The position numbers and the translations under genes were made by a program. Below the pieces are notes generated by a model. That model was not told where the DNA came from. It saw nothing but the letters and a program-made list of their open reading frames with translations, and did no database searches. DNA of 64,000 bases, taken from assembly GCF_002214485.1 (NCBI RefSeq), contig NZ_CP015102.1, forward strand, positions 310,001 to 374,000. Direction: 5' to 3'. Position 1 is the stretch's first letter. The number at the start of each line of letters is the position of its first letter. This document shows, piece by piece, positions 1 to 64,000 of the stretch. The stretch is from Thermococcus pacificus (GTDB taxonomy: Archaea; Methanobacteriota_B; Thermococci; Thermococcales; Thermococcaceae).

Positions 1-52
1 TGTAACCCTCCTCGCGGAGCCGCCTCTTCCAGTCCTTGGCAGTCATGGTCAT
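1..52 (-). CDS. N-terminal fragment of an unrecognised protein, cut by window edge
   Basis: Seventeen codons are visible, beginning MTMTAKDWKRRLREEGY and running off the left end. A TTTTAAA box lies about 25 bp upstream of the first ATG on the minus strand, and no Shine-Dalgarno motif lies between them. That spacing fits a leaderless transcript starting at or near the ATG. The second ATG two codons on (position 46) is an alternative start. The short basic, charged N-terminus gives no family clue. Confidence 0.45.
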   Translation of the reverse strand, partial: MTMTAKDWKRRLREEGY

Positions 53-82
53 CGGTGAAAATCGGAAGGTGGGTTTAAAAGT

Positions 83-1300
83 TCATCTCCTCCACAGGAG
101 GGCCACCAGGGATAGGCCGACGATTAAAGCCGGACCGCATATACTCTCACCCGACGAATCCCCGCTGGTAGCGCTGGAACTTGAAGGGGAGGGTTTGGTC
201 ATGGTAGGGCCAACGTAAGCCGTCCCGTTCGGGAGCTTGTACTCGGGTATAACGTTGGTGAAGCACTTGACGAGCTTCGGGTTCAGGCTCTTATCGTAGG
301 GTATCCAGCTGTAAGTGCCGTTCTTCGTCTCGTACCATCCTACGTGGGAGTTCCATCCAGCGTTCCCCCACTCGGACACCCTCGCTATCTCCTCTATATC
401 CTCCTCGTCGATTTTGAGGGCGCCAACACTAATCAGCCATTCAAGCTCCGTTTTCATGGCTTCAGAAGCGTTAACCTTCGAGGGTTCAACGACGGGGACT
501 GGCTTAGTTACCGAAGTTTTGGTCAGGTTAAATGAATTACTGCAGGAAACACCAAAAGCTCCGAGAAACTCCTCGACGGACGCCTTTACCTCCTCGTCGC
601 TCACGTTCGCTCCCTCAACACTCAGTTCAAAGCGACCTGCTTTTATGACGCTGGAAGGATCAACGCCGTGCTCCTTGAGACAGGATTCAAAGGCAGGATT
701 TGGCTTCCACGTGCATACTCCATTAACGCAGCCACAGCTTGTCATGGCCAGGCACGTGTACCACGGACGATAAACACAGGGCGTCATTATACCTGAGGCC
801 TTCTCTCTGGGCGCGCACATCTCACCGGAGCACCCTCCCGTGGCGCAGTCCGCGTCGGAGGTGCACTCACTCCCTTTGACCGGGCTGAGTGTTATTCTGA
901 TCCCGCCTTTTTCAAAGGTTGTGTTGTCCCTTACTTTCCAGCCCGTTCTCTTCAGTTTCTCAATCCCCTCGTTTAGCAGGAAGAGGGAAACGTTCAGATG
1001 GGCACTTAAAGCTGTCTCGGACTCCCACTTAACCGGGATTTGAATCCTAATGTGAGGCCCATCGCTCGCATTCCAAAGGACAACGTATAGCCTCCGGTCG
1101 TAGTGGGAGCGGAATACGAAGGTCCCGTTCTCGATTACCGCGTTGTGGAGGGCATTGAAAGCGGGGTACGGCCTGTAAACTACCCCCGGTTTGTTGAGAA
1201 CAACTTCCACCGCGTAGGCATCGGCAGGACTCATGCAGGCCTCAGCAAAAGGTGTTAGGGTGAACACCAAGAACACTATGAGGGCCGCGAGCCTCTTCAT
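83..1300 (-). CDS. Secreted cysteine-rich surface protein with CGP-CTERM anchor
   Basis: This 405-residue exported protein has a hydrophobic Sec signal peptide (about residues 1-22) ending near AEACMS. The C-terminus has a Ser/Thr-rich spacer, then the tripeptide CGP, a hydrophobic helix and two arginines, which is the CGP-CTERM sorting signal known in Thermococcales. About ten cysteines cluster between residues 145 and 215, consistent with the eight-cysteine-cluster domain often paired with this anchor and probably held by disulfides. Several N-x-S/T sequons suggest glycosylation. The start follows a GGTGAGAG ribosome site, and a TATATA box lies upstream at 1327-1340. The molecular function is unknown; attachment to the outer cell surface is inferred from the terminal signals. 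Confidence 0.85.
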
Positions 1301-1326
1301 TCTCTCACCAGGGAAAGTAGGGCGTC

Positions 1327-1340
1327 AGAATATATACGCC
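1327..1340 (-). promoter_or_regulatory. TATA box for the CGP-CTERM protein gene
   Basis: Read on the minus strand this is GGCGTATATATTCT, a strong archaeal TATA element. It lies about 30 bp upstream of the ribosome site and ATG of the surface-protein gene. Confidence 0.6.
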
Positions 1341-1370
1341 TATCCATAACTTCGGCCCGGGTTGAAGCTA

Positions 1371-1383
1371 AAACCTTTATATG
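1371..1383 (+). promoter_or_regulatory. TATA box for enolase
   Basis: AAACCTTTATATG lies about 35 bp before the enolase ATG. Transcription would begin close to the GAGGTGAT ribosome site, giving a short leader. The element is divergent from the minus-strand TATA box about 40 bp to the left. Confidence 0.6.
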
Positions 1384-1414
1384 TTCACCGAGAATATCAC
1401 CCGAGGTGATTGAC

Positions 1415-2707
1415 ATGGAGAACCCGTTTGAGATTACAGGAGTCGTTGCGAGGGAGATACTCGACAGCAGGGGAAACCCAACCGTTGAGGTCGAGGTCTA
1501 CACGCCGATAAGCATGGGTAGAGCCGCCGTTCCGAGTGGAGCAAGCACCGGAACCCATGAAGCCCTTGAGCTCCGCGACGGCGGAACCCGCTACCACGGA
1601 AAGGGCGTTAGGAGGGCTGTGGAAAACGTCAACAAGATAATCGCACCCGAGATCATCGGAATGGACGTCACCTGGCAGAGGGACATAGACAACCTCATGC
1701 TCGAGCTTGATGGAACCGAGAACAAGAGCAACCTCGGCGCCAACGCAATCCTCGGCGTTTCCCTAGCCGTTGCAAAGGCGGCCGCCAACGCTCTGGGCCT
1801 TCCGCTCTACCAGTACATCGGCGGAACCAACGCCTACGTCATGCCCGTCCCAATGAGCAACGTCATCAACGGCGGCGTTCACGCGGGCAACGAGCTGGAC
1901 TTCCAGGAGTTCATGATCATGCCCGTCGGTGCCGACTCATTCAGGGAGGCAATAAGGTGGGTTAGTGAGACCTACCACGTCCTCAAGAAGGTCATCGCCG
2001 AGCGCTACGGTAAGAACGCCATAAACGTCGGTGACGAGGGCGGCTTCGCCCCGCCGATGAAGGAGGTAACCGAGCCGCTCGACGTCCTCATCAAGGCCAT
2101 TGAAGAAGCCGGCTACAAGCCCGGCGACGAGATAGCCTTCGCCCTCGACGCGGCATCGAGCGAGTTCTTCCACCCGGACAAGGGCAAGTACGTCGTCGCT
2201 GGAAAGGAGTACGACAAGGGCGAGCTTTTGGAGCTCTACAGGGAGCTAGTCGGCACCTACCCGATAGTCTCAATTGAGGACCCGTTCCACGAGGAGGACT
2301 GGGAAGGCTTCGCCATGATAACGAAGGAACTCGGAAGCAAGATACAGATCGTCGGCGACGACCTCTTCGTCACCAACCCGAAGAGGATAAGGAAGGGAAT
2401 CGAGCTTGGCGCCGCCAACGCGCTCCTCCTCAAGGTCAACCAGATAGGAACGCTGAGCGAGGCCATCGATGCCGCTTACACCGCCTTCAGGGCAGGTTAC
2501 GGCGTCGTCGTCTCCCACAGGAGCGGTGAGACTGAAGATGCCACAATAGCCGACCTCGCGGTCGCCCTCAACGCCGGCCAGATAAAGACCGGTGCCCCAG
2601 CCAGGAGCGACAGGAACGCCAAGTACAACCAGCTGATAAGGATAGAAGAGGAGCTTGAGGGAATAGCCCTCTATCCGGGCAGGAAGTTCAGGAACCCGTT
2701 CCTCTGA
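1415..2707 (+). CDS. eno: Enolase (phosphopyruvate hydratase)
   Basis: Enolase interconverts 2-phosphoglycerate and phosphoenolpyruvate in the modified Embden-Meyerhof pathway and gluconeogenesis, in the cytosol. The 430-residue product has the usual family length and fold order: an N-terminal capping domain with the SGASTG loop (about residue 41), then the TIM barrel with GDEGG (about 205), the metal ligand motifs SIEDP (about 283) and GDDL (about 311), the catalytic lysine in LLKVNQIG (about 340) and SHRSGET (about 366). The ATG at 1415 is chosen because GAGGTGAT lies four bases before it; the GTG at 1406 is inside that ribosome site. The 3' end overlaps the convergent PadR gene by 20 bp. 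Confidence 0.97.
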
Positions 2708-3185
2708 GCTCTTTTTCCCTCTTCAGCTCTTTAAGCTCCCTTTTTTTCTCCTCCAGGATGTCGATGATGCCATCCAACAGTTCTATGTAGCTGTCTATGG
2801 CCGTGGCGGCTATCTCCTTCCCGTAGCCCAGCTCCCTGAGCTTCTCGCGAAGCCTCTCGTGGTACTGAACGGCCAGATACAGGGACTTCAGGGCGAGCTC
2901 GTTTGCCTCCCTAAGATAGAGCCACCCATTCTCGGTGAGCGCGTACTTAACGATTCTTCTCTTTCCCCTGTATTCTTCCCTCGGCTCTATCAGCCCTTCC
3001 TCCGCCAGCTTGTTGAGCATGGTGTAGAGATTGCCATGGCTTGGCTTCCAGTTGCCGAAGGTCATTTTCTCTATCTCCTTCAGAATCTCGTAACCGTGGG
3101 CCTCTCCTTTTAAGCCGATGATGAGGAGTATCATGTTTTTCATAGGCACTGTGTAGAGGTTTCTCACCACGTTTGAATCCTGCAT
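2688..3185 (-). CDS. PadR-family transcriptional regulator
   Basis: This is a 165-residue winged-helix regulator of the PadR type. Residues about 10-85 carry the PadR domain, with [20 protein letters not shown], then [18 protein letters not shown] as the recognition helix region and a charged beta wing before [10 protein letters not shown] long amphipathic C-terminal helix, rich in Glu and Lys, should provide dimerisation. Start choice rests on GGTGGTGAG just upstream of ATG at 3185. It is divergent from the large MMPL exporter gene across a 133-bp AT-rich intergenic region. PadR proteins often repress an adjacent exporter until a lipophilic ligand binds, so control of the MMPL gene is a reasonable inference, not shown. 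Confidence 0.88.
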
Positions 3186-3318
3186 GCTCTCACCACCAAG
3201 CGAAAGGCTTATAAGTTCAGCCCGACCCATATATGTCTGAATTAAACATATTTTAATTAGATAGATTTACAATCAACATATTCATGACAACGACTTAAAA
3301 ACCTTTGGGGGTGTCGCG
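3186..3318 (+). promoter_or_regulatory. Divergent padR/MMPL control region with AACATATT repeats
   Basis: This AT-rich region separates the divergent regulator and exporter genes. The octamer AACATATT occurs twice, at 3245-3252 and 3275-3282, exactly 30 bp apart, with AT-rich sequence between and a related CATATATG at 3229-3236. The spacing places the repeats on about the same face of the helix, as expected for a dimeric repressor. TATA-like AT tracts overlap the repeats, so binding here could block both promoters. The ribosome site GGGGGTG precedes the MMPL ATG. Confidence 0.5.
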
Positions 3319-6300
3319 ATGGCCTGGAACGAGTGGATAGCCAAGCACGCGAAGCTCGTGCTTCTCGCTTGGATAGTCGTGATAATCCTAATGTCTCCCC
3401 TCGCGGCAAAGCTGAGCGAGGTCACCAACTACAGCGAGGAGCAGATGGTGTCCCACAACATAGAGTCCATAAAGGTCCAGGACATAATCTCCGAAGAGTT
3501 CTCAGGGGCACAGAATGAGAACCTGACGTACCTGCTCATCACGAACGTAAGCGTCAACGACGAGAGGGCGAGAGAAGCTTACTATTCTTTCAAGGAGCGT
3601 GTTGAAGGCAAATACGCCGACAACGTGACCTCTTACTACGATGCCCTCGACGGGCTCTGGGACATGACCTACGACCTCACGCTTAACATAACTAAGATGA
3701 CAGCGAACGTCACGGGGCTTCTCTACACAACCGCGATTCAGACGAACGAGGGCTTTGGCCAGCTTCTCGCCGCGGTTTACCAGCTCGGTAACACCACCGA
3801 GATGGTCAAAAACGGCCTCGTCGGTGCCGCGCAGGGTTATTTAGCTCTGAAGCAGAACGTTACTGGCCTTTACAACCAGACGGTTCTCCTCAGGAACGCG
3901 CTCAATCAGACCGACTTAGCTTACGTCGCCCTCCACAGAAACCTCACTTCAACAGCCGGAATGCTCAAGTCGCTCAACTCCACGCTGGCGGAGCTAAACC
4001 AGGGACTTTACACGCTGAATGCAACCTATGGAAAGACCTACATGGGAGTGATAGCCGTTCACAGGGCGGTTCTAGCGAGCGGAGCCTATGAGAGGGGAAG
4101 CCTAACCCAGGCCGAGGCGCAGGCCATAGCCAGCCAAACCGGAACAACGCCGGAGTTCGTCTACGCGGTCTTCAACTCGGTTTACCCAGTCTATGCCAGC
4201 GCGGGGAGTGGCGCAATCACCGACACGTTCCTCGCCAACGTTACGGAGGGCATCGTCAAAGCCGGCTCACCGGCGGAGCAGGTTCCCCTTGTCGAGGCCT
4301 ATGGAAGAGCTTTCTACTTCGGAGTTAGGGCCTTCGACGAAAAAGTCGGAAGCGAGTATGCCCTCCAGAGCATGGGCCCGGAGGAGCTAGCCCAGGCAGT
4401 CTCGGGGATAGCCACGTCAGCCCTTCAGAGCCTTCCTGAGGTGATAGCCCAGAGCAACCAGACGGTTGAGGTTGAGGGCTTTGGAACCATCGACGCAAAG
4501 ACCTTCTCCGGAATAGTCGAGACGGCGATTTCACTCGGACCAAACCCAAGTGCCGAGGCCGTTGAGAACGCCACCGTCGAAGTCGCGCTCTCGTTCATGG
4601 GCAACGTTCCAAACAACCCACTCTCAGGGCTTCCAAACGCAAAAGAAGTTCTGAAAGAGCTTTTAAAGACCGGGCCGACGAAGGAGCTTGAGAGGAGCAT
4701 TCTCCTCTCGGGCATGGCGGAGAACCTTCCAGCCGAGGCTTCCCAGTTCGCCCCAGTCATCGTCGATGCGGTTCTGACTTACGACGAGAACGCCACCAGA
4801 GTTCTCTCAAAAGACCCAAGTGTTCTTGAGGAGGCCACAATCTCTGTCCTCAAGGGCATAACGACCCAGATGGGTCTGAGCGTTGACGAGAACCTACTGA
4901 AGGAGCTATACGAGAGCAACGGAAGCCCGGAGGTTCTTGATAAGGTCGCCCTTGAAATGCTCAAGGCCGGAACAGCTGAGCAGCTGTCCAGGGCTGGCGT
5001 TCCAAACGCCGAGGCTATAGCGGATGTAATCGTCAAAACCGCCGCCGAAGACCCCCAGGGAATAATAAGCGGTGAGAGGCTTGAAGAAGCAACCGTAAAG
5101 GTCGTTTCCGCGCTTAGCTCCGGCATGGGCGGAAATGCAGAGTTCGACGTTTCGGAGATTGTGAAGGGACTCTACGAGGGAGCAGACCCAAGGGAGCTGG
5201 CCGAAAACCTCTTCCTCGAAGGGGCCAGGGAGCAGATGGAGAATGCCAACGTGAGCGTCCCCGAGGAGTTCAGGGGAGTTTTCCTCAACCTGACCGAGAC
5301 GATAGTGAAGAACTACCCCATGGGCGAGGAGGAGATAGCAAAGCTCGTCAAGGGGACGGTGAGGTCCTTCGTAGAGTCCTACGCAAAGAACAACCCCTAC
5401 GGCATCGAAATAACCTTTGACACCTCGAAGCTCGTGGATATAGCCTTCGAGTTCAAGGACAGGCCGGATGCAATGACGATGGACGACGTCAAGCCGTTAG
5501 CTGAGGCGCTGTTCCCAACGGTGCTAGAGAAGGCGGGAACTTACTTGAGCATGCTCAAGAGCGACGACAACACTACGATGCTCATAACCTTCGTCCCGCG
5601 CGGAAGGCCTGGGCCGAGTGAAGATATCTACAAGTACAGGGCAGAAAACGCGAAGCGCGTGAAGGAGATAGCCCTCGAGGAGTTTGGAAAGTACTTTCCG
5701 GAGGTTGATGGCGCCCTCGGAGGAACGCCGGTTCAGGCGCACGAGATGACAGAGTACGGCCAGAGGGACAACAGCGTCACCACCAGGGCGAGCATGATAA
5801 TGGCGCTCGTGGTTCTCTTCATACTCATGGGAATGGCCCTCCTCGCGACCTTCCTGCCGTTTACGGGAGTTGCGACCTCTGCTTTAACCGCCCTGGGAAT
5901 AGCCTATCTGCTCGCGAAGGGAGGAATAATCGACGTCGGTAGCTGGGCGCAGATGCTGACGATAACTACCGCCCTCGGTCTCGGTATCGACTACTCGACC
6001 TACTACGTCCACCGCTTCAGGGAGTACATTGCCGAGGGCTACGAGCACGAGAAGGCAGTGGCAGAAGCGCTGAAGAGGGCCAAGGACGCAGTTTTGGCGA
6101 GCGCCTTCACCGACATCATAGCCTTCGCCTCCTTCGTCCTCGCCTGGGAGTTCCCGATATTCCAGCAGATGGGCATAATAGCCCCGCTCGCGGTCGTTTC
6201 AGTCCTCATCGCGAGCTTAACGTTCATCCCGGCAATAACCGCCCTCATCGGCGACAAGAGCTGGTTCTGGTGGCCGAGGCACATCAAGCACGCCAGCGCC

Positions 6301-7437
6301 TTGGACGTCCACGAGAGGAGCAAGATTGCCGAGTGGGTAGTCAAGCACGCCAAGGTGGTTCTCATAATAGCACTCCTCATAGCGGCACCAGCAACCTACA
6401 CCTTCGTGACCTTCAAGGGAACCCACGACATGAGCCTCTTCCTGCCTGAGGACAGTGAGACCCTCAAGTTCATGACGCTCAGCCAGGAAAAGCTCGGCGC
6501 GTCGCTGATGTCCCCCAACTACGTGATAATCGAGTTCAGCGGCAACGTTAGCGACGACGACCTCAAGCTCATAGACGAAATAACCGCCCACATATCCACG
6601 ATGGAGGGTGTTAAGGCTGTCTATTCACCGACGAGACCCTACGGAGAGCCTGTCAGCAATTTAACCCTCTCGGCAGTGAAGGCCCTCGGCGGCGACAGGT
6701 TCATCTCCTCAAGGGGCGACAAGGTCATGATACAGGTCGAGAGCAGTTACAGGCCAACCGACGAGGAGGCCAAGAACCTCGTGAAGGCACTAAGGGCTTA
6801 CGTTAGGGAAGTTGCCGAGAAGAACCCGAGGATCAAGGCCGGCCTTGTTGGAGGAGGCGCAGCGCTCTCAATGGACCTAACGGACAGGATAAACGACATC
6901 TTCTGGCACAGAATAATCCCAGTGGCCTTAGTGCTCATGTTCCTATCCCTGATACCGACCCTCAAGGGACTGCCGGCAGTGGCCTCCACGATGATCACGA
7001 TATTCCTCGGCGTCATGACGAGCATCTGGGTCTCAACGTGGCTCTTCGAGAGGGTCTTTGGGCAGGAAGTCATGTGGTTCCTGCCGCTGATGGTCTTCGT
7101 CGTGCTCATGGGAGTCGGCATCGACTACAACAGCTTCTACCTCGTCAAGGCAAGGGACGAGTTCGAGCGCAGGAAGCCAGACGAGGCGCTGATAGTTGCC
7201 GCCGGAACGATGGACAAGCTCGTCATAGGCCTCGCAGTGGTTCTAGCGAGCACCTACGGTGCACTGATGCTCAGCAGCACGTGGGGAACGAGGGAGATGG
7301 GCTTCGCATTGGCGGCAGGAATACTCCTGACGGCGACTATGGCGGTCTACTTCATTGGCCCTGCCTTCATGAGCCTCTTTGGCGAGAAAGCCTGGTGGCC
7401 GCTGTTCAAGAACCGCGGGGAAGCAGGGAAGAAGTGA
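3319..7437 (+). CDS. Large MMPL/RND-superfamily membrane exporter
   Basis: This 1372-residue protein has the RND/MMPL plan of two halves. TM1 is at residues 12-30. A very long extracytoplasmic segment (about 31-820) follows, with many N-x-S/T sequons and a string of Ala/Leu/Glu-rich helices. Then comes a membrane cluster containing GLGIDYSTYYVHRF (about 888), a linking helix near 1010, a shorter second external loop (about 1035-1190), and a second membrane cluster with GVGIDYNSFYLV (about 1267). The paired GIDY motifs supply the membrane Asp/Tyr residues of proton-coupled RND transporters. Substrates of the family are lipids, polyketides or other amphiphiles; this one is unknown. The first external loop is several times longer than the second, which is unusual. 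Adjacent PadR control is likely. Confidence 0.9.
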   Translation: MAWNEWIAKHAKLVLLAWIVVIILMSPLAAKLSEVTNYSEEQMVSHNIESIKVQDIISEEFSGAQNENLTYLLITNVSVNDERAREAYYSFKERVEGKYADNVTSYYDALDGLWDMTYDLTLNITKMTANVTGLLYTTAIQTNEGFGQLLAAVYQLGNTTEMVKNGLVGAAQGYLALKQNVTGLYNQTVLLRNALNQTDLAYVALHRNLTSTAGMLKSLNSTLAELNQGLYTLNATYGKTYMGVIAVHRAVLASGAYERGSLTQAEAQAIASQTGTTPEFVYAVFNSVYPVYASAGSGAITDTFLANVTEGIVKAGSPAEQVPLVEAYGRAFYFGVRAFDEKVGSEYALQSMGPEELAQAVSGIATSALQSLPEVIAQSNQTVEVEGFGTIDAKTFSGIVETAISLGPNPSAEAVENATVEVALSFMGNVPNNPLSGLPNAKEVLKELLKTGPTKELERSILLSGMAENLPAEASQFAPVIVDAVLTYDENATRVLSKDPSVLEEATISVLKGITTQMGLSVDENLLKELYESNGSPEVLDKVALEMLKAGTAEQLSRAGVPNAEAIADVIVKTAAEDPQGIISGERLEEATVKVVSALSSGMGGNAEFDVSEIVKGLYEGADPRELAENLFLEGAREQMENANVSVPEEFRGVFLNLTETIVKNYPMGEEEIAKLVKGTVRSFVESYAKNNPYGIEITFDTSKLVDIAFEFKDRPDAMTMDDVKPLAEALFPTVLEKAGTYLSMLKSDDNTTMLITFVPRGRPGPSEDIYKYRAENAKRVKEIALEEFGKYFPEVDGALGGTPVQAHEMTEYGQRDNSVTTRASMIMALVVLFILMGMALLATFLPFTGVATSALTALGIAYLLAKGGIIDVGSWAQMLTITTALGLGIDYSTYYVHRFREYIAEGYEHEKAVAEALKRAKDAVLASAFTDIIAFASFVLAWEFPIFQQMGIIAPLAVVSVLIASLTFIPAITALIGDKSWFWWPRHIKHASALDVHERSKIAEWVVKHAKVVLIIALLIAAPATYTFVTFKGTHDMSLFLPEDSETLKFMTLSQEKLGASLMSPNYVIIEFSGNVSDDDLKLIDEITAHISTMEGVKAVYSPTRPYGEPVSNLTLSAVKALGGDRFISSRGDKVMIQVESSYRPTDEEAKNLVKALRAYVREVAEKNPRIKAGLVGGGAALSMDLTDRINDIFWHRIIPVALVLMFLSLIPTLKGLPAVASTMITIFLGVMTSIWVSTWLFERVFGQEVMWFLPLMVFVVLMGVGIDYNSFYLVKARDEFERRKPDEALIVAAGTMDKLVIGLAVVLASTYGALMLSSTWGTREMGFALAAGILLTATMAVYFIGPAFMSLFGEKAWWPLFKNRGEAGKK

Positions 7438-7525
7438 CTTTCCCTTCCCATTTTTGTTCCAAAACCGTTATATTTTTCCCAACTTTTCTCCAGATGCCAA
7501 AAGAAGAACTCGATCGGTGTTCCAG

Positions 7526-8362
7526 ATGACGGAACGAAAAAAGCTCAAAATCTACATCCCAGGCATCAAATTTCCCTCCGTTTCCGTTACCGGAAATGCC
7601 TGCGCTTTAAACTGCGCCCACTGCGGGAAGCACTACCTTGAGGGCATGAGGAAGCCGGAGCGGGGAGAGCTTTTGAGTTACTGCCTCGACCTTTCCAGAA
7701 AGGGTTACGCCGGCTGTTTGCTGAGCGGCGGGATGGACGGAAGGATGAAGGTCCCGCTGGATTTCTATGCCGACGAAATCAGGGAGATAAAGAGGAGAAC
7801 CAACCTCAAGCTCAACGCCCACGTCGGCTTTATAGACGAGAACGATTTGGAGTGGCTCCGCTGGGTGGATGTGGTTTCCCTTGACTTCGTCGGCGATGAC
7901 GATGTGATAAAGCGGGTCTACAAAATAGACAAGACTGTGAAAGACTACCTTAGAATCCTCGACATCCTCACGGAGAACGGAATAAGAGTTGCGCCGCACA
8001 TAACCATTGGCCTGGACTTTGGAAAAATCCACTGGGAATACAAGACCATAGACCTGCTGATGAACTATCCTATAGACGTTCTCGTTCTAGATGTGCTCAT
8101 CCCGACGAAGGGAACGGAGATGGAGAACGTTCCAAAACCGAGCGTCGAGGAGAGCCTGAAGGTCGTGAAATACGCCAGGGAGCGCTTTGATGGTGAGATA
8201 AGCATAGGCTGCATGCGGCCGCTCGGAAAATGGAGGTTGGACTTCGACAGGGGGGCGGTTTTGGCTGGGGTAGACAGGCTGACAAACCCGCCGAGGAAGA
8301 TAATCGAATGGGCAAAAACAGTAAGGGACGTTGAGGTAATCTACGAGTGCTGCGTTATGTAG
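7526..8362 (+). CDS. Radical SAM enzyme, biotin-synthase-like; candidate lipoyl synthase subunit LipS1
   Basis: The 278-residue protein has the radical SAM motif C-x3-C-x2-C at Cys26, Cys30 and Cys33 (CALNCAHC), followed by the GG motif (SGGMDG) and a TIM-barrel pattern. Further cysteines at about 229 (GCMRP) and at the C-terminal ECCVM could bind an auxiliary cluster, as needed for sulfur insertion. The family resembles biotin synthase. Position downstream of eno, PadR and MMPL matches my recollection of T. kodakarensis TK2109, reported as LipS1 of the archaeal lipoate pathway that works with LipS2. The assignment is inference from order and cysteine pattern; no lipS2 is in this window. Start follows GGTGTT, with a TATA box near 7466. 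Confidence 0.8.
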   Translation: MTERKKLKIYIPGIKFPSVSVTGNACALNCAHCGKHYLEGMRKPERGELLSYCLDLSRKGYAGCLLSGGMDGRMKVPLDFYADEIREIKRRTNLKLNAHVGFIDENDLEWLRWVDVVSLDFVGDDDVIKRVYKIDKTVKDYLRILDILTENGIRVAPHITIGLDFGKIHWEYKTIDLLMNYPIDVLVLDVLIPTKGTEMENVPKPSVEESLKVVKYARERFDGEISIGCMRPLGKWRLDFDRGAVLAGVDRLTNPPRKIIEWAKTVRDVEVIYECCVM

Positions 8363-8424
8363 GGCTCACCAAACCTCGCTTCATCACGTATCAGAAAGGA
8401 GAACGCCGATCATCGCCCCAGGCT

Positions 8425-8877
8425 TCACAGCTCCTCCTTCACGGTGACGAAGGACACCATCGTCACCGTCTGGCCGACGCCCCTTATCTCCCTCAGCCTG
8501 TCAACCACTATCCGGCCGACCTCTTCAGAGCTGGGGGCGCGGACCTTTATCAATAAATCCCACTCGCCGGCTATTATGTGCACCTCGTAGACACCCTCAA
8601 GGGCCGCTATCCTCTCAGCCACTTCCCTCTGGTTGAGGCCCGAATCCGGGTCGTAGCGCGCCAAAATAAAGGCGGTTGTGCCGAGGTTTAGCTTCTTGTA
8701 GTTGGGTTTGACCGTGAACTTCTCTATTACACCATCCTCTACGAGCTTCTTGATGCGGTAGTGGACGGTGGTCCGGGGTATGCCGAGCTTCTTGCTCAGG
8801 CTGGCTATGTTCTCCCTCGAGTTCTCCTTAAGCTCCTTCAACAGGCGCATATCAGCAGCATCAAGAGCGTTTACCAT
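8425..8877 (-). CDS. Lrp/AsnC-family transcriptional regulator
   Basis: The 150-residue protein has the standard Lrp/AsnC layout. An N-terminal helix-turn-helix (residues about 5-55, LDAADMRLLKELKENS then GIPRTTVHYRIKKL) is joined by a hinge to a C-terminal RAM ligand-binding domain (about 68-145) ending GQTVTMVSFV. Such proteins form octamers or dimers and regulate amino-acid or energy metabolism genes in archaea. The ATG at 8877 follows GGGGGT; a GTG six codons upstream is possible but less well placed. It is the last gene of a minus-strand run, 55 bp after the dITP pyrophosphatase gene. Target genes are unknown. Confidence 0.9.
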   Translation of the reverse strand: MVNALDAADMRLLKELKENSRENIASLSKKLGIPRTTVHYRIKKLVEDGVIEKFTVKPNYKKLNLGTTAFILARYDPDSGLNQREVAERIAALEGVYEVHIIAGEWDLLIKVRAPSSEEVGRIVVDRLREIRGVGQTVTMVSFVTVKEEL

Positions 8878-8932
8878 GGCTACCCCCTTCGTCACCTGTT
8901 CAATGACAACTGATGGATTTGGAACGTTGGGC

Positions 8933-9487
8933 TTATTTAAGGTTTTCCTTTAGCCACTCTGCAAAGGCTTTTAAAGCCCTTCCCCGGTGTGATATTCTGT
9001 TCTTCTCCTTGGTTGTCATTTCGGCGAAAGTCCTCTCGAATCCCGACGGTTTGAAAACCGGGTCAAAGCCGAACCCCTTACTTCCGCGCTTCCCTCGGGT
9101 TATTTCCCCATCAACCCTGCCGGTGAAGAGGTGCACCTCACCGTCCCAGTAAGCTACGACGCTCTTGAAGTAGGCACTCCTGTCCTCGACGCCCTCCATG
9201 AGCTTCAGGATTCCGTCTATGCCGAGCGTTTTGTACACGTAGGCGGAATAAACGCCCGGAAAGCCGTTGAGGGCATTTATGAAAAGTCCTGAGTCGTCGA
9301 GGAAGAAAGGGCCGTCTATCCTCTTGGCGAGCCACTTAGCGCCGTACTCGGCCACTTCCTCGAGTGTATCGGCCTGTATCTCGGGATAGGGGAAGTGAAG
9401 CTGATAAACCTCAACGCCAAGGGGTTCAAAGTACTTCTTAGCTTCCTCAACCTTTCCAGGGTTAGACGTGATGAAAGCTATCCTCAT
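8933..9487 (-). CDS. rdgB: XTP/dITP (non-canonical purine NTP) pyrophosphatase
   Basis: This 184-residue protein is a HAM1/RdgB-type pyrophosphatase. It hydrolyses dITP, ITP and XTP to the monophosphate and PPi, clearing deaminated purine nucleotides before they enter DNA or RNA. Family signatures are the N-terminal [10 protein letters not shown] phosphate loop, the catalytic acid stretch FLDDSGL (about residues 64-70) followed by NGFPGVYSA, then KGFGFDPVF and the C-terminal ISHRGRAL. Length matches archaeal orthologues. The ATG at 9487 follows GGTGG. Such house-cleaning is relevant at high temperature where adenine deamination is fast. Confidence 0.95.
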
Positions 9488-9533
9488 GGAACCACCGGAA
9501 GAAAAGAGCGGGAAGAAGTAAAAAGGTTGTCGT

Positions 9534-10022
9534 TCAGTCGAACTTATAGCCTATCTTCTCGACGAGCTCTCTGCGTTCCCTCTTGAGTTCCTCGTCCTCA
9601 ATCCTGTTGGCGGCCTTGCCATCCACCACGCCGAGGACGCTCCTTCCGAGTTCCGTCTCCGCAACTATCACCTGGAAGGGATTCTCGCTGGCCCCGTAGA
9701 CCATTGCCACTGCCGGGTGATTCTTCACCGCGTTGAGAACGTTTATCGGGAAGGCGTTCTTCATGAGGATGACGAAGACGTGGCCCGCGCCAATCTTCAG
9801 TGCGTTCTTTGCCGCGAGCTGCTCAAGCTCCTCGTCGTTTCCGGTGAAGCGCGTGAGCTGGGGTTTGGCCTCGTTCATGGCCACGCCGAACTTTATGCCC
9901 GGAACTGTTGTGAGGAGAGTCTTCGCCAGGTCGTCGACGGTGAATATTGAGAAGTTGCCCTGCCCGATTATCACCTCGACGCCCTCTGGCTTTTCAATGT
10001 CAATGACCTCTATCTTCACCAT
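9534..10022 (-). CDS. Adenosine-specific kinase (DUF355 family)
   Basis: The 162-residue protein belongs to the archaeal/bacterial DUF355 family, named adenosine-specific kinase from structural and binding work on a Pyrobaculum member. Recognisable stretches are [37 protein letters not shown] with a conserved Asn-Glu-Ala, [19 protein letters not shown] and the Gly-rich VVDG. It is a single compact alpha/beta domain with no signal peptide. GGTGGTGA precedes the chosen ATG at 10022, overlapping two in-frame GTG codons rejected as starts. The physiological substrate is not firmly established for the family. Confidence 0.85.
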
Positions 10023-10093
10023 GGTCACCACCGGAAGGATTTAATATCCCAACCGATATAACTTTTTCCCGTCCGGTAAAATGGTGAGGTAAA

Positions 10094-11011
10094 ATGCCCG
10101 AACCAGTCATGGAGGAGCTGGAACTTCTTGTTGAGATTCTGGACCGGCACCCTCTAGAGAGCCTAAGGAGGATAGCCGAGAGCGAGGGGATAGAATACTA
10201 CAGGCTCAAAAGGCTACATGACAAATACTACGGGAAGTACCTCACCGTGAGCGCCTCAGCAAACATCCGGAGGATAGGCCTCCGAAGCTTCGTTGCGTTT
10301 CTAAGCGTTTCCCCCGACAGGCTAATGGAGGTCGCGAGCAGAGTTACCCGGAATCCCTTCATAGGCTATGCAAATCCAGCCTTCGGCTTTAAGAACGGAC
10401 TCTCCCTTACAATCTATGTCCCAGACAAACAGAAGAAGCTCGTGGGCAAGATGCTCTCAAAATATTCGGACGACTATGAGTACTACGAAGTCAGGGCATA
10501 CCCCTATAGTGGCGACGAGGACTTCGGTGACTGGTATTTAAGCTACGACTACGCGGTTCTCCTCGACATTCTGAAATGGGACGCAAGGACACCTATAACC
10601 GAGATATCGCGGCGGCTGGGAAAAAGCAGACCAACCGTGAGGTACATGATAAAGCGCCTGCAGGAGGAGGGCATCATTGTGAAGTTCGCCCCCTTAGTGG
10701 ACATGAACATCCACAACAGGGGCGTCATAGGATTAACGAAGCACCTGGACGACGAGGTTCTAGAGAGGTTCAAGGAGTACGAGATAACGGTCGGTGTCCT
10801 CCCGGGGTACGGCTACATTCTCGAGTGGTTCTTCTCGTCGAAGGAAGACCTCGGGAGCAAGGTTCTGGAGTTCAGCAACTACGTGGAGAAGCTTCTCATA
10901 GAGTACTTCGACCCGGTTTTCAAGGAGATGAACGACAGGAATTTAAAGGACAGGTACCAGAGGATGGTTAAAGAGGATGGAAACGGCTACCGCTCCATTC
11001 TGGAGTTCTAA
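10094..11011 (+). CDS. Two-domain helix-turn-helix transcriptional regulator
   Basis: This 305-residue protein has an N-terminal helical segment that looks like a degenerate HTH (LESLRRIAESEGIEYYRLKRL, about residues 18-40), an Lrp-like alpha/beta region, and a second clear HTH at about 163-200 (TPITEISRRLGKSRPTVRYM). A further alpha/beta region follows. The arrangement resembles archaeal fused Lrp/AsnC-like regulators. It is divergent from the adenosine-kinase gene, with a shared short intergenic region containing AT-rich TATA candidates. The 3' end overlaps the convergent SPASM-like gene by four bases. Ligand and targets are unknown. Confidence 0.75.
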   Translation: MPEPVMEELELLVEILDRHPLESLRRIAESEGIEYYRLKRLHDKYYGKYLTVSASANIRRIGLRSFVAFLSVSPDRLMEVASRVTRNPFIGYANPAFGFKNGLSLTIYVPDKQKKLVGKMLSKYSDDYEYYEVRAYPYSGDEDFGDWYLSYDYAVLLDILKWDARTPITEISRRLGKSRPTVRYMIKRLQEEGIIVKFAPLVDMNIHNRGVIGLTKHLDDEVLERFKEYEITVGVLPGYGYILEWFFSSKEDLGSKVLEFSNYVEKLLIEYFDPVFKEMNDRNLKDRYQRMVKEDGNGYRSILEF

Positions 11012-11940
11012 AGGAATACCGGGCAGTATTCGAGGCCGTCGATTTCCCCAGTCGCCTGGTATTCAAGGGCCCTGCAGTCGTGGCATATATACCTGAAGGG
11101 GCAGTTGCTGCAAGTTCCTATCCTATCCTTCGTCATCCTCCAGAACTCCTTGAGGCGCTTCTTCCTGAGGATTCCCTTTATACTGGTCTCCTTTGCGTCG
11201 GCAACGATGTTGTTGCGGAGAAGCGGACATGGCAGGGCGTAGCCGTCGGCAGTTATCGCGAGCGTCCCAGCAAGGCAGTCGTGGTACCGCTCGGTAGTCG
11301 GGTTGAGGATGCGCCTCATCTCTATTACATTGAAGTCCAACTTTCTGGCCGAGCCGGGGTAGAGGACGTCGAGGTATATCTCCCCTGGAAAGGTGGTCTT
11401 GAGACCCCTTAGCCCATCCAGATCCGAACCCTTTACCATCACCAGAGCCCCGTGGAGCCAGTCCCGAGCCTCAAGCCTCTGGACGTTCTCTGGAGAGTAC
11501 TCAAGCTCCGCTATGAAGCGAACTCCATCAATTGGCCGTATTTCATCGACGTCATCGAGGAGAACCACCGCGTAGACCTCAGGAACCTCTATCTCCGCGG
11601 CGTAGGCAGCTATGGACAAGAGGTAATCATGGCTGTCGTAGTTGGTGAGCCAGAGCTCCCTTCCGCCCGCAAGCTTGAACTCCTTTATCAGCTCCCTCAC
11701 GCGCTCGACGCTCAGGGGCTCCCTTCGGAGTATGAAGGAGTTGTTGCCGATGCATCCGATGGAACGAGGGATTCCAGTAACTTCGGAGAACCTGCCCTTC
11801 CCAGAGCCGAGCTGGAGGATGAGCCTCTCAAGCCTGCCGCTATGGGGCCTGTCGCTCCAGGGAGGCTTGGCGACCGAGACCACGTTTGGAGAGAGGGCAA
11901 TGCCAAACGCCTGAGCGGTATCATAAGCCACCTTCTCCAT
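11008..11940 (-). CDS. SPASM-domain protein resembling a radical SAM enzyme but lacking the CX3CX2C motif
   Basis: The 310-residue protein reads like a radical SAM/SPASM maturase that has lost its catalytic cluster. In the first-strand region where CX3CX2C should lie, only Cys63 remains (SIGCIGNNSF). The following helix, AGGRELWLTN (about 91-100) and barrel-like strands persist. The C-terminal part keeps a full SPASM-like set: Cys222, Cys238, then Cys277, Cys280, Cys286, Cys289 and Cys306. It could bind an auxiliary Fe-S cluster without reductive cleavage of SAM. The ATG at 11940 follows GGTGGTG, and a strong GTATATATAC box is at 11970-11979. Function unknown; a redox or scaffold partner is possible. 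Confidence 0.65.
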   Translation of the reverse strand: MEKVAYDTAQAFGIALSPNVVSVAKPPWSDRPHSGRLERLILQLGSGKGRFSEVTGIPRSIGCIGNNSFILRREPLSVERVRELIKEFKLAGGRELWLTNYDSHDYLLSIAAYAAEIEVPEVYAVVLLDDVDEIRPIDGVRFIAELEYSPENVQRLEARDWLHGALVMVKGSDLDGLRGLKTTFPGEIYLDVLYPGSARKLDFNVIEMRRILNPTTERYHDCLAGTLAITADGYALPCPLLRNNIVADAKETSIKGILRKKRLKEFWRMTKDRIGTCSNCPFRYICHDCRALEYQATGEIDGLEYCPVFL

Positions 11941-11967
11941 TGAAGCACCACCGTAGGAAAATGGGCA

Positions 11968-11983
11968 GAAACGTATATATACT
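11968..11983 (-). promoter_or_regulatory. TATA box for the SPASM-like gene
   Basis: The minus strand reads AAAAGTATATATACGT, a near-ideal purine-rich BRE plus TATA element about 30 bp before the ribosome site of the SPASM-like gene. Confidence 0.6.
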
Positions 11984-12041
11984 TTTTCTATTCCGATTTT
12001 GCATACCACTTTAGAAAGTTTGCAAAAAATGAAAAATCCCC

Positions 12042-12470
12042 TCATCCCTCAGGCACAACCCTGTCCCCCTCGATCCAGAAGGTTCCCTCATCAGTTACCT
12101 CCTTCTTCCAGATCGGGACGCGCTTCTTCACTTCATCGATGGCCCATGAACAGGCCTCAAAGGCCTCTCTCCTGTGCTTTCCGCTGGCTATGATCAGTAT
12201 CGTGTCCTGGCCAACCCTGAGCTCCCCGTAACGGTGCCAGATGAGCATGTCCAGGATCGGGAACTTCTCAAGGGCCTCCTTTCGTATGCGCTCCATCTCA
12301 GCCTCGGCCATCTCAGGGTAGGCCTCGTAGATGAGCTTCTCAACCCGTCTCCCGTGGTTCTCGTTCCTCACCTTTCCGAGGAAGAAGACGTAAGCCCCAG
12401 CTTCCGGAACCAGGAGGTGGCCCAGGGCTTCATTGAGGTCGAAGGGTTCCTTCGTGAGCCTGACTTTCAT
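12042..12470 (-). CDS. moaE: Molybdopterin synthase catalytic subunit MoaE
   Basis: MoaE transfers sulfur from thiocarboxylated MoaD to precursor Z, making the dithiolene of molybdopterin (tungstopterin in Thermococcales). The 142-residue product has family length and signatures: GAYVFFLGKVRNENHGR near residues 29-45, LIYEAYPEMAEAEMERI, and the catalytic C-terminal KHRREAFEACSWAIDEVK plus KRVPIWKKE with the active lysines. Start is the ATG at 12470, before which lies GGGGATCGCC. A moaD-like gene lies about 1.6 kb away on the same strand with a ThiF/MoeB-like activator, so the pieces of a pterin or tRNA sulfur-transfer pathway are clustered but not contiguous. Confidence 0.94.
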   Translation of the reverse strand: MKVRLTKEPFDLNEALGHLLVPEAGAYVFFLGKVRNENHGRRVEKLIYEAYPEMAEAEMERIRKEALEKFPILDMLIWHRYGELRVGQDTILIIASGKHRREAFEACSWAIDEVKKRVPIWKKEVTDEGTFWIEGDRVVPEG

Positions 12471-12562
12471 GGCGATCCCCGAGAAAACTACGCGCCGGGA
12501 GTTAAAAATTGAGCGGTGGAAAGGTTTAAGTGATTCGGGGAGCATGCTATCCAGGTGAAAGG

Positions 12563-13405
12563 ATGAAAAGGTACGCGGTACTGTTCATCGCGATTCTTCT
12601 CATTGGCCTCGTGGCAGGCTGTCTAGGCAGAAACAGCGGCGAAACGACGCCGAGCGGCACCACGAGCAGTGCAACTCAGAGTATAACGAAAAAGGTAGAA
12701 ACGACCACCACGACCCAGACCCCAAAGGGGCCGGACCTCGATGAGCTGCTGAAGACTGTGAACTCGATAAGACAGTTCACGTACACCAGCAACGCCACGC
12801 TGAGGATGCTCGTGACGATAGAGCAGGGCAACACCTCCGAGACGGACAACGTGACCCTCAACGTCCTCGAGAACGGATACATGGACTACGAATCCTGGAG
12901 CGCGTGGATAAACTCCACGACGGTGAGCCTGCCGGACGGGGCTAAAACCAACATGTCCAGGATAGTGGTGGACAACATCACATACATCCAGAGCATAGTG
13001 GGCTGGGTGAAGGCTGAGGATACAGGGGCGAGCGAGATAGTCTGGAGGTACAGCATCGTCGGCCTGGCGAAGGAGTACCTGGGGGAGAAGCCGAGCTCGG
13101 TCGAGAACAACGGGACATTGAAGCTCGTCTACCACATCCCCGACTACAGGCTGAGGCCCTTCGCAACGGTCTACTTCGCCACCTCCTCGGAGACGGTGGT
13201 GAACGTTGAGGACGGCAGGCTGGAGCTCTACTTCAGGGACGGCCAGCTCGTCGGCGGGAGGCTGAGCTTCAGTGTCAGCTCAGAGACCGACGTAAATGAT
13301 CCGACTCTGGGCGAGATGAAGATCACTCAGAACGGAACCTGGGACGAGACCTTCAAGATAACCTCGATAAACGAAAAGAAGGCCGTGAAGGCCCCGTCTA
13401 CCTGA
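12563..13405 (+). CDS. Membrane-anchored lipoprotein of unknown function
   Basis: The 280-residue product begins with a lipoprotein-type signal (MKRYAVLFIAILLIGLVAGC), whose lipobox ends at Cys20. A Ser/Thr-rich linker (about 23-60) follows, then a beta-rich globular domain with many N-x-S/T sequons. The layout fits a surface lipoprotein anchored to the outer face of the membrane; it resembles LolA/LppX-like lipid-binding folds only in a general way. ATG at 12563 follows GGTGAAAGG. The 3' end overlaps the convergent ThiF-like gene by 8 bp. No specific family recognised. Confidence 0.75.
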   Translation: MKRYAVLFIAILLIGLVAGCLGRNSGETTPSGTTSSATQSITKKVETTTTTQTPKGPDLDELLKTVNSIRQFTYTSNATLRMLVTIEQGNTSETDNVTLNVLENGYMDYESWSAWINSTTVSLPDGAKTNMSRIVVDNITYIQSIVGWVKAEDTGASEIVWRYSIVGLAKEYLGEKPSSVENNGTLKLVYHIPDYRLRPFATVYFATSSETVVNVEDGRLELYFRDGQLVGGRLSFSVSSETDVNDPTLGEMKITQNGTWDETFKITSINEKKAVKAPST

Positions 13406-14096
13406 GATCAACAACGTCGAAGGTGTTGAATGCAAGGTCAACTAGGAGCAGCTTGTTGAGAAGGGGCTCGCCTATGCCGGTGAGGAGCTTTATGACCTCC
13501 ATTGTCTGAATCGAGCCTATAACTCCCGCCGTCGCCCCCAGAATCGGGAATTTTCCGCTCTTTTCTTTTATATTCGGGAAGATTTCCCTGAGGCTCTTCG
13601 TTATTCCCGGCACTACCGTCGTCACTTGGCCAAAGGTTCCCTCGACGGCCCCGTGAACGAGGGGAACGCGCTTCCTCTGGGAGTAATCGTCGAGCAGAAA
13701 CCTCGTCTCGAAGTTGTCGAGGCAGTCTACTATGATATCCACGCCCGCGAGGACGTCATCGATGTTCGACTCGTCAAGGCGCCCCACGAAGGTCTCTATC
13801 CTTACCTCGGAGTTGAAGCGCTCCAGCTTCCACTTAGCGGAGAGGGGCTTGGGGTTCTTTTCCAGATCCTCCTCCCAGTGGAGTATCTGCCTGTTGAGGT
13901 TGCTGAGCTCCGGTGTTTGCTCGTCTATGAGGAGTATGGTACCTATCCCAGCCGCGGCCAAGTAGTAGGCAACCGGACTTCCGAGGCCGCCGACTCCAAC
14001 GACTGCCACCTTCGAGTTCTTCAGCTTCTCCTGCCCTTCTTTCCCGAGTATCATGATCTGCCTGTCGTAGCGCTCAAGCTCCTTCTCGCTCAGCAT
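13398..14096 (-). CDS. ThiF/MoeB/HesA-family adenylyltransferase lacking the zinc cysteines
   Basis: This E1-like enzyme should adenylate the C-terminal glycine of a ubiquitin-like protein such as the MoaD encoded directly upstream. Visible features are the N-terminal RYDRQIMILGKEGQ, the nucleotide-binding VAVVGVGGLGSPVAYYLAAAG (about 28-48), LSNLNRQILH, the Mg/ATP residues around VDCLDNFETR and VPLVHGAVEG. Canonical MoeB and UbaA carry two CxxC zinc pairs; here the only cysteine seen is in VDCLDN, so the zinc site is absent. The 232-residue length is slightly short for the family. The ATG lies one base after the MoaD stop, so the two genes are probably translated together. Confidence 0.88.
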   Translation of the reverse strand: MLSEKELERYDRQIMILGKEGQEKLKNSKVAVVGVGGLGSPVAYYLAAAGIGTILLIDEQTPELSNLNRQILHWEEDLEKNPKPLSAKWKLERFNSEVRIETFVGRLDESNIDDVLAGVDIIVDCLDNFETRFLLDDYSQRKRVPLVHGAVEGTFGQVTTVVPGITKSLREIFPNIKEKSGKFPILGATAGVIGSIQTMEVIKLLTGIGEPLLNKLLLVDLAFNTFDVVDLR

Positions 14097-14097
14097 T

Positions 14098-14364
14098 TCA
14101 ACCACCACTCACCGGCGGGAAGAGGGCGACGACATCACCGTCGTGGAGAACCTCATCGAAGCGGACGTAGCGACCGTTTCTGGAGACGTTGACGTCGGCT
14201 AAATCATCGTCCTCAGCAAAGACCTCGTTCCTGAGAACCGGATGCTTCTCCCGCAAAATCTCTATCAGCTCGCCGACTGTTATACCATCCGGGACTTCCA
14301 GCTCCTCCTCGCCCTTCCCCACGAGGGAGCGGTACCTTGCAAAATAGCGAACGGTAACCTTCAT
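14098..14364 (-). CDS. moaD: MoaD/SAMP-like ubiquitin-fold sulfur carrier
   Basis: The 88-residue protein has the beta-grasp pattern of MoaD and archaeal small modifier proteins: MKVTVRYFARYRSLVGK at the N-terminus, VPDGITVGELIEIL in the middle and the essential di-glycine tail PPVSGG. The C-terminal glycine is activated by an E1-like enzyme and thiocarboxylated for MoaE, or conjugated to proteins as in SAMPs. GGTGGTGGGA precedes the ATG at 14364. The adjacent ThiF-like gene follows after one base, which supports them as partners. Sequence alone cannot separate a cofactor role from protein modification. Confidence 0.9.
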   Translation of the reverse strand: MKVTVRYFARYRSLVGKGEEELEVPDGITVGELIEILREKHPVLRNEVFAEDDDLADVNVSRNGRYVRFDEVLHDGDVVALFPPVSGG

Positions 14365-14420
14365 TCCCACCACCGAGAAAAGTTGGATGGAGGGTTAAAA
14401 AGGGTTGCTGGACGGCTTTG

Positions 14421-14936
14421 CTACCAGGGCACGCTCTTCCAGCCCATCTTGTAGGCGAAGTAGTTGGCCCCCCAGTGGATGAAGGGCGAGACCACGAGGA
14501 GGAAGATTATTTGGCCGCTGGAGAGCGTCTTGACCGGATACGCGAGGGCGAGGGCAGTTATGAGGAAGCCGAGCTGGTCGAGGCCTATGGCCGGGGCGCC
14601 CCTCGGCAGGTTCGCGCGCCTCTTGAAGAAGCTCCCGATGAGATCTCCGAGGAGGGCACCGAAGGAGAGGAGAAAAGCTAGCAGGACGGCAGTCCTAAGG
14701 TCGCCGTAGAAGCTAGGGGTTATGTGGTACTGGACAATCCCCACGAGAGTGCCTATAGAAACACCGCCTATGAAGCCGCGCCACGTTTTTCCGTCCCCGA
14801 AAAGCCTCCTCCCGTCCCGCCAGGTTCTACCGCCATCGATGGGCCTGCCTCCACCGACCAGAACCGGAGAGGCGTTGGCGAAGTACGCCGGAAGGATGTA
14901 CCAAAACGCCCAGAGGAGGGATGAGAGCAATCCCAT
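14421..14936 (-). CDS. carS: CDP-archaeol synthase CarS
   Basis: CarS (DUF46) makes CDP-archaeol from CTP and digeranylgeranylglyceryl phosphate, the activation step of archaeal phospholipid head-group attachment, at the cytoplasmic membrane. The 171-residue product has several hydrophobic segments and the family motif cluster between them: NASPVLVGGGRPIDGG (about 21-36), RRLFGDGKTWRGFIGG (about 43-58) and FGALLGDLIGSFFKRR (about 92-107), whose Asp residues would bind metal and nucleotide. Length and topology match known archaeal CarS. ATG at 14936 follows AAGGGTGGAAT. It is followed on the minus strand by moaD, separated by 56 bp. Confidence 0.93.
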   Translation of the reverse strand: MGLLSSLLWAFWYILPAYFANASPVLVGGGRPIDGGRTWRDGRRLFGDGKTWRGFIGGVSIGTLVGIVQYHITPSFYGDLRTAVLLAFLLSFGALLGDLIGSFFKRRANLPRGAPAIGLDQLGFLITALALAYPVKTLSSGQIIFLLVVSPFIHWGANYFAYKMGWKSVPW

Positions 14937-14975
14937 TATTCCACCCTTGACGAGTATTAACTAGCCGTTTTAAAG

Positions 14976-15133
14976 CTACCGCTCTCCACCCTTCAGGCAG
15001 TCCACTAGCCTCTCCAGTACCCCCCGTCCATGTGTTCCAGTATGAACCGGACTATCCTCTCGGCGATCTCGTTGCGTTTGATGGCGAACTCTATGCTCTC
15101 GTGCTCTACACATACTTCAAAGGGAAGAGAGCA
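14976..15133 (-). pseudogene. Frame-broken small gene, unrecognised
   Basis: Two minus-strand reading frames join here. The first encodes about 37 residues including VEHESIEFAIKRNEIAERI and ends at a stop just after HMDGG. A second frame continues as VLERLVDCLKGGER and stops at 14978. The switch falls at a run of six C on the plus strand (15020-15025); seven would give one continuous frame reading HMDGGVLERLV. Residue composition of both parts looks like real Thermococcus coding sequence. No in-frame ATG, GTG or TTG is seen at the 5' end, so the start is unresolved. The loss may be true decay or a homopolymer sequencing error. Confidence 0.5.
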
Positions 15134-15178
15134 AGAGAGATTTAAACGCTCCGAATGAAGAAAAGATAAGGTGAGAAA

Positions 15179-16084
15179 ATGAACCTGAAAGCCGCAATCC
15201 TTGGACTTGCCATCGCCATTATCCTATGGGCAGGCTACGCCGTCTACGCCGCCTACACGCTCCACCCCCAGCTGAGTGCCCAGTGGGGCTACGTCGATGA
15301 GAAGACCACAGAGATATGGCTGGACGCAGAGCTGAGCAAGCCCCTCCTTGTCCCTGCATCGATAAGCAACCTCACGATAGAGTTCATGGGGGTGCCCATA
15401 GCAGAGGCGGAGAGGTTCGACTACAGCCCGACGGGGAGGAACGCGAGGCTCGCCCTGGCGGTAGACAACAAAAACCTCGTGCGCGCCCTGGTGAAGTATT
15501 TCGAGAGCGGGCAGAGGGGCACGGTTAACGTGGCACTCAGGGGCAAACTGCTCGGCGTGATCCCGATAAACACCGATATCCACCAGGAGATAAGTGAGAA
15601 CATCCTCGGCTACCTCAACCTCAGCGCGGAGAGCAAGGACGTCGCCGGCGGGCTTGTAAAGACCCCTGCACTGGTTGGGACAACCTTCGACTGGGTCGGA
15701 GAAGAGGGAGGAAACGCAGTCCTGACCGCCCACATAAAGTTATACAACCCCAACGGGTTCGCAATTCCAGTAGGCAACATCAGCTTCGAGATCCAAGCCA
15801 ACGACATCAAGGTAGGCCACGGAAAGACCACCAAGGGCGTTGTGATACCTGCGAAGGGCTACGCCACAGTGGACGTTAAAACCTACATCGAAGAGGACTC
15901 GCTGCCGAAAGTCTGGGCGACCCACATCAGGAACGGAGAGGTCAGCAAGGTGAAGGCGGACGTATTCCTTGACATGACCTTCATGAAACAGAGCTACAGG
16001 ATAAAGCTCGCCAGCTACGAGGAGAGCGTGGAGACCGACATAATGGGCGAGCTCAACAGCATGCTGAACGAAGCTTTCGGATGA
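15179..16084 (+). CDS. Membrane-anchored LEA type 2 (WHy-domain) protein
   Basis: This 301-residue protein starts with an uncleaved hydrophobic segment (about residues 5-27), so most of it should lie outside the membrane. Two beta-rich repeats follow. The second, around 185-285, matches the LEA14/WHy pattern: AHIKLYNPNGFAIPVGNISF, then GHGKTTKGVVIPAKGYATVDV and VFLDMTF. The first (about 45-150) is a more distant copy. LEA-2 proteins are implicated in desiccation and stress protection, though archaeal roles are undefined. GGTGAG lies eight bases before the ATG, with TTTAAA at 15141-15146 as TATA box. Confidence 0.8.
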   Translation: MNLKAAILGLAIAIILWAGYAVYAAYTLHPQLSAQWGYVDEKTTEIWLDAELSKPLLVPASISNLTIEFMGVPIAEAERFDYSPTGRNARLALAVDNKNLVRALVKYFESGQRGTVNVALRGKLLGVIPINTDIHQEISENILGYLNLSAESKDVAGGLVKTPALVGTTFDWVGEEGGNAVLTAHIKLYNPNGFAIPVGNISFEIQANDIKVGHGKTTKGVVIPAKGYATVDVKTYIEEDSLPKVWATHIRNGEVSKVKADVFLDMTFMKQSYRIKLASYEESVETDIMGELNSMLNEAFG

Positions 16085-16127
16085 AGATTTTTAAGGACCC
16101 CCTCTTTTCCATCTTCAGGTGAGAACC

Positions 16128-16646
16128 ATGAACGTGAGAGAGGTGCACGACTTTCTGAACGAGATGTGGGAGGGCATATTCACGCTCAACGAGGAACTCA
16201 AGGCCGAGCTCCCTGTTGAGGGATTCAAGGTGGAGGACGTTGAGGAGGTCTTCGGAGCTTACGTCTTCCTGGACGGCGAGTGGAGGCTCATGAAGTACCC
16301 CCATCCAGCGTTCGAGATAAAGCCCCAGATTGAAGTCGGCGCCACACCGGAGAGCTACTACTTCGTCGTTGCCGTCCCGAAGGAGAAGGTGAGCGAGAAC
16401 TTCGTCGGGCTGTTCATCGAAATCTTCCCCAGGAGCTTCATCTACGGCGCTGAGGACTTTCTGAACGACGTCTACAACTGGAGGCGCGACGGGAAGGTCT
16501 CGCCAAGCGAGATACTCGAGAAGATCTCCAAGAGCGACGAGAAGGTCTTCCAGTTCGAGGCCAACTTTGACTCCGCAAAGGCCCTGAAGCAGGGGGTAAA
16601 GAGGCTCATAGAGCTTGGAAAACGCTTTGAAATCTTCGACCTCTGA
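16128..16646 (+). CDS. Conserved-looking cytosolic protein, function unknown
   Basis: The 172-residue protein is acidic, has no signal or membrane segment and looks alpha/beta. It has an N-terminal helical stretch (VREVHDFLNEMWEGIFTLNE), a central beta region (GAYVFLDGEWRLMKYPHP, then YYFVVAVPKEKV) and a C-terminal helical part rich in Lys and Glu. I do not recognise a catalytic motif or assign a named family. The start is the ATG at 16128 following GGTGAGAACC. The gene is 11 bp upstream of an RNA m5C methyltransferase gene, so the two are probably cotranscribed. Confidence 0.7.
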   Translation: MNVREVHDFLNEMWEGIFTLNEELKAELPVEGFKVEDVEEVFGAYVFLDGEWRLMKYPHPAFEIKPQIEVGATPESYYFVVAVPKEKVSENFVGLFIEIFPRSFIYGAEDFLNDVYNWRRDGKVSPSEILEKISKSDEKVFQFEANFDSAKALKQGVKRLIELGKRFEIFDL

Positions 16647-16657
16647 GGTGTTCCCGC

Positions 16658-17815
16658 GTGAGCTACGAGGACGCTTTTCCGCCGGAGCTGAGGGAGTACT
16701 ACCGAAGACTCTTCGGGAGCGAAGCGGAGGAGATAATGGCCTCTCTCAGGACGCCGGTGGAGAAGTACTACATCCGCGTCAACACGCTCAAGACGAGCCG
16801 CTCGAAGCTGATGAGCATTCTGAAAAAGGAGGGCCTGAAGCCGAAGAGGAGCCCCTACCTCAAGGAGGGGATATACTTCGAGAGGGAAGGCCCGAACTTT
16901 CCCGATGATTACGAGCCTGGCCTCCCGGTGGTGAGGGCCAACAAGTTCGCGAGTGAAAGCGTCTACCAGGGCGCGATGCTCTACGCACCGGGTGTTCTTC
17001 AGGCGGACAAGAAGATTAAGCCCGGCGATGAGGTGGAGATAAGGGATCCAAGGGGCCTCCTCGTCGGCGTTGGAATAGCCAGGATGAGCGCCAAGGAGAT
17101 GATACTGTCAACGAGGGGCTTAGCTGTCGAGGTTACGCTCCCCAAGTTCAGGCTGCCCAGTCTCAGCGAGCTGGAGAGCTTTAGGGAGGGCCTCTTCTAC
17201 GCCCAGAGTCTGCCCTCGATGGTGGTTGCCCACGTTTTAGAGCCAAGCGAGGAGGAGCTTATAATTGACATGGCGGCGGCACCGGGCGGAAAGACGAGCC
17301 ACATATCTCAGCTCATGCAGAACAGGGGCGAGATAATAGCAATTGACAAATCGAGGAACAGGCTGAAGAAGACCGAGGAAGAGCTGAACAGGCTGGGCGT
17401 TAAGAACGTTAAGCTGCTCCACATGGACTCCAGGAAGCTACCTGAGCTCGGAATCGAGGCGGACAAGATACTACTCGATGCACCCTGCACCGCACTGGGA
17501 ATACGGCCGAAACTCTGGGAGAGCAGAACTCCAAAGGACATCGAGGCGACGGCGCGCTACCAGAGGCACTTCATAAACGCCGCCATAAAGTCCCTCAGGA
17601 AGGACGGCGTTCTCGTTTACTCAACCTGCACGCTCTCGCTTGAAGAGAACGAGGCCAACGTAAGGTACATGCTCGAAAAAGGCTTAAAGCTCGAGGAGCA
17701 GAGCGTATTCATAGGGTCGCACGGGATAGACCTCGACGGTGTGCAGAGGTTTTATCCAAACAGGCACCTCACGCAGGGCTTCTTCATAGCGAGGCTCAGG
17801 AAGGTGAAGGGATGA
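16658..17815 (+). CDS. RNA cytosine-5 methyltransferase with PUA domain (NSun6-like)
   Basis: This 385-residue SAM-dependent enzyme of the RsmB/NOP family should form m5C in RNA. The order is an N-terminal region, an inserted PUA domain (about 95-165; LQADKKIKPGDEVEIRDPRG), then a Rossmann methyltransferase with motif I DMAAAPGGKTSHISQ (about 205), ITIDK-like AIDKSRNRLKK, motif IV LDAPCTALG and motif VI VYSTCTLS. The cysteines in the last two are the catalytic base-release pair. The PUA insertion is typical of the NSun6 branch, which methylates C72 of tRNA; that substrate is inferred. Translation starts at a GTG after GAGGTGTT, and the stop overlaps the next ATG by four bases. Confidence 0.92.
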   Translation: MSYEDAFPPELREYYRRLFGSEAEEIMASLRTPVEKYYIRVNTLKTSRSKLMSILKKEGLKPKRSPYLKEGIYFEREGPNFPDDYEPGLPVVRANKFASESVYQGAMLYAPGVLQADKKIKPGDEVEIRDPRGLLVGVGIARMSAKEMILSTRGLAVEVTLPKFRLPSLSELESFREGLFYAQSLPSMVVAHVLEPSEEELIIDMAAAPGGKTSHISQLMQNRGEIIAIDKSRNRLKKTEEELNRLGVKNVKLLHMDSRKLPELGIEADKILLDAPCTALGIRPKLWESRTPKDIEATARYQRHFINAAIKSLRKDGVLVYSTCTLSLEENEANVRYMLEKGLKLEEQSVFIGSHGIDLDGVQRFYPNRHLTQGFFIARLRKVKG

Positions 17816-18864
17816 ACCACAGGAAGTACTCGCTCCTGGGCGTTGGTCTGCTCATAATATTCCTGCTCCTATGGTGGGCCGGCCTAGAGGACGTCCTGGA
17901 GATACTCAGAACGGCCAGACCCGACTACTTTGCCCTGGCAGTTCTGGCCTACATAGGGTCCCTCCTGGCCTGGGCCCTCCGCTGGCGTGTCCTCCTCAAG
18001 AGTCTCGACATAGGTGTCGGGTTCAAAACCATCGTAGGGGCCCTGTTCGCCGGTGTTTTCGTAAACAACGTCACGCCCGGAGCGAGGGGCGGTGGAGAGC
18101 CCGTTAGGATGTATTACATCTCAAAGAGGACGGGGGAACCCTACGGCCACGTCTTCGCCACCGTCATGATGGACAGGATAATGGACGTCATCCCGGTGGT
18201 GTTCATGCTCCTCATTGCCACGGTTCACGTGTACCGCCTGGGCTCATTCACGCTCACGCTCACCATCTTCCTCCTCGACGTCTTCTTCGCCTTCGTAACC
18301 CTTGCCACAGTTGGAATCCTGCTGAGCGAAAGAAAAACAAAGGGAATACTCTACTGGTTCTACCGCCGGTTCAAGAGGCTGATGCCCGGAAAGGCCATCA
18401 AGTACGAGGAGAAGTTCGTTCACGCCGTCGAGGTGAGCGTCCCACAGTTCCAGGAGAACTTCAAAGTCCTCATGAGGCACAAGAGGGCCTTCGTCCTCTC
18501 GCTCTTCTGGTCCTTTGTTTCGTGGACGCTGATACTCCTGAGGTCTTACTTCATCTTCATCAGCATAAACAGCCCGATAAAGCTCGTCGACGTCATGGTC
18601 GTTCAGATGATAGGCATCGTCGTCGGCATGTTCGCAGTGGTTCCGGGCGGGGCCGGCCTCATTGAGGCCATAAACTCCGGAGTCTACGTCCTCCTTGGGA
18701 TAAACAAGGAGATAGCGGTCACCGCGACGATCCTGGAGAGGCTCATCTCTTACTGGGCGCCTACTTTCATAGGCGCTGGCATCCTGACACACTTCGGCAT
18801 CAAGATCGAGGAGAAGAGGGCCAGCGACAACGATATAAACGAAGAGGCCCAAGAGAAAGGTTAG
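17812..18864 (+). CDS. Lysylphosphatidylglycerol synthase TM-like / flippase-like membrane protein
   Basis: This 350-residue polytopic protein has about eight hydrophobic segments. The family motif [20 protein letters not shown] (about residues 84-103) and the later [17 protein letters not shown] (about 275-291) mark it as the UPF0104/LPG_synthase_TM group. Members move or transfer lipid-linked head groups; haloarchaeal AglD acts in glycosylation, so a lipid or dolichol-phosphate flippase-type role is possible. Substrate is not deducible. The ATG overlaps the upstream methyltransferase stop by four bases, so the genes are translationally coupled. The tail after the last TM is charged and cytosolic. 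Confidence 0.85.
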
Positions 18865-18875
18865 CGGTGTGCACC

Positions 18876-19708
18876 ATGAGGTTCGGGGTCGTGGCCAGGA
18901 GGGACAAAGAGGCGGCACTTAAGCTGGCCTACCGCGTTTACGATTTCCTCAAGGTAAGCGGATATGAGGTTATAGTTGACGAGGAGACTCATCAGCACTT
19001 TCCCCACTTCAGGGAGGGCGACGTCCTCCCCCTTGAGGACTTCGACGTGGACTTCATAATAGTCATCGGCGGCGACGGTACGATACTTCGAGTGGAGCAC
19101 AGGACAAAGAAGGAGATACCCATCCTGGGAATAAACATGGGCACGCTCGGTTTCCTCACGGAGGTGGAGCCGCACGAGGCGTTTTTTGCCATCAGCAAGC
19201 TCATCGAGGGCGAGTACTACATAGACGAGAGGATAAAGCTCCGAACGTACCTCAAGGGCGAGAACAGGGTTCCGGATGCGCTCAACGAGGTTGCTGTTCT
19301 CACGGGCGTTCCTGGAAAGATAATACACCTAAAGTACTACGTGGACGGCGGTCTGGCCGATGAGATAAGGTCGGACGGCCTGATAGTCTCGACCCCGACA
19401 GGCTCGACGGGCTACGCCATGAGTGCCGGCGGCCCCTTCGTTGACCCGAGGCTGGAGGCGGTTGTTATAGCCCCCCTCGCCCCGATAGCCCTCAGCTCAA
19501 GGCCCATAATAGTCCCCGCATTCAGCACGATAGACATAAGGAATCTCTCCCTCACCAGGGAGATAATACTAGCGGTGGACGGTCAGTTCTACACCTACCT
19601 CAGCCCCGACACCGAAATAACCGTGAAACTCTCCCCCCGGAAGGCCCGGTTCGTACGCTTCACTAACGATGTGTATCCCAAGTATACCCTGAGACTAAAA
19701 AACAGGTT

Positions 19709-19712
<4 letters not shown>
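18876..19712 (+). CDS. nadK: NAD(+)/NADH kinase
   Basis: NAD kinase phosphorylates NAD(H) to NADP(H) in the cytosol. The 278-residue protein carries the GGDGT motif ([12 protein letters not shown], about residues 61-72), [13 protein letters not shown] (about 83-95), the NEV motif ([10 protein letters not shown]) and the glycine-rich [19 protein letters not shown]. These together form the ATP and NAD sites. Length is normal for archaeal enzymes. The ATG at 18876 follows GGTGTGCACC; a GTG three codons upstream lies inside that site. The gene ends overlapping the convergent DUF835 gene by four bases and continues the plus-strand operon of RNA methyltransferase and flippase-like genes. Confidence 0.95.
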
Positions 19713-22100
<2,388 letters not shown>

Positions 22101-22120
22101 TCACACATAAAAAGCTTGAG

Positions 22121-23443
22121 TCACCTCTGGGAAAGCCACTTCAAGGCCCTCGCCGCCCTCTCTGGAGTCGGGAAGTTCTTAACGCCGTGCCTTTCCAAAA
22201 GCCCAACTCCATCGCGGACCAGCTCCCCGGCCATAAAGTTGACGATGACCGGCTTGTTACAGTCGGCTTCGATTACTGCCTTGGCTATCTCCTCGCTCGG
22301 GATGAATATCGGCGGCACGCAGATTACGAGGAGCGAGTCAACGTTTTCATCCCTGCAAACCGTCTCGACGGTTCTCTTGTACCTTTCGTAGTCTGCATCT
22401 GCTATGAGGTCTATGGGGTTCTTGACGGAGCACTGGGGCGGCAGGAAGGAGCGGAGCTTTTGAACAGTTTCCTCGCTAAGCTTGGCAATCTCAAGGCCGA
22501 GCTTTTCCAGTTTATCGGTCGCCAGAACGCCCGGCCCGCCGGAGTTAGTTATCACTGCCACCCTCTTCCCTGCTTTTGGATACATCTCGAAGGCTTTGGC
22601 GGCATCGAAGAGCTCCTCCATCTCCTCGACCTCTATAGCGCCGGCCTGCTTGAAGGCCGCGCGGTAGATTTCATAGCTTCCAGCCAGGGAGCCTGTGTGA
22701 CTTGCAGCGGCTTTGGCACCGCTCGCGCTCTTTCCGGCCTTGAGGACTATGACGGGCTTTTTGTTTGCCGCGTAGCGGAGGGCCTTGAGGAAGCGCCTCC
22801 CGTCCTTAACGCCCTCGATGTAGAGGGCTATCGCCTTTGTGTTCTCGTCGTCAGCAAAGTACTCAAGGAAGTCGCTCTCGTTCAGGTCAGCGGCGTTTCC
22901 ATAGGAAACGAAGGCTGAGAAGCCTATTCCTTCATCGTTTCCCATCGCCAAAGCGGCACCTCCGAAGGCCCCGCTCTGGCTGATTAGTGCTAAGCCACCA
23001 GGCTTCACGCGAACCTCGAAGGAGCCGAAGAACTTCCCGTGGACGCCGAAGATACCGGCGCAGTTGGGGCCTATGATTCTAATGCCGTGCTTTTTAGCCT
23101 TTTCAACGAGCTCGCGCTCCAGCTCAACGTTTCCAACCTCAGAAAAGCCCGCGCTTATGACAACGGCGCCCTTAATGAGCGGCCCTATCTCGTCTATTAA
23201 AGCCGGAACAATCTTAGCCGGAACCGCTATTATCGCGACGTCAACGGGTTCTTCCAGCTTTTGGCGGATTTCAAAGGTTCTTCCAGCGACCTCAACGGTT
23301 CCGCCCTTCGGGTTGACCGGGATTATCCACCCCTCAAAGCCGCCCTCCACGATGTTCCTCAGGATTTCGTAGGCTATAGCCCCCTCCTTAAAGGAGCCGA
23401 AGACTGCCACGCTCTCCGGATAGAAAAACGAGTCTAAGCTCAT
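22121..23443 (-). CDS. ADP-forming acyl-CoA synthetase alpha subunit
   Basis: This subunit of the archaeal ADP-forming acetyl/acyl-CoA synthetase conserves the energy of a CoA thioester as ATP at the end of peptide or sugar fermentation. The 440-residue protein has a CoA-binding Rossmann domain (FYPESVAVFGSFKEGA, then VDVAIIAVPAK), a succinyl-CoA-ligase-like domain with SGAFGGAAL and GNAADLNESDFLEYF, and the phosphohistidine motif AASHTGSLAGS (about residues 253-263). A distinct beta (ATP-grasp) subunit is required and is not nearby. Substrate range cannot be read from sequence; a second alpha subunit is at 49.1 kb. ATG at 23443 follows GGGGTGGTGGA. Confidence 0.9.
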   Translation of the reverse strand: MSLDSFFYPESVAVFGSFKEGAIAYEILRNIVEGGFEGWIIPVNPKGGTVEVAGRTFEIRQKLEEPVDVAIIAVPAKIVPALIDEIGPLIKGAVVISAGFSEVGNVELERELVEKAKKHGIRIIGPNCAGIFGVHGKFFGSFEVRVKPGGLALISQSGAFGGAALAMGNDEGIGFSAFVSYGNAADLNESDFLEYFADDENTKAIALYIEGVKDGRRFLKALRYAANKKPVIVLKAGKSASGAKAAASHTGSLAGSYEIYRAAFKQAGAIEVEEMEELFDAAKAFEMYPKAGKRVAVITNSGGPGVLATDKLEKLGLEIAKLSEETVQKLRSFLPPQCSVKNPIDLIADADYERYKRTVETVCRDENVDSLLVICVPPIFIPSEEIAKAVIEADCNKPVIVNFMAGELVRDGVGLLERHGVKNFPTPERAARALKWLSQR

Positions 23444-23511
23444 TCCACCACCCCTACCAAGTTGGCCGGTGAACAAAAAAGCTTATTGGTTTTATGAACC
23501 AAATAAAAGGC

Positions 23512-24724
<1,213 letters not shown>

Positions 24725-24757
24725 ACCTCTTCAACCATTTTTCTTCCCGCAGGCTCA

Positions 24758-24768
24758 AAATTTATAAA
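24758..24768 (+). promoter_or_regulatory. TATA box for tRNA-Gln
   Basis: AAATTTATAAA lies about 30 bp upstream of the mature 5' end of the tRNA, the distance usual for archaeal tRNA promoters. Confidence 0.65.
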
Positions 24769-24794
24769 GTCTGAGCTTTGCATCTTTATCGGGC

Positions 24795-24870
24795 AGCCCC
24801 GTGGTGTAGCGGCCAAGCATGCGGGACTTTGGATCCCGCGACCCGGGTTCGAATCCCGGCGGGGCTACCA
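24795..24870 (+). tRNA. tRNA-Gln (anticodon TTG)
   Basis: A 76-nt cloverleaf can be folded by eye. The acceptor stem pairs AGCCCCG with CGGGGCT. The anticodon stem GCGGGA/TCCCGC encloses the loop CTTTGGA, giving anticodon TTG for glutamine. The T arm CCGGG-TTCGAAT-CCCGG is perfect. The discriminator is A, and CCA is encoded in the gene, as usual in Thermococcales. No intron is present. In these archaea Gln-tRNA is formed by transamidation from Glu-tRNA(Gln). An inverted-repeat-bounded block begins at the base after CCA. Confidence 0.95.
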
Positions 24871-25177
24871 TACAAACTTCGCCTTCGCGAAGTTTGATCA
24901 AGGTTGGTGGTTCATTTTTGAGATGCCAAGGTGCAAGTAAATTCCTTTTTAAAAGCTGTTTTGGATTTGAATTCCATCGATTGGTCCTTTTTCAAAGAGT
25001 TCCTCCCCTTTGACGCTCTCCGGGCATCAATTAAAATCGAACCCTCGTTAAAACGCGAGCTAACAATTGGAATTCAAGATTCACTCCAGCGTACTTAAAT
25101 GAGATCCTCCCAAAACCAGCAATCTAAGAGGGAACCACAAACCTTGATGAAACTTTTCGCCAGAAAAGTTTTTTGTA
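24871..25177. mobile_element. Inverted-repeat-bounded element (MITE-like) abutting tRNA-Gln
   Basis: A 33-bp sequence at 24871-24903 and a 36-bp sequence at 25142-25177 are diverged inverted copies. The ends TACAAA and TTTGTA match, as do the inner ends GATCAAGG and CCTTGATG, and each copy can itself form a hairpin around CTTCGC or TTTCGCC. The block between is AT-rich and unlike the flanking genes, with one small open frame. No transposase and no clear target duplication are visible. It may be a miniature element, a remnant of integration at the tRNA 3' end, or a repeat family with paired terminator hairpins. Confidence 0.5.
24931..25098 (+). CDS. Possible 55-residue small protein inside the inverted-repeat element
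   Basis: A GTG-initiated frame encodes VQVNSFLKAVLDLNSIDWS at its start, then FFKEFLPFDALRASIKIEPS, and ends at TAA 25096-25098. The alternation of hydrophobic and charged residues looks protein-like, and third-position use is more natural than in the other frames. There is no convincing ribosome site, and the reading frame is too short to judge by composition alone. It could be a fragment of a larger lost protein. Nothing about its function can be stated. Confidence 0.3.
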   Translation: MQVNSFLKAVLDLNSIDWSFFKEFLPFDALRASIKIEPSLKRELTIGIQDSLQRT

Positions 25178-25213
25178 CTCTCAAATCCCCGTGCGGGGTT
25201 CACTCCGCGGAAA

Positions 25214-25237
25214 GAAACTTTGCCTTCGCAAAGCCCG
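25214..25237 (-). terminator. Hairpin terminator after the zinc-ribbon gene
   Basis: On the minus strand CTTTGCGAAGGCAAAG forms a short stem (25218-25233) followed by the T-rich TTTCTTTCC, placed just after the stop codon at 25238. The hairpin sequence resembles those in the neighbouring inverted-repeat element. Confidence 0.4.
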
Positions 25238-25921
25238 CTAAAACGCAAACTCCTCCACAGTAAACTCCTCCATGACCCTCTCGAAGTCGTGCTCTGGGGT
25301 GTATGTGAAGCCGCAGTGTGTGCACTTTAGAATACCCTTCTCCTCGCTCAGCGGCGAGAAGCAGACTGGACAGCGGTACTCCTCACGCTCCAGCTTATCG
25401 TAGACTTCGTCCCTCATGACGACCAGGTTGAGCTCGCTCTCCCAGTCCTCGTGGAGCATGCCCCAGTAGGGAGTCTCAACCGGGTAGAAATCCTCAAGAA
25501 TCAGGGCGTTTATTCCGATCCCCCTGATCCCGGGCGGGAGCTTGTTTGTTGGCTCAATAGAGACCACGTATTGGTCGTAGAACTCCAGGTACTCCGTCCT
25601 GACCGTCAAACCGCGGGACAGCCTGGAGCGGAGGGGTATGAGCTGGAGGAAGAGGTTCTCCTTCTCCATGTCCCAGCTGGCACTTATGGAGACCGACCCC
25701 TTGGTGAAGAACTGGGTCACGTAGCGCTCGTCGCGCTCCTCCCCGGCCAAAGAAAAGCCCAGCTTCCCCATGGCCCTGGAAAGGAAGTTGGGCCTCGGAA
25801 GCTTCCCGTAGTTTATCAGGTACTCACCTACCCAGCCCGCGAGAGGCATAGAGTAGCCGACGAACGCCTGCCTCTGGACGCGGAGATAAGCAACGCTGGG
25901 GAGGAGTTTAAACCCCTGCAT
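25238..25921 (-). CDS. Unrecognised protein with C-terminal zinc ribbon
   Basis: This 227-residue protein has an N-terminal alpha/beta region of about 170 residues without recognisable catalytic motifs, then a zinc ribbon at about 181-205: EYRCPVCFSPLS and GILKCTHCGFTYT, two CxxC pairs 17 residues apart. Many aromatic and charged residues lie in the first part, and no signal peptide is seen. A nucleic-acid or protein-binding adaptor would fit the ribbon. The ATG at 25921 follows CCGGTGGAA. It stands between the tRNA element and the DNA polymerase D operon, separated from the latter by 62 bp. Confidence 0.7.
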   Translation of the reverse strand: MQGFKLLPSVAYLRVQRQAFVGYSMPLAGWVGEYLINYGKLPRPNFLSRAMGKLGFSLAGEERDERYVTQFFTKGSVSISASWDMEKENLFLQLIPLRSRLSRGLTVRTEYLEFYDQYVVSIEPTNKLPPGIRGIGINALILEDFYPVETPYWGMLHEDWESELNLVVMRDEVYDKLEREEYRCPVCFSPLSEEKGILKCTHCGFTYTPEHDFERVMEEFTVEEFAF

Positions 25922-25983
25922 TTCCACCGGAAATAGAGCGGTATTATCATATATATGGTTAACGGAAGAAACTAGAAACCAAG

Positions 25984-28900
25984 TCAGGAACCGAAGAAGT
26001 CGTCGAGGCTTATGCCCTTCTTTTTCTTCCGGGGCTTCACATTTTGCTCTTTCTCCTTCCCCTTCTCCTCAACAAGGTACCTCTTGAGGGCCGCCTTTTC
26101 AAGCCCCGTGGCAGGCTTTATCTTCTTCTCAGAGCGCTTGGGGCCCTTCTTGGCTTCCTTCTCCTTAGGCTCCAGAGTCTTTTTCTCTTTCTTTCCCCCC
26201 TTCCGCTTGCCCTTCCCGTTAGCTTTAAGCTCGTCGAGGTAGCCGTTCTTTCCGTTGGATTTGCCAGTACGCTCCTTCACCATCTTCTCACAGACGTCCG
26301 CGGAAAAGCCCATCAGCGTCCTCTGCCTCTCCGGAAAGACGTTCTCAAAGAGCGTCTTTATGTCCTTCTCCGTTATGCATATCCTCTGCCTCGTGTAGTC
26401 GAGGACGTTGTACCTGGTAACGAGCATCTTGGCCGTTGGCAGATACTTTTCTATTGCACCCTTGCTGACCGTTAGAACTATCTTGCCGCCGCACTTGGGG
26501 CACTTTCCGGTTAAAGGCGGCCTCCTGTACTTGGTGTTGCACTTCACACAGCGGAACTCCTGCCTTGTGAAGCTCCTAAGGTTGCCCCTCAGGTCAGGGA
26601 CGAGGTGGGAGTTGATTATCGTCTCGGCGACGTGGTGCTCGTCCACCGCGCGAATGCGCTCAGCCAAGGTCAGCTGCCTCTCCACCTTCTCCTCCATGTC
26701 GCCGAGCTGTTTGTACAGGCTCATTTTTGGACCCAGGCCGATGTCATCGGTGTCATGGGTGAACTTTATGCCCTCGTACATCTCAGGCTTTCCAAGCCTG
26801 TCCTCGACGCGCTCTATGAACTTTATCGACTTCGGCGACTTCATCTCATAGGTGGCTTGATAGAATTCAAGGGGATAGTAGCGGACGACGTCCATGTTGT
26901 GGACCTCGCTGTCAACCTCGCGCGGGTCAAGCCGAGTGGTAACGACGAGGGGAGCATCCATCTTGCCGCCGCGCTTCTCGGGCAGATAGTACTTGCTAAA
27001 GTTGAGCAGAGCATCGAGGAGGAGCATGACGGCGTCTTCATCCCCGTCACAGTTGCGTCTTTTTGCCGCATGATAATACGGATGGGCATAGCCTACCAAA
27101 ACGTCAGAGAATCCGATTATCCTGCCGATGATTCCAGCGGAGGTGTGTGGGGCGAGGCCTATGACGAGGTGGCCCACTAAATCCTCCATCTTCTCGGCGT
27201 TGTAGAAGCGCGGAAGACCGTAGAACTTCTCAAGGAGGTCGTCTATGAAGCGCGCCACCTTGAGAAGGTATCTTCCAGCCTCGTAGGGGAGGATAACGTC
27301 CTGGACTTTGAGTTCCAGTATCTGGTCGTCCCTCTCGAGAGGCTTCCCCTCGAAGTCATGGGTGTAACCGAGTTCGCGGAGCTTCTCAACGCTCGTGCCT
27401 ATTTCCTTGGGCTTAAAGTGGGTTATCGGCGCGTCTGTGGCATCGAAGCGGATTGTACCGTCTTTGAACACGTAGACGTCATTCTTCACCCTGAGGAGGC
27501 CCTTCTCTAAGGGTTCGGCCATCTTGTAACCGGAGGTCATACCCTGGACGCCCTTGAGTTTGTCGATGCCATAGACCTTGACGTTATCCATCGCCTGTCT
27601 CAGGAGTTCGGAGGGCTTTATCGTCCTCCTCGCGTAAGGGGAAAGCTCGGCGCCGCATTTCGGACAGCGGAAGTCGAAGTTCTCGGCCTCGCTCTGGGTG
27701 TAGTCAACGTTGCACTTGGGGCAGTGCCAGAGGAGTTCCTTCCGCGTTCCGCAGCGGGGACAGAGGTGCTCCGGACCGATATGGCCGCAGTTGGGGCACT
27801 TGAAGAAGGCTATCTCGACGCTCGCCACCTTCCCCTCTTCGGCGGCCTTCTTTATGTCCCTGCTTGAGCCTCCGGCGAGGCCTATCGGGAAGAGCACCTG
27901 AACCGGCGGCTTCATCTTCCTCTCCTTGGCCTTCTCCGGCCTGCCCATTCTGGCACCGATCCAGCTTATTCCCCTATCCCTGAGCTTTATCCGGTTGTTT
28001 TCGTTGATTATGTCGATGACGGTAAAGAAGGGCTTTGCCCTGAACTCCCATTCGAGGTTGCCGAGCGGGGTAAGCAGGGCCGCGGCCCAGGGGTAGTCGA
28101 TTACGATGACCTTTTTCCGGTCTTCGGTACGCTCAAGCCTGTGCGGGAGACCCAAAAGCTCGAGGTAGCGCTTGATCCTGGGGTCGTTGTCGAGGATGAC
28201 TTTCCTCGCGAACTTGTTCTTTCTGAACTCGTCCCACTCGATTTGAGCGTTCAAAAGGGCTTTTTGAAGCTCTTCGACTTCTTCAGGTCTGAGAGTGTTC
28301 CAGTAGAGGGTGTAGTATGGGTGGAACGGTATGTCAAGGACCTTTGAAAGGTGTATGGCGGTCTCAACGTCTGGCCTAACGCGGAGCGGGTCATGGAGGA
28401 GTTCTCCAAGGAATTCCGGGTCGACTTCGATGTATTCTGCGGCCTCCTCAACGGCCTCCCACGGGTTCTCCTCAAAGGGTTTAAGTTCGACCTCGTAGGT
28501 GTCGGCTATGGCTTTAACGAGCTCCTGAACCCACCACTCCTCAACGTAGTTGGCCGGCAGAAGGGTCTGGTTGTTCTCGACGAAGTCGCCGAAGTTAACC
28601 AGAGCATCGCCAACGTATAGAATCTCATCGATCTCGTTCCTCACCTTCAATGCCGTCTCGTAGTCGTCAACTTTAACCACAGCACCGTTTTTGAGCTTAA
28701 CAATCGGCCCTTCAACGGTTGTCGCAGGAGTGACTATACAGCCCTTACCCGGCCGTTCCGTCTTCATCTGCGTTCCAATCGCTATGAACTCATCCAGGAT
28801 CAGCATGGTTGCAGGATTGACGCTCCACGTCGCGAAGCCGCTGACGCGGGAGCGGCCATAGCGAAGGCGGAAGCCGCCGTTGGTGGAAGGCTCGGCGAAG

Positions 28901-29934
28901 AGGGGCCTGCCGCCGATTATCTCTTTGGTATACTTCTTGTTGGGTGCGATGTTGGCCTTAAAGCGCTCGTAAAGCTCGTAGTAGAAGCCTTTCTTGACCT
29001 CCTCTCTAACCTCATCCCTGCCGGCCTCCTCGGCCTTGGAACCGTCGGAGGGCTTTTCCTCGGTGGAGTTACCCTTCTCTTTCGCCTCAACGAACTCCTT
29101 TATCCAATCCCAGCCGTCGATGCCCATCTTGTCGATATACTTGATGAGCTTCTTGGCCTTCTGGAGAACTCCTTCGGCCATGACGAGAATAGCTCCGCCG
29201 CGGATGTGGTTTGTCTCAACGCCGGGGACGTTCCTGTGGGAGACCTCAACCTTATCCGTTTCCTCACCGGTTATCTCGATGGGGATGTTCTTCATGGCGA
29301 GCCTGACCTCATCGGCCTCGGGATGATACTGCAGCCTTGTAACAGCGCGGTGGTAGAGGTCGACCTCTTCAACCATACGCTCTATGTGCTCCTCGCTCGG
29401 CTTGAAGCGGTCGAGGCCGAGCTTCTTCCTCACGTAGTCACCGACGAGGACGCTCAACGCTTGGGCGGTTCCACCAGAGCTTCTTATCGGCCCGGCGTAG
29501 TAGAGCGCCAGGTACTCGCTGTTGTCGGCCCAGGTGTTGCGCTTGATTTTAACATCGGCGATACCCTCAAGCGGGGCGGAAACTATACCCTCCGTGAGGA
29601 TCGCGAGGGCAGTTCTGACGGCCTGCTCGGCGTATTTCTCCTTGCTCCCAAGGTCACCGAACTTCCCGTCGATTATCTCGTCGACTATCTTGAGCGAGGC
29701 GATCTCCTTGCCGTACTCCTTGACAAGCTCTCGTATCCTGGGAGCGACCCCCTTAGGCCCCACAAGGCTCTCTACACGGCCGGCCATGTCGGTCGCTTGA
29801 GGAACCTCAACCTCAAGGCTGGGGTCCTTGCCCTGGGCCCTCGCTTTTCTCGCTATCTCATATGCCCGGTCTATCTCGCGCTGGAGTGATTCGAAGTAAG
29901 CCTTCATCTCGGGTGAGTAAAGCTCCTCGGACAT
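25984..29934 (-). CDS. polC: DNA polymerase II (family D) large catalytic subunit DP2
   Basis: DP2 is the polymerase subunit of the replicative family D enzyme of Euryarchaeota. The 1316-residue protein carries the usual N-terminal domain, long conserved central regions including NCDGDEDAVMLLLDALLNFS, where the acidic residues bind catalytic metals, and several zinc-binding CxxC clusters (CPNCGHIGPEHLCPRC near 630-650, and CVKCNTKYRRPPLTGKCPKC near 1160). A Lys/Glu-rich disordered tail leads to a terminal PCNA-interaction motif, GISLDDFFGS. No intein is present, unlike some Thermococcales orthologues. ATG at 29934 lies one base after the DP1 stop, with GAGGGTGTG as ribosome site inside the DP1 end. 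Confidence 0.97.
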   Translation of the reverse strand: MSEELYSPEMKAYFESLQREIDRAYEIARKARAQGKDPSLEVEVPQATDMAGRVESLVGPKGVAPRIRELVKEYGKEIASLKIVDEIIDGKFGDLGSKEKYAEQAVRTALAILTEGIVSAPLEGIADVKIKRNTWADNSEYLALYYAGPIRSSGGTAQALSVLVGDYVRKKLGLDRFKPSEEHIERMVEEVDLYHRAVTRLQYHPEADEVRLAMKNIPIEITGEETDKVEVSHRNVPGVETNHIRGGAILVMAEGVLQKAKKLIKYIDKMGIDGWDWIKEFVEAKEKGNSTEEKPSDGSKAEEAGRDEVREEVKKGFYYELYERFKANIAPNKKYTKEIIGGRPLFAEPSTNGGFRLRYGRSRVSGFATWSVNPATMLILDEFIAIGTQMKTERPGKGCIVTPATTVEGPIVKLKNGAVVKVDDYETALKVRNEIDEILYVGDALVNFGDFVENNQTLLPANYVEEWWVQELVKAIADTYEVELKPFEENPWEAVEEAAEYIEVDPEFLGELLHDPLRVRPDVETAIHLSKVLDIPFHPYYTLYWNTLRPEEVEELQKALLNAQIEWDEFRKNKFARKVILDNDPRIKRYLELLGLPHRLERTEDRKKVIVIDYPWAAALLTPLGNLEWEFRAKPFFTVIDIINENNRIKLRDRGISWIGARMGRPEKAKERKMKPPVQVLFPIGLAGGSSRDIKKAAEEGKVASVEIAFFKCPNCGHIGPEHLCPRCGTRKELLWHCPKCNVDYTQSEAENFDFRCPKCGAELSPYARRTIKPSELLRQAMDNVKVYGIDKLKGVQGMTSGYKMAEPLEKGLLRVKNDVYVFKDGTIRFDATDAPITHFKPKEIGTSVEKLRELGYTHDFEGKPLERDDQILELKVQDVILPYEAGRYLLKVARFIDDLLEKFYGLPRFYNAEKMEDLVGHLVIGLAPHTSAGIIGRIIGFSDVLVGYAHPYYHAAKRRNCDGDEDAVMLLLDALLNFSKYYLPEKRGGKMDAPLVVTTRLDPREVDSEVHNMDVVRYYPLEFYQATYEMKSPKSIKFIERVEDRLGKPEMYEGIKFTHDTDDIGLGPKMSLYKQLGDMEEKVERQLTLAERIRAVDEHHVAETIINSHLVPDLRGNLRSFTRQEFRCVKCNTKYRRPPLTGKCPKCGGKIVLTVSKGAIEKYLPTAKMLVTRYNVLDYTRQRICITEKDIKTLFENVFPERQRTLMGFSADVCEKMVKERTGKSNGKNGYLDELKANGKGKRKGGKKEKKTLEPKEKEAKKGPKRSEKKIKPATGLEKAALKRYLVEEKGKEKEQNVKPRKKKKGISLDDFFGS

Positions 29935-29935
29935 T

Positions 29936-32155
29936 TCACACACCCTCGCAGAACTGGTCGAAGCTCACAACCGCCCTCAGGCGGGCGGTCTCAACGTCTA
30001 TTATCGGAACCCTCGCCGGGGTAGGGACTATGTTCACCATCTTCTGGAACTCGGTCTGGGCCTGCCAGGTGCCGCTGTTTATCAGGAAGACACCGTTGTA
30101 CATCCTATATTCCATAACGTGGACGTGACCGGCCTGGAAAAGGTCCGGAACGGACTCTATGACAAGCGTATCCTCAGGGTCAGGTGCAATCGGAACCTTC
30201 TCGCCGAAGGTCGGTGCCAGGTGGCGGAGCTTGAGGAGGTCGAGCATCGCCTCGGCTGGCCTGTGGTGGCTCCTGTTGGGGATGAAGCTGACGACGTCTT
30301 CTATTCCACGCCCATGGGTGATGAGGAAGTCCCTGCCGTGGAGCCTCACGACGGCGGGATTGCTTATCATGACCGCGTTCTTGAGCTTCTTGAGTGGCCG
30401 GGCATACTCGTCGTAGAAACCTGGCTGAGGAAGGGCCGTCCTGGCCGCGTCGTGGTTTCCGGGGCCGATGAACATCGTTATGTGGTCCGGGACGTTCCTG
30501 AGCAGGTTGTAGAGGGCCTCGTACTGGTCGAAGATGTCGGGGATTTCCAGCTCATTGTACTGGCCGGGGTAGATGCCAATTCCGTCAACGACGTCGCCGG
30601 CGAGTATCATATACTTTATCCTGCTCACCAGCTCTTCTTCTTTCCTGTTGTTGACCTCTCCGTTGAGCCACTCGAGGAACTTCTCGAAGGCCCTCTCGCA
30701 GAACTTGTTGCTGCCCACGTGGATGTCGCTGAGGAGAACGGCGTAAACCTTCTCCTCAAGAGGGGGCTTCGTGCGCTTGAACTTCGGAACATCGGGGAGG
30801 AAAATCTTGTCGGCGAAGAATATGCCCCTGCCTGAGTAGCGACCGCGGAAGGCGACCACAGCGTCGGGCATTATCTGGAAGAACTTCTTACTCTCGGAGT
30901 TGTTCCGGTTTATGAAAACCTTGATTACCCCCGTGTTGTCCTCGACCTCAAACATGTAGCCCTTGGCAGTCTCGCGCTTGTTGTTGATGAGGCCGATTAT
31001 CGTAACCTCGTCCTCGCCGCGGACGTAGCTCAGCTTCCCTATGTCTATGACACTCCCCAGCTCGGGGTTCTCGCGCAGAATACGCCTCATCTTCCTGAGC
31101 CTGCTCCTGAAGTAGTCGGAGTAGACCTTGATTATAATCTCACCTTCTTTGCTGGCCGCGCTCTTGACCTTGGGAACCTCGAATTTGACGTTCTTGACGT
31201 CAAAAGCTATTTCCCACTCGTCCGGTATCTCCTTCGCCCTGTAATGGAAGCCCTCCTTGGGGACTATTACGACGTCGCTGTAGACCGAGTAGTTCTTTTC
31301 CTCCTCAGGAACTTCCTCAGCGGCGTAAGCTATCGGAATCCCATAGTCGCCGTAGATTATCTTCGGCTTCACCCCGTTGCCGTTCTCGTAGTACTCCTCG
31401 TCGTCGGCGTAGCCGTTGCCGTTCCCGTTGGAATACCCATTGCCGTTTTCCACGGTGGCTTCAGTTACTGGAATCTCGGACGGGGATTCCGGTTCGGGTG
31501 TGGACTGCTCAAAGGCGGTAGATTCAAGCCCGCCGACGTCTTCCGACGCTTCTTCCGCATATCCCTCACTTTCCACTGGAAGGGTTTCGCCAGCCGCCTC
31601 CATCGTCATGTCCCTATTGGGGGCAGTTTCGTCAGGAGACGGCTCTGTGGGTGCCTCCGCCTCAATGGTTCCAGTGGAAACAAAACTCCCCCCCTCAGAA
31701 AAGTCGGGAGTTTCTTCCTCCAAATTATTAGAAGAAGCCACCACAGCGGCGCTTTCGGGGGCAGTTCCAGTGGAAATAGAGGTTTTATCACGTGACTCCG
31801 ATTGAGGCTCCAGAACCGGCGTTTCGCCGACATCTGGCGGAACAGGGGCGGAAACATCAACATGGGACATATATGTGCTTTCTTCACCTTCAGAGGGCAG
31901 TTCCTCAGAGAGTTCCTCCCCAGAATCGCCGGGCTCGTAAGCACTCACTTCGAGTGGAACTCCGGAGGAAAGTATACCCTTCCCCCTGAGGAACTCCTCG
32001 GCCATCGACGAGTCTATAACGAAGGTCCCCCGGGTCTTGGCGAACTTTATCAGCTCGGCGAGCGTGAAGTCCTTTTTGTAGTAATCGGAGAGAAGATAGT
32101 AAGCTGAGGGTGTTATTAGATAACGGTTGGCGAGCAAATCCTCAACGAGCCCCAT
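29936..32155 (-). CDS. polB: DNA polymerase II (family D) small subunit DP1, 3'-5' exonuclease
   Basis: DP1 supplies proofreading to polymerase D. The 739-residue protein has an N-terminal helical domain (about 1-70), a long acidic, Ser/Glu/Pro-rich linker (about 75-295), an OB-fold (about 365-440) and a calcineurin-like Mre11-type nuclease domain with LLSDIHVGSNKF, LAGDVVDGIG, GPGNHDAAR, LITHGRGIED and AGHVHV as metal ligands. P. furiosus DP1 is about 613 residues, so the linker accounts for the extra length. Three ORB-like motifs occur in the linker coding sequence, producing STGT peptides. Start and upstream cdc6 stop overlap as TAATG. Confidence 0.96.
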   Translation of the reverse strand: MGLVEDLLANRYLITPSAYYLLSDYYKKDFTLAELIKFAKTRGTFVIDSSMAEEFLRGKGILSSGVPLEVSAYEPGDSGEELSEELPSEGEESTYMSHVDVSAPVPPDVGETPVLEPQSESRDKTSISTGTAPESAAVVASSNNLEEETPDFSEGGSFVSTGTIEAEAPTEPSPDETAPNRDMTMEAAGETLPVESEGYAEEASEDVGGLESTAFEQSTPEPESPSEIPVTEATVENGNGYSNGNGNGYADDEEYYENGNGVKPKIIYGDYGIPIAYAAEEVPEEEKNYSVYSDVVIVPKEGFHYRAKEIPDEWEIAFDVKNVKFEVPKVKSAASKEGEIIIKVYSDYFRSRLRKMRRILRENPELGSVIDIGKLSYVRGEDEVTIIGLINNKRETAKGYMFEVEDNTGVIKVFINRNNSESKKFFQIMPDAVVAFRGRYSGRGIFFADKIFLPDVPKFKRTKPPLEEKVYAVLLSDIHVGSNKFCERAFEKFLEWLNGEVNNRKEEELVSRIKYMILAGDVVDGIGIYPGQYNELEIPDIFDQYEALYNLLRNVPDHITMFIGPGNHDAARTALPQPGFYDEYARPLKKLKNAVMISNPAVVRLHGRDFLITHGRGIEDVVSFIPNRSHHRPAEAMLDLLKLRHLAPTFGEKVPIAPDPEDTLVIESVPDLFQAGHVHVMEYRMYNGVFLINSGTWQAQTEFQKMVNIVPTPARVPIIDVETARLRAVVSFDQFCEGV
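31570..31959. promoter_or_regulatory. ORB-like elements embedded in DP1 linker coding sequence
   Basis: Core matches to TTCCASTGGAA occur at 31571-31581, 31669-31679 and 31765-31775, with an imperfect copy TTCGAGTGGAA at 31949-31959. The second continues AACAAAACTC into a run of seven C, matching the extended origin form. All lie in the variable, disordered linker of DP1 about 1.5-1.8 kb from the intergenic origin. They may be satellite Orc1/Cdc6 sites. Confidence 0.5.
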
Positions 32156-33402
32156 TAGAGCAGCCTCCTCTGGCGGGACATACTTATTGTGAGCACGGTC
32201 TGGAGCTGGGGATCATGGCGGTATATGTTCTTGACCTTATAAGGTGTTACGTTCAGGCGAATCTCCTTGGTTCTTCCATAGCGCCCTTTGCTGACGACCT
32301 TAGCGTTGATGATGCCGAGCATGTCGAGCTCGTTGATGAGGTCGCTGACGCGCCTCTGGGTGAGGGGCTCCAGATCAATGTGGTCGCAGAGGGACTTGTA
32401 AACCGAATAAACGTCGCCGGTGTTGGCGGGAAGCTCGCCGTTCTCATCAAGCAGGACTATCGCGTAGAGGAGAACCTTTGAATGTAGCGGGAGCGTCTTT
32501 ATGACCTCCTCCATGGTGTCCTGCTCTATCTTCTCCTGGGCCTTCCAGACGTGCCTCTCAGTTACCTTGCTGGCCCCCTCACGCTCGGCAATCTCGCCGG
32601 CGACGCGTAGCAAGTCTAAAGCGCGCCTCGCGTCGCCGTGCTCCCTGGCAGCGAGGGCGGCACAGAGGGGGACGACGCCCTCGTCGAGGACACCCTCGTT
32701 AAAGGCATCCTTGGCACGCTGCATGAGGATGTCACGGAGCTGGTTGGCGTCGTAAGGCGGGAAGACGACCTCTTCCTCGCTTAAACTGGAGAGAACGCGC
32801 GCATCGAGGTACTCCTTAAACTTGAGGTCGTTTGATATGCCGATTATGCTGACCTTGGCGAGGCTCAGCTCAGTGTTTATCCTCGTGAGAGAGTAGAGGA
32901 TGTCATCGCCGCTCTTTTTGATGAGCTTGTCTATCTCGTCGAGGACTATTATGACGAAGCGCTCCCTGGCATCTATCACCTCCTTGAGCTTGGCGTAAAC
33001 TTCGTCAGTGGGCCATCCCACTAGGGGAACCTCGACCCCGCTCTCATGCTTGAAGTAATTGACGATGTTAGCTAAGACTCGATACTGTGTATCCACTATC
33101 TCACAGTTGATATAGATGACATCAACGGGAATCTCATACTTATGAGAGATTTTCTTGAGCTCTTCGGTAACGAACTTTATGGTAACTGTCTTTCCTGTGC
33201 CGGTTTTCCCGTAAACGAACACGTTCGAAGGAGTTTCACCACGCAGAACTGGGACGAGGATATGGGCGAGCTCCTCTATCTGCTCGCGCCTGTGGGGCAG
33301 TTCCTTAGGAGTATAACTGTGTCTAAGAACCTCCTTGTTCTTAAAGATCTTCTTAGCGTGAAGGTACTTCTCGAAGATTGAATCCAGGTAATTGTCATCC
33401 AT
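32155..33402 (-). CDS. cdc6: ORC1-type DNA replication initiator (Orc1/Cdc6)
   Basis: This AAA+ initiator binds origin recognition boxes and loads MCM. The 415-residue protein has Walker A VYGKTGTGKTVTIKF (about 63-77), Walker B VIIVLDEIDKL with sensor region GISNDLKFKEYLD, the lid, and a C-terminal winged helix (about 325-405; LTQRRVSDLINELDMLG) that contacts ORB DNA. Length and domain order match Pyrococcus Orc1. ATG at 33402 follows GGTGGTAGTT. The gene heads the cdc6-DP1-DP2 operon, and its upstream intergenic region carries ORB motifs, the standard placement of oriC in Thermococcales. Confidence 0.97.
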   Translation of the reverse strand: MDDNYLDSIFEKYLHAKKIFKNKEVLRHSYTPKELPHRREQIEELAHILVPVLRGETPSNVFVYGKTGTGKTVTIKFVTEELKKISHKYEIPVDVIYINCEIVDTQYRVLANIVNYFKHESGVEVPLVGWPTDEVYAKLKEVIDARERFVIIVLDEIDKLIKKSGDDILYSLTRINTELSLAKVSIIGISNDLKFKEYLDARVLSSLSEEEVVFPPYDANQLRDILMQRAKDAFNEGVLDEGVVPLCAALAAREHGDARRALDLLRVAGEIAEREGASKVTERHVWKAQEKIEQDTMEEVIKTLPLHSKVLLYAIVLLDENGELPANTGDVYSVYKSLCDHIDLEPLTQRRVSDLINELDMLGIINAKVVSKGRYGRTKEIRLNVTPYKVKNIYRHDPQLQTVLTISMSRQRRLL

Positions 33403-33804
33403 AACTACCACCCTGCTCCACTGGAAACCCTACTCAATTACTGGAGCACATCCTGCAGTGAGGATATTTGCAGACGATTTTACAGGTATCAAACCAATAT
33501 TTCGACTAATATCCAATTTAAATCACAATACTTTGTAGTTTTTACATAGCCTCCACTGGAAGCACCGGATACAGAGGAAAGCATAGATAATCGAGGTCAG
33601 GGGTTTATATGCCTTGTTGAACAGAGGGATGTAAAAAAGGATGGAGAACGTTAAGTGGATAACCAAGGAAAATCCGAGCCAATAAGCCCATTCAAGCTCA
33701 AAACTCCCGCCAGGAAACCCGGACAAGGAGAGTCAAACGACCCCGCCACATTCCAATAGATATCAGCGGGGAGGGGATGAAAATTAGAGATTAGACTTTA
33801 GAAA
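33403..33804. other. Origin region, cdc6-proximal part
   Basis: This 402-bp gap between cdc6 and the next minus-strand gene holds CTCCACTGGAAAC at 33416-33428 and CTCCACTGGAAG at 33551-33562, both mini-ORB matches, with an AT-rich tract between them (about 33486-33545). It must also contain the cdc6 promoter. Binding by Orc1 to its own promoter would couple initiator level to origin occupancy. No convincing gene was found; a hydrophobic TTG-started frame here is discussed as rejected. Confidence 0.7.
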
Positions 33805-34428
33805 TTAGAAGTACCCCACGTCATCCCCAGAACCTTCCATCGAGCGCTTCGCCTTGAACACCTCCTCGAGAAGAGCAGTGGCGTCTTCAACGCTCATGCC
33901 AACTTTGATGGTCAGGAACCTCATCAGCTCTTCCCTGCTCGCACCATTCTGCATCCTTTCAACCACCATCCCCACGATGCGATCGAAAACTTCCTGCTCG
34001 AACGCTTCCTCCAGGCCCAGAGCGGATACGGAGGACAGAAGACCTATCAAAAGTGCCGTGAGTGCATCGTTGAACTCTTCCTTTCCAAGCGTCTTCTTAT
34101 CCAGGTCCACGCGAAGGTAAACCTCGTCATTCATGCCAGAGAGGGTGAATTTCATCATGTTGACCTGGTCGTTGAGGCGCAGGAGGGTGTGGTAAACCTT
34201 GAGCTTCTCATTGTTCGACATGGAGAATGTGTCCAGTCCAAGGGGCACTATCAAATGAACGAAGCCCTCAGAGAACACCACCATCAATGAGAAAGGCATT
34301 CGCGGATGTTCCGCCAAATACGTGTTCGGCTGAACCTCCTGTAGGGCCCACGGGAGATCCACTATATCCTGGGCGGTGTCGTTTCCATTCTTAAGCCACT
34401 CGAGGACTTTGGCCTCTACATCATCCAT
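33805..34428 (-). CDS. Acidic protein of unknown function within the origin region
   Basis: The 207-residue protein has no signal or membrane helix. It begins MDDVEAKVLEWLKNGNDTAQDI, followed by alternating strands (PFSLMVVFSEGFVHLIVPLG, VYLRVDLDKKTLG) and a helical C-terminal half with VVERMQNGASREELMRFL. The pattern of strands and long helices recalls YbjN/type III chaperone-like folds, but I cannot assign the family. ATG at 34428 follows GGTGATTCCT. It is inserted between two ORB-bearing intergenic stretches, so its transcription crosses or abuts the origin; a role in replication is only suggested by position. Confidence 0.7.
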   Translation of the reverse strand: MDDVEAKVLEWLKNGNDTAQDIVDLPWALQEVQPNTYLAEHPRMPFSLMVVFSEGFVHLIVPLGLDTFSMSNNEKLKVYHTLLRLNDQVNMMKFTLSGMNDEVYLRVDLDKKTLGKEEFNDALTALLIGLLSSVSALGLEEAFEQEVFDRIVGMVVERMQNGASREELMRFLTIKVGMSVEDATALLEEVFKAKRSMEGSGDDVGYF

Positions 34429-35148
34429 AGGAATCACCATGCCAAGTACGCGTCAGGGTTAATTAACTTTGCACAGGAAATCACAGTGGACAGTGATCAT
34501 GTTCAAGCGAAACCGGCTGCCTCCACAGGAAACTGACGGGTTCGATGGATATTAACGGACATCGGAATTTTACAAATATAAATGAGCTGATGAATACGTT
34601 AGGGCATTTCCACTGAAAGGAGAATGAACATTAATGGACATGAAAATCCGAACAGTACTGACCATTATAGTGCATTTTAGGAAAACATTTTAGTTTCACA
34701 ATTCAAAAAACGTTAACACAAGTGTACCCCCAGGGAGTTTCATTTCCAGTGGAAGCGGGTTTTGGCTACTCCATCTTTCCTTGTTGTTTTTGGTGAAACT
34801 CTCCCTTTTTCTTTACAAGTCTTGATATTTATAGATTATTGTGAACAATGTTCACAAAAATTATTTTAAAACAGGGTTTAAATGAATATTAATCCACAAA
34901 ATCTCAAAGGGGCTTAAAAGCAGTTGATTTTCCATTTGTAATCTACCTTATAAACCTCGCTTTCTATTTTTTCCTCCTGTATGAGCCGTCCATCTCCGAA
35001 ACCCGGCTCCAGTGGAAATGAAACTCTGGGGGGTCTTTCAGATGGCCATCTGAAAAGACCTTTGTTTCCACTGGAAAAACTGTGTCATTGGCGACCCCCT
35101 GTGTGCAGCAGTGATAGGTTTTTAAATATCCTGGGGGTACTCCTGAAC
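34429..35148. other. oriC: Replication origin oriC, main ORB-rich region
   Basis: The region carries ORB-type repeats at 34521-34540 (CTCCACAGGAAACTGACGGG), 34607-34620 (imperfect), 34724-34754 (extended, minus orientation), 35007-35035 (extended, plus orientation) and 35065-35077. The two extended copies share the pattern TCCASTGGAAATGAAACTC followed by a G-run and point in opposite directions. Between them is the most AT-rich stretch (about 34820-34975), a candidate unwinding element containing the palindrome TTGTGAACAATGTTCACAA. A 29-bp near-perfect palindrome lies at 35032-35060. Position next to cdc6, DP1 and DP2 and resemblance to Pyrococcus oriC make the call strong. The last 30 bp hold the channel gene promoter (TTTTTAAATATCC, 35118-35130). 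Confidence 0.85.
35032..35060. repeat. 29-bp palindrome between opposed ORB elements
   Basis: GGTCTTTCAGATGG is followed directly by its reverse complement with one extra A (CCATCTGAAAAGACC). The structure sits exactly between a plus-oriented extended ORB (ending 35035) and a mini-ORB at 35065, making the whole 35007-35077 segment an inverted repeat. It could extrude as a cruciform or be a second protein site. Confidence 0.7.
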
Positions 35149-36168
35149 ATGATACCCATACCCATCGTCTGGAGGTTGCTCCGGGTCAGGATTAAAGTCC
35201 GGAGAAACAGGCTGGTTCAAATAGCCCTCGCCGTTCTGCTGCTGGCCCTCGGGTTTGCCATTCTCTTTGCGCACTTTGAGGGTGTAGACTTTTACACTGC
35301 TTTTTACTGGGCCATAATCACCATGGCAACGATAGGCTATGGCGACATAACCCCCCAAACAGGAGCTGGGCGGGCCGTGGCAATGGTGGCGGCCGTGGCG
35401 GGCATCTCCACCTTCACCGCCCTCGTTTCTGTTCTTGCCGAATACTTCATATCTTCATCGCTTAGGAGGATGATGGGAATGCACCGCGTTAAATACTCCG
35501 GCCACTATGTTGTGATCGGGCAGGGCAGTAGCATCGAGAGCTGCGTGAACGAGCTCCTTCTGGCGATTTCCAGTGGAGACGCCGAGCCAAGGCCGATAGT
35601 GGTCGTCTTTCCGAGCGAGGAGGAGCGCAAGAAGGTAGAGCTTCCAGAGGAAGTGGAGGTTCTCGTGGGCGACCCGACCAACCAGGAGACGCTGGAACGC
35701 GCCCACGTAAAGGATGCATCACATGTTATCCTCGCCCTTGAGGATGACTCTAAGTCCGTGTTCGCAACTCTGATGATAAAGCGCATGTCCAGCGCCAAGG
35801 TTCTCGTCGAGGCCCTCAAGGCGGAGAGCGTTGAGCTTCTCCGGCAGGCTGGGGCAGACAGGGTGATACTCAGCAGGAGCTTTGCAGGTAGGCTTCTCGC
35901 GAGCTCGATCTTCGAGCCAGAGGTGGTTGACGTTATCGACGACCTCACGACCGCCCTTGGCCGCTACGACATCTCGGTTATTTTGAAACGGGACCTCTGG
36001 GGGATGAGCTACGTGGAGGCCCTGCGGAAACTCCGGTCTGATTGCGGCTGTTTCCTGCTGGGCTACTACACAGACCAACCCGTCCTCAATCCTTCGCTGG
36101 ATGAGGCGATCCCGGAGGGTGCTAGGCTGATAGTCATCAAGCCCGCAGTTTCCACTGGAAATGATTGA
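35149..36168 (+). CDS. Potassium channel with C-terminal RCK (TrkA-N) domain
   Basis: The 339-residue protein has two transmembrane helices flanking a pore loop with selectivity filter TMATIGYGDITP (about residues 60-71), then a cytosolic regulator-of-K+-conductance module: a Rossmann TrkA-N fold (GHYVVIGQGSSIESCVNEL, about 118) and a TrkA-C-like end. The layout is that of MthK. The ATG at 35149 is chosen because TTTTTAAATATCC and GGGGGTAC precede it at proper spacing; upstream in-frame codons belong to the origin. The gene starts inside the origin boundary. The tail carries an ORB-like motif and a 16-bp duplication across the stop. Confidence 0.9.
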   Translation: MIPIPIVWRLLRVRIKVRRNRLVQIALAVLLLALGFAILFAHFEGVDFYTAFYWAIITMATIGYGDITPQTGAGRAVAMVAAVAGISTFTALVSVLAEYFISSSLRRMMGMHRVKYSGHYVVIGQGSSIESCVNELLLAISSGDAEPRPIVVVFPSEEERKKVELPEEVEVLVGDPTNQETLERAHVKDASHVILALEDDSKSVFATLMIKRMSSAKVLVEALKAESVELLRQAGADRVILSRSFAGRLLASSIFEPEVVDVIDDLTTALGRYDISVILKRDLWGMSYVEALRKLRSDCGCFLLGYYTDQPVLNPSLDEAIPEGARLIVIKPAVSTGND

Positions 36169-36188
36169 CTCCGGAAATGATTGACTCC
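36157..36188 (+). repeat. Tandem 16-bp duplication across a stop codon
   Basis: GGAAATGATTGACTCC is repeated exactly twice in tandem. The first copy carries the TGA stop of the channel gene; the second lies just after. The left end overlaps an ORB-like TTTCCACTGGAAA. Confidence 0.9.
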
Positions 36189-36307
36189 CACCGTTTTTGC
36201 ATCTTTCAACGTCCCACTGGCAGTGGTTCTGTTGCCCCGTTCTTTTTATTTACCCTAGTCAAACCCGCACTATATCACCTCTTTCATTGCCCCATATCCG
36301 GGAAGAA

Positions 36308-36318
36308 AAGTATATAAC
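36308..36318 (+). promoter_or_regulatory. TATA box for radA
   Basis: AAGTATATAAC preceded by purine-rich GGAAGAA (BRE-like) lies about 50 bp before the radA ATG. The 36169-36366 gap otherwise shows only T-rich tracts. Confidence 0.6.
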
Positions 36319-36366
36319 CCTTCGACTTTTTACCCCTATGAAAGGTAGCGATGTTGGGTGATGTTC

Positions 36367-37431
36367 ATGGCGAGGAAGACGAAAGCTGAGGATGAAATAA
36401 AAGAGCTCGAGGAGTTTGAGGAACTGGAGGTCGTTGAGGAGTCCACTTCAAGCTCAACCACGAAAAAGAAAGAGAAGGAGATTAAAACTCTCGAAGACCT
36501 GCCAGGCGTCGGTCCGGCTACTGCGGAGAAGCTCCGAGAGGCTGGCTATGACAGCATCGAGGCCATAGCCGTTGCCTCCCCCATGGAACTCAAGGAGATA
36601 GCGGGTATAAGCGAGGGCGCCGCACTGAAGATAATCCAGGCCGCAAGGGAAGCGGCCAACATAGGGACCTTCATGCGTGCCGACGAGTACATGGAGAAGA
36701 GAAGCACCGTCGGCAGGATTTCCACTGGAAGCAAGAGCCTCGACAAGCTCATCGGCGGCGGCGTCGAGACCCAGGCGGTAACGGAGGTCTTCGGAGAGTT
36801 TGGAAGCGGAAAGACCCAGCTCGCCCACACCTTAGCTGTCATGGTTCAGAAGCCGCCGGAGGAGGGTGGACTCAGCGGGTCAGTCATCTGGATTGACACT
36901 GAAAACACCTTCAGGCCGGAGAGGATAAGACAGATAGCCGAGGCCCGCGGTCTGGATCCGGACGAGGCTTTGAAGAACATCTATGTGGCGAGGGCCTTCA
37001 ACAGCAACCACCAGATGCTCCTAGTGGAGAAGGCCGAGGAGATTATCAAGGAGAAAGCCGAGACAGACAGGCCTGTAAAGCTCTTGGTGGTTGACTCACT
37101 CATGGCCCACTTCAGGAGCGAGTACGTCGGTAGGGGAACGCTCGCTGAGAGGCAGCAGAAGCTGGCCAAGCACCTTGCTGACCTTCACCGCCTTGCTGAC
37201 CTCTACGACATAGCGGTCTTCGTCACCAACCAGGTTCAGGCAAAGCCGGACGCTTTCTTCGGCGACCCGACGAGGCCCGTTGGAGGCCACATCTTAGCGC
37301 ACAGTGCCACGCTCAGGATATACCTGAGGAAGGGCAAAGCCGGGAAGAGGGTTGCGAGGCTCATAGACAGCCCGCACCTGCCTGAGGGCGAGGCGATATT
37401 CAGGATAACTGAGAAAGGTGCTGAGGACTGA
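36367..37431 (+). CDS. radA: DNA repair and recombination protein RadA
   Basis: RadA is the archaeal Rad51/RecA-type recombinase, forming filaments on single-stranded DNA for strand exchange and fork repair. The 354-residue protein has an acidic Lys/Glu N-terminal tail, helix-hairpin-helix repeats ([20 protein letters not shown], then [17 protein letters not shown]), the [17 protein letters not shown] lead-in, Walker [16 protein letters not shown] (about 138-152) and Walker [16 protein letters not shown]. No intein is present. ATG at 36367 follows GGGTGATGTTC. NucS follows 35 bp downstream. An ORB-like TTTCCACTGGAAGC coincides with the codons for the conserved ISTGS and may be incidental. Confidence 0.97.
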
Positions 37432-37466
37432 GTTAGCTTTTTAACCCTCCTTTTTTATCCGGTTTC

Positions 37467-38219
37467 ATGCCCAAGGTTGAGTTTAAGGCCAATCCGTCTC
37501 CAGAGGAAATAAAGCTCCTGGTTGACTCGGCGATTTCATCCGAGGGTATGCTGACAATCTTCGCCCGCTGTAAGGTTCACTACGACGGCAGGGCTAAGAG
37601 CGAGCTCGGTTCGGGGGACAGGGTCATAATAGTTAAGCCTGACGGCTCCTTTCTAATCCACCAGAACCGGAAGAGGGAGCCCGTGAACTGGCAGCCGCCG
37701 GGGAGCTTTGTTACCCTCGAGGAGCGGGACGGTACCCTGGTTCTCCGCTCCGTCAGGAGGAAGCCCAAGGAGATTCTTGAGGTGGAACTTGATGAGGTCT
37801 ACCTCGTCTCGGTCTTCAGGGCAGAGGACTACGAGGAGCTGGCCCTTACGGGGAGCGAGGCGGAGATGGCCGAGATGATATTCGAGAACCCTGAGCTCAT
37901 AGAGCCGGGCTTTAAGCCCCTCTTCCGCGAGAAGGACATCGGGCACGGTATAGTCGACATCCTTGGCAGGGATGAAAGCGGAAACCTCGTGGTTCTCGAG
38001 CTCAAGCGCAGGAAGGCCGACCTCCACGCCGTCAGCCAGCTCAAGCGCTACGTCGAGGCGCTGAAAAAAGAGCACCCGGACGTGAGGGGAATCCTCGTGG
38101 CGCCTTCACTCACCTCGGGGGCGAAGAAGCTCCTCCAGAAGGAGGGGCTGGAGTTCAAAAAGGTTGAACCTCCAAAGAGGGATAGGTCTGGAAGGGGCAG
38201 GCAGACAACCCTCCTTTAG
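37467..38219 (+). CDS. nucS: Mismatch-specific endonuclease NucS/EndoMS
   Basis: NucS cleaves both strands at mispaired bases, providing non-canonical mismatch repair. The 250-residue protein has an N-terminal beta-sandwich DNA-binding domain (about 1-115), a linker, and a RecB-like nuclease domain with GHGIVDILGRDESGNLVVLELKRRK, where the Asp and the Glu-x-Lys are catalytic (about 158-181). The C-terminus RGRQTTLL resembles the PCNA-binding tail reported for T. kodakarensis EndoMS. Placement after radA is conserved in Thermococcus as I recall. It overlaps the convergent DUF473 gene by four bases. Confidence 0.95.
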   Translation: MPKVEFKANPSPEEIKLLVDSAISSEGMLTIFARCKVHYDGRAKSELGSGDRVIIVKPDGSFLIHQNRKREPVNWQPPGSFVTLEERDGTLVLRSVRRKPKEILEVELDEVYLVSVFRAEDYEELALTGSEAEMAEMIFENPELIEPGFKPLFREKDIGHGIVDILGRDESGNLVVLELKRRKADLHAVSQLKRYVEALKKEHPDVRGILVAPSLTSGAKKLLQKEGLEFKKVEPPKRDRSGRGRQTTLL

Positions 38220-38599
38220 CCCATCCCCATCTCCTGCGGTATGAGTTCGCGGATGCGGACTATGAGCAGGCCTTTCTTGTTCTCAACCTCTACCACCCTG
38301 CCAAGGCCGACGAGCTTGACCTTTGCCCTGCAGACGGTAACTTCCCTCTCATCGCTCTCTTCCCAGGGAACCCTTGTCTCCAGCTTCTCCGCTCCGAGAA
38401 GCTCCGCTAAGAGGCCTTCCGTGCCCACATCAACGTCGCTGAATGGGTCGTAGGTCAGGAAGAGTCTCATGGCCCTTTCGAGGGCTTCCTCGACGGCGAG
38501 AACGTTCCTTGCACTCCTGAGCTCAATGGTTCTGTAGGGGTTCCTCATGAGTTCGTCGAGGACGCGCCGGGCCATGCCGGCGAGAACGACCGCCTCCAT
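38216..38599 (-). CDS. DUF473 domain protein
   Basis: The 127-residue archaeal protein fits the small DUF473 family: an N-terminal helix (VLAGMARRVLDELMRNPYRT), a hydrophobic strand-rich middle and VENKKGLLIVRIRELIPQ near the end. No catalytic motif is visible. The ATG at 38599 follows GGTGGTG. It lies 10 bp after the end of the PAC2-family gene on the same strand, so the two are probably one transcription unit. Function unknown. Confidence 0.75.
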   Translation of the reverse strand: MEAVVLAGMARRVLDELMRNPYRTIELRSARNVLAVEEALERAMRLFLTYDPFSDVDVGTEGLLAELLGAEKLETRVPWEESDEREVTVCRAKVKLVGLGRVVEVENKKGLLIVRIRELIPQEMGMG

Positions 38600-38609
38600 C
38601 ACCACCACC

Positions 38610-39338
38610 TCACAGGTAGATGCTCTCGTACTGCTGCTGGGCCTTCTTTCTGGCCTGCTCCATCTGCTCGTGCATTCTCCTGAGTTGCTCTTCTATTGCC
38701 CTCGCCTCCTGGAGGAGCGGCTCCGTCGAGACCTCCAGCGGAACGAGCTTTTTCAGTGCCTCAATGACGTTGGCGGCCGCCCTCGGATCCGGTCTGTCGC
38801 CGAAGGTCTCTCCGAGGAGGACGTAAGCATCTAAATTGTTCCTGCTCGCCTCCCAGAGGAGCCTTCCGCTCATGCCCATTATTGAGCCGTACTGGAGTAT
38901 CTTAACCCCGTTCTCTTCGAGTTCTTTGTTGAGCTCTTCCCTTGCCCCAACGCCCCAGACATCCATCTGCTCCTTGAAGAAGCCGATTCCTATGCCGCCC
39001 ATCGAGACGACCTTACCTGCGTCCATTTCCTTGAGGTATTTAACGAGCTCCCTCGCTATCTCGTTCACGAGAGTTGGTGGGATGTAGATGTCCGCGATGG
39101 CCACTATCAGGTTGTCCTTCCCGTAGAAGCGGAGCGGAGGGTTCGGCTTCCCTTCGAGGATCATTGCCATCGGCGGGATGAAGGGGCTCTCGACGTAGCC
39201 TATCATGTCCATCTTGAGCTCCTTGGCGAGGAAGTTCGCCGCTATGTGTCCCACGAGGCCGACGCCAGGGTAGCCTTCTATCAGGATGGGGTTCTTCACT
39301 TCGGGTAGAACTATCTCGACTGGCTTGTCGTTCTCCAT
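38610..39338 (-). CDS. Proteasome-assembly-chaperone (PAC2) family protein
   Basis: The 242-residue protein belongs to the archaeal PAC2-like ATP-grasp-unrelated family (COG2047-type). It shows NPILIEGYPGVGLVGHIAANFL near the start, PPMAMILEGKPNPPLRFYG, ISMGGIGIG-like VSMGGIGIGFFKEQ, GSIMGMSGRLLWEAS and the conserved LGETFGDRPDPRAAANVIEAL, with a coiled-coil Glu/Gln/Arg-rich C-terminal tail (about 210-242). Homology to eukaryotic proteasome assembly chaperones suggests help in proteasome or other complex assembly, but archaeal members lack firm evidence. GGTGGGGGTGAGAGG precedes the ATG at 39338. It is divergent from mtnP. Confidence 0.85.
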   Translation of the reverse strand: MENDKPVEIVLPEVKNPILIEGYPGVGLVGHIAANFLAKELKMDMIGYVESPFIPPMAMILEGKPNPPLRFYGKDNLIVAIADIYIPPTLVNEIARELVKYLKEMDAGKVVSMGGIGIGFFKEQMDVWGVGAREELNKELEENGVKILQYGSIMGMSGRLLWEASRNNLDAYVLLGETFGDRPDPRAAANVIEALKKLVPLEVSTEPLLQEARAIEEQLRRMHEQMEQARKKAQQQYESIYL

Positions 39339-39392
39339 CCTCTCACCCCCACCAAAGTTTATTTCCCTTTGGTTATTAAATTTTCGGAGTTC

Positions 39393-39409
39393 CCTTTCCA
39401 CTGGAAAGG
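39393..39409. promoter_or_regulatory. ORB-like palindrome in the PAC2/mtnP intergenic region
   Basis: CCTTTCCACTGGAAAGG is an odd-centred palindrome (8-bp arms) containing the mini-ORB core. It sits in the divergent promoter region about 45 bp before the mtnP start and 55 bp before the PAC2-gene start, so a bound protein could affect both. Confidence 0.45.
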
Positions 39410-39453
39410 CAACCCTTAAATAACTCAGGCGCTATTTTTACAGGGTGATGTCT

Positions 39454-40227
39454 ATGGTGAAGATCGGTATCATCGGCGGTTCCGGTGTTTACGGCGTCTT
39501 CGAGCCGAAGGAAACGGTAAAGGTTCACACCCCCTACGGCAGGCCTTCGGCTCCGGTGGAAATAGGCGAAATCGAGGGCGTTGAAGTTGCCTTCATCCCG
39601 AGGCACGGGAAGAACCACGAGTTCCCACCCCACGAGGTTCCCTACAGGGCAAACATCTGGGCGCTCCACGAGCTCGGCGTTGAGAGGGTTATAGGCGTTA
39701 CAGCCGTCGGCTCTCTCCGCGAGGAGTACAAACCGGGCGACATCGTCATAACAGACCAGTTCATCGACTTCACGAAGAAGCGCGACTACACCTTCTACAA
39801 CGGGCCAAGGGTTGCTCACGTTAGCATGGCCGACCCATTCTGCCCCGAGATGAGGAAGATCTTTTATGAGACAGCCAAGGAGCTGGGCTTCCCCGTTCAC
39901 GAGAAGGGCACCTACGTATGTATTGAAGGCCCGCGCTTCTCGACGAGGGCCGAGAGCTTCATGTTCAGGCAGTACGCCCACATAATCGGGATGACCCTCG
40001 TCCCGGAGATAAACCTCGCTCGCGAGCTGGGAATGTGCTACGCAAACATCGCCACCGTTACCGACTACGACGTCTGGGCCGACAAGCCGGTGGATGCGCA
40101 GGAAGTGCTCAAGGTCATGGCCGAGAACAACTACAAGGTTCAGGAATTGCTCAAGAAGGCCATTCCGCGCATTCCTGAGGAGAGGAAGTGTGGCTGTGCC
40201 GACGTGCTGAAGAGCATGTTCGTCTGA
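39454..40227 (+). CDS. mtnP: S-methyl-5'-thioadenosine phosphorylase
   Basis: MTAP splits 5'-methylthioadenosine with phosphate to adenine and methylthioribose 1-phosphate, recycling the by-product of polyamine synthesis. The 257-residue protein has the nucleoside-phosphorylase fold with [74 protein letters not shown] and TVTDYDVW with the base-binding Asp. The terminal KCGCADVL supplies the CxC disulfide known to stabilise the Pyrococcus enzyme. The ATG at 39454 follows GGGTGATGTCT, which includes two earlier in-frame start codons. An amidohydrolase acting on related nucleosides follows. Confidence 0.95.
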
Positions 40228-40294
40228 CCTCTTCTCCCCAACCTTTTTAACTTCCACAGGAAACACACCTTTTCAAAAGAAACGGGTGATTCCA

Positions 40295-41569
40295 ATGAGC
40301 GTTCTCATCAGGAACGGTCACGTTATCTACGGCGAGGACTTCGAGATAGTTAAGGCCGATGTTCTAATCGAGGGGAACAGGATAGCTAAGGTCGCAAAGG
40401 GCATAAACGAGGGCGCCGACACGGTTATAGATGCCAAAGGAAGGGTTGTTTCTCCGGCCTTCGTTAACTTACACACCCACTCCCCGATGGGCCTCTTCCG
40501 CGGTCTGGCCGACGACCTTCCGCTGATGGACTGGCTTCAGAACCACATCTGGCCGCGCGAGGCGAAGCTGACGCGGGAATACACGAAGGTCGGCGCCTAC
40601 CTCGGCGCTTTGGAGATGATAAAGTCGGGAACAGGAACCTTCCTCGACATGTACTTCTTCATGGACGCGGTTGCAGAGGTCGTCGAGGAATCTGGCCTTA
40701 GGGGCTACCTCTCCTACGGGATGATAGACCTTGGTGACCCGGAAAAGACCGAGAAAGAGCTCAAGGAAGCGCTCAGGACGATGGAGTTCATCGAGAAGCT
40801 CAACTCGGACAGGGTTCAGTTCGTCTTTGGTCCCCACGCGCCTTACACCTGCTCGATAGCCCTGCTGAAAGAGGTCAGAAGGCTCGCGAGCGAGCACAAC
40901 AAGCTGATAACCATCCACGTAAGCGAGACGATGGCCGAGATAGGCCAGATAACCGAGCGCTATGGAAAGAGTCCGGTCGTTCTCCTCGACGACATCGGCT
41001 TCCTTGGTAGGGACGTGATAATAGCGCACGGCGTCTGGCTCGACAGCAGGGACATCCAAATTCTGGCCAGAAACGGCGTTACCGTCGCTCACAACCCGGG
41101 AAGCAACATGAAGCTTGCCAGCGGCGTCATGCCCCTTCAAAAGCTCCTCAACGCCGGCGTTAACATCGGCCTCGGCACTGACGGGGCCGCGAGCAACAAC
41201 AACCTCGACATGCTCGATGAGATGAAGTTAGCAGCGCTCCTCCACAAGGTTCACAACCTCGACCCCACCGTTGCCGACGCCGAGACAGTCTTCAGGATGG
41301 CGACGCTCAACGGTGCAAAGGCCCTCGGGATAAATGCCGGCGCCATAAAGGAGGGCTACCTCGCCGACATCGCGATAATCGACTTCAACCAGCCCCACCT
41401 CAGGCCGGTAAACAACGTGATAAGCCACCTCGTCTACTCCGCCAACGGAAACGACGTCGAAACAACCATCGTGAACGGCGAAATCTTGATGCTCGATGGC
41501 GAAATCCTAACCCTTGACGAGGAAAAGGTCATTGCCGAGGCTGAGAGGGTCTCCGAAAAGCTTGCCTGA
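40295..41569 (+). CDS. 5'-methylthioadenosine/S-adenosylhomocysteine deaminase-like amidohydrolase
   Basis: This 424-residue metal-dependent amidohydrolase should deaminate MTA, SAH or 5'-deoxyadenosine to inosyl compounds. Motifs are NLHTHSPMGLFRGLADDL (two His ligands, about 62-66), FGPHAPYTCS, TIHVSETMAEI with the third His, IAHGVWLD, VAHNPGSNMKLASG and GTDGAASNNNLDM with the catalytic Asp (about 290). Length is usual for COG0402 deaminases. GGGTGATT precedes the ATG at 40295. Placement behind MTA phosphorylase supports a role in SAM by-product salvage. Exact substrate cannot be told from sequence. A CTTCCACAGGAAAC motif (ORB-like) lies just upstream. Confidence 0.85.
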   Translation: MSVLIRNGHVIYGEDFEIVKADVLIEGNRIAKVAKGINEGADTVIDAKGRVVSPAFVNLHTHSPMGLFRGLADDLPLMDWLQNHIWPREAKLTREYTKVGAYLGALEMIKSGTGTFLDMYFFMDAVAEVVEESGLRGYLSYGMIDLGDPEKTEKELKEALRTMEFIEKLNSDRVQFVFGPHAPYTCSIALLKEVRRLASEHNKLITIHVSETMAEIGQITERYGKSPVVLLDDIGFLGRDVIIAHGVWLDSRDIQILARNGVTVAHNPGSNMKLASGVMPLQKLLNAGVNIGLGTDGAASNNNLDMLDEMKLAALLHKVHNLDPTVADAETVFRMATLNGAKALGINAGAIKEGYLADIAIIDFNQPHLRPVNNVISHLVYSANGNDVETTIVNGEILMLDGEILTLDEEKVIAEAERVSEKLA

Positions 41570-41613
41570 GTTGGGGTTAAGTTTCCCTGCTTCTACTTTC
41601 CTTGGTGAGGGAC

Positions 41614-42153
41614 ATGAGGTTTGAAATAGTCCGCGGCGATATAACCCGCTTTCCGGCCGAGGCCATAGTGAACGCTGCGAACCGCTATTTGGAACATGGC
41701 GGTGGTGTCGCCTACGCTATAGCCAAGGCAGCCGCTGGGGACGTGAGAGAGTACATTCGGATAAGCAAAGAGGCAATGAGAGAACAGCTTGGAAAAAGCT
41801 CCATCGAACACGGGGAGGTCGTGGTTACCCCCGCAATAAGGCTCGAGCAGTACGGAATTAAATACGTCATACACACCGTCGGCCCCTATTGTGGTGGCGT
41901 CTGGGACGAAGACAAGAAAGAGAAGCTCAAAAAAGCCATTCTCGGCGCGTTAAGGAAAGCTGAGGAACTCGGGATCAGAAGCATAGCCTTCCCGGCGGTA
42001 AGCGCTGGCATCTACGGCTGCCCGCTTGAGGAGGTCGTGAAGACTTTTAAGGAGGTCGTTGGGGAGTTTGGGAAGGAAGAGGGGAGCGTTGAGAGGGTTT
42101 ATCTGGTGCTCTACTCTAAGGAAGATTACGAGAGGGCGTTGAAAGTTACTTGA
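41614..42153 (+). CDS. Macrodomain (ADP-ribose binding/hydrolase) protein
   Basis: The 179-residue protein is a stand-alone macrodomain. MRFEIVRGDITRFPAEAIVNAANRYLEHGGGVAYAIAKAA contains the ADP-ribose-binding D in GDIT, the NAAN motif (about 20-23) and the GGGV loop. IRSIAFPAVSAGIYGCPLEEV provides the second ribose/phosphate loop. Family members bind ADP-ribose or remove it from proteins, RNA or DNA, or hydrolyse O-acetyl-ADP-ribose. The nearest relatives are the AF1521/YmdB-type archaeal proteins. GGTGAGGGAC precedes the ATG at 41614. It marks the right edge of the conserved region before an accessory stretch. Confidence 0.9.
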   Translation: MRFEIVRGDITRFPAEAIVNAANRYLEHGGGVAYAIAKAAAGDVREYIRISKEAMREQLGKSSIEHGEVVVTPAIRLEQYGIKYVIHTVGPYCGGVWDEDKKEKLKKAILGALRKAEELGIRSIAFPAVSAGIYGCPLEEVVKTFKEVVGEFGKEEGSVERVYLVLYSKEDYERALKVT

Positions 42154-42210
42154 AATGTCTATGTTTTTTATTTTCAAGTTTTATGTTCTGAACCATAACC
42201 AATAGAAAAC

Positions 42211-42219
42211 CATATATAC
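42211..42219 (+). promoter_or_regulatory. TATA box for the accessory secreted-protein operon
   Basis: CATATATAC lies 20-26 bp before three consecutive ATG codons with no ribosome site between, so the transcript is probably leaderless or nearly so. Confidence 0.55.
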
Positions 42220-42238
42220 ACCTAACGTCTAATACTTA

Positions 42239-43181
42239 ATGATGATGTACTTGAAACGGGCTGGACTCTTGGCTGGAGTGCTGGTGCTGATTTTTGTCTT
42301 TTCGGGGTTTGTTGGTGCACGGCCGCAGGCCGACGTGGACAGTTGGACGGCTGTTGATCTTTTTGTCAGGGAGCAGATTGATATGGCTTGTGCCAAAGGA
42401 ACCATCAACGATCCGCATTTTGTAGAGGGGCTTACTGACCTCGTTTTGAAGAGGTTTGATAGGCAGCTTGATGCCGAGATTGCTGAGCACGCCAAAAACC
42501 TCACACTCGAGCAGAGGGAAACCCTCAAGCGGTTACTGGTAAGTGATTACGTCTCCTACCTCTACCAGAAGAGCTTTTACCCCAAGAACGCTAAGGTATT
42601 GGTCGTGAAGCCCGTTAAAGTTGCCTCAGTTAAGGCCAACGGCAAGGTCTATGACTATTACTATGCTCCGATGAGCTCCTCAATCCTCTACCCGATTCAC
42701 TGGTGGGTGCAAGTGAAAGACGATTTGGAGGGGGGTCATGGAAAGGATGGACATGGCAACTACTACTGGATTGACGGTAATAACAACATTTCCTACATCA
42801 ATGTCATCTATGCCTCTAGTAACGTTGTGTATGAGATTCATTTTTATGGTGAAGACGATCCGGATCCAGTTATGGATGAATATTATGACTGGCAACGGTG
42901 CAGGAACTATCCGGGTAGAGATGACACCTACGGATGTGAGGATATAGAGGCTATTGAAGTCAGCAGCGGGGATATAATCTTCCACAGTGACTGGAGCCAT
43001 GTATGCGATGATGGGATGTGTGGATCAGACATTTGCAGATGATCCAGCTCATGTTGCAGGAAGGCGTCCATATGATGAAGACGTTGTTATTTATGTTAGC
43101 AACGTAATGAACCACATGATGGATACTATAGATTCTAACCCTGACATGGATAAAAACTGGGGGTACACATCGTGGACATAA
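42239..43181 (+). pseudogene. Secreted protein of unknown family, interrupted by a frame break
   Basis: A signal peptide (about residues 4-27, ending VGARPQAD) leads a protein rich in Asp, His and aromatic residues, including LYPIHWWVQVKDDLEGGHG, GNYYWIDGNNNIS and SGDIIFHSDWSHV. The first frame stops after CGSDICR at 43042. The downstream frame continues naturally with FADDPAHVAGRRPYDEDVV and ends YTSWT at 43181. Its end overlaps the next GTG start by 10 bp, as coupled genes do, so the intact gene probably spanned both. One extra base between about 42999 and 43036 explains the break; decay, sequencing error or recoding are all open. Family not recognised. Confidence 0.6.
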
Positions 43182-43885
43182 GGAAAAATACCCTTATTTC
43201 TCTGCCCTTTTTCGCACTCCTTTTGTATTTTGAACTCGGTTATCTCATGAACTATGACACGGGGGAGTGTACAATCTTCGGGATGATGGTTTATAACACC
43301 CCCTGCAGGGTCTTTTCTATGATCACCTTCTCTCTTGGCATGGCGATGTTGATTCTCTTTTTGGCCGGAAGGTTGAGGGCTTCTTTCGCCGTTGGGATAG
43401 CCTACTACAGTGTAACCTTTTTCGCCGCTTGGACCTGGGCACTGAGCGCCAAGGTACTCGCTTCCCTTGGAATTTTTCTTTCGCTCATCGGCCTCTACTC
43501 CTCCCCCAGGGATACTGAGACTTCAAGATCGCTTCGCGAGGCAACGAGTCTCGTCATTTACGCCCTTGTTTTCCTGATTTTTCTCCTCTCGGCAGTCAGT
43601 TACATCTTTTACTTCTCTTGGGTATGCTGGGACGCTTATTCCGGAGCAGTGGCGTTCTTATGTTCCCTCATCTCTTACATCCTGATTGGGGCCGGCCTGG
43701 TTTCTCCTCTTCTCTGGCGGAAAAGGTTGAGGATTCCGGCCTTGGTCGCACTCCTTCCGGCCGTTCTATTCCTGGACTTTGCCGTGAAGCTGCTCCAGTT
43801 CTCCAGGCTCCTCTGGGCTCTGGTGGCCGTTCTCTTTGCGATGGAGCTTTGGGGGAGGTGTGAGAACGTCATGCGGAGAACTTGA
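43172..43885 (+). CDS. Polytopic membrane protein, unrecognised
   Basis: The 237-residue protein has about eight hydrophobic helices, for example SLPFFALLLYFELGYLM, FSLGMAMLILFLAG, LVIYALVFLIFLLSAVSYIF and LVALLPAVLFLDFAVKL, joined by very short loops. A Cys-containing loop (ECTIFGMMVYNTPCRVF) lies between the first two. No transport or enzyme motif is visible. Translation starts at a GTG overlapping the end of the preceding secreted-protein frame, and the 3' end overlaps the next start by 26 bp. It is the second gene of a compact accessory operon. Confidence 0.7.
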   Translation: MDIRKNTLISLPFFALLLYFELGYLMNYDTGECTIFGMMVYNTPCRVFSMITFSLGMAMLILFLAGRLRASFAVGIAYYSVTFFAAWTWALSAKVLASLGIFLSLIGLYSSPRDTETSRSLREATSLVIYALVFLIFLLSAVSYIFYFSWVCWDAYSGAVAFLCSLISYILIGAGLVSPLLWRKRLRIPALVALLPAVLFLDFAVKLLQFSRLLWALVAVLFAMELWGRCENVMRRT

Positions 43886-44098
43886 AAGGCTCGTGAGAAA
43901 CATCGCCTGGGGTTTGCCGTGCTCTTCGTGTTCGGTTTTCTGGTGCTCTACTACGCGATTCGAAAGGTGGCGTGTGCCCAGGGTTTCTGCGATTCGAGCT
44001 TCTTCCATCGGACTCCACCCGTCTACAGTGCTGACATGCTCGCGATGGTCTTCTCCGTCTCGGTGCTCTTCTTCGCCCTCCTGTGGTATGTTTCGTAG
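43860..44098 (+). pseudogene. Small two-helix membrane protein with a frame break at a G-run
   Basis: A GTG after GGGGGAGGT starts VRTSCGELERLVRNIAW. The frame then becomes Ser/Cys-rich nonsense, while another frame continues GFAVLFVFGFLVLYYAIRK and ends SVLFFALLWYVS at 44098. The switch is at GGGG, 43909-43912; one more G would join them into about 79 residues with two membrane helices and a CAQGFC loop between. The stop overlaps the next ATG by 11 bases, again an operon-like join. Sequencing error in the homopolymer or true mutation cannot be told apart here. Confidence 0.55.
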
Positions 44099-44537
44099 GG
44101 GGGAAGGAAGATTAGGGGGTGCTGGCATCTCGGAACTTAGAAAGTCTGCAGAACTGAGAACTGATGGACTTTTCCTCTGGCTGCCTTTACTCATACTGTT
44201 CCGGCTGGGCTTTCGCTTCGTCACGCTCATAGACCCGGTTCTCGGTATGGTGTTCTTCTACAACGCGCCCCTCATGCTGCATCTGCCCCGATTTTTCATC
44301 CTTTCTTACCCACTCATCATGGGCATTGCCGAGGTCTACTTCATGGTTATCCTGAGGAAGGGAAAGCTTCCCTTTGACCTGCTTTTCGCGTATTTTATGG
44401 CCGCCATCGTTTTTGAGTTCCCCTACTCCCTCCTTAAGAGTGGAGACAGCGGGCTTATCCTATTCGCCCTGGTGTGGTACGCAACGGCTCCGGCCGGTCT
44501 CCCCATAAGCTTGCATAGCCCATGGAAAATCCCTTAA
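44088..44537 (+). CDS. Small polytopic membrane protein, unrecognised
   Basis: The 149-residue protein begins MFRRGEGRLGGAGIS, then has four or five hydrophobic helices (LFLWLPLLILFRLGFRF, FFILSYPLIMGIAEVYFMVI, LLFAYFMAAIVFEFPYSLL, LILFALVWYATAPAGLPISL). The start overlaps the end of the preceding frame-broken gene. It ends 32 bp before the nnr ATG. With the two preceding genes it makes a set of three successive unknown membrane proteins behind one secreted protein. No function can be assigned. Confidence 0.6.
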   Translation: MFRRGEGRLGGAGISELRKSAELRTDGLFLWLPLLILFRLGFRFVTLIDPVLGMVFFYNAPLMLHLPRFFILSYPLIMGIAEVYFMVILRKGKLPFDLLFAYFMAAIVFEFPYSLLKSGDSGLILFALVWYATAPAGLPISLHSPWKIP

Positions 44538-44569
44538 CCTTTGAGTTTGAAATTTCTCCGGTGGTGCTC

Positions 44570-46012
44570 ATGCGCATCGAAGACGTCTACATCTGGGACA
44601 TCAACGCCAAATGGCTCGGCATAACCCCTTACCAGCTTATGGAGAACGCAGGGGCGGGCGTTGCGCGGGTGATTGAGGAGAGATTTGGGAAGGGTCTTAA
44701 GATAGCGGTCTTCTCCGGAACTGGAAACAACGGCGGCGATGGCTTTGTCACTGCCAGGCATCTCAGCTTCGAGAACGAGGTTGCCCTCTTCTTGGTCGGC
44801 GACGAGGCTAAGATACGGAGCGAGGAGGCTAGGCATAACTGGGAGATTCTGAAGGGCCTCGACTTTGTGGAAATCAAAGTCCTCAAGGACTCCGCTTACA
44901 TAAGGTCGCTCGACCTCTCGGGCTTTGACGTCATTGTCGATGCCCTCCTCGGGGCCGGGACTAAGGGAGAGCCGAGGGAACCGATACGCTCGGCGATCGA
45001 GAAGATAAACGAGTACGCTGGAGAAGTTAGGATAGTCAGCGTTGACCTCCCGAGCGGCTACCCCTCGAAAATCCGCGTTAAAGCTGACTTTGCGGTGACG
45101 TTCCAGTGGGACAAGGAGGAGTACGAAGGCTTTGAGCGTGTTGTTGTCAAGATAGGCTACCCGAGGGAGCTCTACCACCTCGTCGGGCCGGGTGATGCAA
45201 AGTTCGCGCTGAGGAAGAGGGGCGAGCACAAGGGCCAGAACGGAAAGCTGCTCGTGATAGGAGGGAGCGAGGACTACTTTGGGGCGCCTTACCTCGCCTC
45301 TAAGGCCGCTTCTTATCTGGTGGACCTAGTTTACCTCGCTATGCCCGAGTATTCCGCGAAGAGGATAAGCGACCCCGACTTAATCCTCCGCCCGGTCGAG
45401 GGGAGGGACTTTGTCCCGGGGCACGTGGATACTCTCCTTAAACTCGCCGAGAAGGTAGACGCAATCGTCATTGGCCCAGGCCTTGGACTCAGTGATGAAA
45501 CCAAGGCCTTCGTAAGGGAGTTCGTGAAGCACTGTGCTAAGCCAATGGTGATAGACGCCGACGGGCTGAAGGCGGTGGCTGAGGACTTAAGCGTTCTCAG
45601 GGGCAAGACCTTCGTCCTGACTCCCCACGCCGGCGAATTCAGGGTGTTATTCGGCGTGGGGCCCGAGGGGCCACTCGCGGAGAAGGCGGAGCTCGTGATG
45701 GAAAAGGCCGGGGAGATAGGGGGAACGATACTCCTCAAGGGTGCCTACGACGTCATAAGCGACGGGAAGACATGGAAGTACAACAAAACCGGGAACATGG
45801 GCATGACGACCGGAGGAACCGGGGACGTTTTGGCGGGCCTAGTTGGTGCCCTGCTAGCCCTCGGAAACAAACCGCTGAGGGCTGCATCGGTTGGAGCGTT
45901 TCTCAACGGCCTCGCTGGGGATATGGTGAAGGAAGAACTCGGGGAGAACTTCACCGCACTGGAGATGGCTAAAAAAGTCCCCCACACAGTCAAGTGGGCT
46001 TTGGAGTTCTGA
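44570..46012 (+). CDS. nnr: Bifunctional NAD(P)H-hydrate epimerase / ADP-dependent NAD(P)H-hydrate dehydratase
   Basis: Nnr repairs heat- or enzyme-damaged NAD(P)H hydrates, which should form readily in hyperthermophiles. The 480-residue protein fuses two domains. The N-terminal YjeF_N epimerase (about 1-205) has GTGNNGGDGFVTARHL and VDALLGAGTKGEP. The C-terminal ribokinase-like dehydratase (about 220-478) has GQNGKLLVIGGSEDYFGAP, VIGPGLG, MVIDADGLKA, LTPHAGEFRVLFG and TTGGTGDVLAGLVGALLA, whose Asp is catalytic. ATG at 44570 follows CCGGTGGTGCTC. It is a housekeeping gene set within an accessory stretch. Confidence 0.95.
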   Translation: MRIEDVYIWDINAKWLGITPYQLMENAGAGVARVIEERFGKGLKIAVFSGTGNNGGDGFVTARHLSFENEVALFLVGDEAKIRSEEARHNWEILKGLDFVEIKVLKDSAYIRSLDLSGFDVIVDALLGAGTKGEPREPIRSAIEKINEYAGEVRIVSVDLPSGYPSKIRVKADFAVTFQWDKEEYEGFERVVVKIGYPRELYHLVGPGDAKFALRKRGEHKGQNGKLLVIGGSEDYFGAPYLASKAASYLVDLVYLAMPEYSAKRISDPDLILRPVEGRDFVPGHVDTLLKLAEKVDAIVIGPGLGLSDETKAFVREFVKHCAKPMVIDADGLKAVAEDLSVLRGKTFVLTPHAGEFRVLFGVGPEGPLAEKAELVMEKAGEIGGTILLKGAYDVISDGKTWKYNKTGNMGMTTGGTGDVLAGLVGALLALGNKPLRAASVGAFLNGLAGDMVKEELGENFTALEMAKKVPHTVKWALEF

Positions 46013-46019
46013 GGTGATT

Positions 46020-46250
46020 CTATTGGACAGTACCTCGTTCCCTTCCTCGTTTTTATTCTGGTCGTCTCTGCGAGGGTTCTCATCGTGCCCTCTTCTTCGG
46101 AGCGATACCCCGTCGAGCTGGAGGTTAAATTCTCAAAGCCGGTTGGGTTCGGGGGTGTTGGGTTGCTGAAATCTTACCCGAATGAGGTAGCACACGTTGC
46201 GGTCTTCCGCTTTTCTGATTGTTTGAACCAAAAGAAAGATGAGAAAAGGC
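46020..46250 (+). pseudogene. Possible 3'-truncated membrane-anchored gene
   Basis: After nnr, GAGGTGATTCT is followed by an open frame reading GQYLVPFLVFILVVSARVL, a membrane helix, then VPSSSERYPVELEVKFSKPV. The frame has no stop before it runs into the antisense of the amylase pseudogene, where it becomes Arg/Pro-rich. Only an ATT codon is well placed as a start. The real gene may have lost its 3' part when the amylase fragment became adjacent. Both identity and reality are uncertain. Confidence 0.3.
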
Positions 46251-47350
<1,100 letters not shown>

Positions 47351-47419
47351 GTTCACTGGAGGACGCAAAAGAACACTGGATGATGACCTGGAAAACGGAA
47401 CTTTGTGTTCCAGACGGGC

Positions 47420-47977
47420 TCAGAGCTCCATGAGCTCTCTGGCCCGTCTGGCCTTTTCACACAGCTCGCAGCTCTGCATGAAGACGAGCATGTTGAGGAG
47501 GTGGAAGAGCTCCACCTCTGTAAGCTCTATCTCCGCCTGGGATATTCTCTTGACTACCGGCTGGGAGCGTATCTCGATCTCATCGAGAACCTGCTTGGCG
47601 AGCCTGACTAGCTCCCCCCTGTCCTTTACCCTGAACCCTGCCTTCTCTAGTATCTGGACGAGCTTCTCCGCCTCGACCTGGAGATAAGCCTGCCTGAACT
47701 GCTCTATACTTTCGTCCGGATCGGCCTTTATAAGGAAGAGCCGGGCGCTTCTGGAGTAGATCCTCTCGTTGCCTTGGCTCTCGAGCTCCTCTACAAGGCC
47801 GGCCTTTTCGAGGGTCTTGATGTGTCGATAAATCGTCGTCCTGTCCCTTTTGAGTGTCTCACTGAGCTCGCTTATCGTCATCGGTCTCATTCGCAGGAGC
47901 TGCAGTATCTTGAACCGGGTCTCTTCCGAGAGCACCTTAACCGTCTCTGGATCCGTGATAATCAAAACTTCCCTCAC
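47420..47977 (-). CDS. ArsR-type winged-helix transcriptional regulator
   Basis: The 185-residue protein has an N-terminal winged helix ([20 protein letters not shown], then [18 protein letters not shown], about residues 14-66) followed by a long helical C-terminal region, probably for dimerisation, with a C-x2-C (CELCEKARR) close to the end that could bind metal. It starts with GTG immediately after the TGA of the DUF211 gene, so the two are translated together. The upstream gene of the operon encodes a paralogous HTH protein that shares the ITDPE-VIK N-terminal pattern. Targets unknown. Confidence 0.85.
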
Positions 47978-48289
47978 TCAGTACTCCTCCAGCTTGTCCT
48001 GGGGGGTTTCACCCTCTTCAACTATCCTCCTTCCTGCCGCAACCATGTCTATGCTGTGAACGACGCCGCCAAACTCTTCTATGGTCCTGACGATCTCTTC
48101 GTAGTCAAGATTGTCACCGACTATGGTTATCTTGACGTTCTCCGTTTCCTTGTCTATCTCCACCAGCGTAATGTTGACCCCGTCGACGCCTTCCAGCTCG
48201 CTGAGCCCGAGGGCCAGCTCCGTCACCATCGGTTGGTGTGGCTTAAGCACGTCCAGAACCAGCAGCCTTATCCCCTTCGCCATACCCAT
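47978..48289 (-). CDS. DUF211 family protein
   Basis: The 103-residue protein belongs to the archaeal DUF211 family: KGIRLLVLDVLKPHQPMVTE, LSELEGVDGVNITLVEID, KITIVGDNLDYEEIVRTIEE and GGVVHSIDMVAAGR. This is a ferredoxin-like alpha/beta fold known structurally from M. thermautotrophicus, of uncertain function, possibly ligand or metal binding. The ATG at 48289 follows AAAGGGGAAGCG; a second ATG two codons on is possible. It is encoded between two HTH regulators in one operon, which suggests it may act as an effector or sensor for one of them. Confidence 0.88.
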   Translation of the reverse strand: MGMAKGIRLLVLDVLKPHQPMVTELALGLSELEGVDGVNITLVEIDKETENVKITIVGDNLDYEEIVRTIEEFGGVVHSIDMVAAGRRIVEEGETPQDKLEEY

Positions 48290-48306
48290 CGCTTCCCCTT
48301 TCGAAG

Positions 48307-48882
48307 TCATTTTTTAAGTATTTCTCCCAGCCTGCGCAGGAGCGCGAGGGTCTCCTCATCGCGCCCCATCTTGGCCATTGAAAGCCATTCAATGGCGTGG
48401 ATTATGTCCTCGTCCGGGAAGTCTTTGAGCCTCTCCTCGTTGGCCTCTATCTCCTTGGATATCTCTGTCTTGTACTCGTGCTCCTTCTTGAGCAGCTCGT
48501 CCATTGTATTGAGAAGTTCCTCATCGTTGAACTCATAGCCTAGGGCTTTGAATATCTCCAGCTTCGTCTTCAGGCGAGAACGGGCGAAGTAGCGGAGCTC
48601 TTCGTCGCCGAGGTAGAGGTTGATGTAGAACGCGTCGGCGGTTCTCCCGTAGTATTTCTCGACGAGATTGCCCTTCATCTCGGTCCTCTTGACCTCTACC
48701 AAGCCAGCTTCCTTGAGCTTCTCAATGTGGTGGTATATAGTCTGAGGCGTCTTTCCGAGGATTTCGCTGAGCTGGGAAATTGTCATCTCCTTGTTACGGA
48801 GTAGACTGAGGATTCTCCTCCTCGTGTCTTCCAGCATCAATTTTATGACCTCTGGGTCAGTTATGACCTTCACCTTTGCCAT
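48307..48882 (-). CDS. ArsR-type winged-helix transcriptional regulator
   Basis: The 191-residue protein starts MAKVKVITDPEVIKLMLEDT, then has a winged helix (RRILSLLRNKEMTISQLSEI, TPQTIYHHIEKLKEAGLVEV) and a long charged helical C-terminal domain. It parallels the third gene of the operon in layout and in its first 60 residues, so the two are likely ancient duplicates. ATG at 48882 follows GGTGGTGCCA. GTTTAAATT just upstream may be its TATA box or operator. It is the first gene of the HTH-DUF211-HTH unit. Confidence 0.85.
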   Translation of the reverse strand: MAKVKVITDPEVIKLMLEDTRRRILSLLRNKEMTISQLSEILGKTPQTIYHHIEKLKEAGLVEVKRTEMKGNLVEKYYGRTADAFYINLYLGDEELRYFARSRLKTKLEIFKALGYEFNDEELLNTMDELLKKEHEYKTEISKEIEANEERLKDFPDEDIIHAIEWLSMAKMGRDEETLALLRRLGEILKK

Positions 48883-48969
48883 TGGCACCACCAATTTAAA
48901 CGCTCTAATTTCCTTTTTAACGTTCCAGGATTTAACTCTTTTGCTTTGGTGCGCCTGCCCAACCCCCGG

Positions 48970-49068
48970 TAGCTTTATATATGCAAAGACCTCGTTCCAT
49001 TAGAACATTCCCTGGACAAAATATCCAGTATCTCGGATGTACCCATCTGGGGAGGAAGGCTTAAATAC
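48970..49068 (+). promoter_or_regulatory. Two TATA candidates upstream of the synthetase alpha-subunit gene
   Basis: GCTTTATATATGC at 48971-48983 and GGCTTAAATACGG at 49058-49070 both resemble TATA boxes on the plus strand. The second is about 30 bp before the ATG at 49101 and is the more usual distance. The first would leave a leader of about 90 nt containing the inverted repeat CTGGA-CAAAATA-TCCAG (about 49013-49029). Confidence 0.45.
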
Positions 49069-49100
49069 GGACTCCCGAAAAACCTTCGGAGGTGGCTGCC

Positions 49101-50510
49101 ATGGAGACCCCGAATCTGGATTTCCTGTTTTACCCGAAGAGTGTCGCGGTCATCGGTGCCTCAAACGTGCCCGGAAAGATCGGAAACGCCATAATGCGTT
49201 CCATAACACTCCGATTTGAGGGAAGGGTCTATCCCGTCAATGTCAGGGGCGGCGAGATAGAGGTCAATGGAAAGAAGTTCCCGGTTTACAAGAGCATCCA
49301 CGAGATACCGGACGAGATTGACGTTGCCGTCATAGCGGTTCCTGCCAAGTTCGTTCCCGACGTCATAGACGACTGCGGGAAGAAGGGCGTTAAAGCGGCA
49401 GTCGTCATCTCGGCCGGCTTCAAGGAGGCGGGAAGGACCGACCTTGAGGAGGAACTCGTCAAGAGGGCCAGGAAGTGGGGTATAAGGCTTGTCGGCCCGA
49501 ACTGTCTGGGTGTGACCAACCTCGAGAACGGCTTTGACTGCAACTTCAACCCGCCTGAGAGGCAGGCGAGACCGCCCTTCGGAAAGGTCGCCTTCATGAG
49601 CCAGAGCGGTGCCTTTGGTGCCGCCATCCTCGACTGGGCCGCGAGCCACAAGATTGGAATGAGCAAGTTCATCAGCCTCGGCAACATGGCCGACCTCGAC
49701 GAGAGCGACTTCATGGCATACCTCGGCGACGACCCAAAGACCGGCGTTATCACGGCCTACATTGAGGGGGTAAAGGACGGTAGGAAGTTCTTCAACACTG
49801 CCAAGCAGGTCACTCTGAAAAAGCCCGTCGTCATACTCAAGAGCGGCAGAACCGAGGCCGGAGCAAAGGCCGCCGCGAGCCACACAGGTTCGCTTGCCGG
49901 TTCCTACAGAATATACCAGGCCGCCTTCGAGCAGGCCGGCGTTTTAGAGGCGAAAAGCATGCGCCAGCTCTTCAACTATGCCAAGGCTTTGGCCATGCAG
50001 AGGCCAGCAAAAGGCAACCACGTGGCTATAGTCACGAACGGCGGTGGCGCCGGCGTTATGATGAGCGACGGCCTGCTTGAGCGCGGAATGAAGCTCGCCG
50101 AGCTGAGCGAAGAAACCAACGAGAAGTTCAGGAGAGATATCGGAGCTGGAAAGCTCCCCGAGCACATGAGCTACAGGAACCCAATAGACGTCATTGGAGA
50201 TGCCCCATCCAGCAGATACGAGATAGCCATGCGCTACGCCCTGGAAGACCCCAACGTCGACGTCCTGGTGGTCATAGCGCTCTTCCAGAGCCCGGCCCTC
50301 GACGAGGGTATAGTCGAGGCCATGGAGAGGATGAAGGCCTACGGCAAGCCGATAGTCTTCGTTGCCCCAGGTGGAGACTACCCGCACAAGATGGCCAGGA
50401 ACATCGAGCTCAAGGGAATCCCCGTCTACGAGACGGTAGAGGATGGTGTTGACGCCGTCTACGCCCTCGTCAGGTACGGCGAGTGGCTGAAGGAAAATGG
50501 AAAACTTTAA
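49101..50510 (+). CDS. acdA: ADP-forming acetyl/acyl-CoA synthetase alpha subunit
   Basis: The 469-residue protein is a second, closer-to-canonical alpha subunit of the energy-conserving ADP-forming acetyl-CoA synthetase. It has the CoA-binding FYPKSVAVIGASNVPGKIGN (about 9-28), VDVAVIAVPAKFVPDVI, GPNCLGVTN, SQSGAFGAAILDW, GNMADLDESDFMAYL and the phosphohistidine loop AASHTGSLAGSYRIY (about 255-269). It shares layout with the alpha-type protein at 22-23 kb but differs throughout, so the two probably serve different acyl-CoAs. A beta ATP-grasp subunit is needed and not in the window. GGAGGTGGCTGCC precedes the ATG. Confidence 0.93.
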   Translation: METPNLDFLFYPKSVAVIGASNVPGKIGNAIMRSITLRFEGRVYPVNVRGGEIEVNGKKFPVYKSIHEIPDEIDVAVIAVPAKFVPDVIDDCGKKGVKAAVVISAGFKEAGRTDLEEELVKRARKWGIRLVGPNCLGVTNLENGFDCNFNPPERQARPPFGKVAFMSQSGAFGAAILDWAASHKIGMSKFISLGNMADLDESDFMAYLGDDPKTGVITAYIEGVKDGRKFFNTAKQVTLKKPVVILKSGRTEAGAKAAASHTGSLAGSYRIYQAAFEQAGVLEAKSMRQLFNYAKALAMQRPAKGNHVAIVTNGGGAGVMMSDGLLERGMKLAELSEETNEKFRRDIGAGKLPEHMSYRNPIDVIGDAPSSRYEIAMRYALEDPNVDVLVVIALFQSPALDEGIVEAMERMKAYGKPIVFVAPGGDYPHKMARNIELKGIPVYETVEDGVDAVYALVRYGEWLKENGKL

Positions 50511-50594
50511 ATTCTCCTTCCCCTTTCTTACCCCATGCACGGTGGTTGCTTTTGGCCCTGGTGAAACCGCTCTCTTCTGCTCGGGCTTAGGCTT

Positions 50595-50615
50595 GAGTTT
50601 CGTTTCCACTGGAAC
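50595..50615 (-). promoter_or_regulatory. Extended ORB-like element upstream of trpS
   Basis: The minus strand reads GTTCCAGTGGAAACGAAACTC, the same extended form as at the origin and in coaD. It lies 15 bp before the trpS ATG, overlapping the leader next to the ribosome site GGAGGTG. Confidence 0.45.
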
Positions 50616-50629
50616 TGGAGGTGCTTCAA

Positions 50630-51784
50630 ATGGACGACTTTAAGGTTACCCCATGGGACGTTGAGGGTGTAGTGGACTACGCGAAGCTGATAGTCGAGTT
50701 CGGGACGAGCCCGCTCACGGACGAGCTGATTCAAAAGACGGCCGAGCTGACGAAGAGCGAACTCCCGATATTCTTCAGGAGGCGCTTTTTCTTTTCCCAC
50801 AGGGACTATGACAAGGTTTTGGCAGACTACGAGAGCGGAAAGGGCTTCTTCCTCTACACCGGAAGGGGTCCGAGCGGCCCGATGCACATAGGCCACATAA
50901 TACCGTTCTTTGCAACGAAATGGCTCCAGGAGAAGTTCGACGTCAACCTCTACATCCAGATAACCGACGACGAGAAGTTCCTATTCAAGGAAAAGCTCAC
51001 CTTCGACGAGACCAAGCGCTGGGCCTACGAAAACATCCTTGACATCATAGCGGTTGGCTTCGACCCGGACAGGACGTTCATCTTCCAGAACAGCGAGTTC
51101 ACGAAGATCTACGAGATGGCAATCCCAATAGCCAAAAAGATAAACTTCTCGATGGCCAAAGCGGTTTTCGGCTTCAACGAGCAGAGCAAGATTGGAATGA
51201 TTTTCTATCCGGCGATACAGGCGGCGCCTACCTTCTTCGAGAAGAAGCGCTGTCTGATTCCAGCTGCCATTGACCAGGACCCCTACTGGAGGCTCCAGAG
51301 GGACTTCGCGGAGAGCCTTGGCTACTACAAGACCGCGGCAATCCACTCCAAGTTCGTGCCCGGCCTAACCAGCCTCGGCGGCAAGATGAGTGCGAGCAAG
51401 CCGGAAACGGCCGTCTACCTCACAGACGACCCGGAGGAAGCCGGTAAGAAGATATGGAAGTTCGCCCTGACCGGTGGAAGGGCCACCGCCAAGGAACAGA
51501 GGGAGAATGGAGGAGAGCCTGAGAAGTGCGTCGTCTTCAAATGGTTCGAGATATTCTTCGAGCCGGACGACGAAAAGCTCATGGAGCGCTATCGTGCCTG
51601 CAAGAGCGGCGAACTGCTCTGTGGCCAGTGCAAGCGCGAGCTGATTGAGCGCGTCCAGAAGTTCCTCAAGGAGCATCAGGAGAGGAGAAAGAAGGCCGAG
51701 AAGCAGGTCGAGAAGTTCAAGTACACTGGCGAACTCGCGAGGGAGCAGTGGGATAAGGCGGTGCCGGAGGCGTTGAAGAATTAA
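50630..51784 (+). CDS. trpS: Tryptophan--tRNA ligase
   Basis: The class I synthetase charges tRNA-Trp. The 384-residue length and sequence are of the archaeal/eukaryotic type. Features are the FLYTGRGPSGPMHIGHIIPF signature with the ATP-binding HIGH (about residue 85-88), QITDDEKFLFK, AAIDQDPYWRLQRDFA, the second signature SLGGKMSASKP with KMSAS (about 245-249), and a C-terminal anticodon-binding region with a CxxC (LLCGQCKREL) and a Lys-rich helix. ATG at 50630 follows GGAGGTGCTTCAA. The stop overlaps the convergent membrane-protein gene by four bases. Confidence 0.96.
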   Translation: MDDFKVTPWDVEGVVDYAKLIVEFGTSPLTDELIQKTAELTKSELPIFFRRRFFFSHRDYDKVLADYESGKGFFLYTGRGPSGPMHIGHIIPFFATKWLQEKFDVNLYIQITDDEKFLFKEKLTFDETKRWAYENILDIIAVGFDPDRTFIFQNSEFTKIYEMAIPIAKKINFSMAKAVFGFNEQSKIGMIFYPAIQAAPTFFEKKRCLIPAAIDQDPYWRLQRDFAESLGYYKTAAIHSKFVPGLTSLGGKMSASKPETAVYLTDDPEEAGKKIWKFALTGGRATAKEQRENGGEPEKCVVFKWFEIFFEPDDEKLMERYRACKSGELLCGQCKRELIERVQKFLKEHQERRKKAEKQVEKFKYTGELAREQWDKAVPEALKN

Positions 51785-52724
51785 AATCCCCACTCCTCTC
51801 TGCTCTCTTCTTCCGTCTCCTCCCCACCGAGCTCCACTCTGAACGTCCTCTCCTCCCTTACGTCAGGCCTGAGCGGAATGTCGAGGACTGCCCTTAGGAT
51901 GAAATCGCCGTGACCCATAACGGTTCCATCAAGATACCTCATGAGAGACCTAGGGCTGGTCGTCTTATAACCCGTCACGATTAGGGTCTTCTCCTCAGGA
52001 AGTAGGCTCCCTCTGAACTCGAAGTTGATGCCCTGGCCGATGACCTTTCTTCCGGCCCCCGGTGCCGAGATTTCCACCTGACTTTTCTGGCTTTGGAAAG
52101 GTACGCCTGAACATGTCCGGTGACGGCCTTACCCTCTCCCTTGAAGACTACCTCAGCGGAATCGCCGTTGTGCGATAGCTGTATAGACCACTCACCAACG
52201 ACCCTTCCCGAGTCTGTGAGGAAAATCAGGAGGACGTCTTTGTAGGGGTCGCTCAGTAGCCTCACTGCCGGTGCCGTGACGATGCCCGAACCATCGGCAT
52301 CTATGGCCACCTTGAACTCACCCTCTGGGAACGCTATGCCCTGAGACCTCCCGCTCCTCTCGGTCGTGAACTTCCTCTCAACGCGGTAGCTCCTGTTCCT
52401 TCCGCTCCCGACCCAGTAGCCCCTCATCTCGAGCCTCCCTACCTCGAACTCGAGGCTCTCCGGGAAAGATACACTGGAATCCGAGAAGCTCACCATTTCC
52501 GCGAAGTTCTGGACCCGTCTGTATTCCCACCTCTTTCTGAGCAGGGCGTAAACCCCAAAGAGCATCATCGCCATGAAGAAGGCGAAGAAGCCGAGGAGGA
52601 TGACGCTACCGCCCTGGACGCTGACTAGCATGAACCCGAACATCGCCAGGAATATCACCATGAACACTACCATGAACGCAAGGGCGACCGTGCTTCCTCG
52701 CTCCCTGAGGACGACAAGCTTCAT
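51781..52724 (-). pseudogene. Membrane-anchored beta-rich protein with a frame break at an A-run
   Basis: The intact reading would be about 314 residues: two hydrophobic helices near the N-terminus (VALAFMVVFMVIFLAMFGFML, VILLGFFAFFMAMMLFGVYAL), then a beta-rich domain resembling an arrestin/sporulation-like sandwich, ending in an acidic tail. The first frame turns Arg/Ser-rich after LSKARK, while the next frame continues SQVEISAPGAGRKVIGQG to EEWGF. The change falls at AAAA on the minus strand (52083-52086 on plus); a fifth A restores the frame. A homopolymer error is as likely as real inactivation. The start ATG at 52724 follows GGGTTAG. Family not recognised. Confidence 0.65.
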
Positions 52725-52825
52725 CTAACCCACCGGTTATACTTTGGCCCTATTTCTTATTACGTTTCCGCGCTTTCCTGCGAGCGGTTTATAACCCCCA
52801 CCGCCAACTCTGTGCGGTGTTGGAG

Positions 52826-53503
52826 ATGGTCAGACTGCCGTTCCGAGATACCTACTACGAACTTCGCCCGAGCAAGATAGTGGCCCTCGCTAAAAACTAC
52901 GCCGAGCACGCTAAGGAGATGGAAAGCGATGTCCCGGAAAGGCCGGTCTTCTTCCTCAAGCCCCCTTCAGCCCTGATAGGCCCTGGAGAGCCAATAATCC
53001 TTCCTAGGATGAGCAAAAGGGTTGACCACGAGGTCGAGCTGGCGGTGATAATCGGGAAGCGCGCGAAGCGCGTTCCAGCGGAAAAGGCGATGGACTACGT
53101 TTTAGGCTACACAATAATGCTCGACATAACCGCCAGAGACCTTCAGGCAGAGGCGAAGAAAAAGGGCCTCCCCTGGACGATTTCCAAGGGCTTCGATACA
53201 TTCGCCCCCGTCGGCCCAAGGGTCGTTGACAGGCGCGAGTTAAACATTACCGACCTCGAAATCGGCCTTAAGGTGAACGGCCAGCTGAGACAGCTCGGAA
53301 GGACGAGCCAGATGGTCTTCAAGGTTCCGGAGCTGATTGAGTACATAAGCTCCGTCATGACGCTAGAGCCGGGCGATATCATAGCCACTGGAACTCCTGC
53401 CGGAATCGGCCCGCTGAGGCACGGCGATAGAGTGGAAGCGTGGATAGAAGGGATTGGAATGATCGAGTTCGACGTTCTGGCCGAGGACTCGATACTGTGC
53501 TGA
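52826..53503 (+). CDS. Fumarylacetoacetate hydrolase (FAH) family enzyme
   Basis: The 225-residue protein is an FAH-fold member of the YcgM/5-oxopent-3-ene-tricarboxylate type. Motifs are KIVALAKNYAEHAKEM, VFFLKPPSALIGPGEPI, the metal-binding VDHEVELAVIIGKRA (His and two Glu), MLDITARDLQ with the third acidic ligand, and TGTPAGIGPLRHGD near the end. Members act as hydratases, decarboxylases or oxaloacetate decarboxylases on 2-oxo acids. Substrate is unclear and no aromatic degradation genes are near. GGTGTTGGAG precedes the ATG at 52826, with a TATA-like TTTATAAC at 52789-52796. Confidence 0.88.
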   Translation: MVRLPFRDTYYELRPSKIVALAKNYAEHAKEMESDVPERPVFFLKPPSALIGPGEPIILPRMSKRVDHEVELAVIIGKRAKRVPAEKAMDYVLGYTIMLDITARDLQAEAKKKGLPWTISKGFDTFAPVGPRVVDRRELNITDLEIGLKVNGQLRQLGRTSQMVFKVPELIEYISSVMTLEPGDIIATGTPAGIGPLRHGDRVEAWIEGIGMIEFDVLAEDSILC

Positions 53504-53850
53504 GACAGTGGCCTTGATTTTTATTTCTGTTTTCTGGAGTCGTTCCTGGATTTTTCAAATCCCACTGGTCATCGTTCGACACATTAAACTGTCCGGCAAA
53601 GGCCCTTCGAGACCACAATGTCGTAATGTGCGTTAGTGTTCACTTGTTCATAATGTTGATGAACCTTTGTTCACACTCCACCTGAAAACGACATAAAAGA
53701 CTCCTTTAGCCCTTTCCTGGCTTTAAACTCGCTCTTCTGGCCTTTACAAGCCTGAAAAACTTTATATTTGGGAAAGGGACAATACAGAAGGATTGCACGT
53801 TCCACAAACATGTGCACATGAATGTCCACAACTGTGCAGGGGGTTGAGAA
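53504..53850 (+). promoter_or_regulatory. Control region of the OPT transporter operon
   Basis: This 347-bp gap has no gene. It contains clustered TGTTCA(C) motifs, GTGTTCACTTGTTCATAA near 53635 and TTTGTTCACAC near 53665, a TATA box AACTTTATATTTG at 53757-53769, and a leader of about 55 nt. In the leader is the perfect 12-bp palindrome CATGTGCACATG (53809-53820), flanked by TTGCACG and TGTGCAG. The palindrome lies after the expected start of transcription, fitting a repressor site. The ribosome site is GGGGGTTGAG. Confidence 0.5.
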
Positions 53851-55581
53851 ATGGCTGATGCCAACTGGAAGCGTGGTGATTCGGATGAAAACTACCGCGA
53901 AATAACTCCCGCGGCCGTGATTCTCGGCGTTATCTGGGGCGCCTTCATGGCGGCCAGCTTCACCTACGCGGGAATGATAATGGGCTTCACCTCCGGCGGT
54001 TCTGCCATAGCTGCAATCGTCGGCTGGGGAGTCCTCAGGGGAATCCTCAAGAAGGGCACGATAGTGGAGAACAACATCGTCCAGACCATCGCCTCCGCAG
54101 TCAACATATCGGTCTCAGGAGTCATCTTTACCATACCGGCCCTTTACATCATGGGGCTGCACCAGGAGATAAACACCGCATACTTCTTCCTCGCCACCGC
54201 GGCCGGAGCAATACTCGGAATCACCTTCATCATACCGCTAAGGAAGCAGATGATCGAAATAGACAGGCTCCGCTTCCCGACTGGAACCGCTGTTGCAACC
54301 GTCCTCAAGACTCCTGGAAGCGGAATCGAGAAGGCCAGGCTCCTCTTCCTCGGCATGGGGATCAGTGCCCTCGTCTACCTCATCCAGCAGTTCCCCGTGC
54401 TCGGCCTCCCGGAGATCATTCCTGAGTACATCGACCTCGGTGCTATACTCCACCTCCCTGACTGGGTCAGTTTAGCCATGGCCCTCTCGCTGATGGTCTT
54501 TGGTATGGGTCTCATCACCGGAAGGAACGGTCTCATAGTTCTCGCCGGTGGAGTACTCTCCTACTACATCATAACCCCGATAGTTAAGAGCCTCGGCTGG
54601 CTCCCGAGCGACGTCACCGGCAGCGCAGTCAGTGACTTCGTCTACGCCAACATGACCAGGCCGCTCGGTATCGGTATGCTCCTCGGCGGTTCGATAGCCG
54701 GTCTTATCCTCTCGATGCCGGTCATCATAGTTGCTCTCAGGAGCATAGCCAACGCGAGCAGGCTCGGCACCGGCAGGAACGAGGAGCTCCCGATCAAGTA
54801 CCTCTACGCCGGAATAACCCTCGCCTTCCTGCTGCTCCTCGTCACCACCTACAAGCTTGGCAACCTCGGCATCGGCAGGAGCCTGCTCACCGCCATCGTC
54901 GGTGTCGCCTGGATATTCGTCGCCTCACTGCTCGTGGCAATGTCCACCGGAATGACCGACTGGAGCCCCGTCTCGGGCCTCTCACTCGTGTCGGTCATGA
55001 TACTCCTCTACCTTACTGGCAAGCAGGTGCCGCTGACCATACTCCTCGGCGCCACCGTCGGCGTCGCCATATCCGGTGCGGCCGACATGATGCAGGATCT
55101 CAAGACCGGCCACCTCGTCGGAGGCATACCGTCCAGGCAGCAGAAGGTTGAGCTGCTCACCGCCTGGATAGGCCCGATAATAGCCCTCACCGTCGTTGAC
55201 CTCATCTGGAAGGCCTACGGCATCGGCAACGAGACCGTCCCAGCACCTCAGGCAATGGCCCTCAAGTCCATGGTCGATTCCATCCTCGGCGGAAACGTCC
55301 CCGTTGACAAGTTCATCGCCGGAGGAATCCTCGGCTTCGCACTCTCGCTCAGCGGGATCCCGGGACTCGGAGTCCTCGTCGGACTCTCGATGTACCTGCC
55401 GATGCTCTACATCCTGCCCTACGGACTCGGCTGTATCGCCCACGAGGTCGTCAAGAGGAAGAAGGGCAGTGAGTTCATAACCGAGAAAGTCCTCCCAGTC
55501 GCCGCAGGACTGATGGTCGGTGAGGCAGCTATGACCCTCCTCTTCGCAGTTCTCACCGTTGCAGGAGTCATCCACCCGTGA
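53851..55581 (+). CDS. OPT-family oligopeptide transporter
   Basis: This 576-residue protein has about 14-16 membrane helices and the oligopeptide transporter (OPT/YSL-like) pattern. It begins EITPAAVILGVIWGAFMAASFTYAGM, with the motif GFTSGGSAIAAIVGWGVLRG, RKQMIEIDRLRFPTGTAVA, and SGAADMMQDLKTGHLVGG (about 410-427), a signature of the family. OPT proteins import di- to hexapeptides, or metal chelates, by proton symport. A peptide carbon supply fits Thermococcales metabolism. The stop codon lies about 11 bp before the next ATG, so a small membrane protein is cotranscribed. A complex palindromic region lies upstream. Confidence 0.93.
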   Translation: MADANWKRGDSDENYREITPAAVILGVIWGAFMAASFTYAGMIMGFTSGGSAIAAIVGWGVLRGILKKGTIVENNIVQTIASAVNISVSGVIFTIPALYIMGLHQEINTAYFFLATAAGAILGITFIIPLRKQMIEIDRLRFPTGTAVATVLKTPGSGIEKARLLFLGMGISALVYLIQQFPVLGLPEIIPEYIDLGAILHLPDWVSLAMALSLMVFGMGLITGRNGLIVLAGGVLSYYIITPIVKSLGWLPSDVTGSAVSDFVYANMTRPLGIGMLLGGSIAGLILSMPVIIVALRSIANASRLGTGRNEELPIKYLYAGITLAFLLLLVTTYKLGNLGIGRSLLTAIVGVAWIFVASLLVAMSTGMTDWSPVSGLSLVSVMILLYLTGKQVPLTILLGATVGVAISGAADMMQDLKTGHLVGGIPSRQQKVELLTAWIGPIIALTVVDLIWKAYGIGNETVPAPQAMALKSMVDSILGGNVPVDKFIAGGILGFALSLSGIPGLGVLVGLSMYLPMLYILPYGLGCIAHEVVKRKKGSEFITEKVLPVAAGLMVGEAAMTLLFAVLTVAGVIHP

Positions 55582-55591
55582 GGTGATGGGA

Positions 55592-56104
55592 ATGAAGAAG
55601 CTCGCAGGAAACGTCCTCCTCACCGCCGGCCTCATAGCCGGTTCAATAGCCGCCGCCAGGATACCGCCCATGTGGGGCGGTCTGGCCGCTTCACTCGCCG
55701 TTATGGGGGCTGGAATAGTCCTCAGGCGCCAGGGTGCCAGGGAAGAGCTCCACAGGGCCGCCGAGAGTGGAACCGGTGGGGTCGGGGAGCTAGAGAGGCT
55801 ACTCGGAGAGGCCATAGGCAGACTTGAGAAGATCCTCGACGCCCCGGCTGAGAAGGCCCACGCCGAGCTCACCAAGATACTCGAGGAGCTCGACGAGTTC
55901 GCCGAGAAGGCCCAGCCGCTCCGCATTGAGGGCCTCATGACCTATGGAAAGATCATGAGCATCTTCAGCAGGGGCGAAAGGGCCCTCAACAGGGCCTGGA
56001 GTGCCTTCGCCGACGGTTACGAGAAAGAGGGGAGGAAGTACCTCCGCTACGGCTATGAGGATCTCAAGGAGACCCTCGCAGCCGTCAGGGCCATGAAGGC
56101 CTGA
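55592..56104 (+). CDS. Small membrane protein with helical tail, partner of OPT transporter
   Basis: The 170-residue protein has two short hydrophobic segments (about 6-20 and 28-43, separated by ARIPPMWGG) followed by a cytosolic, strongly helical, charged region of about 115 residues with coiled-coil character (ELERLLGEAIGRLEKIL, AHAELTKILEELDEFAEKA). GAGGTGATGGGA precedes the ATG at 55592, and the gap to the OPT gene is 10 bp. It is probably an accessory or regulatory subunit for the transporter; that is inferred from position only. T-rich TGTTTTTTCTTTCC (56108-56121) after the stop is a likely terminator. Confidence 0.75.
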   Translation: MKKLAGNVLLTAGLIAGSIAAARIPPMWGGLAASLAVMGAGIVLRRQGAREELHRAAESGTGGVGELERLLGEAIGRLEKILDAPAEKAHAELTKILEELDEFAEKAQPLRIEGLMTYGKIMSIFSRGERALNRAWSAFADGYEKEGRKYLRYGYEDLKETLAAVRAMKA

Positions 56105-56107
56105 GCT

Positions 56108-56121
56108 CTGTTTTTTCTTTC
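56108..56121 (+). terminator. T-rich terminator of the OPT operon
   Basis: TGTTTTTTCTTTCC begins five bases after the stop codon. Such oligo-T tracts terminate archaeal transcription without a hairpin. Confidence 0.4.
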
Positions 56122-56134
56122 CTTGGATTTTTCG

Positions 56135-57545
<1,411 letters not shown>

Positions 57546-58577
57546 ATGAGACTCCCAATCAGAACCCTGACCAGGCTGGTGGCAGTCTATCTCGGCGTTC
57601 TTCTCGTGATAGTCCTGGTGGCAGGTGCCAGCTCCAACAAGGTAGCCTGGGAGTACACCCATGAGGCCGTTCGCCATATCCGCAACTCCAACCCTGCCTT
57701 CTACGAAGAGCTCGAGAGGAACGCCACAAGGGAGGGGCTGACGGTTGAGGAGTACTACTATCGCGCAATCACAAAGGCGAAGGGAGTCCGAACCGACAAC
57801 CTTCTCCTCATGGGGATAGACCTCCTCAGGAAGAGTTTCGATTACTACCGCCAGGACCCCAAGTACGACTTCGTCCACGTCATAGAGGTGAGCCTCGCCG
57901 TCATGGGGTTGGCTATTGTCCTGACTATTCTCCTGGGCATCTTCCTTGGCTTCAAGCTGACAAACGGGAGGTTTCTTGGGACGGCAGAGGGACTGGCGCG
58001 CTTCTTCAATGGACTGCCCTCCTGGTGGATAGGGGCTGTTCTGATAGCGGTCTTCGCCGTCGAGCTTGAGCTTTTCCCCATCGCCGGTCTGAGGAGCACT
58101 CCACCAAAAGAGGGCTTCGATGACCTCCTCGACGTCCTCTGGCACCTTGTCCTTCCGGTTTCCACGCTTGTGTTCGTCTACGTCTGGGAGTTCATTGTCA
58201 CTGTAGCCCACGAGGTGAGGAACGAGCTTGGAAAGCCCTACGTCCTGACTGAGAGGGCAAAGGGCCTTCCTGAAGGTATAATTTACAGGAAGCATGTCCT
58301 TAGAAACGTTTCCATCGTCCTGAGCTCCTTCACGGTTCAGAAGTTCGTGGAGATGTTCACGGATTACATAGTCATAGACGTCCTCTTTGGCCTCGGCGGC
58401 CTCGGGACGCTCCTCAGGGCCAGCTTCGTCAGGACGATAGTCCCGGCCATAGGCGTCGTTGTGCGCTTTGACTACAGCTTGTTCTTCGTCGTGACGCTCA
58501 CCATAACCACCATAACCTTCCTCTTCTCCCTGCTGCTCGAATTGATCAAGGGGATACTCGATCCAAGGGTGAGCTGA
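57546..58577 (+). CDS. ABC transporter permease, dipeptide/oligopeptide type (DppB-like)
   Basis: This 343-residue permease of the peptide/nickel class has TM1 at about residues 8-28 (LVAVYLGVLLVIVLVAGASSN), a sizable external loop (about 29-110) containing NATREGLTVEEYYYRA, and five further helices. The cytoplasmic coupling loop EFIVTVAHEVRNELGKPYVLTERAKGLPE (about 215-245) carries the EAA-type pattern that contacts the ATPase. It is followed after one base by a DppC-like permease. No binding protein or ATPase gene lies nearby, so the set is incomplete here. Substrate is presumed peptides. Confidence 0.87.
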   Translation: MRLPIRTLTRLVAVYLGVLLVIVLVAGASSNKVAWEYTHEAVRHIRNSNPAFYEELERNATREGLTVEEYYYRAITKAKGVRTDNLLLMGIDLLRKSFDYYRQDPKYDFVHVIEVSLAVMGLAIVLTILLGIFLGFKLTNGRFLGTAEGLARFFNGLPSWWIGAVLIAVFAVELELFPIAGLRSTPPKEGFDDLLDVLWHLVLPVSTLVFVYVWEFIVTVAHEVRNELGKPYVLTERAKGLPEGIIYRKHVLRNVSIVLSSFTVQKFVEMFTDYIVIDVLFGLGGLGTLLRASFVRTIVPAIGVVVRFDYSLFFVVTLTITTITFLFSLLLELIKGILDPRVS

Positions 58578-58578
58578 A

Positions 58579-59826
58579 ATGGGAAGGAAAGCCGGAGTGG
58601 TTATACTGGTCATCTTCGCCCTTTTTGTCGTGTTTTCAAACGCGGGCGTGAGCGATGAGGACATTGCCAACTGGGAGAACGTCAACTACTGGAAGGACAA
58701 CCCGCGAATGGCGTATCCCTCGTGGTTCTCCGTCTTCGGGGACAGGACCCCTACTAGCTCTCTGAAGCCGGCGGTTCTTGGGGAGAACGGCTCGGTGGTG
58801 TACGAGTTTTCCTACGAACATACCTACCATGACAAGCCGAGTGATGTTAGGTTCTACGGCCTTCCCTACGGTAGAGAGGTTGAAATAAGTGTTTTAAGGC
58901 CCGATGGAATACGGGTGCCCCTTTACAAGGGTATCGCAACCTCCAGCAATCTCAGCATCAACACCAACATGCGCACCGGTGTCGTCTCCTCGCTTTCCGA
59001 TGTCCTAAACCTCAGCGAAGCCGATTACGTCCTCTTCTCCGCAACAGAGCTCCTTTTCTCCCGCAATGGAAATATGGAGACCCTAAACGGAAAGTACGTC
59101 TTCGAAGTTCGCCTGGCTGGGAACGCCACCCCCTCCGTCGAAATCCTCGGAACCTGCTACGGTCTCCTGGGGACGGACTCCTACGGTAGGGACATGTGGG
59201 TGGGCTTCGTCAAGGGGATGAACAACACCCTCTACCTCGCGTTCTTCACGACGGTCATAATAGTCTTCCTTGGAGCTATCATAGGCATCCTCTCGGGCTA
59301 CGTTGGCGGTTTCCTTGGAGAGTTCATGACGTTCCTTCTGGAGGTCCTCGTGGCCCTGCCGATGCTTCCCATCCTGGTCGTAATGGTGTGGCTCTTCTCC
59401 ACACAGGGCTACGGCGAACAGGTCAGAATAAACTCCGTCCTCTTCATGTTCTTCGTCGCCCTTCTAACCCTGGGGAAGTTCGCCAAGACGGTCAGGACGA
59501 TGACGATAAGGGAGAAGGTGAACGAATACGTCAGCGCTGCAGTGAGTATGGGCGCCGGCACGCTCTGGGTTCTGAGAAAGCACATACTTCCCCCCGTCGG
59601 GGAGTTTTCCCTCATGTACTCAACCATACTCCTGGCCAGGATAGTGGCGCTGATATCGGTTTTTGGGTTCTTTGGCCTGATCCCGGGCACCAACTGGGGC
59701 TCCTTCATGATAGAGGCCATGAATCAGGGGGCGCTTTACGGCGGTTACTGGTGGTGGATAGTGGCTCCGGGCTTTGCAATGGCAGTTCTGAGCGCAGGTC
59801 TGGCGTTGTTCTCTTCCAGAGGTTAG
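58579..59826 (+). CDS. ABC transporter permease, DppC-like, with large external insert
   Basis: The 415-residue protein pairs with the preceding permease. TM1 (about 6-24, VVILVIFALFVVFSNAGVS) is followed by about 185 external residues, with N-x-S/T sequons and a beta-like composition, before the permease core starts at GTDSYGRDMWVGFVKGMNNTL (about 195). Five helices follow, with the coupling motif REKVNEYVSAAVSMGAGTLWVLRKHILP (about 312-338). DppC proteins are normally about 280-300 residues, so the external domain is an addition. It ends directly against the convergent GTPase gene. Confidence 0.87.
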   Translation: MGRKAGVVILVIFALFVVFSNAGVSDEDIANWENVNYWKDNPRMAYPSWFSVFGDRTPTSSLKPAVLGENGSVVYEFSYEHTYHDKPSDVRFYGLPYGREVEISVLRPDGIRVPLYKGIATSSNLSINTNMRTGVVSSLSDVLNLSEADYVLFSATELLFSRNGNMETLNGKYVFEVRLAGNATPSVEILGTCYGLLGTDSYGRDMWVGFVKGMNNTLYLAFFTTVIIVFLGAIIGILSGYVGGFLGEFMTFLLEVLVALPMLPILVVMVWLFSTQGYGEQVRINSVLFMFFVALLTLGKFAKTVRTMTIREKVNEYVSAAVSMGAGTLWVLRKHILPPVGEFSLMYSTILLARIVALISVFGFFGLIPGTNWGSFMIEAMNQGALYGGYWWWIVAPGFAMAVLSAGLALFSSRG

Positions 59827-60900
59827 CTACTCCATTACCACCACTACACCCTTCCACTTCTTTCCGAAGCACTCGCTCGCGAGGACGTGTTTTCCAGTTA
59901 GTTCTTCAAGGAGCTTAACAGCGGGACCACACTTCTTGAAGCCTGTCGCTATCCCGACCGCGAAGCCCTCTATCTCCCTGACTCCAACGCGCTTCTGGTT
60001 GTCCAGCTTTTCCCGAAGTTCATCCCCGTATTTCCACAGTATCCTCCTCGGGTCAAGGAGCAGGTCTTTCTCAATCCCCTCCAGGATATCTTCGAAGTCC
60101 CATTTGAACTCCTGCGGCCTTTCTTCTCCCTTCCCAAAGAGTGTGAAGCGGCCGGTCTGCCATTCCCTGAGGAACCATCTAGCCGTCTCCTCAAGGTCAA
60201 CCTCGCCACCAGTCTTTATCAGACCCCGTCTCTCACCTATCTTTCTGAGTATCTCCTCCTCGCTCTCAAAGTCCTCGATTTCGAACTTCTCAGTCAGGGC
60301 CTCCTTCCGCGTTTCGAGAATGCGCGAAATTAGCTTTAAAGCGGGCTTAACGGGTTCCTCTATCTTGTCAGCCGGAAAGCCGCCCTTTATGACCAGCTCG
60401 TCAAAGTCATCGATGGGAATCACTCCCGGTGAATCCAGAAGCCATATCCTCTTGCTCAGCCTTATGAGCTGTTTTCCCTTTGTGTAGCCGGGTATCGGTG
60501 CCGTTCCAACGGCCCTCCTGCCCTTGAGGGTGTTGATTATCGTGCTCTTGCCGACGTTGGGATAGCCGATGAGGGCCACCTTAACTCTCTCCTTCTCCTC
60601 GAGGAGGGGCTTCGCGAGCTTTTTTATCTCATTCCGCAGGATTCCAGTGCCCTTTCTCTCCCTCGCGCTGATGAAGACAACCGGAATCTCGCTCTTCCTC
60701 TTGTACTCCTCGGCCCACTCCTTTGGGACCAGATCAGCCTTGTTCATGACTATGAGAAGTGGCTTGCCTTCTTCCATGATTAGCCTCTCAAGCTTCCTGT
60801 TACGCGTTCCTATGGGATCCCTCGCGTCGACGACCTCGACTACGACGTCCGCTTCATCTATTACCTCCCTCACCACTCTCCAAGCCTTTCTCGCCTTCAT
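59827..60900 (-). CDS. Circularly permuted GTPase (YlqF/YawG type), ribosome-assembly-like
   Basis: The 357-residue GTPase has its G motifs in permuted order: G4 VMNKADLV (about 51-58) and G5 FISARERKGTG come first, then G1 IGYPNVGKSTIIN (about 112-124), G2 region TKGKQ and G3 LLDSPGVI (about 154-161). Such proteins (YlqF/RbgA, Nog2, Lsg1) act in late large-ribosomal-subunit assembly; an archaeal role there is probable but inferred. A C-terminal helical domain of about 180 residues follows. The 5' end overlaps the upstream TIGR04076 gene by 47 bp in a different frame. GGTGGTGCGAG precedes the ATG. Confidence 0.9.
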   Translation of the reverse strand: MKARKAWRVVREVIDEADVVVEVVDARDPIGTRNRKLERLIMEEGKPLLIVMNKADLVPKEWAEEYKRKSEIPVVFISARERKGTGILRNEIKKLAKPLLEEKERVKVALIGYPNVGKSTIINTLKGRRAVGTAPIPGYTKGKQLIRLSKRIWLLDSPGVIPIDDFDELVIKGGFPADKIEEPVKPALKLISRILETRKEALTEKFEIEDFESEEEILRKIGERRGLIKTGGEVDLEETARWFLREWQTGRFTLFGKGEERPQEFKWDFEDILEGIEKDLLLDPRRILWKYGDELREKLDNQKRVGVREIEGFAVGIATGFKKCGPAVKLLEELTGKHVLASECFGKKWKGVVVVME

Positions 60901-61189
60901 CTCGCACCACCGTTATCTCGAAGATGACCGTCCCGCCGTCGGTGTAAGGCGGCCCGGGGTCGAGGCACTGCACGTAAGCTTTCTCTCCCCTGCCAAGCCC
61001 TAGTTCCTCCGGCTTAATACCCTTTCGCAGTGCAACTATGTACGGCAACAGCGATGCGAATGCATGGGTGCACACCGCATCCGTCTCCTTTAGGTTTATT
61101 CTGGGGCCTTCAATGGTTACTCTGTCTCCCAAGCGAAAAACGGGGCACTTCCCCCGAATTTCTACTATGCGAGCCTCCAGTTTTTCCAT
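60854..61189 (-). CDS. TIGR04076 family protein
   Basis: The 111-residue protein shows the family features: GKCPVFRLGDRVTIEGPRI near the start, VCTHAFASLLPYIVALRKGI in the middle, and YVQCLDPGPPYTDGGTVIFEI. Three cysteines (KCPVF, VCTHA, VQCLD) and a histidine are conserved positions and may bind metal or a cofactor. Function is unknown. Start is the ATG at 61189 following GGTGGGGTTC. Its last 47 bp overlap the GTPase reading frame, so the two are surely cotranscribed. Confidence 0.88.
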   Translation of the reverse strand: MEKLEARIVEIRGKCPVFRLGDRVTIEGPRINLKETDAVCTHAFASLLPYIVALRKGIKPEELGLGRGEKAYVQCLDPGPPYTDGGTVIFEITVVRDEGEKGLESGEGGNR

Positions 61190-61281
61190 GAACCCCACCG
61201 AAATCTAAATAAGGATTGAAGTTCAAAAAACTATTCAGAATGAGAAACTGTTTATAGATAACATTGATGGTGGTGCTTAAC

Positions 61282-62727
61282 GTGTCCGAGGATATTGAGA
61301 CGAAGATTCGCCGTTTGAGGGAGCTGGGTAAAACCAGTGCAGAACCCGAAGCCCCCAAAACCGCTGTTCCTCCGGTTAGGAAACCTCCAAGGAAGCCCCG
61401 TACCGTGGGAAGCCTCAGGGAAAGGGAGAGGAGAAAGAGGATTCTCACCGGCGTCGCAGTACTCCTCATCGTCATTCTCATAATCTCTGTCGGTGCCTAT
61501 GTTTACATCCAGAATCGGGCCGCCAAACAGCTCACAGAGGAGAAGAACAAGAAGCTCAGGGAAGTGTACACCTACTTCAAGGGAGACATTGTAAACTCGT
61601 CCAGGAACTGTACCTTCGGGCCCATAGAGGTGAGGAATGAGCTCATCAACCGGATAAACGCCGCTCAGTCGCTTGATGAGATCAGGGCCATTGATGTCAA
61701 AGCCTTCTACGATCAGGCCGTGAGCGATTACAAGGAGTGCCTTGCCAAGATAGAAAGCATGAAGTACGAGAAGGTTCTGAACCAGACCAAGGCCGAGAAG
61801 ATAAGGGCGATAGAGACCGAATTCCAGAGCATACTGGCAATGCCACTCCCGGACGACCTCAGGACGAAGGTAGTGAACTCGATGAAGAGCCTCGAGGAGC
61901 AAGTCATGAGCGCGGAGACCATCGATCAGGTCAACTCCGTTAACGCCGCCCCTTACCTCCTCGAACTCTGGAGGGACTATTACTACTACAGGATCGACAC
62001 CATACCCGGCCAGGAGGTCATCCTCGAGAGGGACAACGTCAAGAGGATAGTCAGCAAGTCGGATGCCAAGGCGATCCTCGGCGGAGTCCTTGACTACAAG
62101 GAGCTCATGGAGTACAACGTTTACAAGGTCGAGTACGTTGACATCGCCCTCGTCCTCACACGGGACAGGATAAACGGCGCCTTCCTCGCTCCGGGAGACA
62201 AGGTCATGGTCTTCGCCAAGAACTCCACCAACGCGCCGTTCATGGAGATAGCCAACGAGGGCTACGTCCAGCTTGTCCTCCTCCCGACCGATGCTGGCGT
62301 TATATCAGTCGACGAGGCCCAGAGCCAGAGCAGCTCCTCGAGCGTCTCATCCAGCACCCAGTATAGCGAGGATCACTCGACCACCTACAACCCGGGGGAC
62401 TTGACCATAAGCGACGGCCAGAGCACGAGCGACACCTACACCAACACCCAGAGCTCCAGCCAGAGCGCCTCCGCCAGCTACAGCTACTCCGTCGACCTCG
62501 CCGAGATACTCAAGGCTATAGCGGCCGGAAAGATACAGGCCAGCGACGAGGTCAGGGAGCAGCTCAGGGCCTACGGCTGGGAGATAGTCGACCTCGAGAA
62601 GGAGTCTGGGATGCTCGTGCTCAAACCGGACGCCCAGTTCCTCGTGGTAATAAGGGTGCCCTCGATCTTCGTGCCCGACATACTATCCAACCAGCAGTAC
62701 CTGTACATAGCCAAGATTGCGACCTGA
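61282..62727 (+). CDS. DUF515 membrane-anchored envelope protein
   Basis: The 481-residue protein has a basic, Pro-rich cytosolic N-terminus (about 1-50), one transmembrane helix (ILTGVAVLLIVILIISVGAYVYI, about 54-76), a helical external region, a conserved beta region with VEYVDIALVLTRDRINGAFL, a long Ser/Thr-rich low-complexity stretch (about 345-415), and a terminal domain ending PSIFVPDILSNQQYLYIAK. This fits the archaeal DUF515 family. GGTGGTGCTTAAC precedes the GTG at 61282. It heads a run of three genes (exported protein, then a Lys-rich protein cut by the window) that together look like an envelope or pilus-type machine; that idea is inference. Confidence 0.8.
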   Translation: MSEDIETKIRRLRELGKTSAEPEAPKTAVPPVRKPPRKPRTVGSLRERERRKRILTGVAVLLIVILIISVGAYVYIQNRAAKQLTEEKNKKLREVYTYFKGDIVNSSRNCTFGPIEVRNELINRINAAQSLDEIRAIDVKAFYDQAVSDYKECLAKIESMKYEKVLNQTKAEKIRAIETEFQSILAMPLPDDLRTKVVNSMKSLEEQVMSAETIDQVNSVNAAPYLLELWRDYYYYRIDTIPGQEVILERDNVKRIVSKSDAKAILGGVLDYKELMEYNVYKVEYVDIALVLTRDRINGAFLAPGDKVMVFAKNSTNAPFMEIANEGYVQLVLLPTDAGVISVDEAQSQSSSSSVSSSTQYSEDHSTTYNPGDLTISDGQSTSDTYTNTQSSSQSASASYSYSVDLAEILKAIAAGKIQASDEVREQLRAYGWEIVDLEKESGMLVLKPDAQFLVVIRVPSIFVPDILSNQQYLYIAKIAT

Positions 62728-62737
62728 GGTGGTGGGC

Positions 62738-63745
62738 ATGAAACGCCTAGTAGCGACCCTCTTTATTCTTTTGTTAGCCTCTTCTCTGGTTAGTGCCGAG
62801 ACTTACACCCTCCCCGGCGAGACCCCAGATAAGAAGCCCTACAACAACATAGGCATTCTCGGGGAGGTTATGGTCGACCTCAACGTCACGATAGTCAATA
62901 CCGCACCCTTCCCCAAGTTCGTCATAGTCAACCCAAGGTATGATTTTAACGTCTTCAGGCTCTCCGGTGATGAGGGGATGACATCCTTCCGCGTGAACGG
63001 TGGCTCCTACCACGTTCCCTCCCGCCTGGACAGGACGTCCCTTAACTACTACATCGGCTTCTGGGTCATGCCCTACGAAACGGTCGTCGTGAACTTCCGC
63101 ATTCCCTACAACAACTCCTACCTGCTCCAGACCGCGGACTACCAGTCGGTCTGCGGGGACTCCGCTAAAATAACCAACGTGACCTACTACGTCGTCAACG
63201 GGAGCCTCGAATACGGTGGTCACATCGAGGTTCCGGACGACATCTCCACGCTCAGCTGCGGCGTCATGTACCCCCAGCTGGTGAACACCCCCAAGATAAT
63301 CTCCACGAGGGCCATGTTCCCCATGAACGACGGGCACATAAAGGTCCTCAAGTATGAGGGGACCGTCACCTTCCGGCTCACCAACGCCCCTAACAGGGCC
63401 GGCGTTTTCAACACCTTCTTCGCCGCCTCGATACCGGTTATATTCAAGGACGCGAGGATGTACAACTTCACCCCCAACTACACCATGACCTACCGCGAGT
63501 ACATGGACGAGTTCGTGTGGAAGTACAAGGGTCTCAACCCGCCAGAGAAGAGCCAGCCCCAGCCGCTTCCCAGCATGTCCAACATGTTCCAGCTTTCCAA
63601 CACCCTCCTCACGGGGGTCAGCGTTGGCACCCCGGAGATAGAACCCCCTGGGGAAGCTGGACTCGACTTCCCGGTCTGGATAATATTCATGGGCAGTAGT
63701 GTTGAGATAAAATACCACGTCGAATGGACTGCTCAGGGGCGGTGA
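62738..63745 (+). CDS. Exported protein of unknown family following DUF515
   Basis: The 335-residue protein has a signal peptide (MKRLVATLFILLLASSLVSA, cleavage near residue 20) and a beta-rich ectodomain with several N-x-S/T sequons and conserved-looking stretches such as FPKFVIVNPRYDFNVF and YIGFWVMPYETVVVNFRIPY. Two cysteines (VCGDS, LSCGV) could form a disulfide. No C-terminal membrane anchor or CGP-CTERM is seen. GAGGTGGTGGGC precedes the ATG at 62738, 10 bp after the DUF515 stop. It probably works with the DUF515 protein outside the membrane. Confidence 0.75.
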   Translation: MKRLVATLFILLLASSLVSAETYTLPGETPDKKPYNNIGILGEVMVDLNVTIVNTAPFPKFVIVNPRYDFNVFRLSGDEGMTSFRVNGGSYHVPSRLDRTSLNYYIGFWVMPYETVVVNFRIPYNNSYLLQTADYQSVCGDSAKITNVTYYVVNGSLEYGGHIEVPDDISTLSCGVMYPQLVNTPKIISTRAMFPMNDGHIKVLKYEGTVTFRLTNAPNRAGVFNTFFAASIPVIFKDARMYNFTPNYTMTYREYMDEFVWKYKGLNPPEKSQPQPLPSMSNMFQLSNTLLTGVSVGTPEIEPPGEAGLDFPVWIIFMGSSVEIKYHVEWTAQGR

Positions 63746-63751
63746 GAGTCT

Positions 63752-64000
63752 GTGTTCGACGAGAAGAAAAAGAAGAAAGAGGTCTCGTGGATCGATGAGA
63801 TACTCAACGGTGAGGATAACCTTCTCGAGAGCATGCTTAACGGTGAGAAAAAGAAGGGGACGAAGGAAAAGGAGGAGCTTCCCCTCCTTGGGAGTGGGGG
63901 AGGCGTAAACTTGGAGGAAATCCTGAGCACTCCCACTACCCCTGAGGAGGCCGTCGGGAGCAGGCCCACGGGAGCCGACATCCTGGGAGAGATACTGACC
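63752..64000 (+). CDS. Partial Lys-rich cytosolic protein, runs off the window
   Basis: Eighty-three codons are visible from a GTG at 63752 (ribosome site GGTGAGAGTCT), beginning MFDEKKKKKEVSWIDEILNG. A short motif recurs: SWIDEILNGE, LLESMLNGE, NLEEILS, DILGEIL, each an amphipathic helix turn with I/L-L spacing. This region looks like a disordered tether with several short docking helices. The main domain is beyond the edge; in this gene context a secretion ATPase or assembly factor is possible but unsupported. Confidence 0.6.
   Translation, partial: MFDEKKKKKEVSWIDEILNGEDNLLESMLNGEKKKGTKEKEELPLLGSGGGVNLEEILSTPTTPEEAVGSRPTGADILGEILT

Follow-up and report, generated by a model that had tools for sequence, protein, structure and literature searches.

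A 310-residue protein encoded on the minus strand of a 64,000-nucleotide stretch of Thermococcus pacificus DNA (hereafter the window; gene at 11008-11940, with its ATG at 11940 and its stop codon ending at 11008) is a real variant of the radical SAM/SPASM proteins with an unexpected regulon. It carries a SPASM domain and no radical SAM cluster motif, has orthologues across the Thermococcaceae, and is preceded by a promoter element also found at genes for secreted surface proteins. Its translation holds eight cysteines (63, 222, 238, 277, 280, 286, 289 and 306), as an earlier note on this DNA had reported in listing seven C-terminal SPASM cysteines and a lone N-terminal Cys63. The seven define a domain spanning residues 222-306 (11023-11277, minus strand), and the motif is accompanied by matches to Pfam PF13186 (SPASM; 31.1 bits against a cut-off of 21.5) and TIGR04085 (33.6 bits against a cut-off of 27), both confined to the C-terminal third of the protein. 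Homology of this part to Thermococcales radical SAM/SPASM proteins was confirmed by hhalign alignment, with E values of about 1e-11 to 1e-13. The cysteines are spaced C-X10-G-X4-C ... C-X2-C-X5-C-X2-C ... C. The final short gap, usually X3 in this motif, is X2 here and likewise in several Thermococcales radical SAM/SPASM enzymes. The domain would offer room for two auxiliary [4Fe-4S] clusters, which is its putative cluster content. Residues 1-221 hold one cysteine and neither CX3CX2C nor a variant three-cysteine motif, and none of the radical SAM profiles in Pfam was matched, PF04055 being absent up to an E value of 1. The complete 1.79-Mb source genome contains some 22 radical SAM loci and no full-length paralogue of the protein.

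A search of 94 Thermococcaceae genomes recovered orthologues from every genome except G064 and G091 (assemblies 75 and 80 percent complete), with only partial orthologues in G035 and G056; the protein is present in essentially all Thermococcaceae genomes examined. A 60-sequence profile found SPASM-domain matches and no orthologue in other families of the phylum, and one pattern scan of genome contigs for homologues outside the phylum returned Thermococcaceae only. The intact reading frame and family-wide conservation rule out a pseudogene, in line with the earlier note, which had argued from frame and promoter that the gene is not decaying. In an alignment of 73 orthologues, whose identity to the window protein ranges from about 42 to 89 percent, Cys289 is kept in 72 sequences and the other six SPASM cysteines in every one.

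The alignment further shows that the loss of the cluster motif is clade-wide, CX3CX2C occurring in 0 of the 73 orthologues. The note had described the motif as reduced to Cys63; it is indeed gone, but Cys63 is not what remains of it. The residue is kept in 73 of 73 orthologues within a Thermococcaceae-specific motif, GIPRSxGCxGNN, preceded by the conserved residues KPPW...H.G..ERLIL..G.G.G.FSE, and this invariance argues for a clade-wide replacement rather than erosion, so that Cys63 is not a chance remnant of a cluster ligand. The motif occupies a long loop that follows strand beta-1, the place where radical SAM enzymes hold their cluster motif. This rebuilt loop (residues 44-77, GxGxGxFSE..GIPRSxGCxGNN; 11710-11811, minus strand; Cys63 codon 11752-11754), delimited from alignments and AlphaFold strand positions, replaces CX3CX2C. 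A weak alternative hhalign alignment, with a probability of 6 percent, places Cys63 on the third cysteine of CX3CX2C and was not counted as evidence.

Structure prediction points to a partial TIM barrel with a radical SAM/SPASM fold. The AlphaFold model of the window protein (pLDDT 80.9, pTM 0.84) has six beta/alpha units followed by the SPASM domain, with strand 1 at residues 39-43 directly before the Cys63 loop. Foldseek comparison of this model with the PDB gave nothing below 1e-3, the best TM-scores among the matches listed being to viperins, while a viral library gave seven matches below 1e-3 (E values to 1e-5), almost all of them carrying Fe-S, SPASM or radical SAM annotations. The model of the Pyrococcus orthologue was better (mean pLDDT 84.3) and matched SuiB best in the PDB (2e-6), with EpeE, anSME and SkfB within 2e-6 to 9e-4 and TigE at 2e-3. 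An unrelated fold, which the note had named as grounds for abandoning its reading, is ruled out by this orthologue model, although the window-protein model alone had no PDB match below 1e-3; the lack of any further cysteine in the N-terminal half rules out the other such ground, a complete cluster site at a different place there. The N-terminal half resembles radical SAM barrels in predicted fold only, with no sequence homology by hhalign. The barrel strands show stronger conservation at the C-terminal than at the N-terminal end (P 0.013, strands 2-6), and conserved positions at the barrel mouth include Y101, D102, D130, Y148, P195 and S197. Since the mouth is strongly conserved and not eroded, the protein would seem to have a functional pocket of its own rather than being a bare scaffold.

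Upstream of the gene on the minus strand is its conserved neighbour moaE (12042-12545; PF02391, E 5.7e-38), encoding the large subunit of molybdopterin synthase, followed at greater distance by genes for a ThiF/MoeB/E1-like adenylyltransferase (13398-14108, minus strand; PF00899) and a MoaD/ThiS-type ubiquitin-like sulfur carrier (14098-14373, minus strand; PF02597), a locus of the same type as TK2117 and TK2118 (UblB) of T. kodakarensis, respectively, an equivalence that is presumed. Downstream and convergent is HTH2 (10094-11011, plus strand), a 305-residue Lrp-like winged-HTH protein with Pfam HTH_24 and HTH_AsnC-type matches and an LrpA-like PDB match. The moaE gene lies directly upstream of the SPASM gene on the same strand in Thermococcus (g1), Pyrococcus (g3), g5 and the moaE-linked copies of g4, the two genus names being assigned from gene content and named loci, and this adjacency persists where other neighbours differ; moaE is not adjacent in g2, g6 and the second copies of g4. 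MoaD, ThiF, MoaE and SPASM genes are contiguous in g4, and in Pyrococcus HTH2 is located elsewhere in the genome. The moaE-linked and HTH2-linked SPASM copies of g4 form two separate clades with full support. The g4 genomes with HTH2 are those with the second, HTH2-linked copy, while seven g4 genomes have an intact SPASM gene and no HTH2. Paralogue turnover is evident in g4: in G077 the moaE-linked copy (C1:1247845-1248608, L082) is a pseudogene and the HTH2-linked copy intact, and in G078 breakage affects both the HTH2-linked copy and the adjacent HTH2 (C1:1775153-1776241).

No radical SAM gene is a conserved neighbour. The window does contain an intact radical SAM gene with the motif CALNCAHC (7379-8362, plus strand), which is near the SPASM gene in only some Thermococcus loci. 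A lipoprotein gene (12530-13405, plus strand) separates ThiF from MoaE in most Thermococcus and is absent from that place in g4; the promoter element described below has no copy at this gene. Elsewhere, G000 has a radical SAM/SPASM gene spread over two overlapping frames, possibly by a frameshift (C1:837562-838472; L121, L128, L129). There is neither a peptide-substrate reading frame beside the SPASM gene nor a conserved small neighbour gene, and about 100 nt, most of it promoter, separate moaE from the SPASM gene, which speaks against a RiPP cassette. A Pfam scan of the ten nearest genes of the window revealed no ATP-grasp gene.

The strong promoter reported in the earlier note is borne out, with a TATA box at 11973-11982 and a conserved BRE and palindrome upstream of it. 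Reading towards the start codon, the element (11974-12030, minus strand) comprises a palindromic operator, TTTTgcanACTaytnnnArTrGTntgcAAAA, then tCnGnATAGAAAAAG, then the TATA box; it is conserved across genera over a length of 58 bp. A sequence-only model of the element, R1, matches the window site at E 2.2e-16 and reaches 8e-18 at SPASM sites within the Thermococcaceae, and the best match in 21 genomes outside the family was 0.0064. Across 72 genomes searched with R1, the element precedes the SPASM gene in 67 of the 67 with HTH2 and in none of the five without an intact HTH2 (four lacking it, plus G078, where HTH2 is broken and a SPASM gene intact). This co-occurrence across genomes strongly supports action of HTH2 on the element, and makes HTH2 its probable regulator. 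In the source genome the SPASM site is the sole convincing element. In G073, which has no HTH2, one element lies before a gene for a secreted 393-aa protein (C1:877311-877360, L228), and is either a relic or the site of another regulator.

Beyond the SPASM gene, the element is found at VARTIG hypervariable Ig-protein genes, at surface lipoprotein genes and at genes for DUF4855-like proteins (loci L194-L253 and L256-L285). Sixty non-SPASM sites were fetched and the first downstream gene classified, yielding 26 large secreted proteins, 22 lipoproteins of approximately 270 aa, four DUF4855-like proteins and a few singletons. By a crude rule, and against a background that includes uncurated reading frames, 52 of these 60 first genes encode a hydrophobic N-terminus compared with 87 of 472 neighbours. 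Three loci (L208, L241 and L246) have the element (E 7.5e-13 to 3e-8) before reading frames of 71-75 aa without a signal peptide, the one at L208 containing HYPPW. In the large secreted proteins the N-terminus is conserved and the C-terminus variable; small membrane-type proteins come next in most cases, and a few of the large proteins end in a DNNxxxGG-type tail. VARTIG (arCOG07710; PMC8416519) has been described with these features, and it is on them, rather than by an arCOG search, that we assign the proteins to VARTIG. A protein search independent of the element search found 30 VARTIG genes, many of them overlapping with genes behind the sixty sites, and 24 of the 30 have the element, scoring at least 28 where the remaining window scores no higher than -16 (1,595 background windows). 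VARTIG was found in 44 of the 72 genomes, and no VARTIG gene was detected in the source genome. The g4 genomes devoid of HTH2 and of detected VARTIG still encode an unbroken SPASM protein in which no cysteine is missing. Its retention there and in the source genome means that VARTIG cannot be its only substrate, and survival of the gene without both partners means that serving HTH2 and VARTIG is not its whole function. We found no published link between the SPASM protein, the element and VARTIG or surface-lipoprotein genes, and the main text of the VARTIG paper (PMC8416519) contains no promoter, SPASM, radical SAM or HTH.

Our tentative first choice among four explanations is that the protein is a SAM-independent, substrate-binding or substrate-modifying Fe-S protein. 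A radical SAM/SPASM peptide maturase would have given rise to a cytoplasmic protein that exchanged the SAM-cluster beta-1 loop for a fixed one bearing a single invariant thiol (Cys63) and retained the barrel-mouth pocket and two-cluster SPASM domain of its ancestor. It would most likely bind a peptide or protein, a role towards which both its relatives by fold and the secreted proteins co-regulated with it point, and might modify it by thiol or redox chemistry; HTH2, via the palindromic operator, would control its production alongside that of secreted surface proteins. We infer direct binding of HTH2 to the element, as we do the Fe-S content, substrate type and chemistry of the protein. Counting against this explanation are the retention of the protein where VARTIG is missing, with or without HTH2, the lack of an adjacent substrate reading frame, an N-terminal half without hhalign homology, a window-protein model without a significant PDB match, and the link to moaE, which points elsewhere. 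That link is the basis of the second-ranked explanation, in our estimate an unlikely one, in which the protein is a tungsten/molybdopterin cofactor accessory and Fe-S partner of MoaD, ThiF and MoaE that could, for example, supply electrons for cofactor assembly or carry sulfur on an open auxiliary cluster or a Cys63 persulfide. The persistence of moaE directly upstream amid changed neighbours, the contiguous MoaD-ThiF-MoaE-SPASM genes of g4, the survival of the moaE-linked copy without HTH2 and the role of TK2118 in W-cofactor synthesis (PMC11323500) all fit such a partner. However, the second g4 copies and the genes of g2 and g6 have no moaE next to them, MoaE occurs without a SPASM orthologue in other families of the phylum, and the gene has a promoter to itself, with an element that is found again before surface-protein genes and before no recognised cofactor gene among the sites examined.

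Somewhat less probable again is a redox or iron sensor, ranked third, whose SPASM clusters would sense iron or redox state and which would modulate HTH2 and, through it, the SPASM gene and the surface proteins. The SPASM gene is a target in every genome with HTH2, the two form a unit at the second g4 place and are broken together in G078, and the operator is missing from the SPASM promoter wherever HTH2 is absent or broken; but seven g4 genomes retain an intact SPASM gene without HTH2, which makes a pure sensor less likely, and the conserved pocket exceeds a sensor's needs. The earlier note had proposed a non-catalytic Fe-S scaffold, electron carrier or regulator serving another radical SAM maturase. 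Retention of the SPASM domain after loss of the SAM cluster agrees with such a role, and the radical SAM loci of the source genome are possible partners; yet none is consistently linked to the gene, that at 7379-8362 being near only some Thermococcus loci, and the barrel mouth is conserved as a pocket. We consider this proposal improbable and rank it last of the four. Returning to the substrate-binding reading, a more specific form of it is a Thermococcaceae-specific circuit with the SPASM protein as chromosomal core, in which the Lrp-like regulator would switch on the SPASM, VARTIG and lipoprotein genes and the SPASM protein would use SAM-independent chemistry at Cys63 to process these surface proteins ahead of their export; as a whole, this remains a doubtful proposition.

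A whole archaeal family appears to have given up the radical cluster and kept both the radical SAM fold and the auxiliary-cluster domain, and the Cys63 loop carries a new motif that is invariant and active-site-like. The protein is a natural test case for the capabilities of a SPASM domain in the absence of SAM chemistry. The shared operator is the first lead found on the control of VARTIG self/non-self or conflict modules, and the same promoter switch on the SPASM and hypervariable surface-protein genes gives a testable lead to the role of both. A candidate regulator (HTH2) and a core protein (SPASM) can be named, both of them deletable in the genetically tractable Thermococcus kodakarensis.

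Several known systems share parts of this arrangement. VARTIG modules (arCOG07710; PMC8416519) have the promoter element in common with the SPASM gene, whose product is not an Ig protein and is encoded outside VARTIG islands. The MoaD-ThiF gene pair of the window presumably corresponds to T. kodakarensis TK2117-TK2118 (ThiF-UblB), a locus whose genes matter for W-cofactor enzymes, with a part in W-cofactor synthesis for the MoaD-type protein TK2118 (PMC11323500); the main text of that study names neither the SPASM protein nor TK2115 and TK2116. The pseudo-rSAM or SPASM-only NCBIfam families TIGR04304 (GeoRSP), TIGR04150 and TIGR04321 have the SPASM domain in common with the protein and match it only weakly (10.7-14.1 bits against cut-offs of 250-300). 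The top NCBIfam match is TIGR04193, the grasp-with-SPASM family (E 3.6e-17, 62.8 bits), in the SPASM region only. Grasp-with-SPASM maturases are likewise not known to carry the radical SAM cluster. The score is far under the TIGR04193 cut-off of 175, there is no match outside residues 203-298, and an ATP-grasp gene was not seen in the annotated SPASM neighbourhood. Closest in overall predicted fold are the radical SAM/SPASM maturases SuiB, EpeE, anSME, SkfB and TigE, with the same seven-cysteine SPASM domain, from which the protein differs in lacking CX3CX2C and an adjacent peptide gene and in having the conserved one-cysteine loop. Its barrel is also compact, with 159 residues from Cys63 to the first SPASM cysteine, whereas 221-253 residues separate the first cluster cysteine from the first SPASM cysteine in 26 Thermococcales radical SAM/SPASM proteins.
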